Both the position numbers and the translations under genes were made by a program. 36,874 nucleotides of DNA, from assembly GCA_016869045.1 (NCBI GenBank), contig VGFC01000020.1, forward strand, positions 1 through 36,874. The letters are read 5' to 3'. Under the pieces are notes generated by a model. The model saw only the letters and a program-made list of their open reading frames with translations, made no database searches and was not told the DNA's origin. Positions 1 to 36,874 of this stretch are shown one piece after another (positions within the stretch are counted from its first letter, which is position 1; every line of letters begins with the position of its first letter). The stretch is from Armatimonadota bacterium. GTDB taxonomy: Bacteria; Armatimonadota; Zipacnadia; Zipacnadales; VGFC01.

Positions 1-436
1 CCCGCAGGCGTGGCAGCGACTCCTCGTCCTTCCGTCGGCGGGTCGCTTCCTTGCTGGCGATGATGTCGTCGAGGTGACACACGGGGAAACCCTCGACCTC
101 CACGTGTCGGCCCCAGGCCTCCGCGAAGGTCTCGATGCCGTCCGGCGCAAAGACGAGGTCCACGTCGAACGGGCCGTTCCTCAACCGCACGAAGTCCTTG
201 CCGCGAACGATAGCCTCCGCCTCCCCCTCGCTCAGCGCGAACCCCAGTTCACTCAGCGCCTGCACGATCGCGCGTCCGTTCGCCGGGCAGGGCTCCGCGA
301 AGACCTCGACGGCTGGCAGGGCTTCTGCGAAGCCGTGCATGAGCGCACCCGACATGCCGGTGAACAGATAGCGGACGCCGTGCCGCACGAAGGCGTCGCG
401 GATGTCCTCTGCTTGCCGGTACTCAAACGCGCCCAT
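1..436 (-). CDS. Nucleotidyltransferase-like protein (DUF6036/AbiEii-like), partial
   Basis: The reading frame starts at ATG 436 on the minus strand and runs off the window edge, so about 145 N-terminal residues are visible. Residues near 23-35 read YLFTGMSGALMHG, which resembles the glycine-rich GGxALxxHG motif of minimal nucleotidyltransferases. A later VDLVFAP segment fits the acidic metal-binding strand, and a DDIIASK segment matches the helix that follows in this group. The start overlaps the end of the upstream 72-residue gene by 14 bases, so the two are probably translationally coupled. Proteins of this type are often annotated as DUF6036 or AbiEii-like, some acting in toxin-antitoxin pairs. 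Whether this one is a toxin, a housekeeping transferase or an inactive relative cannot be told. Family assignment is from motifs only. Confidence 0.6.
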   Translation of the reverse strand, partial: MGAFEYRQAEDIRDAFVRHGVRYLFTGMSGALMHGFAEALPAVEVFAEPCPANGRAIVQALSELGFALSEGEAEAIVRGKDFVRLRNGPFDVDLVFAPDGIETFAEAWGRHVEVEGFPVCHLDDIIASKEATRRRKDEESLPRLR

Positions 437-641
437 AGCCCAGCCACTCCGGGAGGTTCTCCTCGCACCAGCGGCGGTACTCCTCCATCGTGTCGAACGC
501 GCGGAAGGGGGCGTCGTCCAGGACGGGCTTGTACGTCTTGATGAAGGAGTAGCGTATCCGCGTGGCCAGCGGACGCCGGCGCGCGGCCTCGAAGTCCTCC
601 CACAGGTCGCGGGGAATCTCAATCTCCTCGTCCGCCGCCAT
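423..641 (-). CDS. Small conserved hypothetical protein, partner of the nucleotidyltransferase
   Basis: A 72-residue soluble, charged protein. ATG 641 was chosen because a minus-strand AGGAG lies just upstream and a good promoter lies at 682-710; a longer in-frame extension to 794 would read through that promoter and has low-complexity composition. The C-terminus has an acidic/aromatic segment (EEYRRWCEENLPEWLGY). The stop overlaps the downstream nucleotidyltransferase-like start by 14 bases, the arrangement expected for an obligate pair such as antitoxin plus nucleotidyltransferase. I do not recognise a DNA-binding fold, so antitoxin activity is only a possibility drawn from the context. Confidence 0.65.
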   Translation of the reverse strand: MAADEEIEIPRDLWEDFEAARRRPLATRIRYSFIKTYKPVLDDAPFRAFDTMEEYRRWCEENLPEWLGYGRV

Positions 642-681
642 CACAACGCTCCTCTGCGCGGTGTGCCCGGCGTCCGGACCC

Positions 682-710
682 ATTATAGCCCGCGCAGGCC
701 TCCGCCGCAA
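682..710 (-). promoter_or_regulatory. Sigma-A-type promoter for the nucleotidyltransferase pair
   Basis: On the minus strand, TTGCGG (710-705) is followed after 17 bases by a perfect TATAAT (687-682). Transcription would start near 675, giving a leader of about 34 bases before ATG 641. Confidence 0.65.
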
Positions 711-764
711 TGCGCGCCGCTCCCGCGTCCGCCGTCGCCGTTCTCCGCAACTCCCGCCTTGCGC

Positions 765-794
765 TTGACACGCCCCTCCACCCGTCGCTATCAT
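765..794 (+). promoter_or_regulatory. Sigma-A-type promoter for tRNA-Ser
   Basis: A consensus TTGACA (765-770) is followed after 18 bases by TATCAT (789-794). It points at the tRNA-Ser gene, with predicted initiation near 801. The tandem-word repeat at 809-845 would lie in the tRNA precursor leader. Confidence 0.7.
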
Positions 795-808
795 GCCGTT
801 CGTAGGTG

Positions 809-845
809 AACTCTGGACTCTGGACTTTGGACTCCGGACTGCCGT
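809..845 (+). repeat. Degenerate tandem-word repeat (TGGACTC-type)
   Basis: Four or five imperfect copies of a 7-8 base word (TGGACTC, TGGACTT, TGGACTC, CGGACT) end in GCCGTT. Analogous word repeats bordered by GCCGTT/AACGGC occur near 14725-14848, 27625-27668 and 30168-30212, which suggests one repeat class with changing words. Confidence 0.6.
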
Positions 846-850
846 TCGTC

Positions 851-936
851 GGAGGGATGGCCGAGTGGTCTATGGCGGCGGTCTTGAAAACCGTTAGGCG
901 AAAGCCTCGGGGGTTCGAATCCCTCTCCCTCCGCCA
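851..936 (+). tRNA. tRNA-Ser (anticodon TGA)
   Basis: Acceptor arm GGAGGGA (851-857) pairs with TCCCTCC (926-932); discriminator G933 is followed by an encoded CCA (934-936). The anticodon loop CTTGAAA has TGA in the centre. A long variable arm (TTAGGCGAAAGCCTC region) marks a class II tRNA, and the T loop GGTTCGAATC is canonical. Confidence 0.95.
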
Positions 937-951
937 GTCCTGCCCTTCCAG

Positions 952-1959
952 CTAGGCTTCCCCTGCCTTGCGGCCGTAGACCCTCTCGGCGGTTCTCCAG
1001 CACACGTTGGCGCGCGCGGTCTCGCTGAGCTGGTCGAGGAACACGTCGTAGCGCTGGAGTTCGGGGCCGAGCCGCTCGAAGCGGGTCACGAGGTCTGAGC
1101 CCAGGCAGATGCGCTCGCTCTGCTGCTCGGTCAGCGCGAGCCACTCGTCGCGCGGGACGCCGCCGGGGCAGATGATCTCATCGAAGATGATCCACGAGTA
1201 GTCTACGACGAGCCGCGGGTACTGCTCCAGAAGGCGCCGTACCATCTGGTGGTAGAAGGGCACGTTCACCCTTCGAGAGATGCCGCAGTGGGCCAGGATG
1301 AAACGCGTGCGGGGGAAGTCGCGGAGGGCCTCCTCCAGTTCGTAGAGATAGACAGGGTGATCGCTCTTGCTGACCGAGGTCACATTCTGGTGTAGGAGCA
1401 CGGGCAGATCGCGCTCGGTCGCGAACTCATACACCGGCCACAGGGCGCGATGGTTGGCCCGCGCCACATCGCCCTGTGTGAGAGCCGTCAGGTCGTCATG
1501 GCGGAGGAGCAGCTCGCCGATCCCCGCCCACACATCGGGGTAGGCCTCGTACGTGCGGCGCACGTCGCGGATCGCGAACCCATCGGTGGGGTTGAACCCG
1601 CACAGGAGCGGATAGAGCCGCCCGCGCGGTTCCTCCGGCAGGCTGCGGACCATCTCGGCGACGAGCGCGTCGGTCCCCCCGTAGTAGTAGCAGCGCGCGT
1701 CGTTGGCGAGGTAGTAGTCGGGCGGTTCGCGGTCGTGCTCGTCCCACATCTTCGCGACCGGCAGGCCGAAGATCACCGCGCGCCCGACGTTGGCGCGGTC
1801 CATGGCGCGGATCAGCGCCTCCGCGCCGGGCGTCTCCTGCACGAAGTTCACGACATGCAGGTGGGCGTCAATCAGCGGGTACTTGCTGCCGCGCAGCCGG
1901 GCGAGAGAGCCGCGCCGAGCGGGATCGCGCGTCCAGGTGGGGATCGACTCATTGGGCAT
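952..1959 (-). CDS. Amidohydrolase family protein (amidohydrolase_2-like TIM barrel)
   Basis: A 335-residue putative metal-dependent hydrolase. Metal-ligand motifs of the family appear in order: DAHLH near residues 31-35 (beta-1 HxH), LLHQN in the middle (beta-5 His), LAHCG (beta-6 His) and LGSDL near the C-terminus (beta-8 Asp). It lacks a signal peptide, so it should be cytoplasmic. ATG 1959 is preferred over an upstream ATG because GGGAGG lies 9 bases before it. It overlaps the stop of the upstream repeat protein by 11 bases, implying coupled translation. Relatives hydrolyse or decarboxylate small carboxylates, amides or lactones; substrate cannot be assigned. The YYY run and long middle insertion are lineage features I do not recognise. 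Confidence 0.88.
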   Translation of the reverse strand: MPNESIPTWTRDPARRGSLARLRGSKYPLIDAHLHVVNFVQETPGAEALIRAMDRANVGRAVIFGLPVAKMWDEHDREPPDYYLANDARCYYYGGTDALVAEMVRSLPEEPRGRLYPLLCGFNPTDGFAIRDVRRTYEAYPDVWAGIGELLLRHDDLTALTQGDVARANHRALWPVYEFATERDLPVLLHQNVTSVSKSDHPVYLYELEEALRDFPRTRFILAHCGISRRVNVPFYHQMVRRLLEQYPRLVVDYSWIIFDEIICPGGVPRDEWLALTEQQSERICLGSDLVTRFERLGPELQRYDVFLDQLSETARANVCWRTAERVYGRKAGEA

Positions 1960-2710
1960 GGCTCGCGGCCTCCCATCGCGGCGCAAGATAGGCCAGCTCG
2001 TCGGCCTCCAGGAAGCGCTGCACGTACCGCCACGCGCACTCGTCCCGGATCAGGTCGCGCAGACCCGCGTCGGTGAAGTGCTCCAATAGGGGGCGACTTA
2101 GGGCGCTGGGCAAGGCCCGGAGGAGATACGCGAGATCCCGCTCATCGCGGACCAGGCTCACCACACGGTCCCATCCCAACATGCCGATGAGCTCCCGCTG
2201 CCGCGCCGTGTCAACCGACCGCAGGACCAGGCCCAGCTCCTCTCCGGTCTGGAACAGGCGCACGAGGAAGTCCTGCGCGAGCAGCTCCAGGACTAGCGCA
2301 TCGCTGGCGCCGTAGACCCACTCCAGAATCTCTGCCAGCTCCCCCGGCGTCCTCACGAGTTCCCGCAGCCCGCTGCCGCCGAGGGCCCTCAGCAGCGCCT
2401 CCTCGACACGGTCATCCGCCAAAGCCGCCAGGAGATCGCGGAGTGCCTGCGGGGTCGCCACCACCTCCACGAGGCGGTCGCCGAGGGCCTCCGCCAGGAA
2501 GAGCTGGTCCTCCGGCTGCAGGACAGTCATCACCGCCTGCAGCCCCGGCGGCTTCTCGATGACGTCCGCCAGGTGCGGACGAAGCTGCTCCAGTGCCTCG
2601 CGGTCATGCTGGCCCTCCAGCACATCCAGCGCCGCGACCAACTCTCCCGCTGTGGCTACATCCGTCCTCTCGCCCTCAATGGTCAAGGGGTAACCGTCCG
2701 ACGGCATCAT
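1949..2710 (-). CDS. Helical-repeat protein with about six 35-residue repeats
   Basis: A 253-residue protein with no recognised catalytic motif. From about residue 22 to 245 it is built of roughly 35-residue units with the pattern L-x3-L, a variable stretch, LL-x2-LG, L-x2-LV-R and E-L-x2-LL; unit ends include ALRDLL, ELAEIL, ELGLVL and DLAYLL. Two helices per 35 residues is like TPR or PPR spacing, but the consensus TPR residues are absent. GAGGAGGG sits just before ATG 2710 (a second ATG at 2707 is also possible). It overlaps the amidohydrolase by 11 bases, so it may act as scaffold or adaptor for that enzyme. Function is unknown. Confidence 0.8.
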   Translation of the reverse strand: MMPSDGYPLTIEGERTDVATAGELVAALDVLEGQHDREALEQLRPHLADVIEKPPGLQAVMTVLQPEDQLFLAEALGDRLVEVVATPQALRDLLAALADDRVEEALLRALGGSGLRELVRTPGELAEILEWVYGASDALVLELLAQDFLVRLFQTGEELGLVLRSVDTARQRELIGMLGWDRVVSLVRDERDLAYLLRALPSALSRPLLEHFTDAGLRDLIRDECAWRYVQRFLEADELAYLAPRWEAASHAQ

Positions 2711-2859
2711 CGCATCCCTCCTCGTTGTCGTTTGTGCTTGCAGCTCACCAGAGCTGCGCCGTCGGGTCCTCCCACGGATACGTCAACGTCCACGTCGCAG
2801 CTCCGGTGAGCCGCAGGCACGAGCAAGAACGACGGACGCCCCGGCCAGCGCGGCGCTGC

Positions 2860-3324
2860 CGTCGCCCACTGGCGGAACTGGGTGCCCCGATGCGAGCGGA
2901 CGCGGTAGCCGACGGCGATGATGGCCTCCAGGTTGTGGTAGTCAACCAGTCGCCGGACTTGCCGCCTGCCCTCCATTTGAACGGTTACTGCGCTTCGTAG
3001 AAACACGGGAACAGTGGGGCGGGCATTCTTGCCCGCCACAGCCTCTGGCGGGCAAGAATGCCCGCCCCACTGTTCCCGTGTCTATCCGAGACTCAGTAAG
3101 TACTGCTTAACGGTTGCCTGTGGCCGCAGCTCGCCCTCGCGGAAGACGTTGCGGACATGCATGGAGATGTTCGGTCTGGTCGTCTGGAACAGCTCGGCCA
3201 TCTGGCCCTGGGTCAGCCAGACAGACTCGTCCGCCAGGCGTACCTGCACGCGCGAGACACCGTCCTCGCTTTGGTACAGGACGAACTCCCCGCCAGGTTC
3301 GCGCGGCATGATGCTCTGGTCCAT
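2860..3324 (-). pseudogene. RhuM-family (virulence protein RhuM-like) remnant, split by an inverted repeat
   Basis: From ATG 3324 the minus strand encodes a clear RhuM N-terminus, including VWLTQGQMAELFQTT and NISMHVRNVFREGEL, and ends at a TAG (3084-3082). This stop abuts a perfect palindrome at 3003-3081. Beyond the palindrome the family continues: EGRRQV, LVDYHNLEAIIAVGYRV and SHRGTQFRQWAT down to about 2860. After WAT the sequence leaves the family, so the C-terminal part is lost. Normal RhuM proteins are about 330 residues and carry a KilA-N/Bro-like region. The gene is therefore interrupted and truncated. RhuM genes are frequent in accessory regions; no partner system remains nearby. 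Confidence 0.8.
3003..3081. repeat. Perfect inverted repeat, 36-bp arms, inside the rhuM remnant
   Basis: Arms 3003-3038 and 3046-3081 are exact reverse complements separated by a 7-base loop. Each arm is itself a hairpin (GGCGGGC, ATTCT-like centre, GCCCGCC). The architecture GGGGCGG, variable centre, CCGCC matches the element at 9369-9433. It lies precisely where the RhuM reading frame breaks. Confidence 0.9.
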
Positions 3325-3462
3325 CGGTTGGCCTCCAGCGGTCTGAGCCCCCAGGTGCTTCGCGCCGGCAGGGAGGTTGTCCTGCGGGCGGGTCGGACGA
3401 GGACCTCGGCGGGTCGGTGCGGAACGCGCCCGGCAGCTTCGTACGGAAGGGACGGTTCTGCC

Positions 3463-6006
3463 ATGGCCCCCGGCACGCCTCTGCTGGCCTCCATCCTCCT
3501 TCTGGCCGTTGCGCTGCCGCAAGCTCACGCCGCAGAGCGGGAGCGGGCTGTCCTGGTGAAGGATGGGCAGCCGGCCGCCTGCATCGTGCTGAGCGCCCGC
3601 CCGACCTCCGCCGCGCAGTTCGCCGCCCACGAGCTGCAGTGGCACCTCGCGCAGATGACGGGGGCGACGCTGCTGATCGTGCGGGACGCTGCGGAGGTGT
3701 CGAAGGGCCATCTGCCGCTGCTCGTCGGCGACACCGAGCGCGCGCGGGCGGAGGGCCTGACCCAACTGCGCTTCGCCCCCCAGGAGCGCGTGGTGCGATT
3801 CGTCGAGGATGCGGTCATCCTCGTGGGGAGGGATGCGGATAGCCGCAGAGAGGTCGTGTACAACCTCGATGACCTGCCCTCGTGCGCGGACTGGCCGGGC
3901 TTCTACGAGGAGCGCGGCACGCTGGATGCGGTGTACGACTTCCTGGAGCAGCTCTGCGGCGTGCGTTGGCTGAGCCTCGCGGAGGGCGGCACGGTGCTGC
4001 CCAAGAGGCGGACGCTCGCCGTGCCGACGCGGGACCTGCGCCGGCAGCCTGCCTTCGAGTTCCGCGATGCGATCGGGGCGACGGGCGACGATCCCCTGCG
4101 CTACGACCCGTACACCGCCCTGTGGCCTGAGGGCACCGACCAGTTCAGGCAATGGGAGGCCGCCGCGTACCCGAAGCTCCACGCGCAGTACGATGCGAGC
4201 GGCCGCTACCTCGAAGCCAAGCGGATGCTCTCGCGCCTGTTCCTGCTGCGGATGCGCAACGGTGGGCAACCGGTACGCTGCAACCACTCGCTGTATGGGT
4301 ACTACCAGCGGTTCTGGGAGAGGAGCACGGACCCGAGTGCCGCGAAGCTCTTCGTGGAGCGCCGGCCGGGGATGTTCGCGAAGGGCTACGAGGGCGAGCC
4401 GCCCCAGATGTGCTACACCAGCCGCGAGCTGATCGACCAACTCGTGCAGGATGCCTGCGACTACTACGACGGCACGAAGACCGGCGCGGACCTGGGCATC
4501 TTCTGGCGACCGGCGCTGCCGAATCCCTTCCCCGTCGAGCCGATGGACAACTCGAGCTTCTGCAAGTGCGACGAGTGCCGGAAGTGGCTGACCGCCGAGC
4601 ACAAGCCCGCCGGCAACGTCTTCTCCACCGGCCTGTACAGCGACTACTTCTTCCACTTCATCAATGAAGTGCAGCAGGGCCTCGGGAAGACCCACCCGGA
4701 CAAGTCCATCGTCACGCTCGCCTACGCCTCCCATGCGATGATGCCCGAGCGCCTGAAGCTCGACCCGCGCGTGGCGGTCCAGTTCTGCTTCGCGATGAAC
4801 CGCTCGCCCGCGAGTCGCGAGGGGTACGAGAGCGAGGTCCGGCTCCTGAAGCAGTGGGGTTCTGAGGGCGTCGGGCGACCGCTGTATCTGTGGCTCTACT
4901 ACACCTTCCCGGTGGAGACCGCGAACAACGGGAAGTACCACTGCTTCCCGGGCTTCTTCGCCCACACGATCGGCGAGCAGTTCCGGCTCTTCCGTCAGTA
5001 TGGCTACCGCGGCATGTTCCACTGCGGCTACGGGCAGGAAGTCGAGGCCTACGTCACCTTCAAGCTGATGGACGACCCCAACGCGGAGGTCGATGACCTT
5101 CTCGACGAGTACTTCGCCGGCCTCTACGGCCCCGCGGCACAGCCGATGCGGCAGCTCTACGAGGCCATCGAGAAGACATACTGCGATCCGGCGAACTACC
5201 CGAAGGAGGGCGTCAGCGGCGCCGAGCTGTCCTGGGGCTACCTCGGCACGGAGGGGCGGATGGCGGAGTTCGGGGCGCTGCTCGACCGGGCGAAGGCCCT
5301 CGCGGCGACGGACGAGCAGAAGCATCGCATCGGGTTGTTCGAGCTGAGCGTCTGGAGCTACATGACGTTCGGTCGCGAGCAGTACCAGCAGCGCCAGGCG
5401 GCTCCCATCCCCAGCGTGCATGCGCCGTGTGTTACCGACGCGAGCGGCGACGTGGCCAAGGTGGATTGGGCGAAGGCCGCGCCGCTGCCGGGCAGCTGGT
5501 ACGAGCGCGGCGGCGACAAGCCCTCACCAAGGTCGCTCGCCGGCCGCATCGCCCACGACGGGACCTACCTGTACGTCGAGCTGACCGACGCGTGCGACAC
5601 CTCGAAGCTCGAAGCCTCGGCGATGGTCTTCCCGTTCGATGACTGGGAGCTGTTCGTCGCGGGCCAACGCGCGCTGCCCTACCGCCAGTACGCCATCGGG
5701 CCGACGGGGCTGCTCGTCGCTCTCTCGGACGGCGAGGTGAACTTCCGGCGCAACGTGCCCATTGAGGACCACGGCATCCGCGCACAGTCGGACGTGAGCG
5801 CACCGGACAAGTGGACGGTCCGCATGGCGCTGCCCCTGCAATCGATCATCGCCGGCGGCGTCCGCCCGGGTGGCACGGTCTACCTCAACATCCTCCGCAT
5901 CTCATCTCCCGCGATCAACGGGACCGGCGCGCTCGGCCTGGACACGTGGGTCTCCCACTGCACCGTGCACGAAGTGGACCGCTTGGGTGAGATCACGCTG
6001 GAGTGA
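3463..6006 (+). CDS. Secreted DUF4838-family protein with C-terminal CBM9-like domain
   Basis: An 847-residue exported protein. ATG 3463 is chosen because it opens a signal peptide (ASILLLAVALPQAHA, cleavage near residue 23) after GGAAGGGA; upstream in-frame sequence is antisense to the rhuM remnant. Residues about 25-150 resemble the alpha-glucuronidase-like N-terminal domain that precedes DUF4838 barrels (AAHELQWHLAQMTGA, LLVGDT). Residues about 180-640 form the DUF4838-like barrel region, with a CKCDEC cysteine cluster. From about 655 to the end (SGDVAKVDWAKA, YLYVELTD, WTVRMALPL) it looks like a family 9 carbohydrate-binding or DOMON-like beta-sandwich. It probably binds or cleaves plant or microbial polysaccharide outside the membrane; the reaction is not established. 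The next secreted gene begins 12 bases downstream, suggesting an operon. Confidence 0.85.
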   Translation: MAPGTPLLASILLLAVALPQAHAAERERAVLVKDGQPAACIVLSARPTSAAQFAAHELQWHLAQMTGATLLIVRDAAEVSKGHLPLLVGDTERARAEGLTQLRFAPQERVVRFVEDAVILVGRDADSRREVVYNLDDLPSCADWPGFYEERGTLDAVYDFLEQLCGVRWLSLAEGGTVLPKRRTLAVPTRDLRRQPAFEFRDAIGATGDDPLRYDPYTALWPEGTDQFRQWEAAAYPKLHAQYDASGRYLEAKRMLSRLFLLRMRNGGQPVRCNHSLYGYYQRFWERSTDPSAAKLFVERRPGMFAKGYEGEPPQMCYTSRELIDQLVQDACDYYDGTKTGADLGIFWRPALPNPFPVEPMDNSSFCKCDECRKWLTAEHKPAGNVFSTGLYSDYFFHFINEVQQGLGKTHPDKSIVTLAYASHAMMPERLKLDPRVAVQFCFAMNRSPASREGYESEVRLLKQWGSEGVGRPLYLWLYYTFPVETANNGKYHCFPGFFAHTIGEQFRLFRQYGYRGMFHCGYGQEVEAYVTFKLMDDPNAEVDDLLDEYFAGLYGPAAQPMRQLYEAIEKTYCDPANYPKEGVSGAELSWGYLGTEGRMAEFGALLDRAKALAATDEQKHRIGLFELSVWSYMTFGREQYQQRQAAPIPSVHAPCVTDASGDVAKVDWAKAAPLPGSWYERGGDKPSPRSLAGRIAHDGTYLYVELTDACDTSKLEASAMVFPFDDWELFVAGQRALPYRQYAIGPTGLLVALSDGEVNFRRNVPIEDHGIRAQSDVSAPDKWTVRMALPLQSIIAGGVRPGGTVYLNILRISSPAINGTGALGLDTWVSHCTVHEVDRLGEITLE

Positions 6007-6018
6007 GGGAGCTGACCG

Positions 6019-8085
6019 ATGAAGGCCACGTTTCATGTTCTGCTGGCCATCGCCCCGTCGGCCATGGTGGGGGCCCAGGAGCGGCCCCTGACCCTCGCGG
6101 AACTGACGAGCATCGACCCCGCGACACCCATCCTGCGGGTCGCGATGGGGCCCATCGACCCCGCAGCCCCCGGCTGGCTGTTCGGGACGAACGTGTGGGC
6201 TCGCTACGGGAACGGTCCGTGGGAGCTCGTCTACCGACCGGCGGAGGGCGGCGCCGATGTCACTCGCGCCGGCCAGCCCGTCTTCCACGTCCTGCTGACC
6301 GGTACGCCGAGCGCGGTGCGCGTAGGTTGCGTAGGTTACTACACGGGGCCGTGCTTCGTGGATGACATCGCGCTGATCCTGCCGGATGGTTCGCTGCTCG
6401 CGCCCTCCTCGGCTGTGGCGATCAACACTGCAGCCTCCCCTGAGAGCGCGATCGGCGCCGACGGCAAGTGCGCGAGCGTCAGCCACCTTGCGGGTCCGAC
6501 GCCCGGGACGCCCACTGTTGTCGATGCAGTCGAGGTCACCTTCGACGACGTCCCCGAGGCCTACCGGTCAACCCAACTCAGCCTTCCGACCGTGCGCGTG
6601 ACCCCGCCCCGGTTCGGCCTCTACCACATCGCGAATGGCGATACCGACCCGCACGAGTCGCTGCCCGGCTGGCACTATGAGCCGGACCCGGCGGCCCACG
6701 CGTTCTACGACTTCCTCGTACCTCAGTCGAACAACCCGGCTCTCTTCGCCGAGATCAGGAAGACGAAGCCCGACATCAAGATCATCGCGCGCCTGACTTG
6801 GCCCGGCACCAACCCGCTCGACTACTTCTACCGACCCGAGGAACGGAAGAAGATCGAGGAGGCCATCCGCGAGCAGTTGGCGCGTGGGACGGAGGGGCTC
6901 TACGGCGTCTACCTCGGCGACGAAGAGCCGCAGCACTTCTTCAACGGCTGGTACGGGGGCGGCGTGCCCGAATGGGCCGCCCGCTACGCGGGCAAGTACG
7001 AGGAGGAGACCGGCGCCGACTTCGATTGGAGCCAGTCCGCCTGTCGCGACTGGATCATCGAAAAGGGCCGCGCGCTGTGGGATGACCTGTACCGCATCGT
7101 CAAGGACGTCGATCCGAAGCTGAAGGTCATGCCCTTCCTATACGTGCCTGGCGACATCAGCGGCTGGGGCTTCTGGGACCCGAAGACCATCAAGGCCGAC
7201 GGCTGGGTGTACCAGTGGTACTACCATGACAAGGGCGCCACGGTGAAGGTCCCGCTCGCCCGGCCCCGGGCCGGCGTCACCGAGGTGCTCGCCCGTGACT
7301 CGTGGTTCAGCGTCTCGGTACACAAGCTCGTCGAGGCCGGCGTTCCGCTCGACGAGATCTACTGCCAGATCTGGGCCTATCGCCCCGAAGACGACCCCAT
7401 CGACCAGACGGAGTGCGTCCGCCGCGCGGGAATCAGCAACATCTGGGTCTTCTACACGTGCGCGTGGCTGCCGCCCAAGCCCGTCGTCATGCCCCCGCTG
7501 AGGGACGCCGCGTTCCGCCTGCTCGCCGAGGGCGAGGATGGGCCCTTCCTGGCGCAGGAAACGCAGAACGGATTCGCGGCCGTCGGTGTCGGCCTCGCAC
7601 AGCGCTTCATTGCCGGCAAGGCGGCGCTGGCTACCGTCACGCTTCGTCTCAAGGCCACGACGGCGGTCCCTCACACGCTGCAACTCCTCCCGGATGACGG
7701 GGGCAGGCCGGGGCCCGAGCCGCTGGCTTCCGCCCGACTACAGCCCGCCGCAGGCTTCGACGACTGGCTGACCGTGCCGCTGGCCGCCACGCTGCAGCCG
7801 GGGAAGGGCTACTACCTCGCCCTGACGCCCGATCGGCGTCCCGAGGGGGTCCGGCTCGGCCCGCGCCCCGAGGACGACGCGAGCGGACCTCTGCTGTGGG
7901 CGACGGGCTTCCGCGACCCCTACCCAGGCGGCGAACTGATCCACCGCGAGGTCTACGAGGGGTATTTCGACGACTGGCGGCTGTACGGATCGGAGGCCGC
8001 CGGAACATGGATCGGCTCCTGGCGGGCGAGCTACGCCGAGCGCCTGCTCTGGGAGTCCTACATCCGTGACGTTCGCGCACAATAG
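6019..8085 (+). CDS. Secreted protein with putative glycoside-hydrolase-like barrel
   Basis: A 688-residue exported protein that I cannot place in a named family. The first 19 residues form a signal peptide (FHVLLAIAPSAMVGA). Residues about 20-195 are beta-rich. Residues about 200-500 look like a TIM barrel: FGLYHIANGD, IKIIARLTWP, GLYGVYLGDEEPQ, LKVMPFLYVPGD, DGWVYQWYYHD and ISNIWVFYTCAW lie on successive predicted strands, and the DEEP segment is placed like a catalytic acidic pair. The C-terminal about 170 residues are beta-sandwich-like. GGGAG lies upstream of ATG 6019, 12 bases after the DUF4838 gene, so both are likely co-transcribed and used on the same glycan. Hydrolase activity is an inference. 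Confidence 0.8.
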   Translation: MKATFHVLLAIAPSAMVGAQERPLTLAELTSIDPATPILRVAMGPIDPAAPGWLFGTNVWARYGNGPWELVYRPAEGGADVTRAGQPVFHVLLTGTPSAVRVGCVGYYTGPCFVDDIALILPDGSLLAPSSAVAINTAASPESAIGADGKCASVSHLAGPTPGTPTVVDAVEVTFDDVPEAYRSTQLSLPTVRVTPPRFGLYHIANGDTDPHESLPGWHYEPDPAAHAFYDFLVPQSNNPALFAEIRKTKPDIKIIARLTWPGTNPLDYFYRPEERKKIEEAIREQLARGTEGLYGVYLGDEEPQHFFNGWYGGGVPEWAARYAGKYEEETGADFDWSQSACRDWIIEKGRALWDDLYRIVKDVDPKLKVMPFLYVPGDISGWGFWDPKTIKADGWVYQWYYHDKGATVKVPLARPRAGVTEVLARDSWFSVSVHKLVEAGVPLDEIYCQIWAYRPEDDPIDQTECVRRAGISNIWVFYTCAWLPPKPVVMPPLRDAAFRLLAEGEDGPFLAQETQNGFAAVGVGLAQRFIAGKAALATVTLRLKATTAVPHTLQLLPDDGGRPGPEPLASARLQPAAGFDDWLTVPLAATLQPGKGYYLALTPDRRPEGVRLGPRPEDDASGPLLWATGFRDPYPGGELIHREVYEGYFDDWRLYGSEAAGTWIGSWRASYAERLLWESYIRDVRAQ

Positions 8086-8115
8086 CCTCCGTCCCATTTT
8101 CCGCTCTCTGCAGCC

Positions 8116-8145
8116 TTGAACTCCGCCGAGGGCTTGTGGTATACT
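8116..8145 (+). promoter_or_regulatory. Sigma-A-type promoter with long leader
   Basis: TTGAAC (8116-8121), 18-base spacer, TATACT (8140-8145). Initiation near 8152 would leave a leader of about 140 bases before ATG 8292. The leader starts and continues with complementary GTACG-containing segments (8151-8156 and 8201-8206 region) and GC-rich inverted segments, so it may be structured; no known riboswitch was recognised. Confidence 0.65.
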
Positions 8146-8291
8146 CCGCCGTACGAGCAGGACTTGCGCGAGCAGGCTCTTGCCCGGCCGGGTTCGTGCC
8201 CGTACGACGCAGCATCCTCGCAGCACAGGGCGGCGCCCGGGGGCGCAGACTCGTCTGTCCGACGGCGTCGCCGAAGGGGGCAGCAATACAC

Positions 8292-9365
8292 ATGAAGATC
8301 GCGGGCAACGCACGCTGGATCATGGTCGCAGTCGTCATCGCAGCATTGACGGTCCTCGTTACGTCTGCCTCAGCGAGAGAAGTGCAGTTGGCCGGCATCC
8401 GCCTCGACGCGCCCTGGGTCACCGTCCTCGACGTCTTTGGCAGCCCCGATGGCTTTGTCACCTACGGGGGCGGCGGCGCGGCGGCCGGCGGGGGCGGCGG
8501 CATGGGGGGTGGGATGATGGGCGGCGGCATGGGTGGTGGAATGGGTGGCGGTATGATGGGCCCTGGGATGGGCGGCGGGATGATGGGTGGGGGGATGATG
8601 GGCGGCATGGGCGCTCCGGCAGACATGGGCGGCGGAGCCGCGATGGGTGTCGGCGGGGGAATGATGGGCGGCGCCGGCGGCCCGGCAACCGGTGGCGGAG
8701 GGGGCGGCGGCTCAGTGCCGGTGTGGGCCTTGCCGATCTGGGTCGTCCTCGAAGACGGCGAAGTCGAGTGGTTCTACCGCAAGGGCGATGTCTGCCTGGG
8801 CTTCGTGTTCAACCGTGACGGGTACGTGCGCGTGATCGCAGTGGCAGGCGAGCAGTGCGACTACGCCCGCACCGCGCTCTGGCGACCGCACCGCTACGTC
8901 AAACTGGGCGACGACTTCAAGCGCGTCCTGTATCGGTACGGGTACCCCGATGAGGTGGAGCCGTTCACCGGGGACGTGGGTGGCGGGGGTGGCGGCGGTG
9001 GTGGTGCTGCGCCCGGCGGCGGCGCCGGCGGTCCCATGGGGATGATGGGCGGCGGCGGAGGTGAGATGGGGATGGGAGCCGGCATGGCCGGCGGTGGCGG
9101 CGGAGCTCCGGCTGCGGGAGCCGGCGGCCTGCCGCCTCCCCCTGGATGGGGTGGTGGAGGCGGAGGCGGGGCCGGGGGCCCGGCAGCCGCGGCGGGCGGA
9201 GGCGGTGGCGGCGGCGGAGCCGCGCCGGCCGGTGGCGTCAGCGTCACCTTCAACAGCCAGACCAACACCTTCTCCCGCGACGCCGTCCTGACGTACTCGG
9301 ACAACAACAACATCGCCTTCACCCTCCACAACATGAAAGTGACCCGCATCCACATCTGGAAGTAG
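8292..9365 (+). CDS. Exported Gly/Met-rich protein with two BamE-like half domains
   Basis: A 357-residue protein. ATG 8292 follows GAAGGGGG and opens a hydrophobic signal segment (WIMVAVVIAALTVLVTSASA). Two related units follow. Unit 1 has GIRLDAPWVTVLDVFGSPDG, a Gly/Met-rich loop of about 85 residues, then WVVLEDGEVEWFYRKG and GFVFNRDGYVRVIAV. Unit 2 has VKLGDDFKRVLYRYGYPDEV, a Gly-rich loop of about 95 residues, then AVLTYSDNNNIAFTLHNMKV and TRIHIWK. The pattern of helix, 'G-x-P-D', strands and a DGxV-type ending resembles BamE/SmpA-like domains. The loops sit at the same point in both units. It should be periplasmic or surface-exposed; function is unknown. The perfect inverted repeat at 9369 begins 3 bases after the stop. 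Confidence 0.85.
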   Translation: MKIAGNARWIMVAVVIAALTVLVTSASAREVQLAGIRLDAPWVTVLDVFGSPDGFVTYGGGGAAAGGGGGMGGGMMGGGMGGGMGGGMMGPGMGGGMMGGGMMGGMGAPADMGGGAAMGVGGGMMGGAGGPATGGGGGGGSVPVWALPIWVVLEDGEVEWFYRKGDVCLGFVFNRDGYVRVIAVAGEQCDYARTALWRPHRYVKLGDDFKRVLYRYGYPDEVEPFTGDVGGGGGGGGGAAPGGGAGGPMGMMGGGGGEMGMGAGMAGGGGGAPAAGAGGLPPPPGWGGGGGGGAGGPAAAAGGGGGGGGAAPAGGVSVTFNSQTNTFSRDAVLTYSDNNNIAFTLHNMKVTRIHIWK

Positions 9366-9368
9366 GCG

Positions 9369-9433
9369 TGTAGGGGCGGACCCACGTGTCCGCCCACCAC
9401 GCCGATGGGCGGACACGTGGGTCCGCCCCTACA
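9369..9433. repeat. Perfect inverted repeat, 28-bp arms
   Basis: Arms 9369-9396 and 9406-9433 are exact reverse complements with a 9-base loop. They begin TGTAGGGGC and end GCCCCTACA, the flanks seen in other repeats here. Each arm is self-complementary (GGGCGGAC, six-base centre, GTCCGCCC). It may also end transcription of the preceding gene, although no T tract follows. Confidence 0.9.
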
Positions 9434-9453
9434 GGGCTAACCTCAGCGCAAAG

Positions 9454-9480
9454 GAAGCAGCCGGTGACCCCGGCTGCTTC
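9454..9480 (+). terminator. Terminator-like hairpin
   Basis: GAAGCAGCCGG (9454-9464) pairs perfectly with CCGGCTGCTTC (9470-9480) around a 5-base loop. The following TGTGCGTATATT is only weakly T-rich, so termination efficiency is uncertain. It overlaps the candidate dnaG promoter. Confidence 0.5.
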
Positions 9481-9492
9481 TGTGCGTATATT
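9464..9492 (+). promoter_or_regulatory. Candidate promoter for dnaG-rpoD
   Basis: GTGACC (9464-9469), 17-base spacer and TATATT (9487-9492) are a fair sigma-A match. The -35 lies in the loop and 3' arm of the hairpin at 9454-9480. Predicted leader to ATG 9614 is about 115 bases. Confidence 0.4.
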
Positions 9493-9613
9493 GCCCTGGA
9501 GATCGCGGAAGGAGTCTGCGCGAAGAGGGCGAAGTGAGGGCTAGAGGGAGCGCCCCCCTCCAGCCTCCGAATCGCGGTTGCGCCGCGCCCCCCTCGCAGA
9601 CAGGGAACGACGA

Positions 9614-11704
9614 ATGGGCCCCGAAGCCGCCAAAGAGGAAATCCGCGAGCGGATCGACTTGGTCGATCTCATCGGCCGGTACGTCGATCTGAAGCAAGCG
9701 GGACGCAACTGGAAGGGCCTCTGTCCGTTCCATCAGGAGAAGACGCCCTCGTTCAACGTGAACCGCGAGCTGAAGATCTGGAAGTGCTTCGGCTGCGGGG
9801 CGAGCGGCGACGTCTTCTCGTTCGTTCAGCGGGTGGAGAACGTCGGCTTCGTCGAGGCGATGAAGCTCCTCGCCGACCGCCTCGGGATCACCTGGGAGCC
9901 CACGCCTCAGCAGCGTGAGGCGCGCGACGAGCGGGAGCAGATCCTCAACGTCAATGCCGTTGCCGTGGACTGGTTCCGGGCGCAGCTGAGAGCGCCGATC
10001 GGCGCCGCGGCGCGGGCATACCTGGAGAGCCGCGGTCTCGACGAGGCGACCATCGAGCGCTTCCATATCGGCTATGCGCCGCCCGGATGGGACCGGTTGC
10101 TCAACCATCTCAGCAGCAAGGGGATCGCCGGCGAGCGCGCCGTGCGCGCCGGCCTCGCCCGCCGCCACGAGGAGCAGGGAAGCCTCTACGACGTCTTCCG
10201 CAACCGGATCATCTACCCCATCTCCGACGTCATCGGGCGGGTGATCGCCTTCGGCGGGCGCGCGATGGACCCCGACGACCCGGCGAAGTACCTCAACTCG
10301 CCGGAGACGCTCGTCTTCCGCAAGGGGCGGACGTTCTACGGGCTGGACATCGCGCGCCGGGCCATCGCGGACGAGGGTTTCGTTGTGGTGGTCGAGGGGT
10401 ACATGGATGTCATCGCCCTCGCGCAGCACGGTGTGAACCACTGCGTGGCGACGCTGGGCACGGCCCTCACCGAGCAGCACGCGAACATCCTCTCGCGCTA
10501 TGCGCCCGAGATCTGCCTCGTCTTCGATGCGGACGAAGCAGGTACGGAAGCAGGGCTGAGAAGCATCCGCGCCCGCGCCACGATCTTCCAGGGCTGCCCA
10601 GCCACCGTCAAGGTAGCAGCGCTCAGGGGAGGCAAGGATCCTGACGACTACATACGGCAGTACGGGGCCGACGCATTCAGGGAACTTCTGGGGGAGCGCC
10701 AAGGGTTAGCACAGTACCAGGTACGCGAGGTGTTCAGGCGGCACGCAGACCAGGGCGAGGAGGGCCGCGGAAAGGCAGCCCGGGAGGTCGCGGACATCCT
10801 GGCCCATGTGGCCGACTACATGGGACGGGAGGCTCTTGTCGCTTGGGCGGCAGAGCAATGGGCGGGGCCGGCAGGGGGACGCGCCGTCGTCCAGTTCGAG
10901 CGCCTCCTACTGCAGGAACTCCAGCGCCTTGCGCGGGCGACGGCCCCCGCCGAGCGTGATGCCTGGCAGCGCGTCCTGGCCAAACAGGGCTTCCCGCGCG
11001 CGGGGTCTCGCCGGCAAGGTCGGAGGCTGGCAAGGGTCGAGTGGCTGGAACAGGAGCGGCGTCGCGAGCAGTTCCTGCTGGATGTCGAGGTCGCGCGGGC
11101 CAGCGGCATTCCCCCCGATTCCGAGCACTCACCCGTCAGCGCGGACTTCATTGCCGAGACGCTCGCGAAGGGCAGCCATCCTGTCGTTCGCGGCGCGCTC
11201 CGCTGTGAGCGCCGGATGCTGACGGCCATGCTGCTCGAACCGGGGATCGCCGGCCAGGTGCTGGGCCAACTGGCGCCCGCCGAGCTGCTGCTCCCCATCC
11301 ATCGGGAGATCGCCCAGGTGATTGCCGAGCTTCTCGGCAGCACCGCGACGCCGAGCTTCAGCGCCTTCGCCGAGCGGCTGTCGGAAAACGAGGAGCTGTT
11401 CGCGTCGGCCGTGGACATCGCCGTGGCGGAAGAGGAGTACGACCCCGGCGCCATCGACCGCGATGTGCTTCTCATCCGGGAGGCGCAACTCCTGGGCGAT
11501 AGAGGCGTTCGCCTCTACGGCGTCGAATCGGAGCCACTGGAACCGCAGGAGGCCGGGGAGAGTCTGGCAGACATCGAGCAACGCGTCCAGGAGCTGATGC
11601 GCTCCGAGGACTTCTCGCCCGATGATCCGGCCTACCGGCGCCTGATGGAGATCCGCAAACGGCTGCACGGCAGGGGCGCGAGGGAGTACTGGGACTACCA
11701 TTGA
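9614..11704 (+). CDS. dnaG: DNA primase DnaG
   Basis: A 696-residue primase that makes RNA primers at the replication fork. The N-terminal CHC2 zinc finger has C37, H40, C58 and C61 (LCPFH and CFGC). The catalytic TOPRIM domain shows VVVVEGYMDV (Glu near 261) and FDADEAG (Asp near 305 and 307). The C-terminal 250 residues are helical, where the helicase-binding domain sits, and end in the usual region of variable sequence. ATG 9614 follows AGGGA by 7 bases; an upstream in-frame ATG lacks support. It lies upstream of rpoD, the classical macromolecular-synthesis arrangement, with a palindromic repeat between them. Length is slightly greater than the typical 580-650. Confidence 0.96.
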   Translation: MGPEAAKEEIRERIDLVDLIGRYVDLKQAGRNWKGLCPFHQEKTPSFNVNRELKIWKCFGCGASGDVFSFVQRVENVGFVEAMKLLADRLGITWEPTPQQREARDEREQILNVNAVAVDWFRAQLRAPIGAAARAYLESRGLDEATIERFHIGYAPPGWDRLLNHLSSKGIAGERAVRAGLARRHEEQGSLYDVFRNRIIYPISDVIGRVIAFGGRAMDPDDPAKYLNSPETLVFRKGRTFYGLDIARRAIADEGFVVVVEGYMDVIALAQHGVNHCVATLGTALTEQHANILSRYAPEICLVFDADEAGTEAGLRSIRARATIFQGCPATVKVAALRGGKDPDDYIRQYGADAFRELLGERQGLAQYQVREVFRRHADQGEEGRGKAAREVADILAHVADYMGREALVAWAAEQWAGPAGGRAVVQFERLLLQELQRLARATAPAERDAWQRVLAKQGFPRAGSRRQGRRLARVEWLEQERRREQFLLDVEVARASGIPPDSEHSPVSADFIAETLAKGSHPVVRGALRCERRMLTAMLLEPGIAGQVLGQLAPAELLLPIHREIAQVIAELLGSTATPSFSAFAERLSENEELFASAVDIAVAEEEYDPGAIDRDVLLIREAQLLGDRGVRLYGVESEPLEPQEAGESLADIEQRVQELMRSEDFSPDDPAYRRLMEIRKRLHGRGAREYWDYH

Positions 11705-11732
11705 GGCGGATGGGCGTGAAGGCAAGCCAGGA

Positions 11733-11786
11733 GGGGACAGTCCATGCGTCCTGATCCCGCAACGGGATCAGGACTTGGACAGTCCC
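11733..11786. repeat. Inverted repeat family E, copy 1 (dnaG-rpoD spacer)
   Basis: Outer arms GGGGACAGTCCA and TGGACAGTCCC enclose an inner stem GTCCTGATCCCG / CGGGATCAGGAC with a 3-base loop. A second 54-base copy lies at 14580-14633 with the same outer arms and a compensated, different inner stem. Both copies are preceded by GAAGGCAA. A spurious ATG (11744) of a longer rpoD frame lies inside it. Confidence 0.9.
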
Positions 11787-11809
11787 AAGACGGAAGGAGC
11801 GGAGCGAGC

Positions 11810-13921
11810 GTGACGGAGGGACAGGCATCCAGCCTGCAGGAGCTGAAGGAGGTCCGCGTGCTCATTGCCAAGGGCAAGCGGACGGGCGTCCTCACGCTCC
11901 AGGACATCCAGGATGCCCTGAGTGAGGTCGAGACGCTGGACGCCGAGGCGGCGGACGAGCTGTACCGCCTGCTCGCCGAGGCCGGCATCCAGGTGAGCGA
12001 GGGTGGGGAAGAGGAAGAGGAGGAGGAGGAGACGGCCGCGGAGGAGGCAGAGCCGGCGGTTGAGGTGGAGGAGCTGGACGAGCAGGACCTCGCCGACCTG
12101 GACGGGATTCCGATCGACGACTCCGTGCGGATGTACTTGCGCGGAATCGGCCGCTTCCCGCTGCTGACGCCTCGCCAGGAAGTGGTCCTGGCCCGCCGCA
12201 TCCAGAAGGGCGACGGCGAAGTCATCTACGACAAGCTGCGGAACGCCCTCATGTTCCGGCCCTTCGAGCGGCTGGAGCATGACGTGGTCTACACGGTTGC
12301 GGTGCGCGGCGGGGAGAGCGGCCTTCGCGACCTCACCGGCCGCCGCATGGCGGGAGACTCCCAGTGGACCTTCTGCACCGTGCGCGCCGGCTCGCCGCTG
12401 GGCATCTTGCGCACCATCCCCGAGGATGGCGCCCGCACCGTGGATGTGGCGAACGGCATCTTGATCGACTTCAACGACTCCATCGCCCCCTCGGCCCGCC
12501 GCGTCCGGCCGATCGTGCTCAGCGACCAGAAGGGGCGGGCGGTATCCGGGACGCTCACGCTCGACGACCGCCCCGGGCGGGTGCGTTTCACGCCCCACGA
12601 GCCGCTGCGCTACCGGACGACCTACAAGGTCACCGTGAAGGGCGGCCGGGACGGGATCCGCAGCGAGGACGGCCGCCTGCTGCCGGCCGACGCGAGTTTC
12701 GAGTTCGTGACCGCCGCCACCCGCGCGGGCCCCAAGCCCAGCGCGATGTGGCCCGAGAACGGGGCCGAGAGCGTCCCGGCGGCCATGGCCGCGGCCGTCA
12801 GCTTCTCCAAGCCCCTCGACCCCAAGAGCGTCAACACGCAGACCGTCTCCCTCGTTGGCGGGGGGGACGTCGAGGTCGCGGGCTCGGCGGAGTACGTGCC
12901 CGAGGCCAACGAGATCCGCTTCATCCCGGATACGGCGCTGCAGTTCGGCCACTCCTACACGCTCACGGTTCGGGGCCGTCAACGTGGCATCCGGGACATC
13001 GACGGGTTGCCGATGGTGCGCGCCGTGAAGGTGCAGTTCCGCACCGAGGAGACCCCGGGGGAGCCGGCGGCCTTCCCGGTCTACCCGCAGGCCGAAGCGG
13101 AGGGCGTGGGGACGGGTGCGCTGATCGAGGTGGGCTTCACCCGGCAGATGGACCTCGCCACCCAGACGCCCGAGGCCCTCAAGGTCAAGGACGAGGAGGC
13201 CATCCGCAAGCTGGCCGAGGCGAACCTGCGCCTCGTGGTGAGCATCGCGAAGAAGTACACCGGCCGCTGCTCCATGAGCTTCCTGGACCTCATCCAGGAA
13301 GGCAACATGGGACTGATGCGCGCCGTCGAGAAGTTCGACTTCCGCAAGGGCTACAAGTTCAGCACATACGCCACGTGGTGGGTGCGGCAGGCCATCACGC
13401 GCGCCATCGCCGATCAGGGCCGGATCATCCGCATCCCGGTCCACATGGTCGAGACGATCAACCGGTTGGTGAAGACCTCCCGGCAGCTCCTCCAGCAGCT
13501 CGGCCGCGAGCCGACGCTGGAAGAGGTCGCTGCCGACATGGACATGCCGCTGGAGCGGGTGAGCGAGATTCGGCGCATCGCCCCGGAGCCGCTCTCGCTG
13601 GAAGCCCCCGTCGGCGAGGAGGAGAACAGCCACCTGGGGGACTTCGTCCCCGACGAGGAGGTCCGCTCGCCGGTCGATGCGGCGAGCAACCTCGTGCTGA
13701 GAGAGCAACTGGAGCAGCTCCTGGGCCAGCTCAACCCGCGCGAGCGCGAAGTGCTGAAGCTGCGCTTCGGCCTCGACGACGGCTACCCGCGGACGCTCGA
13801 GGAAGTCGGCCAGCAGTTCAGCGTTACCCGCGAGCGAATCCGCCAGATCGAAGCCAAAGCGCTCAAGAAGCTCCGACACCCGGCCCGCAGCCGGCCACTG
13901 CTGGACTACTTGGGGAGCTGA
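11810..13921 (+). CDS. rpoD: Primary sigma factor RpoD/SigA with a large Ig-like (Big_5-type) insertion
   Basis: A 703-residue RNA polymerase sigma factor. GTG 11810 follows AAGGAG by 10 bases; the in-frame ATG at 11744 lies in a repeat. Region 1.1 (about 10-65) is followed by an acidic linker (about 66-105) and region 1.2 ([18 protein letters not shown] to RIQKGD, ending at 135). Residues 136-461 are foreign to sigma factors: three Ig-like repeats with [40 protein letters not shown] and [20 protein letters not shown] as repeated edges, P-x-NGA and F-x-PLD motifs. From 462 the canonical core resumes: [20 protein letters not shown] (2.1), [16 protein letters not shown] (2.3-2.4), region 3, and the 4.2 helix-turn-helix ([18 protein letters not shown]). 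Removing 12215-13192 would restore a normal SigA. All core regions are intact, so it should be functional. Confidence 0.93.
12215..13192 (+). other. In-frame Ig-like (SbsA/Big_5-type) insertion within rpoD
   Basis: This 978-base segment (326 codons) separates RIQKGD from EEAIRKL. It starts in mid-repeat ([16 protein letters not shown]), contains two whole repeats and ends in mid-repeat ([19 protein letters not shown]), just where the next GxVxYD strand would begin. The total is therefore about three repeat lengths, circularly permuted. Both junctions share AAGG-x-GAC-like bases (AAGGGCGAC left, AAGGAC right). Base composition is like the rest of the gene. Confidence 0.85.
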
Positions 13922-13928
13922 GGGACGG

Positions 13929-13949
13929 TGACGGAGCTGGCGCTCCGTC
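13929..13949 (+). terminator. Hairpin after rpoD
   Basis: GACGGAGC and GCTCCGTC form a perfect 8-bp stem with a 4-base loop just after the rpoD stop. The 3' side continues CCTACGA, similar to the CCCCTAC flank of other palindromes here, so it may be a repeat element rather than a terminator; no T tract follows. Confidence 0.4.
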
Positions 13950-13976
13950 CTACGACTGCGGGCGTGGAGGGCGACA

Positions 13977-14234
13977 GTGAAGGCGATTCGCTCCGCAAAC
14001 GGCCGGAACGCGGGCGTGCGCGTCACGTTGGACGCCGTGACCGCGGCACAGATCGACCGGCTGGCCGAGCGTGAAGGGGTCAGCCGCGCTGGCCTGGTGC
14101 GCCGGGCACTCCAGGACTGGATGCGGGACGAAGCCGAGGACGAGGCGCTCGCCCGCGAAGCCAAACGCAGACTGCAGGACCCCAACGAACCGCGTATCCC
14201 GTGGGAACAGGTGAAACGGGAGTTGGGGCTGTGA
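13977..14234 (+). CDS. Ribbon-helix-helix (CopG/RelB-like) antitoxin
   Basis: An 85-residue protein starting at GTG 13977, 6 bases after GGAGG. The N-terminus has a beta strand (GVRVTLDA) followed by two helices (AQIDRLAEREGVSRAGLVRR), the ribbon-helix-helix DNA-binding fold. The acidic C-terminal half (MRDEAEDEALAREAK, then a PWEQVKRELGL tail) is typical of the toxin-neutralising region. Its stop overlaps the RelE-type toxin start as GTGA. It should bind and silence the toxin and repress its own operon. GGAGGGCGAC lies in the short gap after rpoD. Confidence 0.88.
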   Translation: MKAIRSANGRNAGVRVTLDAVTAAQIDRLAEREGVSRAGLVRRALQDWMRDEAEDEALAREAKRRLQDPNEPRIPWEQVKRELGL

Positions 14235-14491
14235 CCTACAGGGTTGAGTTCACTGGTTCAGCGACCAAGGAGCTCGCCAACGCTCACCCTGAAGTGAGGG
14301 CCGCGATCGCCCGACGGATTGATGCGTTGGCACGGGAGCCGCGCCCGAGAGGAGCCGTACCGCTGCGCGGCGACCTGAAGGGGCTCTGGCGGCTGCGAGT
14401 GGGTGACTACCGGGTGATGTACGCGATCGACGACGTCGCCCGGGTCGTGACCATCGCGGCGGTAGGCCCTCGCGGAAGCGTCTACAGCTGA
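14231..14491 (+). CDS. RelE/ParE-superfamily toxin
   Basis: An 86-residue protein; GTG 14231 overlaps the antitoxin stop by 4 bases, which decides the start. It shows the type II toxin pattern: YRVEFTGSATKELAN, a helix with IARRIDALAREPRP, PLRGDLKGLWRLRVGDYRVM and a C-terminal strand VVTIAAVGPRGSVY. RelE members cleave mRNA on the ribosome, ParE members poison gyrase. The GLWRLRVGDYRVMYAID segment matches the RelE-type core and carries conserved basic residues (R399-like numbering is not assigned). No His/Tyr catalytic test is possible here, but the pair is complete and likely active. Confidence 0.9.
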   Translation: MTYRVEFTGSATKELANAHPEVRAAIARRIDALAREPRPRGAVPLRGDLKGLWRLRVGDYRVMYAIDDVARVVTIAAVGPRGSVYS

Positions 14492-14579
14492 GCGGATCGC
14501 CCGTGCGACCGCTGACGAGCAGTTCCGGTGGCGCGGCGTCGCTCGCGATGGCCGCGGAGGGCCGGGGGCGAAGGCAACA
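14492..14579. other. Spacer after the RelE-type toxin
   Basis: About 88 bases with no gene seen. It ends in GAAGGCAA, the same leader found before the other family E repeat. Confidence 0.6.
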
Positions 14580-14633
14580 GGGGACAGTCCATGCGTCACG
14601 ATCCCGGTTCGGGATCGTGGCTTGGACAGTCCC
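14580..14633. repeat. Inverted repeat family E, copy 2
   Basis: Same outer arms as 11733-11786 (GGGGACAGTCCATGCG and TTGGACAGTCCC), with inner stem ACGATCCCG / CGGGATCGT around a 3-base loop. Inner bases differ from copy 1 on both sides so that pairing is kept. Confidence 0.9.
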
Positions 14634-14638
14634 GACTT

Positions 14639-14715
14639 GGGCCCGTAGCTCAGTCGGTTAGAGCAACCGGCTCATAACCGGTTGGTCGCTGGTTCGAGTC
14701 CAGCCGGGCCCACCA
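14639..14715 (+). tRNA. tRNA with CAT anticodon (tRNA-Met elongator or tRNA-Ile2)
   Basis: Acceptor GGGCCCG (14639-14645) pairs with CGGGCCC (14705-14711); discriminator A14712 and encoded CCA (14713-14715) follow. The anticodon loop CTCATAA has CAT in the centre. The T arm has GGTTCGAGTCC. A fully paired first acceptor pair rules out initiator tRNA. Elongator Met and lysidine-modified Ile2 cannot be told apart with certainty by eye. Confidence 0.93.
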
Positions 14716-14724
14716 ACAACGGCC

Positions 14725-14848
14725 GGAGTCAGGAGCCAGGAGTCAGGAGCCAGAAGAACGGCAACGGCGCCCCGCGGGGCGCGACCGCCGGGGGGAGTTG
14801 GTGTGCGCCGTTCTCCCGACTCCTAACTCCTGGCCCCTGACTCCTGCC
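14725..14848. repeat. Long imperfect inverted repeat built of tandem words
   Basis: The left arm (about 14725-14762) is made of GAGTCAGGAGCC-type words ending in AACGGC. The right arm (about 14807-14848) is its imperfect reverse complement, beginning GCCGTT. The 45-base centre contains a GC-rich hairpin (GGCGCCCC/GGGGCGC). It fills the gap between the CAT tRNA and the STAND gene. Confidence 0.85.
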
Positions 14849-14862
14849 GTCAAGGACGTCCC

Positions 14863-17800
14863 ATGCTCGGCCCGATCACCGAGTTCGTCAAGCGGTACCG
14901 GCACGAGGTCAGCAAGCATGCTCTGGCTGTCGGCAGCGGCATGATCGTGCCGCCGTACGCCAGGAGCCCCTACGACGTCATCGGCGAGGTCGCGATCCGC
15001 GAGGCCGGGGAGAGAGCGGGTCGTCGCTCGGCCGACGGACGCCTGGAGGATGCGGTCGCGCGGTGGGCGGCGCAGCAGCCCGACCACGCCGTCCGCAGTC
15101 GTCTTGTCGCCGAGGCCCTGGCCAGTGCGCGGCCCTCCGAGGGGCACATCCGCCTCGCCCGGATGGTCAAGGACGGGTACTTCAGCACCCTGATCTGGGG
15201 TGCGCCCGATACGCTGCTCGAGCAGGCCTTGCAGCAGCAGCGCCTCGAGCCCGAGCGCGACTTCAACCTCCTCACCGTCGGCATTGCCGAGCCCGAGGAA
15301 GTCCGGGTGGCGATCGAGGAGTCCACGCGGATCACCGTCATCAAGACCGGCGGCGACCTCCCGCACGAGTTCCTCCCGCTCACGGCCGCCGAGCTGCGCG
15401 CAACCCTCGCCCCCGTGGCGAAGGTGCTTACCGACGCCCTGCGCCCGCTATTGATCTTCGTCGCCTACTCTCCGCGCGACAGCGAACTCCTCGCCCTCGT
15501 ACCTCCCGACGGCGACCGCATGTTCTGGGTGAACCGCATCGTGCCGGTCGAGAGCCGAGAGCGCTACGACGAGCTGCGCGTGGAGGCGCCGGCCGCCGCG
15601 CGCTTCCATTCCTATGAGCCGACGGTGACGGCCCTTCTGGCACGGCGGGGTTCGGCCAAGAACCTGCTGTGCCGCGAGGCCGGCACCTTCGACGAGTTCT
15701 TCGGCAAGCTGCACCATCGGCTGCAGCGTCGGAAGGGCAGCCATGGAGAGGGCCGCAAGGACCTGACGGTCCTCCCTGGCGGGCCGTACCGCTATCTCGA
15801 TTACCTCGACGTGCGCCACGGGGACCTCTTCTTCGGGCGCGAGGAAGAGACGCAGGAACTCAAGAGGCTCATCGCCGACAGCCCCTTCTCGGTGCTGTGC
15901 GGCCCGGACGGCATCGGCAAGTCGTCGCTCCTGCGGGCCGGGGTCGCGGCGGCGATGGTAGCGGAGGAGAAGGAGAGCGATCAGCGCCCCGCGCTCATCC
16001 CCGTGGTGGTGACCTGCGTCGGCGATCCTGCGGACGACACGCGGCGCGCGGTGGAGGCCACGCTGCGGGACCGCGGGTGGCTGACTGGCTCCCACCTGAA
16101 TGCCGAGAGCTTCACCGAGGCGATGACGGAAGCGGTCGAGGCCGCGCAGACGGGCCTGGCCGTCCTGGTGGACGGCTTCGAGCACTGCATCGCGCGTCGC
16201 GGGCCGGCGACCCGCCGGGGCTTCGCCCAGGTGACGGCGGCCTGTGCCGAGCGTCTGGGCGACCGCTGGCGGATGTGCCTGGCTCTCCGCGAGGAGTTCC
16301 TCGCGTACTTGCTTGATCTGCGGACCTACTGGCCGAGCTTGTTCACCTCGGTCTTCCGCCTGGGTCGCCTGCCGCAGAGCGATGCCGTCGATGCGATCAT
16401 GAAGCCCGGTCCCGCGTTCTACTGCTACCCGGAGACGGAGCTTGCCGAGCGCGTGGCCGCCGATCTGGACGACAGGGGCGTCTTGCCCGCCCACGTCCAG
16501 ATCATCATGAACCGGCTCTACGAGCAGCGCAGTTGGGGCGCCTCCTCCATCACGCTGAAGATGTACGAGCACGTCGGCGGCGCGGAGAAGATCCTCGAGG
16601 AGTGCATCGACTTCCCGCTGTCTCAACTCGGCCAGCGCGACCGACGCCTCGCGCGCACGATCCTCAACCGCCTGGTGGGCTCGCAGCACACCACGGTGCC
16701 CAAGTCGCTCGAACGGATCGTGGAGGAGACCCGGCTCGACCGCGAACGCACCGAACGCGTGCTCGCGCGCCTCGTGGACCTGCGCATGGTCCGCGCCGTC
16801 GGCCCCGAGGGCGCTCGGCAGTACCGGCTGATCCACCCTTACTTGGCCGAGCGACTGAGCGCGGAGCTATCGGAGCGCGTCCTGGCGGCGGCGAAGCACG
16901 CCGACTCCGTCGCCCGCGCGACCGACGAGTGGCTGCACACCGGGGCGCTGGTTCCGGCGCGGCTGCTGCGGCGACTGCGCGAGTGTCGGGACTCGATGTG
17001 GTTCGCGCCGCAGGAGCTGGAGAGCCTGTTGCGGGCGGCGGCGATCCACGAGATCGACCTGGAGTACTGGCTGCGGCGGACCGGCGCCGCCGGCGCTGAG
17101 CGCATCCCCGTACTGCGGAGGCTGCTGCACGACACGGACGAGCGCGTGCGGCGCGCCGCCGCCGAGGGGCTCGGCCAGGCCGCGGACGAGGACGCGCTCT
17201 CTACGCTGGTCGATGGGCTGCACGACCGCGACGACACCGTTCGCGAGCGCGCGACCCTGGCGCTAGAATCCCACGAGCGCGCCCTCACGGAGTCGCTGAC
17301 CACCGACGAGCCGACCAAGCGGCAGCGCGCTGCCCATGCGCTGGGAATCATCGGGCGCGAGAAGCACGTGGGTCCGCTGGTGGGGGCGCTGCGGGACGAT
17401 GACGACGAGTTCACCGATCAGGCCACGCGCGCTCTCTCTCAGGTCGGCCCGCACCGCGCGGAGAACCTCCTGCTCCAGCGCCTCATCGACGAGCCCGAGG
17501 CCCCCTGGAGCGTCGCCTACGCGCTCGGACACTTGGGTACGGACGTGCGGACTCTCGGCGCGTTGGAGCAAGCCCGCGGCCGCGCGCGCGCCGGCGCGCT
17601 GCCGAAGTTCGACTACGCGATCGGCCGCGCCCGTCTGACCCGGGGTGAGCTGACCGAGGCGCAGACGGCGCTGGAGGCCGCCATGTCCGCGGTCCGCGAC
17701 GCCGGCGGCCGCACCGCCATCGAGAGCGCGCTGGCGGAGCTGGCGGAGACGCGAGAGCGGGCCTCCGACAGCGACCCCGTGGACTGGCCCATGTTCGGCG

Positions 17801-18843
17801 GCGGCCCGACGCGTCGAGCCTTCCGCCGTCGGCAGCTCAAGCTCCCCCTGAACCGTCGTTGGGCCTTCTCCACCGAGGACGAGGTCGTGGCCTCGCCCGT
17901 GGTGGCGAGCGGCATGGCCTACATCGGATCACGCGACCGAGGGTTCTACTGCGTGGACGTCGGCGCCGGCACGCTCAACTGGCGCCTGACGGCCAAGGAC
18001 CGCGTCGAGTCCACCGCCGCCGTCGCCGACGGCCGGGTCGTCTTCGGCTCCATCGACGGGACGCTCTACTGCGCCGACGCCGCAGGCGGCACGCGGCGCT
18101 GGACGCGCAGTGTTGGCGGGCCGATCCGCGCCTCCCTGGCCATCGCAGGCGGCCTCGTGTTCGCCGCAACCCGGAGTGGGGCCCTCGCGGCCCTGTCGCT
18201 CGAGGACGGCGACCCCGTCTGGCGCAAGCAGTACGAGGGCGACATCGTCGCCGCGCCTGCGATCCGCCGCGACGCCCTCGTGTTCGGGGCGTGGGACCAG
18301 CTGATCCGTTGTCTCAACCGCGACACGGGCGAGGAGAAGTGGCGCTTCGACTCGCGCGGCGAGGTCTCCGGCGCGCCGGCCATCGCGGGGGACCGAGTGT
18401 ACTGCCCTTCCGATGCCGGCCTTCTGTGCGCCCTCGACCTGGAGACGGGGGAGGAGGTCTGGCGCGCCTACCTGGAGCCGCCGGTTCGCTGCTCACCCGC
18501 CGTCACCGACGAAGTGGTGATCGCCGGCGACGGCTCGGGCCGCGTGGTGTCGCTGTCGGTGGAGACCGGTGGGGAGAACTGGACCGTCGAACTGGGCGAC
18601 GAAGCAAGCGGCTCGCCCGCCGTGGCCGGCGACCACGTGCTGGTCGGTTCGGTGGACGGCTCCCTGCGCGCTCTCAGCGTGGCAACCGGCGAGGAGCGCT
18701 GGCGCGAGAAGACCGCCTTCGGCATCTACTCCTCACCTGCCATCGCCGGTGAGACCGTGCTAGTGGCGATGGGCTACTACGACCTGTGGGCCTTCGGCCA
18801 TGAACCCGAGCCGATGGCTCCCGGAGCGGATGTGGGACTGTGA
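14863..18843 (+). CDS. SIR2-like / STAND NTPase / HEAT / PQQ-propeller protein
   Basis: A 1326-residue multidomain protein; ATG 14863 follows AAGGA. Residues about 1-290 have a SIR2-like layout (SGMIVPP, STLIWGAPDTLLEQAL, ITVIKTGGDL, LLIFVAYSPRDSELL), but the usual TTNYD, KLHGD and GYS motifs are altered, so NAD hydrolysis is doubtful. Residues about 325-560 are a STAND NTPase: FFGREEE, Walker A GPDGIGKSS (347-355), Walker B LAVLVDG (Asp near 437). A winged-helix region follows (about 600-670), then HEAT-like repeats (about 745-900), a helical stretch, and an eight-bladed-type PQQ-like propeller (about 973-1310) with repeated DxxTGEExW motifs. There is no signal peptide. STAND proteins are signal-sensing switches, and SIR2-STAND fusions (Avs5-like) act in phage defence. 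The next gene starts on its stop codon. Confidence 0.87.
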   Translation: MLGPITEFVKRYRHEVSKHALAVGSGMIVPPYARSPYDVIGEVAIREAGERAGRRSADGRLEDAVARWAAQQPDHAVRSRLVAEALASARPSEGHIRLARMVKDGYFSTLIWGAPDTLLEQALQQQRLEPERDFNLLTVGIAEPEEVRVAIEESTRITVIKTGGDLPHEFLPLTAAELRATLAPVAKVLTDALRPLLIFVAYSPRDSELLALVPPDGDRMFWVNRIVPVESRERYDELRVEAPAAARFHSYEPTVTALLARRGSAKNLLCREAGTFDEFFGKLHHRLQRRKGSHGEGRKDLTVLPGGPYRYLDYLDVRHGDLFFGREEETQELKRLIADSPFSVLCGPDGIGKSSLLRAGVAAAMVAEEKESDQRPALIPVVVTCVGDPADDTRRAVEATLRDRGWLTGSHLNAESFTEAMTEAVEAAQTGLAVLVDGFEHCIARRGPATRRGFAQVTAACAERLGDRWRMCLALREEFLAYLLDLRTYWPSLFTSVFRLGRLPQSDAVDAIMKPGPAFYCYPETELAERVAADLDDRGVLPAHVQIIMNRLYEQRSWGASSITLKMYEHVGGAEKILEECIDFPLSQLGQRDRRLARTILNRLVGSQHTTVPKSLERIVEETRLDRERTERVLARLVDLRMVRAVGPEGARQYRLIHPYLAERLSAELSERVLAAAKHADSVARATDEWLHTGALVPARLLRRLRECRDSMWFAPQELESLLRAAAIHEIDLEYWLRRTGAAGAERIPVLRRLLHDTDERVRRAAAEGLGQAADEDALSTLVDGLHDRDDTVRERATLALESHERALTESLTTDEPTKRQRAAHALGIIGREKHVGPLVGALRDDDDEFTDQATRALSQVGPHRAENLLLQRLIDEPEAPWSVAYALGHLGTDVRTLGALEQARGRARAGALPKFDYAIGRARLTRGELTEAQTALEAAMSAVRDAGGRTAIESALAELAETRERASDSDPVDWPMFGGGPTRRAFRRRQLKLPLNRRWAFSTEDEVVASPVVASGMAYIGSRDRGFYCVDVGAGTLNWRLTAKDRVESTAAVADGRVVFGSIDGTLYCADAAGGTRRWTRSVGGPIRASLAIAGGLVFAATRSGALAALSLEDGDPVWRKQYEGDIVAAPAIRRDALVFGAWDQLIRCLNRDTGEEKWRFDSRGEVSGAPAIAGDRVYCPSDAGLLCALDLETGEEVWRAYLEPPVRCSPAVTDEVVIAGDGSGRVVSLSVETGGENWTVELGDEASGSPAVAGDHVLVGSVDGSLRALSVATGEERWREKTAFGIYSSPAIAGETVLVAMGYYDLWAFGHEPEPMAPGADVGL

Positions 18844-19643
18844 GAAGCGTCGCTGCGTTTGCGTGCGCCGTCGCCGTGGCGCTTCTCGGAGGCTGCAGCG
18901 TCGTCCACGACATGCGGTCCGAGTACGTGGCGAACCGCGCCCTGCGCGACGCCACCGATGAGCTACTGAGCAGCCGGCCCCACCTCGACCGCGCTCGCGC
19001 GCACCTCGACCTCGCGTTCCGCCTGCGCCGTGACGACCCCCGGTTCGTGGCGCGCCTCGCCGAGGCCTACCAGACCGCCGGCGGCTTCGAGCGGGCCGTC
19101 GAGTGCTACGAGACCGAGACGAAGCTCACCGGGAAGACGCGCGATCTGCAGATCGGCTACTGCCTGCTGAAGCTCGGCAAGGCCGGGGCCGGCACGAAGC
19201 GCCTCGAGCGCGCGCTCGAGCAGGCTGCGGCCGATTACGCCGACGGCGACATCGGCTCCGCCGAGTACGCCGTAGCGCTCAACGACGCTGGCTACGCCTT
19301 CGTGGACGCGAACCTCCGGGTGGACGAGGCCCTCAAGCTGATCGAGGAGGCCGTGCGGCTCGATCCGCTGCAGCCGGCCTTCATCGACAGCCTCGGCTGG
19401 GCCTACTACCGGCAGGGCAAGTACGAGGACGCGGCCTTCCAACTCGAGCGCGCCGCGCGCCTTCTGGGCCGCCGCGATGCCGAAATCCTCTGGCACCTCG
19501 GCGCTGTGCACGCGCAGGCGGGGAAGCTGCGCCGCGCCGAGAGCGAGTTGAGGGAGGCGCTGGCCCTCGATCCCGCGAACTCCGAAGCCCGGCGCACGCT
19601 CCGCGACATGCTCCGCGAGCTGCCGCCACCGACAATGGCATGA
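18840..19643 (+). CDS. TPR lipoprotein
   Basis: A 267-residue protein whose GTG start (18840) overlaps the STAND gene stop as GTGA, indicating coupled translation. The N-terminus has a lipoprotein signal with lipobox LLGGC (Cys19). TPR-like repeats occupy about 50-255; FIDSLGWAYYRQGKYEDAAF, EILWHLGAVHAQAGKLRRAE and LALDPANSEARRTL are near-canonical units. It should be anchored on the outer face of the cytoplasmic membrane or in the outer membrane. Its coupling to a cytoplasmic STAND protein is unusual and suggests either envelope sensing or only shared transcription. Confidence 0.87.
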   Translation: MRSVAAFACAVAVALLGGCSVVHDMRSEYVANRALRDATDELLSSRPHLDRARAHLDLAFRLRRDDPRFVARLAEAYQTAGGFERAVECYETETKLTGKTRDLQIGYCLLKLGKAGAGTKRLERALEQAAADYADGDIGSAEYAVALNDAGYAFVDANLRVDEALKLIEEAVRLDPLQPAFIDSLGWAYYRQGKYEDAAFQLERAARLLGRRDAEILWHLGAVHAQAGKLRRAESELREALALDPANSEARRTLRDMLRELPPPTMA

Positions 19644-19668
19644 CCGTCAACGAAGGGAGTGACGTGAC

Positions 19669-20856
19669 GTGAAGCTATCTGACCGTGTTGCCCGCATGAA
19701 GCCCTCGGCGACGATGGCGATGGACGCGAAAGCCAAGGATATGGTCGCTCAGGGCAAGGACGTCCTCTCCTTCGCCCTCGGCGAACCGGACTTCCCGACC
19801 CCCGAGCCCATCTGTGAAGCCGGCATCCAGGCCATCCGCAAGGGGCACACGAAGTACACGCCCGCCTCGGGCACCGCGCGCCTGAAGAGCGCCATCTGCA
19901 CCGCGACGGAGCGCGACCTGGGCCTGGCGGTGAAGCCCGCCCAAGTCTGCGTGGGCAACGGGGCCAAGCACATCATCGCGAGCATCTTCGGCTCGCTGCT
20001 CGACCCCGGCGACCACGTCATCCTGATCGCCCCCTACTGGGTCAGCTACGCCGACCTCGTGGAGCTGTTCGACGGTACGTGGACTGCCGTGCAGGCCCCG
20101 GCGGAGCGGGACTTCGTGCCCGACATGGCCGCCGTCGAGGCCGCCGTCACCGACCGCACCGTCGCCGTGCTCATCAACAGCCCCAGCAACCCCAGCGGCG
20201 GCGTCTTCGAGCGCTCCGACATCGAGGCCCTGGCCGAGGTCGCCGTCCGCAAGGACCTCACGATCATCAGCGACGAGATCTACAAGCACATCCTCTTCGA
20301 CGGGCGCACCCACTACAGCCCGGCGATGGTCTCCGACGAGGTCCGGCAGCGCACGATCATCGTGGACGGCGTCTCGAAGACCTACTCGATGACCGGCTGG
20401 CGCATCGGCTGGCTGATCGCGCCCGAGGCCTTCACGAAGGGCGTCGGCACGCTGCAGAGCCAGATGACCTCCAACCCGAACTCCATCGCGCAGGAGGCCG
20501 CCGCCGATGCCCTCCTCGGCCCGCAGGACGCGGTCGAGGTGATGCGCGCGGAGTTCGAGCAGCGCCGCGACCTCATCGTGGGCCTGCTCAACGGAATCGA
20601 CGGGATCACCTGCCGCACGCCCGGCGGCGCGTTCTATGCGTTCCCGGACGTGAGTTCGTACTTCGGCAAGACGCGGCGGGGTCGCACGCTTGAGACGGCA
20701 ACCGACGTGTCGGCGTACCTGCTCGACGAGGCCCTGGTCAGCACCGTGCCCGGCGAGGCCTTCGGCGTCGCGGACAACATCCGCCTCAGCTTCGCGTGTT
20801 CGAACGAGCAGATCACGGAAGGCTGCGCGCGCATCGCGGAAGCCCTCGCCGGGTAG
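19669..20856 (+). CDS. aspC: PLP-dependent aminotransferase, class I/II (aspartate aminotransferase type)
   Basis: A 395-residue fold-type I aminotransferase. GTG 19669 follows GGGAG by 9 bases. Family motifs: GEPDFPTP near the N-terminus, GNGAKH (cofactor phosphate region), LINSPSNPSGG, ISDEIYKHI, the PLP-binding lysine in VSKTYSMTGWRIGW (K237), and a C-terminal NIRLSFACS with the substrate-carboxylate arginine. It matches the Ib subgroup of aspartate or aspartate/prephenate aminotransferases, feeding oxaloacetate/glutamate exchange next to TCA-cycle genes. The exact amino donor is not certain. Its stop codon TAG forms the first bases of the repeat at 20854. Confidence 0.92.
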   Translation: MKLSDRVARMKPSATMAMDAKAKDMVAQGKDVLSFALGEPDFPTPEPICEAGIQAIRKGHTKYTPASGTARLKSAICTATERDLGLAVKPAQVCVGNGAKHIIASIFGSLLDPGDHVILIAPYWVSYADLVELFDGTWTAVQAPAERDFVPDMAAVEAAVTDRTVAVLINSPSNPSGGVFERSDIEALAEVAVRKDLTIISDEIYKHILFDGRTHYSPAMVSDEVRQRTIIVDGVSKTYSMTGWRIGWLIAPEAFTKGVGTLQSQMTSNPNSIAQEAAADALLGPQDAVEVMRAEFEQRRDLIVGLLNGIDGITCRTPGGAFYAFPDVSSYFGKTRRGRTLETATDVSAYLLDEALVSTVPGEAFGVADNIRLSFACSNEQITEGCARIAEALAG

Positions 20857-20940
20857 GGGCACAGCGCGCGGCGCCCGCCGTTGGGCGGCTCACGAGCCGC
20901 CCCTACTCAGCACTTCGCACTCAGCACTTCGCACTGCCCT
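20854..20940. repeat. TAGGGGC...GCCCCTA element with tandem-word tail
   Basis: TAGGGGC (20854-20860) and GCCCCTA (20899-20905) are complementary; the right half contains the hairpin GCGGCT/AGCCGC. A tail of two CAGCACTTCGCACT words follows (20908-20936). It fills the spacer between the aminotransferase and isocitrate dehydrogenase genes. Confidence 0.75.
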
Positions 20941-20949
20941 GGAGGTCTC

Positions 20950-22038
20950 ATGCCCCACACAGTAACCCTCATCCCCGGTGACGGCACCGGGCCCGAAGTA
21001 GCCGCCGCCGCACGGCAGTGTGTCGAGGCGACCGGCGTGGACATCGAATGGGAGGTCGCGCACGCCGGGCTCGACGTGATGGCCGACCATGGGACGCCCT
21101 TGCCTCAGGCGGTGCTGACGTCGATCCGCAAGAACCGCGTCGCCTTGAAGGGGCCGATCACGACGCCGGTGGGTACGGGCTTCCGGTCGGTGAATGTGTC
21201 GCTGAGGAAGATGCTGGACCTGTACGCCTGCGTGCGGCCGTCGCGCTACTACGAGGGCGCGCGCAGCCGTTACCCCGAAGCCGACCTCGTCATCATCCGC
21301 GAGAACACGGAGGACCTCTACGCGGGGATCGAGTTCGGCGTCGGCACCTCCGACTGTGACGAGCTGATCGAGGAGATCGAGGAGCTGAGCGGCCAGACGA
21401 TCGCGCCCGACTCGGCCATCTCGATCAAGCCGATCTCGATTGCCGCCAGCCAACGAATCGTGCGTTTCGCCTTCGAGTACGCCCTCGCGAACGGGCGCCG
21501 CAAAGTGACCGCGGTCCACAAGGCCAACATCATGAAGGAGACCGACGGCCTCTTCCTCGCGACGGCGAGGCGCGTGGCCGAGGAGGAGTACGCGGACAGC
21601 GGGATCGAGTTCGAGGACCGCATCGTGGACAACATGTGCATGCAGCTCGTGCAGAAGCCCGAGTTGTATGACGTGCTGGTGCTGCCGAACCTCTACGGAG
21701 ACATCGTGAGCGACCTCGCGTGCGGCCTCATTGGCGGCTTGGGTGTGGCGCCGGGGGCGAACATCGGGGAGGAGTGCGCGGTCTTCGAGCCGACGCACGG
21801 CAGCGCGCCCCGGTATGCGGGGCAGAACAAGGTGAACCCGACCGCAACGATCCTCTCGGGAGTGATGATGCTGCGGCACCTCGGAGAGACGGAGGCTGCC
21901 GACCGCCTGGACGCCGCCGTTGCACAGGTCATCGCGGAGGGCCGCGACGTGACCTACGATATGAAGCCCCAGCGCGACGATCCGACCGCCGTGGGGACTT
22001 CGGAGATGGCGGACGCGATTTGCCGCGCGCTTGGGTAG
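20950..22038 (+). CDS. icd: NAD-type isocitrate dehydrogenase
   Basis: A 362-residue member of the isocitrate/isopropylmalate dehydrogenase family, catalysing oxidative decarboxylation of isocitrate to 2-oxoglutarate. GGAGG lies just before ATG 20950. Visible motifs: [11 protein letters not shown] at the N-terminus, [18 protein letters not shown] (isocitrate phosphate-loop and arginines), [15 protein letters not shown], the catalytic lysine in AVHKANIMK, and [19 protein letters not shown] with metal-binding aspartates. The SxNVxLRK motif favours isocitrate over isopropylmalate. NAD rather than NADP use is inferred from similarity to the short IDH3-like group. The last 110 bases overlap a convergent gene. 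Confidence 0.9.
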
Positions 22039-22831
22039 GCCGCGCTGACCGCCGCAGCACCCACGTGAACGCGCCGGCCACGAGGCCGGCCAGCCCACAA
22101 CCGATCAGCCCGGCGAACAGCGCGGTCGAGAGCGCACTCAGCAGCCACTGCGCTCCGTCGAGCACCGCCTCGGCCCTCTCCGGCCGCAGTTCCATCTCGG
22201 GCACGGCGAGGATGCCTACCGCAGATAGCAGCACCAGCACGCACAGCATCACGAAGCCCTGACGGAGATCGGCGCCGCTCGGGGCCAGCTCCGCGCCGAT
22301 GCTGAAGGCCAGCAGCCAGAAGACGTACGTCTGCCACGCCGCCCAGTCGAGGTGACTCACCAGGAACCAGACGTCGGTCAGCGTGCGCGCGGCAACCGGA
22401 CGCACGCCCTCTGATGTGACATCCATCGCGGGCAGCGGCACACCCAAGGCCGAGCCGAGCGCGTGAATAGCCAACGCCCCCACGACAATCGGTGCGGCGC
22501 ACGAGAGCGCGGCCGCCAGCGGCGCCCAGTGCAGCGGCGACCACGGCCGCCCCGTCTCGACATACCCACGGCCCTCCGGGTCGGACCAACACGTCGCGAG
22601 GCGCTGGATGCGGTAGCCGCTGATGAGATACGCCGCCGCGTGGCTGATCTCGTGAAGTAGATTCCCGGGTAGACGGAGAAGACTCACCAACCGTCGCCCC
22701 CGCGCGCTCGAGCTGCGCGAGGCGAGCGTTCGCAGGACGTAGCCCAGCAGCAGTCGTCGGGAGAGCCAGAAGAGCAGCAGTGTCTGGCCGATCACAACCA
22801 ACATCCCGACGACCAGCGCACTGGGAGTCAT
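21929..22831 (-). CDS. M50-like membrane protein with HEISH motif
   Basis: A 300-residue integral membrane protein with about six hydrophobic segments. [16 protein letters not shown] (near residue 60) carries an HExxH zinc-metalloprotease motif followed by A-x2-Y, as in M50-like site-2 proteases or their relatives. The second metal ligand (NxxPxxxxDG-type) was not seen, so activity is uncertain. ATG 22831 is chosen because an extended -10 promoter lies 7 bases upstream, leaving almost no leader. The C-terminal 36 residues are basic and low-complexity, encoded antisense to the end of icd; the original stop may have been lost. Confidence 0.75.
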
Positions 22832-22837
22832 GGCTGC

Positions 22838-22846
22838 ATTATAGCA
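22838..22846 (-). promoter_or_regulatory. Extended -10 promoter, probably leaderless transcript
   Basis: The minus strand reads TGCTATAAT (22846-22838), a TGn-extended perfect -10 box, and ATG 22831 follows after 6 bases. No good -35 was seen. Transcription would begin at or next to the start codon, and no Shine-Dalgarno site precedes it. Confidence 0.6.
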
Positions 22847-22865
22847 CAAGGCACATGCCGTCTCT

Positions 22866-22941
22866 GGGAGCGCGGACATCCTGTCCGCATGTGGCGTAGC
22901 CTACGCAAGGACGGCTCTGCGGACAAGATGTCCGCGCTCCC
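22866..22941. repeat. Inverted repeat with GGGAGCGCGGACA arms
   Basis: Left arm GGGAGCGCGGACATC and right arm GATGTCCGCGCTCCC are complementary; each arm also forms a small hairpin (GCGGACA/TGTCCGC). It lies between the divergent M50-like gene and mdh, upstream of the mdh ribosome binding site. Confidence 0.85.
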
Positions 22942-22963
22942 GGAGGCGGCGGAGGAATGGCAC

Positions 22964-23899
22964 ATGAGAGCCACAGTCGTCGGAGCCGGGCATGTCGGGG
23001 CCACGACCGCGGAATACCTGCTCCGCGAGGGCTTGGCGGATGTGTACCTGGTGGATGTTGCGGAGGGGCTGGCCGAGGGCAAGGCCCTCGACATGGCGCA
23101 GGCCGCGCCGGTCCTCGGGCATTCCTGTCGGGTCTCGGGCGGCACGGACTACGGTCCGGCGGAGGGCTCCGACCTCGTGGTCATCACCGCGGGGATCGCG
23201 CGCAAGCCCGGCATGTCGCGCGATGACCTCCTGAAGGTCAACGGCGGCATCATGGCGCAGGTCGCCCGCGACATCTGGCGGGCTTGCCCGGAGGCCGTGG
23301 TGATCGTCGTCTCCAACCCGCTGGACGTGACCACTCACATCTTCCACGAGACCTCCGGCTTCCCCACGCAGCGCGTCCTGGGGATGGCCGGCGTGCTCGA
23401 CACCGCGCGCTTCCGTACGTTCATCGCCTGGGAGGTCGGCTGCTCGCCCGAGGACGTCTCCGCGATGGTGCTCGGCGGCCACGGCGATTCGATGGTCCCC
23501 CTCCCGAGCCAGGCGAGCATCTCGGGCGTGCCGCTGACCCAGTTCCTGGATGACGACGCGATCGCGCGGCTCGTGCAGCGCACCCGCGACGGCGGCGCAG
23601 AGATCGTCGGCCTGCTAAAGACGGCCTCGGCGTTCTACGCGCCGGCGGCGGCCACGTGCCAGATGGCCTCCGCAATCCTGCGCGACGAGAAGCGGATCCT
23701 CCCGGTCTGCGCCTACGTAAATGGCCAGTACGATCTACACAACCTCTTCCTCGGCGTGCCCGCAAAGCTCGGCCGCCGCGGCGTCGAGGAGGTCGTGGTG
23801 ATTGACCTAAGCGCCGACGACCTGGAAGCCTTGCACAAGTCCGCCGAACACGTCCGCTCGTCCATCGAGGCGTGGAATGCGATGAAGGGCGCGTCGTAG
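22964..23899 (+). CDS. mdh: Malate dehydrogenase
   Basis: A 311-residue NAD-dependent dehydrogenase of the lactate/malate family, interconverting malate and oxaloacetate. ATG 22964 follows GGAGGA by 7 bases. The Rossmann motif VVGAGHVGATTA opens the protein. The substrate loop ARKPGMSRDDLL is the malate-type version, VVSNPLD is conserved, and the catalytic histidine lies in GGHGDSMVPL (H173). A substrate-binding Arg is expected in VLDTARFR. It forms a TCA group with icd and fumarase. The coding sequence ends TAG just before repeat family C at 23908. Confidence 0.95.
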   Translation: MRATVVGAGHVGATTAEYLLREGLADVYLVDVAEGLAEGKALDMAQAAPVLGHSCRVSGGTDYGPAEGSDLVVITAGIARKPGMSRDDLLKVNGGIMAQVARDIWRACPEAVVIVVSNPLDVTTHIFHETSGFPTQRVLGMAGVLDTARFRTFIAWEVGCSPEDVSAMVLGGHGDSMVPLPSQASISGVPLTQFLDDDAIARLVQRTRDGGAEIVGLLKTASAFYAPAAATCQMASAILRDEKRILPVCAYVNGQYDLHNLFLGVPAKLGRRGVEEVVVIDLSADDLEALHKSAEHVRSSIEAWNAMKGAS

Positions 23900-23907
23900 C
23901 GGACGGC

Positions 23908-23948
23908 GGGCCGGATGGCCTGCGGCCATGCGGCCCCTCCCAACGGCG
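23908..23948. repeat. Repeat family C, copy 1 (mdh-fumarase spacer)
   Basis: Constant GGGCCGGATG and CATGCGGCCCCTCCCAACGG flank a small hairpin GGCC-TGC-GGCC. A reverse-oriented copy at 28827-28871 has the same constant parts with a changed, still complementary stem (ACGCC-TGC-GGCGT). Confidence 0.9.
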
Positions 23949-23975
23949 TACGACCCGCGATCCGGACCCGTCTCC

Positions 23976-24824
23976 ATGCGCACGATCGACTTCGAGACCA
24001 TCGCCTCCGCCGTCGCCTCGGCCTGCATCGAGGCCAACCTCCACCTGCCGCCCGACGTCCTCGCTGCGCTGCAGGAGGCCCTTGAGCAGGAGACGGCGCC
24101 GACCGCCCGGAGCATCCTGGCCGATCTCCTGGAGAACGCGCGCCTCACGCCGGAGACGGGACTGCCCCTCTGTCAGGACACGGGGCTGGTTACGGTCTTC
24201 GCGGACGTGGGGCAGGAGGTGCACCTCGTCGGCGGGACGCTGGGCGAGGCGGTGAACGAGGGCGTGCGGCGCGGCTACGCCGAGGGGCTTCTGCGCAAGT
24301 CGATCCTGGCGAAGCCCCTTGACCGCGCAAGCAACACGGGTGACAACACGCCGGCGGTGCTGCACGTTCGGTTGGTGGAAGGCGATCGGCTGCGCCTGAC
24401 CGTTGCGCCTAAGGGGGGCGGCTCAGAGAACGCGAGCGCCGTGTGGCTGCTTACCCCGGCGCAGGGGAGGCAGGGCGTCATCGACGCGGTTGTGGGCCGA
24501 ATCCGGGAGGTCGGTGGCCGCCCGTGCCCTCCGCTAATCCTCGGGGTGGGGCTGGGTGGCTCCTTTGAGGAGGCGGCAATTCAGGCGAAGCGGGCCGTGG
24601 TCCTGCGGCCACTGCGCCAGCCGAACCCGGATACGGACCTCGCTGCCCTGGAGGCCGACCTTCTCGAAGCCGCCAACGCCACGGGGATCGGTCCGATGGG
24701 GCTGGGCGGACGCACGACCGCGCTCGGGGTGCACGTCGAGTCGTACCCCTGCCACATCGCGAGCCTGCCCTTGGCGCTGAGCGTGCAGTGCCACTCGGCG
24801 CGCCACAAGACGGTGGAGCTATGA
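23976..24824 (+). CDS. ttdA: Fumarate hydratase, alpha subunit (class I, iron-sulfur)
   Basis: A 282-residue subunit of the two-subunit class I fumarase/tartrate dehydratase family. ATG 23976 is chosen; the upstream in-frame ATG reads through repeat family C. The three cluster-binding cysteines are visible in LPLCQDTG, GRPCPPLILGVG and SYPCHIASLP. KGGGSENASAV is the conserved substrate-site segment. It hydrates fumarate to malate, with the beta subunit that follows at a 4-base overlap. L-tartrate dehydratase activity cannot be excluded, but the position next to mdh and icd favours fumarase. Confidence 0.92.
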   Translation: MRTIDFETIASAVASACIEANLHLPPDVLAALQEALEQETAPTARSILADLLENARLTPETGLPLCQDTGLVTVFADVGQEVHLVGGTLGEAVNEGVRRGYAEGLLRKSILAKPLDRASNTGDNTPAVLHVRLVEGDRLRLTVAPKGGGSENASAVWLLTPAQGRQGVIDAVVGRIREVGGRPCPPLILGVGLGGSFEEAAIQAKRAVVLRPLRQPNPDTDLAALEADLLEAANATGIGPMGLGGRTTALGVHVESYPCHIASLPLALSVQCHSARHKTVEL

Positions 24825-25360
24825 GCGAGGCCATCCGCCTGTCAACGCCCCTGACCGCGGAGGCGGCAACGTCCCTGCAGGCAGGCGACGCGGTGCTCAT
24901 CAGTGGGCACCTCTACACTGCGCGCGATGCCGCCCACAAGCGATTGCGCGATCTCCTTGATGCGGGCGAGCCCTTGCCGTTCGACCCGGAGGGCGCGCTC
25001 ATCTACTACTGCGGACCCACACCAGCGCCGCCGGGGAGGCCGATCGGGTCGGCCGGGCCGACAACGTCTTCCCGCATGGATGGGTACGCGCCGCTGCTAC
25101 ACGCGTACGGCGTGCGGGCTACGCTCGGGAAGGGCCCCCGTAGCGCGGCGGTGCGCGCGGCCTTGCAGGAGCACAGCGCCGTCTATCTCGTAGCGGTCGG
25201 GGGAGTGGGCGCACTGCTGGCCGAGCGCATCGTGGCCGCCGAGCTTGTGGCCTTCGAGGACCTCGGCACCGAGGCGATTCGGAGGTTGACCGTCGAGGAC
25301 TTCCCGGCCATCGTGACTTACGACAGCCACGGCGGGAGCGCCTTCGCGGGGGACGACTGA
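24821..25360 (+). CDS. ttdB: Fumarate hydratase, beta subunit
   Basis: A 179-residue class I fumarase C-terminal-domain subunit. The start overlaps the alpha stop as ATGA. Conserved segments are VLISGHLYTARDAAHKRL, IYYCGPTPAPPGRPIGSAGP with TTSSRMD, LGKG and VGGVGALLAERI. The LGKGP and TTSSRMD pieces form part of the substrate pocket at the subunit interface. A short DSHGG stretch ends the protein. It must pair with the alpha subunit to hold the iron-sulfur cluster. Confidence 0.93.
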   Translation: MSEAIRLSTPLTAEAATSLQAGDAVLISGHLYTARDAAHKRLRDLLDAGEPLPFDPEGALIYYCGPTPAPPGRPIGSAGPTTSSRMDGYAPLLHAYGVRATLGKGPRSAAVRAALQEHSAVYLVAVGGVGALLAERIVAAELVAFEDLGTEAIRRLTVEDFPAIVTYDSHGGSAFAGDD

Positions 25361-25379
25361 CGCGCGAACAGGAGTCGCC

Positions 25380-25808
25380 ATGTCCGACGCAACGACCGAA
25401 CGCACGCTCATCATTGTCAAACCCGATGGCGTCGCCCGCAGGCTGGTGGGTGAGACCATCGCCCGCTTCGAGGCGGCGGGATTCTCGCTCGTTGCGCTGC
25501 GGTTCGCGACGCTCTCCGAGGAGCTGGCCCGCGAGTTCTACGCCGAGCATGAGGGCAAGGAGTTCTACGAGCCCCTCATCGCCTTCATGACCTCCGGCCC
25601 GGTGGCCCTGATCGGCCTGGAACGAGAGAACGCAATCGAGCGGGCCCGGCAGCTCTGCGGGAAGACGAACCCGCTCGATGCCGCGCCCGGCACGATCCGC
25701 GCCGACTATGGCCTGGACGGCCGGCACAACACGGTACACGCCTCGGATTCGCCGGCCTCGGCAGAGCGCGAGCTGGCGCTAGTGCTGCCGGGAGCTCTGG
25801 AATCGTGA
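25380..25808 (+). CDS. ndk: Nucleoside diphosphate kinase
   Basis: A 142-residue enzyme that balances NTP pools through a phosphohistidine. TLIIVKPDGVARRLVGE is the N-terminal phosphate-binding signature. The catalytic histidine is in NTVHASDS (H120), preceded by PGTIRADYG. ACAGGAGTC lies upstream of ATG 25380. Length and motifs are standard. It is 19 bases after the fumarase beta gene and probably in the same transcript. Confidence 0.97.
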   Translation: MSDATTERTLIIVKPDGVARRLVGETIARFEAAGFSLVALRFATLSEELAREFYAEHEGKEFYEPLIAFMTSGPVALIGLERENAIERARQLCGKTNPLDAAPGTIRADYGLDGRHNTVHASDSPASAERELALVLPGALES

Positions 25809-25826
25809 CACGGGGAGGGAGCGCGC

Positions 25827-26291
25827 ATGGTTGCCCGGGACATCATGACCAGTGAAGTGGTGACCATCGGCGAGCAGGCGACGGCTCGCGAGGCGGCCGA
25901 TCTGCTCCTGCGGCTGAGGTACGACGCCGTGCCCGTCGTCAATGCCGCGGGCGACGCGGTGGGCATCGTCTCCTACGAGGACCTGATCCGGCTGGCCCTG
26001 CCGGAGTACCTCGATGACGTGGATCTCAGCTTCCTGCCGGCGTCTGCTCCGTTCCTGCCCGCCGTCGATGCCGCGGCCATCTGCGACGTACAGGTCGCAT
26101 CCTTCATGCGCCGCGACCGCATGCCCGAGGTATCACCGGAGGAGCCGGTCGCCGAGATCGCCCGCATCATGTTGCGCGACAACGTGCGCCGTGTCGCGGT
26201 CATGGAGGAGGGCCGGCTGGCGGGGATCATCTCGCGCGGCGACGTCGTTCGCGCCATCGTTTCTCCGCTCATGACCTGCAGCCCGGGGTAG
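25827..26291 (+). CDS. Two-CBS-domain protein
   Basis: A 154-residue protein made of two CBS motifs: residues about 1-55 (VARDIMTSEVVTIGEQATAR to VGIVSYEDLI) and about 92-150 (VASFMRRDRMPEVSPEEPVA to LAGIISRGDVVRAIV). CBS pairs bind adenine nucleotides and regulate partners. GGGGAGGGAG precedes ATG 25827. The permease gene starts 5 bases after its stop, so it may be the ligand-sensing regulator of that transporter. The two motifs are joined by an unusual FLPASAPFLPAVDA linker. Confidence 0.9.
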   Translation: MVARDIMTSEVVTIGEQATAREAADLLLRLRYDAVPVVNAAGDAVGIVSYEDLIRLALPEYLDDVDLSFLPASAPFLPAVDAAAICDVQVASFMRRDRMPEVSPEEPVAEIARIMLRDNVRRVAVMEEGRLAGIISRGDVVRAIVSPLMTCSPG

Positions 26292-26295
26292 CAGG

Positions 26296-27618
26296 ATGAC
26301 AGCAGTCCAGCTTCTCGCGTGCGGGATCTTCCTCGCCGCCTACATTCTGATCGCCTCTGAGCGCGTGGACAAGAGCGTCGCCTCGCTCACCGGCGCCACG
26401 CTCATGCTGCTCGTGCGCCTGCTCAGCCAGGAGGAGGCCTTCCACGGCACCGACGTCGTGCATGGTGTGGACTGGAACACGATCCTCCTGCTGGTCGGGA
26501 TGATGATCGTGGTCGCCATCACCAAGGAGACCGGCGTCTTCGAGTGGATGGCGCTCAAGTCCGCGAAGGTGGCTCGCGGGCGCCCGTGGGCGATCCTGGC
26601 CCTCATCTGCCTCGTGACCGCGGTCATCTCCGCGCTGCTCGACAACGTCACCACCGTGCTGCTCATCGCCCCGGTGGTCGTCATCCTCTGCCGCACGCTG
26701 GAGGTCAGCGCCGTCCCGTTCCTGGTGTGTTGCGCGCTGTCGTCCAACATCGGCGGCACCGCGACCCTGATCGGCGACCCGCCGAACATCATGATCGGCT
26801 CGGCGGGGCATCTGACCTTCCTCGACTTCCTCAAGGTCGATCTCCCGATCATCGCCCTGGTCTTCCCGATCTTCCTGCTGGCGATCTGGGCAGCGTTCGG
26901 TCGCAAGCTGCACGTCGATGAGCGGCATCGGCTGCGTGTGCTGGAGTTCGACGAGTCCAAGGCCATCCACGACTGGCCGCTCCTGCGCAAGTGTCTCATC
27001 GTCATCGTGCTGACGCTCGCCGGCTTCACGATCCACGGGGCGGTCGGCCTGGAGCCCGCGACCATCGCGCTTGCCGGCGCCTGCCTCATCCTGATCCTCT
27101 ACGGCAAGAGCCCGGTGAAGGTCCTGGAGGAGGTCGAGTGGCCCACGATCTTCTTCTTCATGGGCCTGTTCATCATGGTGGGCGGGCTGGTCAAGGTCGG
27201 CGTCATCAGCATGATGGCCAACGCCGCGATCTCGCTCACCGGCGGCAGCACGCCGGCGCTCGCGATCCTGCTCCTGTGGTTCTCGGCGCTCTTCTCAGGC
27301 GTGGTGGGCAACATCCCGGCCACGGTGGCGCTCATCTCGCTCATCCTGGACATCACCCACTCGGTGCACGGCGCTGGGAACGTCCAGGCCCTGCACTCGC
27401 CCGAGATCCTGCCGCTCTGGTGGGCGCTCTCGCTGGGGGCGTGTCTTGGTGGAAACCTGACGCTCGTGGGGGCGCCGGCGAATGCGATTGTGGTGGGGAT
27501 CAGCGGAGCGGCCGGGCACCCGGTGCGGTTTGTGGAGTTCCTCAAGTACGGGGTACCGCTTACGCTACTGACGCTCGTCGTCGCCATGGGCTGCCTGTGG
27601 GTGGCGTTCCTGCGGTGA
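26296..27618 (+). CDS. ArsB/NhaD-family ion transporter
   Basis: A 440-residue membrane protein with about eleven to twelve hydrophobic segments. Family signatures are strong: LLDNVTTVLLIAPV and SSNIGGTATLIGDPPNIMIG (first half), and GVVGNIPATVAL with GACLGGNLTLVGAPANAIVV (second half), the inverted-repeat hairpins of the ion-transporter superfamily. Members are Na+/H+ antiporters, arsenite permeases or dicarboxylate carriers. The closest feel is the P-protein/NhaD group. The neighbouring TCA genes make a dicarboxylate or sodium-linked role possible but not proved. It is probably translated with the upstream CBS protein. Confidence 0.9.
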   Translation: MTAVQLLACGIFLAAYILIASERVDKSVASLTGATLMLLVRLLSQEEAFHGTDVVHGVDWNTILLLVGMMIVVAITKETGVFEWMALKSAKVARGRPWAILALICLVTAVISALLDNVTTVLLIAPVVVILCRTLEVSAVPFLVCCALSSNIGGTATLIGDPPNIMIGSAGHLTFLDFLKVDLPIIALVFPIFLLAIWAAFGRKLHVDERHRLRVLEFDESKAIHDWPLLRKCLIVIVLTLAGFTIHGAVGLEPATIALAGACLILILYGKSPVKVLEEVEWPTIFFFMGLFIMVGGLVKVGVISMMANAAISLTGGSTPALAILLLWFSALFSGVVGNIPATVALISLILDITHSVHGAGNVQALHSPEILPLWWALSLGACLGGNLTLVGAPANAIVVGISGAAGHPVRFVEFLKYGVPLTLLTLVVAMGCLWVAFLR

Positions 27619-27624
27619 AGGCGA

Positions 27625-27688
27625 GGAGTGAGGGCAGAGGAGTGAGGAGCGAGAGACGGCAACGGCATCGCGGATGAAGCTGCCCCTA
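27625..27688 (+). repeat. Tandem-word repeat (GAGGAGTGAGG-type) and CCCCTACA remnant
   Basis: Three imperfect GAGGAGTGAGG words end in ACGGCAACGGC. A short ATCGCGGATGAAGCTGCCCC stretch with CTACA follows, a decayed version of the GCCCCTACA flank seen in other palindromes. Confidence 0.6.
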
Positions 27689-27717
27689 CAGCAGCATATG
27701 CTCGCTCGGGAGGACGG

Positions 27718-28560
27718 ATGAGGATTCTGCTCATCACACCGGTCATGCTTGCCGGAGCCTCGCGGCTGCCAGCCGCTGTGGAGCGCCCGAACCCCTTCCC
27801 GGCGTACTCCCCCTCGCCTCAGGAGGCGGCCGATGCGCAGGCGGCGCTGCAGGCGGCGAGCGACGCGCTGACCGCCGGGAATCTCGACGAGGCCCAAGCC
27901 AACGCGCGCCGTGCGTCTGAGCTCATCCCGACCTCCGCCGCACCGATCCTGCTGCGCGCTCTGATTGCCGAACAGCGTGGGCAGACCGCCGACGCCATCG
28001 ACCTGTACCGCGAGGCCCTCGCGTGGGCGCCCAATGCCCCCCGGCCGCTGGAGGCCCTGGAGCGCCTGCAGGCCCCGCGCTACACCGAGGTGGTTACCCC
28101 CTACGAGGACCAGTTCGTGCGCCTCATCAACGAGACGCGCGCGAGCCTGCAGCTCAGCACGCTGAAGCCGCACCCCGCGCTGGCCGAGGCGGCCCGCGCG
28201 CACAGCGAGGCGATGCGCGACCTGGACTTCTTCACCCACGAGTCGCCGAAGCCCGGCTGTCACACCACGATGGACCGCTTCCTCAAGCGGTTCGACGGCT
28301 ACCCAAGCCACATCGCGGAGAACATCACCCGGCGCTACTGGCGCCCCGGCCCCGCGCTGAACGAGCAGAACATCGCCCTCAGCCACCAGGAGTTCCTCGG
28401 CAGCCCTGGCCATCGCGCGAACCTCCTCGGCGCGGACTTCGTGTACGTCGGCATCGGGATCGCGGCGAACGCGGAGGGCGACTACTGGGTCACCGAGCTG
28501 TTCATGAACCCGCGCCCCGCCAAGAGCATGCGCATGATCGTCCAGCCCGGAAACCACTGA
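27718..28560 (+). CDS. Exported TPR plus CAP/SCP-domain protein
   Basis: A 280-residue protein; ATG 27718 follows GGGAGG by 4 bases. The first 20 residues form a weak signal peptide ending near LPAAVE. A TPR-like region spans about 35-115 (AIDLYREALAWAPNAP). The CAP/SCP (YkwD-like) domain covers about 125-275, with HSEAMRDLDFFTHESP, AENI and SPGHRANLLGADF carrying the His and Glu residues of the CAP cavity. Bacterial CAP proteins occur at the cell surface; catalytic role is unproved. The next gene (biotin ligase) overlaps its stop by one base. Confidence 0.85.
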   Translation: MRILLITPVMLAGASRLPAAVERPNPFPAYSPSPQEAADAQAALQAASDALTAGNLDEAQANARRASELIPTSAAPILLRALIAEQRGQTADAIDLYREALAWAPNAPRPLEALERLQAPRYTEVVTPYEDQFVRLINETRASLQLSTLKPHPALAEAARAHSEAMRDLDFFTHESPKPGCHTTMDRFLKRFDGYPSHIAENITRRYWRPGPALNEQNIALSHQEFLGSPGHRANLLGADFVYVGIGIAANAEGDYWVTELFMNPRPAKSMRMIVQPGNH

Positions 28561-29330
28561 TGCCGAGCATCGGCCATCGCCTCATCCGCCTGCCCGAGAC
28601 GCCCTCCACCATCGACGTTGCGCGCACCCTGGCCGACGAGGGCGCCGAGCACGGCACCGTGGTCCTCGCCGACCGCCAGACCGCCGGCCGCGGCCGCCGT
28701 GGTCGCACTTGGACCACGGTCCCCGGCAAGTCGCTCGCCGCGACGGTCATCCTGAGGGAGCTGCCGCCCGCCGACGACCTCGGCCTCGCCGGCATGATCG
28801 CCGCCCTCGCCGTCGTCCGTGCCGTGCGCCGTTGGGAGGGGCCGCATGACGCCGCAGGCGTCATCCGGCCCGCGTCGTACGTCCGCACCAAGTGGCCGAA
28901 CGATGTGGTTGTGAGCGGGAGGAAGGTGGCCGGGACTCTCGCCGAGCTACACCGCGACGCGCTCCTCCTCAGCCTCGGCCTCAACATCAACGGCACCGAG
29001 GAAGACCTGCCCGACGACCTCCGCGACAGCGCGACGACGCTGGAAGCGGTCCTCGGTCGGCCGCTCAATCGCGAGGAGGTCACGGCCCAAGTGCTTGGCG
29101 AGATGGAGGAGTGCTGGCGGGTGCTGCTGGAGTCGCCGGGGAGGCTGATCGCGGAGTGGGAGACGCTGGATGTGACGAGGGGGAAGGAGGTCGTTGTGAG
29201 GGGTGGTAGTGGCGCAGCCATTCTTAGCTGCGGTCGTGCGTTGGGCATCGATCCTCACGGCCGGCTGCGCCTACTCACAGTCGAGGGCAAGGAACTCCTA
29301 CTCGATGCGGGTGACGTGGCCCTGGCGTAG
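28560..29330 (+). CDS. birA: Biotin--[acetyl-CoA-carboxylase] ligase, with in-frame repeat insertion
   Basis: A 256-residue monofunctional biotin protein ligase without the HTH repressor domain; ATG 28560 overlaps the previous stop (TGATG). The biotinyl-AMP loop is TAGRGRRGRTW (41-51), and the catalytic lysine is in KWPND (K111), followed by GRKVAGTLAE. A C-terminal SH3-like domain has VEGKELLLDAGDV. Between the helix ending in AVVRAVR and KWPND there are about fifteen extra residues (RWEGPHDAAGVIRP) encoded by an inverted copy of repeat family C (28827-28871). The frame remains open. Whether the enzyme keeps activity is unknown, but it is the only candidate ligase here. Confidence 0.9.
   Translation: MPSIGHRLIRLPETPSTIDVARTLADEGAEHGTVVLADRQTAGRGRRGRTWTTVPGKSLAATVILRELPPADDLGLAGMIAALAVVRAVRRWEGPHDAAGVIRPASYVRTKWPNDVVVSGRKVAGTLAELHRDALLLSLGLNINGTEEDLPDDLRDSATTLEAVLGRPLNREEVTAQVLGEMEECWRVLLESPGRLIAEWETLDVTRGKEVVVRGGSGAAILSCGRALGIDPHGRLRLLTVEGKELLLDAGDVALA
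28827..28871. repeat. Repeat family C, copy 2, inside birA
   Basis: Reverse orientation copy of the 23908-23948 element: CGCCGTTGGGAGGGGCCGC, ATGACGCC, GCA, GGCGTCAT, CCGGCCC. The 45 bases equal 15 codons, so the gene frame is preserved. Confidence 0.9.
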
Positions 29331-29376
29331 TCCGCAGGCGAAGGTTCGCCGCGCCGCAGCGCCGAACCGCCGGGCC

Positions 29377-30186
29377 ATGGAACCCCCTCACGCACCCGCT
29401 GAGGCCGAGGAACCCTCCGGCCTGGGGCATGTGCTGCGTGCGACGTTGGCGCAGGCGTGGGACTATGCGCAGCTGGTGATCGCCGGGTCGCTGCTGTGGG
29501 GAATCAGCCTGGCGGCGCCGATGCTGGCGACCGCGTTCCTGCGCGACCTGCGGGTGGCGGCGCCGGTGTTCTACGTGATCGGGGCGCTGACGGTCGGGCC
29601 GGCGACGGTCGCGCTGTACGGCATGAGCGAGGCGATGGCGCGGCGCGAGCTGCCCAGCCTCGGCGTGTTCTTCGAGTCGCTGAGGCGGTTCTACTGGCGC
29701 GGCGCAGCGCTCTTCTGCATCCAGGCGTTCGTGCTCGGCGGCGTGCTGCTGGCCGCGTGGTTCTACCGGACGATGTTCGACTCGTGGTTGCTCGGCGCGC
29801 TGAGCCTGCTCTGGGTGTATGTGGGGCTGTTCTGGGTGATGATGAGCCTGTATGTGCCGGCGTTGCTCGTGCGCGACGATGGATCGGTGCGGTCGGCCTT
29901 GAAGAACGGCGCGCTGCTGACGCTCGCGCACCCGGGCTACACGTTCCTCGTGCTGATGCAGATCGCGTGCCTGCTCGTGTTGGTGCTGATCCCCGTGTTC
30001 ACGCGGAGCAACATCGCGCTGGGCGTGTCGTTCCTCGTGTTCTTCCTGGTGCTGCCGGGGTTCGTGCCGCTGCTGGCGACGAATGCGGCCAACGACCTCC
30101 TACGCAAGCACTTGGCCGAGGGGTCGGAGAAGGAGGGCGGGGAGGGGGAGAACAATGGTACCGCAGAAGTGAGGGGAGAGGAGTGA
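29377..30186 (+). CDS. YesL/DUF624-like membrane protein
   Basis: A 269-residue membrane protein with five or six hydrophobic segments. ATG 29377 is the first good in-frame start; no strong ribosome site is visible. Residues about 20-110 match the DUF624 (YesL) layout: LVIAGSLLWGISLAAP, VGPATVALYGMSEAMARRE and FFESLRRFYWRGA. YesL-like proteins accompany carbohydrate transport systems but have no fixed function. The last about 20 residues (EGENNGTAEVRGEE) are encoded by a GAGGGGAGAGG-type repeat, which also supplies the stop codon, so the natural C-terminus may have been replaced. Confidence 0.75.
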   Translation: MEPPHAPAEAEEPSGLGHVLRATLAQAWDYAQLVIAGSLLWGISLAAPMLATAFLRDLRVAAPVFYVIGALTVGPATVALYGMSEAMARRELPSLGVFFESLRRFYWRGAALFCIQAFVLGGVLLAAWFYRTMFDSWLLGALSLLWVYVGLFWVMMSLYVPALLVRDDGSVRSALKNGALLTLAHPGYTFLVLMQIACLLVLVLIPVFTRSNIALGVSFLVFFLVLPGFVPLLATNAANDLLRKHLAEGSEKEGGEGENNGTAEVRGEE

Positions 30187-30212
30187 GGAGCGAGAGGAAC
30201 GGCAATCACGAA
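30168..30212 (+). repeat. Tandem-word repeat (GAGTGAGGAGCGAG-type)
   Basis: Words GTGAGGGGAGAG and GAGTGAGGAGCGAG end in GGAACGGC, like the segment at 27625-27668. It covers the end of the YesL-like gene and the start of the spacer before the PfkB kinase. Confidence 0.6.
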
Positions 30213-30239
30213 CGGCGGGCGGCATTGGGGGGAAGTGTC

Positions 30240-31202
30240 GTGCCTGAGCGAGACATTGATGTTGCGTCTCTGGGGATCCTGGTGGCCGACGTGTTCGGGC
30301 GGCCTATCGACGAGTGGCCGCAGCGCGGTCGGCTGTCGCTGGTGAGGGAGATGGGGATCGGGATCGGCGGGTGCGCGGCGAACGCGGGCATCGACCTGGT
30401 GAAGCTCGGGCTGAAGGTATCGGTGATCGGGCGCGTGGGGGATGACGGCTTTGCGCTGGTGGTGCGCAAGGTGCTGGAGTCGGCGGGGGTCGATGTCTCG
30501 CACATCGTCACCGATCCGCAGGCCGGCACCTCGGGCACGATGGTCATGGTCCACGGGGACGGCGAGCGCAGCTTCATCCACTATCCTGGCGCAAACGGCC
30601 GCGTGCAGCCCTCAGACACCCCCGACGATCTTCTACAGCGCTCGAAGGTCCTGCTGCTGGCCGGCGCGCTCGTGATGCCGGGCTTCGACGGCGAGCCCGC
30701 CGCCGAGGTGCTCTGCCGCGCCAGGGCCGCCGGAGCGGTGACCTGTCTCGATACGGTGTGGGATGCGACGGGCACCTGGATGAAGCTGCTGGCGCCGATG
30801 CTCAAGCACGCGGACATGTTCCTGCCGAGCATCTCTGAGGCGGCGGAGCTGACGAATGAGACGGAGCCGCGCCGGATTGCCGAGAAGCTGATGGAGTGCG
30901 GGCCGCGGATCGTCGCCCTGAAGCAGGGCGACGAGGGCTGCTACATCCGCACACCCGACGAGGAGATCGACCTCCCGGCTTACGACATCACGCCCGTGGA
31001 TGGCACCGGCGCCGGCGATGCGTTCGTGGCGGGCTTCCTGCGTGGACATCTCGCGGGTTGGCCGCTGGGGGAGACCGGCCGGTTCGCCTGCGCGACGGGG
31101 GCAATGGCCACGCTGGCGATGGGCACGACCGCAGGCGTGAAGGGGATGGAGGAGACGCTGGAGTTCATGCGGGAGACGCCGATGCGTCCGAAGGCCTCGT
31201 AA
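30240..31202 (+). CDS. PfkB-family carbohydrate kinase
   Basis: A 320-residue ribokinase-like kinase. GTG 30240 follows a GGGGGGAAG site. The first signature is IGGCAANAGIDLVKLG near the N-terminus and the second, DGTGAGDAFVAGFLRG, carries the catalytic aspartate of GAGD and the anion hole. The central DTVWDATGTW segment and ISEAAELTNE are normal family features. It phosphorylates a sugar or nucleoside with ATP. The specific sugar is not evident; neighbours (YesL-like protein, secreted glycan proteins) fit carbohydrate catabolism. A longer in-frame extension upstream is a shadow of the membrane-protein gene. Confidence 0.9.
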   Translation: MPERDIDVASLGILVADVFGRPIDEWPQRGRLSLVREMGIGIGGCAANAGIDLVKLGLKVSVIGRVGDDGFALVVRKVLESAGVDVSHIVTDPQAGTSGTMVMVHGDGERSFIHYPGANGRVQPSDTPDDLLQRSKVLLLAGALVMPGFDGEPAAEVLCRARAAGAVTCLDTVWDATGTWMKLLAPMLKHADMFLPSISEAAELTNETEPRRIAEKLMECGPRIVALKQGDEGCYIRTPDEEIDLPAYDITPVDGTGAGDAFVAGFLRGHLAGWPLGETGRFACATGAMATLAMGTTAGVKGMEETLEFMRETPMRPKAS

Positions 31203-31256
31203 CTATCGGGGGCGTCCGGGCGTCTATCTAGACAGGGACACACGGTGCCGAGGCTC

Positions 31257-31311
31257 GGGCGCGATGAATCGCGCCCCTACATGTGGGCGTGATGAATCAC
31301 GCCCCTACATG
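31257..31311 (+). repeat. Two tandem hairpin repeats with covarying base pair
   Basis: Copy 1 (31257-31283) and copy 2 (31285-31311) are 27 bases each. Copy 1 stem GGGCGCGAT/ATCGCGCCC and copy 2 stem GGGCGTGAT/ATCACGCCC differ by one base on each side, keeping pairing. Both end CCCCTACATG. Confidence 0.9.
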
Positions 31312-31382
31312 GGGACCGCGAGGACGGGAGTCGGGAGTTCGTGTGCAGGTAGGAGGAGTATCTCGCAGGGGAGGGATGAGCC

Positions 31383-32306
31383 ATGGGACCCGTGCTCCGG
31401 CTCACGGGAGCTGTGTTGGCGTTCTTCGCCACGATCGCCGTCGGCGCACCGGAGAACGACGGCGCCCCCATCGAGAGGAAGATCTTCCCTCTGGCCAAAG
31501 AAGGCGACATGTGGTGGGCGGGCGTCAGTGACCTGTGCGAGCTGGTTGGCGCTCGCTTTGAGGGCGAGGGCTTCTCCACCGAAGTCACGCGCGACAAGGG
31601 TGTGCAGGTTCGCGTCTGGGCGCAGATCGGCGGGAAGGGGCCCTTCAAGATCATCGCCGGCGAGGACGCCTACGAGTTCTCGTTGGACAAGCTCGCGATC
31701 ACCAGGAACGAGGAGCCCTTCGGGGACTTCGTGATGCAGCCGAAGCGCATCGAGGGCAGCATCTGCGCCACGCTGGAGGATCTCGGGCGCATCCTCGGTT
31801 TCGAGGTGGGCGGCGAGGTCGATGGTCAGCCGACCATCACGCATCAGGGGAAGCAATACCGGCTGGTGAAGGGTGAGCGCCATTGGCCGGGGATCATCAT
31901 GAAGGACGGCGGCGTAATCGAGGTCGAACCGGGTGACCTGCAAGAGCGCCTGCGGGAGCTGCCGTTCGTGTGGCGCGGCTGGCCGGGCGGCCCCGGGGCC
32001 GGCGTGGTTGTGCCGGGGCACGAACCGGGCGGTTACACTGAGCACAACGGCCTCCTCTACCGCCGCGCCACGGGGCCGTTCCCGGCCGGGTCGCAGGCCG
32101 TCCCGCAGATAGGCGGCATGGAGACGCTGTACGGGCCGGTGCTGCCCGGCCGAGCGCACAGCGGCGGTCAATCCGCAGACCTGATGTACCTCAGCATCAT
32201 CAAGCGGCCGGTCCCCACGGGCGGGGTCGTGCGGTTCGCGCCCGTCCTGCCCAAAGGTGACCCACCGAAGTTCGACGAACAGGGGCGCCCGGTGGGACCG
32301 CCGTGA
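31383..32306 (+). CDS. Exported protein with copper-amine-oxidase-like N-terminal domains
   Basis: A 307-residue protein. ATG 31383 follows GGGGAGGGATG. Residues 1-22 form a signal peptide (LTGAVLAFFATIAVGA). Residues about 30-155 contain the Cu_amine_oxidN1-like stalk pattern: ERKIFPLAKEGDMWWAGVSD and later FGDFVMQPKRIEGSICATLE followed by LGRILGFEVGGEVDG, with a strand-helix-strand order. The remaining about 150 residues are Gly/Pro-rich with no clear domain. Such stalk domains are found in surface proteins and bind cell wall or partners; no copper site is visible. Two covarying hairpins lie upstream (31257-31311), possibly in the leader. Confidence 0.78.
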   Translation: MGPVLRLTGAVLAFFATIAVGAPENDGAPIERKIFPLAKEGDMWWAGVSDLCELVGARFEGEGFSTEVTRDKGVQVRVWAQIGGKGPFKIIAGEDAYEFSLDKLAITRNEEPFGDFVMQPKRIEGSICATLEDLGRILGFEVGGEVDGQPTITHQGKQYRLVKGERHWPGIIMKDGGVIEVEPGDLQERLRELPFVWRGWPGGPGAGVVVPGHEPGGYTEHNGLLYRRATGPFPAGSQAVPQIGGMETLYGPVLPGRAHSGGQSADLMYLSIIKRPVPTGGVVRFAPVLPKGDPPKFDEQGRPVGPP

Positions 32307-32331
32307 CCACGACCCACCTCTGTGGGCCCCG

Positions 32332-33558
32332 ATGACCTCTCGCGAACGTGTCGCAAAGACCCTCAACTTCGAGGAGCCCGACCGCGTGCCGATCGACCTG
32401 GGCGGCTCGCGGGTGACGGGCATCATGGCGCAGGCATACGCGAAGCTGCGCCGGCATGTCGGCCTGCCCGACCGGCCGCCGCGCGTCTACGACCTGATGC
32501 AGCTGCTGGCGATCGTCGAGGAGGACTACCTGCAGCACTTCCACCTCGACGTGATCGGCCTGGAGCAGGCGGCGGCGACGTTCGACATCCCCGCCCGGGA
32601 CTGGAAGCCGTGGACGCTGGCGGACGGCACGCCGGTCCTCGTGCCGGGGCAGTTCAACCCGGTCGATGACGGGCAGGGCCACTGGCTCCTGGCGCCTGGC
32701 GGGCGCGCCGACGCCGCGCCGCAATGGCGGATGCCCAAGGGGGGGTTCTACTTCGACTCGATCGTCTCGCCCTCGCTGACCCCCGATCTGGATGCGCTGA
32801 AGGTCGATCCGGTGGAGCACGCCCGGCGGCTGCCGGTCTTCACGGACGAACAGCTCGACGATCTGCGAGAGCGAGGGAGACAGCTGCATGAGGGCACGGA
32901 GTACGCGATCCTCGGTGGGTTCTGGCGCGGATCGCTATGGGGGCCGGGGCACCTCGAGTGGCCGATGTTGATGCTGACCGATCCCGTGTGGGCGCGGGAG
33001 CTGATGGAGGCGCAGACGGAGGTCGCGCTGCGCAACGTGGAGCTCTACGCGGAGGCGGTCGGCGAGTACTGCACCGCGATCCTGATCCAGGGGAATGACT
33101 ACGGTACGCAGCGGGGGATGCTCTTCCGACCGGAGCTGTTCCACGAGTTCCAGGCGCCGGGCTTCAAGCGCATCAACCAGTGGGTACACGAACACACCCG
33201 CATGAAGACGTTCACCCACACATGCGGGTCGGTCTACGACATCATCGAGGACATCATCGACGCGGAGTTCGACATCCTCAACCCCGTGCAGTGCTCCGCC
33301 GCGAACATGGAGCCGCAGCGCCTGAAGGACGAGTTCGGCGGGCGGGTTGTCTTCTGGGGCGGCGGGATCGACACGCAGAAGACGCTGCCCTTCGGCACGC
33401 CGGAGGATGTACGGCGCGAGGTCGCCGAGCGCATCCGCATCTTCGCGCCCGGCGGCGGCTTCGTCCTCAATGCCATCCACAACGTCCAGTACGGCACTCC
33501 CCCGGAGAACCTCGCGGCCATGCTCCGGACGGCTTACGAGCGCGGGACGTACTCCTGA
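32332..33558 (+). CDS. URO-D-family methyltransferase-like protein
   Basis: A 408-residue uroporphyrinogen decarboxylase-superfamily protein. ATG 32332 opens MTSRERVAKTLNFEEPDRVP, the standard N-terminus of corrinoid methyltransferase relatives. The segment TFTHTCGSVYDI has a His/Cys pair like the zinc site of MtaA/MtbA-type proteins, with another Cys in NPVQCSA. The C-terminal GGGIDTQKTLPFGTPEDVRR and NAIHNVQYGTPPEN are family features. True HemE lacks the zinc ligands and is shorter (about 350), so a methyl transfer from a methylated substrate to a corrinoid protein is more likely. No corrinoid protein is encoded in the window. Confidence 0.85.
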   Translation: MTSRERVAKTLNFEEPDRVPIDLGGSRVTGIMAQAYAKLRRHVGLPDRPPRVYDLMQLLAIVEEDYLQHFHLDVIGLEQAAATFDIPARDWKPWTLADGTPVLVPGQFNPVDDGQGHWLLAPGGRADAAPQWRMPKGGFYFDSIVSPSLTPDLDALKVDPVEHARRLPVFTDEQLDDLRERGRQLHEGTEYAILGGFWRGSLWGPGHLEWPMLMLTDPVWARELMEAQTEVALRNVELYAEAVGEYCTAILIQGNDYGTQRGMLFRPELFHEFQAPGFKRINQWVHEHTRMKTFTHTCGSVYDIIEDIIDAEFDILNPVQCSAANMEPQRLKDEFGGRVVFWGGGIDTQKTLPFGTPEDVRREVAERIRIFAPGGGFVLNAIHNVQYGTPPENLAAMLRTAYERGTYS

Positions 33559-33634
33559 AGGCCTCGAACGGCGCTGCGACGAATGTTCCTTCACCCAAGG
33601 GAGAGGCGGTGAACTGACGGCTACCGGGCCGACG

Positions 33635-34570
33635 GTGTTGCGGGTGACGCGCGAGGCGATGGGGACGGAGTTCCAGGTCGTCCTCAGCGGCGAGGACGAA
33701 CGCGCACTGGAGCGCGCGGCGAACGACGCGCTGGACGAGGTGCAGCGACTTGACGAGCAGATGAGCCTCTACCGGCCCGACAGCGAGCTGTGCTTCATCA
33801 ACAGCCACGCCGCCGAGGGGCCGGTACCCGTCGAGCCGCGACTTTTCAAGCTGCTAAGTGGGGCGGCCGAGATCTGGGAGGCGACAGAGGGGGCGTTCGA
33901 CATCACGGTCGGGCCGCTGATGGAGTGCTGGGGCTTTTTTCGCGGCCAAGGGCGCATCCCGCCGCAGGAGGAGATCGACAAGGCTCTGCACCGCGTCGGG
34001 ATGCAGCACATAGCGCTCGACGCGAGAGAGAAGACCGTCCGCTTCGACAGGCCGGGGATCAAGCTCGACCTCGGCGGCATCGCGAAGGGTCTGGCTGTGG
34101 ATGCGGCCGCGGTGGGGCTCGGTGCGTGGGACGTGACGTCAGCTCTGATCCATGGTGGCTGGAGCACGGTCTACGCGCTGGGGGGCGCGCCGAACGAGGT
34201 CACCTGGCGGGTCGGCATCCGCCATCCGTACGATGCGAACCGGCGCGTGGATGCAGTGACGCTACGGAACCAGGCGCTGTCAACGTCGGGCAACTACGAG
34301 AAGTTCTTCGCGGCGGACGGAGTCGTCTACAGCCACATCATGGACCCGCGCACAGGTTGGCCGGCGCGGGGAATGCTGAGCGCCTCAGCCATCACGAAGG
34401 CGGGCTTCGCGAGCGATGCGCTCTCAACCGCGTTCTTCGTAATGGGTGAGGAGAGGACGAGAGCATGCTGCGCGGCCCGACCGAATGTCGGGGCCGTGCT
34501 GGTCCCCGATGGCGGTCGGGACGTCGAACCCGAGGCCGTGCGGATCGGCGGTGGGACTGGGGAAACGTAG
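33635..34570 (+). CDS. apbE: FAD:protein FMN transferase (ApbE-like)
   Basis: A 311-residue flavin transferase. The start is uncertain: GTG 33635 gives VLRVTREAMGTEF, close to the family beginning; a CTG at 33614 sits better after GGGAGAGG (33599-33606). Family motifs are MGTEFQVVLSG, MSLYRPDSELCFIN, AFDITVGPLMECWGF, LDLGGIAKGLAVD (FAD binding), STSGNYEKFF and HIMDPRTGWPA. It transfers FMN to Thr or Ser in target proteins such as Nqr/Rnf subunits. There is no signal peptide or lipobox, so it would act in the cytoplasm. A C-terminal short CC-containing variation is seen near residue 285. Confidence 0.9.
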   Translation: MLRVTREAMGTEFQVVLSGEDERALERAANDALDEVQRLDEQMSLYRPDSELCFINSHAAEGPVPVEPRLFKLLSGAAEIWEATEGAFDITVGPLMECWGFFRGQGRIPPQEEIDKALHRVGMQHIALDAREKTVRFDRPGIKLDLGGIAKGLAVDAAAVGLGAWDVTSALIHGGWSTVYALGGAPNEVTWRVGIRHPYDANRRVDAVTLRNQALSTSGNYEKFFAADGVVYSHIMDPRTGWPARGMLSASAITKAGFASDALSTAFFVMGEERTRACCAARPNVGAVLVPDGGRDVEPEAVRIGGGTGET

Positions 34571-34718
34571 TGTGCCGGTATCGCCCAACCAGCGGCAATC
34601 TTGGGATGCCGCGCGGGCGTAGTGTCGAGGACGGCTGTCTACCTGCCCGACACCACACGGCTGCCGTGAACAGCGGCATTCGGTGGCCGGTGAGCGTCAG
34701 GGGGAGAGGGGTACGCGC
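34571..34718 (+). other. Intergenic region between apbE and the cyclase-homology gene
   Basis: About 150 bases with no gene. A GTGTCG/CGACAC pair could form a weak stem. AGGGGGAGAGGGG (34699-34711) is the ribosome site for the next gene. No clear promoter was seen. Confidence 0.6.
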
Positions 34719-36089
34719 ATGGACGCACCCGTACGCAGCGTGACGATGGTCGATGTCTACAGTCTGGGGATCGTCAAGGGAGAGATCTCCCGAACGCTGG
34801 GCGAGAACCATGTGACCGCGGCGATGGCGCAGTACCACGAGTTCGTGCATGGGGTCTTCGGGAAGGAAGGAGGGGAACACTCGCACTGCGCAGGGGACTG
34901 CTGCGTGGGTGTCTTCCCCACCGCAAGGGATGCTGTGCGTGCAGCAGTCCGCGTGCAAGAGGAAATCTGCGATCTCAATGCTAGGCTGAAGCTGGGCTGC
35001 GCGCCTCTGACGGTGCGTATCGGGGTAGCGCAGGGCCCGGTGCCCGAGGTGGAGCCAGGCAGGCGGCAGGCCATGCCCAGCGACGTCTTGGACGAGGCCG
35101 GTCACCTCGAGAAGGCGTGCCCCCCAGGGCGCGTCCTGATCTCCCGAGGGGTCCGCGAGTCGCTGCGCATGGGCGGTTGCCAGTGGCGCCCGGGCCCCCT
35201 GGTCGATGGGAAGGGAACGTTCGTCTTGGTCGACAGGGCAGTGACTCCGCTCGAGCTAGACAAGCGCCGTAGCCTCTCGGAGAGGCAGCGCCATAGCATG
35301 CCCCTGATCGCCTTCCCTTCCTGGGAGGTGATCAGACCGCGGGGCGATACCAACCTGACGAAGCTGCCGGTTCTCCTGAGGGACGCCATGGTGGTGCTGG
35401 GCGAGACCCGGCAGGCGGACCAAGGGGCCCCGGTGGGGACGGCGGTGTCCTCGGCGGCCGCCACGAGCGACGCTGTGGGTGCCATCGAGGTCCTTGCAGC
35501 AGCGCAGGCGAGCCCCAGCGTCATCGCCGGAGTCGATGAATGGGGGGACACCCAGGACCTCGCGTTCGAGCGGTCCCTCTTCGTGGTCGGGAGCCCGGCC
35601 GTGAACTTGCACGCCTATGCGATGAACGACTTGATGAAGCTGGTCCACTTCGACCGAGACCCTAGCGGGTTGCTGACGATCATCGCCGCCGACCGGGCGG
35701 CTCGGCGGCGCTTCCCCGACACCAGCCCGCATAGTGGGCAACGGCGGCACTTCGGGTTCGTGGCCCTATCGCGCAGTCCATTGAACGTGAAACACACCCT
35801 CCTGTGGGTCGCTGGCATCAGCGGCATGGGTACGCACCTTGCCGCGCGTCTTGTGCGGGACTTGGTGTTGGACCCCCTGGCTACCCTAGCGCAGGCTGGC
35901 ATACCCGAGTGCCCGCCACCTGTAGCCATGGTCGTGGAACCGGCCTCGGCGCCCTACGGGCGCCTTGTGCAATCCGAGGGGCGATGGCGGATAGATGACT
36001 ACCAGGTAGTCTGGAGCATCAACGAGGACGGCGCTGGGCAGGCGCCCCCTGCTTGCCCCGTCTACCTGCATTCCCCGGACGTACGCTAG
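34719..36089 (+). CDS. Class III cyclase-homology-like protein with unknown C-terminal domain
   Basis: A 456-residue protein. ATG 34719 follows GGGGAGAGGGG. Residues about 8-180 resemble an adenylate/guanylate cyclase homology domain: TMVDVYSLGIVKGE (usual FxDxxGFT), CAGDCCVGVFPTARDAVRAA (usual GD), LTVRIGVAQGPV (usual RIGIHxG) and PPGRVLISRGV. The first Asp-containing motif is degenerate and the second metal Asp may be the D of GDCC. From about 240 onwards is an unrecognised region including SLFVVGSPAVNLHAY and LLWVAGISGMGTHLAA, which recall nucleotide-binding loops. It may be a non-catalytic sensor. The domain call is tentative. Confidence 0.6.
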   Translation: MDAPVRSVTMVDVYSLGIVKGEISRTLGENHVTAAMAQYHEFVHGVFGKEGGEHSHCAGDCCVGVFPTARDAVRAAVRVQEEICDLNARLKLGCAPLTVRIGVAQGPVPEVEPGRRQAMPSDVLDEAGHLEKACPPGRVLISRGVRESLRMGGCQWRPGPLVDGKGTFVLVDRAVTPLELDKRRSLSERQRHSMPLIAFPSWEVIRPRGDTNLTKLPVLLRDAMVVLGETRQADQGAPVGTAVSSAAATSDAVGAIEVLAAAQASPSVIAGVDEWGDTQDLAFERSLFVVGSPAVNLHAYAMNDLMKLVHFDRDPSGLLTIIAADRAARRRFPDTSPHSGQRRHFGFVALSRSPLNVKHTLLWVAGISGMGTHLAARLVRDLVLDPLATLAQAGIPECPPPVAMVVEPASAPYGRLVQSEGRWRIDDYQVVWSINEDGAGQAPPACPVYLHSPDVR

Positions 36090-36111
36090 ACAGCCCAAGG
36101 GAGCGATTTCG

Positions 36112-36874
36112 ATGAACCCCACACCCCAGAGCCGTCGAGAGTTCCTCAAGGCAGTTGGCGCCGCGGCCGCGGCGTTCTCGGTCGGGCTGGCGGCCACGCG
36201 CGAGGAGTTGCGCGCGCAGACCGCGGGCGAGAGCACCGACCTGCTGAAGGTCGGGATCATTGGCCCTGGTGTACAGGGCCGCAACGTCATGAGCAACTGC
36301 GCCAAGGTGCCGGGGGTGAAGTTCACCGCCGTGTGCGACATCTTCCCCGACAACCTGCAGAAGGGCCTGGAGATCGCCGGGGAGGGCGCGAGGAGCTTCA
36401 CCGACTACCGCGAGATGCTGGAGAAGGCGGACATCGAGGCGGTCATGATCGCGGTGCCGCTGTCCCTGCACTGCGAGATGACGCTGGCGGCCCTCGACGC
36501 GGGCAAACACGTCTTCTGCGAGAAGATGATGTCCTATACGATGGAGCAGGGCCGCCAGATGGTCCGTAAGGCGCAGGGGACAAAGCGCGTCCTGCAGATC
36601 GGCCACCAGCGCCGGTACAACCCCACCTACCTGCACGCGCTGAACATGATCGAGCAGGACAAGGTGCTGGGGCGCATCACGATGATCCGCGCGGCCTGGC
36701 ACCGCAACGGCGACTGGCGGCGGCCGGTACCCGACCCGAAGTACGAGCGGCTCATCAACTGGCGACTGTACAAGGAGTCATCGCAGGGACTGATGGGTGA
36801 ACTGGGCAGCCACCAGGTCGATGTTGCGAACTGGGTGCTGAAGGCGGTGCCGACGGCCGTCGTTGGCATGGGCA
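36112..36874 (+). CDS. TAT-exported Gfo/Idh/MocA oxidoreductase, partial
   Basis: About 254 residues are visible before the window edge; ATG 36112 follows AAGGGAG. SRREFLKAVGAAAAAF is a twin-arginine signal, indicating folded export. The Rossmann motif is KVGIIGPGVQGRN, followed by ICDIFP-type (AVCDIFPDNL), IAVPLSLHCEMT, and the active-site-type segment HVFCEKMMSY (usual EKP), then QIGHQRRYNP. Such secreted oxidoreductases act on sugars or inositols and are abundant in Armatimonadota and planctomycetes. Substrate is unknown. The C-terminal half lies outside the window. Confidence 0.9.
   Translation, partial: MNPTPQSRREFLKAVGAAAAAFSVGLAATREELRAQTAGESTDLLKVGIIGPGVQGRNVMSNCAKVPGVKFTAVCDIFPDNLQKGLEIAGEGARSFTDYREMLEKADIEAVMIAVPLSLHCEMTLAALDAGKHVFCEKMMSYTMEQGRQMVRKAQGTKRVLQIGHQRRYNPTYLHALNMIEQDKVLGRITMIRAAWHRNGDWRRPVPDPKYERLINWRLYKESSQGLMGELGSHQVDVANWVLKAVPTAVVGMG

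Follow-up and report, generated by a model that had tools for sequence, protein, structure and literature searches.

A single-copy, syntenic SIR2-STAND protein with a predicted inactive sirtuin domain across a class of Armatimonadota

The window analysed here is a stretch of 36,874 nucleotides (positions 1 to 36,874 of contig VGFC01000020.1, assembly GCA_016869045.1) from an Armatimonadota bacterium. It encodes a STAND protein in which a sirtuin-fold N-terminal domain, an nSTAND1 NTPase, HEAT repeats and a PQQ-type beta-propeller are joined in one chain (Table 1). An earlier note on this DNA, made from the letters, had described a 1326-residue chain with HEAT-like repeats and a PQQ-type propeller, and the Pfam matches agree with that description. 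The chain is read as cytosolic, since it shows neither a clear membrane span nor a clear signal peptide. No account of this STAND family turned up in literature searches.

The STAND gene is followed by a gene for a membrane-anchored TPR protein. The lipoprotein start that the same note placed on the STAND stop codon is a GTG, and the two genes overlap by 4 bases; by this start-stop overlap the TPR protein is the predicted translationally coupled partner of the STAND protein. A TPR ortholog adjoins the STAND gene in nearly the whole order and in families f7 and f8, and most of these orthologs have an N-terminal hydrophobic anchor, often with a lipobox. Assignment of the TPR protein as PilW/Tgl was rejected, the score being 60 bits against an NCBIfam PilW cut-off of 154, with generic TPR matches only. 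An apparent STAND-TPR fusion of 1597 aa in one relative (L054) was likewise discarded as an assembly artefact, caused by a frame slip at an N, with the normal propeller end present in another frame.

Table 1. Features at and around the STAND gene, in window coordinates.
Feature	Position	Strand	Evidence or remark
RpoD-type sigma factor	11744-13921	+	
Big_5 insert in RpoD	12206-13195	+	between regions 1.2 and 2
RHH antitoxin + ParE/RelE toxin pair	13977-14491		between rpoD and tRNA-Met; Pfam
Near-perfect hairpin	14580-14633		just before tRNA-Met
tRNA-Met (CAT)	14639..14715	+	conserved neighbour upstream of STAND
STAND ORF	14863-18843	+	ATG at 14863, TGA at 18841-18843; 1326 aa
Pseudo-SIR2 N-domain, residues 1-295	14863..15747	+	AlphaFold, Foldseek, motif table
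TTNxD position, residues 112-116, here WGAPD	15196..15210	+	catalytic Asn absent, 37/37 orthologs
KxHGD position, residues 161-165, here KTGGD	15343..15357	+	His absent 37/37; Lys161, Gly164 invariant
nSTAND1 NTPase module, residues 308-700	15784..16962	+	Pfam PF20703, 1.4e-42 (residues 308-663)
HEAT repeats, ~residues 723-903	17029..17571	+	PF13646 (HEAT_2), 1.1e-20; alphaRep matches in PDB
PQQ-type beta-propeller, ~residues 997-1305	17851..18777	+	PF13360 (PQQ_2), 1.9e-62; PDB matches designed PQQ propellers, BamB
Membrane-anchored TPR protein, 267 aa	18840..19643	+	GTG start; lipoprotein signal LGGC; TPR Pfam matches
Aspartate aminotransferase	19669..20856	+	conserved downstream neighbour
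Isocitrate/homoisocitrate-type dehydrogenase	20881..22038	+	conserved downstream neighbour

The upstream flank holds features of its own. The RpoD-type sigma factor carries an insert of ~330 aa made of bacterial Ig-like (Big_5) domains, at the place where other primary sigma factors have a non-conserved region. Big_5 was present in all 11 RpoD members scanned across the class, with a constant insert length in 10 of them, and the AlphaFold model of the insert is nearly all-beta (pLDDT 90.6) and matches Ig-like pairs of LdtMt2 and of S-layer proteins; a literature search found no report of such an insert in RpoD. The hairpin before the tRNA reads GGGGACAGTCC...GGACAGTCCC. It was rejected as a dispersed repeat, since a search of the genome allowing up to 3 mismatches found no second copy. 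GGGACAGTCC also occurs directly before rpoD at 11734.

The nature of the N-terminal domain was approached by structure prediction. An alignment of 37 ortholog N-domains served as input for an AlphaFold model of residues 1-305, which reached a mean pLDDT of 91.5, and the 50 best Foldseek matches of this model in the PDB are all sirtuins of the SIR2_2 kind. The best match is the SIR2 protein of SPARSA (1.7e-8, TM 0.61), and further PDB matches include DSR2, ThsA, KomC and the filament structure of EfAvs5. At the level of sequence, the PADLOC SIR2-pAgo (SIR2-Argonaute) models match residues 72-211 of the window protein at 7e-9. Pfam gave no SIR2 match on the window protein, SIR2_2 (PF13289) included; one ortholog (L094) reaches 19.6 bits against SIR2_2, under the cut-off of 24.5. 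A PDB search with the N-domain sequence returned marginal ThsA and SPARSA matches only, so that the fold claim depends on the predicted model. The model supports a sirtuin fold that groups with the defence sirtuins, and thereby the SIR2-like N-terminus for which the earlier note had proposed a structural comparison as the check.

The residues that make sirtuins of this kind NADases are missing. Where TTNxD has its catalytic Asn, the 37 orthologs have Glu, Asp, Ser, Gly, Cys, Ala or Thr and never Asn; the His of the HG pair is replaced by Gly, Ala, Leu, Cys or Pro and is never His; and the GAGxS motif, GSGMI in the window protein, has likewise lost its Ser in the motif table of the same orthologs. 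The altered motifs reported earlier are real: the window protein reads WGAPD where TTNYD would stand, KTGGD at KLHGD and GSGMI at GAGxS. Five residues of the domain (G24, K161, G164, W222 and H249) are invariant in 37/37 orthologs. Sister families retain more of the old signature near the motif sites in the alignment, for example TIFTTSIDGLLE and KLLGD in L094 and STTLDDLL and KLLGD in L093, a pattern that fits one ancient loss with later drift. As an internal control, the window genome encodes L002, a SIR2_2 protein whose motifs are intact (TTNYD and KVHG).

Experiments on related proteins indicate which of these losses weighs most. Avs5 depends on the Asn of TTNxD, the N110A mutant being dead, whereas about half of the homologs have NG for HG and one such NG protein was still able to hydrolyse NAD (PMC12931631); Avs5 thus needs the Asn but tolerates a natural Asn in place of the His, which makes the loss of the Asn the telling one. 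The matching Asn and His are needed in FAM118 proteins too (PMC12700824). By residue loss, the NADase is predicted to be disabled in every lineage of the class, and the suggestion that this is a STAND switch without NADase residues holds on the ortholog sequences.

The NTPase, by contrast with the sirtuin-like domain, keeps most of its signature. Walker A (GPDGIGKSS, residues 347-355) is intact, as had been noted; G352, K353 and Asp437 are invariant in the alignment of 40 orthologs, and Arg476 and Arg499 nearly so. The Walker B motif, also described as intact, is so only in part: Asp437 is kept, but the second acidic position is His441 in the window protein alone, where 38/40 orthologs have Glu. 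Between close species, dN/dS is 0.06-0.18 for the SIR2-like domain, 0.05-0.24 for the NTPase and 0.05-0.31 for the propeller, so that the C-terminal sensor gives no indication of positive selection. Purifying selection is strong on all domains, and on the dead sirtuin it is as strong as on the NTPase. Pairwise distances correlate among the four domains, the TPR partner and the flanking enzymes (r 0.70-0.93), as expected for vertical descent.

The distribution of the gene was surveyed in 291 genomes of the phylum, relatives from metagenome assemblies included. Every one of the 46 genomes of the class carries the STAND gene once, as do all 41 genomes of the genus and order, where some copies are split by contig ends. 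Synteny in the order runs dnaG - rpoD - tRNA-Met - STAND - TPR - aspartate aminotransferase - isocitrate-type dehydrogenase, with malate dehydrogenase and fumarase after the dehydrogenase at some loci, and the sister family f8 retains it from dnaG to the aminotransferase. In all 21 order loci scanned, the STAND gene is preceded by the tRNA-Met at a distance of a few hundred bases, and L094 has this tRNA upstream as well. In families f9 and f10, two tandem mreC(-like) genes directly follow the STAND gene (L095, L096, L097); these are the only three genomes of the class with mreC beside it, the other members having a single mreC elsewhere. In the window, the segment 19669-25360, right after the STAND-TPR pair, holds the aspartate aminotransferase, the isocitrate/homoisocitrate-type dehydrogenase, malate dehydrogenase and two fumarase subunits.

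It is important to point out what these data mean for the idea of an accessory gene in a defence island, as the earlier note had supposed. A tRNA and a toxin-antitoxin pair are indeed adjacent, but the pair has no counterpart in the other syntenic loci and is a private insertion, the only local accessory item, while the tRNA belongs to the ancestral synteny. No defence genes were recognised around the STAND gene, and phage or plasmid carriage was rejected: no relative was found in viral contigs, and plasmid matches are restricted to the generic STAND part. The universal and syntenic housekeeping position that the note itself had named as speaking against its reading is the position found, throughout the class for universality and across the order for fixed synteny. 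An accessory island is thereby ruled out for the class, and we assign this reading next to no probability.

The search was widened beyond the phylum in one scan of genome contigs with a single query, which gave one close relative, L024 from an Armatimonadetes MAG, and one propeller match in Chloroflexi. Outside the class, STAND-HEAT-propeller homologs occur in five genomes of the neighbouring class (G253-G257; families f39 and f40). The complete ones are colinear over STAND, HEAT and propeller, with equal domain lengths and 25-35% identity, but their N-domain is unrelated to the pseudo-sirtuin and is HD-like by eye, a weak assignment; at L100 and L101 the neighbour is a cold-shock-domain protein. 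The comparison suggests that the STAND-HEAT-propeller chassis has swapped its N-terminal module. The window genome also encodes a second nSTAND1-HEAT protein (L111, 3814-7149 of G000:C337) with a weak match of its N-domain to Pfam HD-CE (0.0012); HD-CE scores only on this STAND protein of the window genome and not on the f39/f40 homologs.

Among known systems, Avs5 (SIR2-STAND, AVAST type 5) has the same plan of an N-terminal SIR2_2-type sirtuin fold, a central STAND NTPase and a C-terminal sensor. Unlike the window family, which has lost both motifs, Avs5 keeps GAGxS and TTNxD and hydrolyses NAD (PMC12931631); the window family differs further in its HEAT and PQQ-propeller sensor, its nSTAND1 NTPase and its status as a core syntenic gene, and the PADLOC Avs5 model gave no match at E <= 0.1. 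SIR2-APAZ/SPARSA, ThsA (Thoeris), DSR2 and KomC share the sirtuin fold, but the window family has no Argonaute/APAZ or other recognition parts and has lost the Asn and His. The nSTAND1 conflict-system proteins of multicellular bacteria resemble it in combining nSTAND1 with an effector-like N-domain and C-terminal repeats. Their distribution is typically patchy, however, whereas the window family is universal in the class and single copy. The vertebrate SIR2_2 proteins FAM118A/B are another case in which a stable gene of the host retains a sirtuin fold of the defence type (PMC12700824), although FAM118 retains the active Asn and His, can process NAD and has no STAND part.

On balance, it is somewhat probable that the protein is a vertically inherited, class-wide core component: an NTP switch of the STAND type, located in the cytosol, whose N-terminal sirtuin is catalytically dead. 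Its role is probably in the everyday life of the cell and not in defence against phages. In such a switch, the HEAT/propeller C-terminus would sense an internal, non-phage ligand or protein whose binding releases the NTPase, NTP exchange in the nSTAND1 domain would drive assembly, and the dead sirtuin would act as an assembly surface, an adaptor or docking site, or a ligand-binding output module without destroying NAD. A role in assembly is plausible in view of the filaments that sirtuin domains form in ThsA, Avs5 and FAM118 (PMC12700824). The switch probably serves growth or the upkeep of the envelope, because the genes coupled to it encode either a TPR protein with a membrane anchor or, in the sister families f9 and f10, MreC. 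We infer the envelope link from gene order in three genomes and the TPR anchor; the anchor lies across the membrane from the cytosolic STAND protein, which counts against it, and since metabolic genes, those of TCA-cycle enzymes, flank the STAND gene in the order as well, adjacency may mean genome stability only.

Conservation and a dead effector are also compatible with an immune role, and the gene could be a domesticated guard: an anti-phage STAND sensor, fixed in the class, whose dead sirtuin recruits another effector. The combination of effector-like domain, STAND module and C-terminal repeats is that of Avs-type sensors, and the nearest folds, like the PADLOC SIR2-pAgo matches, all point to defence sirtuins. 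Such a guard is nevertheless unlikely, given a single copy in every genome of the class, fixed housekeeping neighbours with no defence genes recognised nearby, a propeller without positive selection and an effector dead in all lineages. Slightly less credit is given to a redox or NAD sensor, in which the dead sirtuin would bind NAD(H) or ADP-ribose uncleaved and couple the NAD state to the STAND module, with the TCA neighbours in its regulon. The invariance of G24 in the nucleotide-binding loop, of K161 and of G164 argues for it, as do the aminotransferase, dehydrogenases and fumarase downstream, but the Ser of GAGxS is lost, as is the Asn, which helps to hold the NAD pocket together, and the gene order differs in f9 and f10. 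That the domain is still an active NADase, using other residues in a divergent site as do Avs5 proteins with NG for HG, appears improbable: the NG protein does retain activity, but the Asn essential in Avs5 (PMC12931631) is replaced in all 37 orthologs, and a core NADase in a whole class would need tight control.

Tentatively, the everyday-switch reading can be extended into a history, in which a STAND protein of the immune type would have turned into a switch for everyday use that the whole class cannot do without. NAD cleavage by its sirtuin would have been lost ahead of the diversification of the class, and today the protein may sense the NAD state or form a signalling assembly in control of envelope growth or central metabolism.

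Sirtuin-domain STAND proteins have been studied as switches that kill infected cells. A universal, single-copy, syntenic SIR2-STAND protein with its killing chemistry disabled would be a bacterial counterpart of immune receptors repurposed for housekeeping. It is also a warning that a SIR2-STAND architecture alone is insufficient to call a defence gene, and the family offers a direct test of the role that a dead sirtuin may play within a STAND machine.
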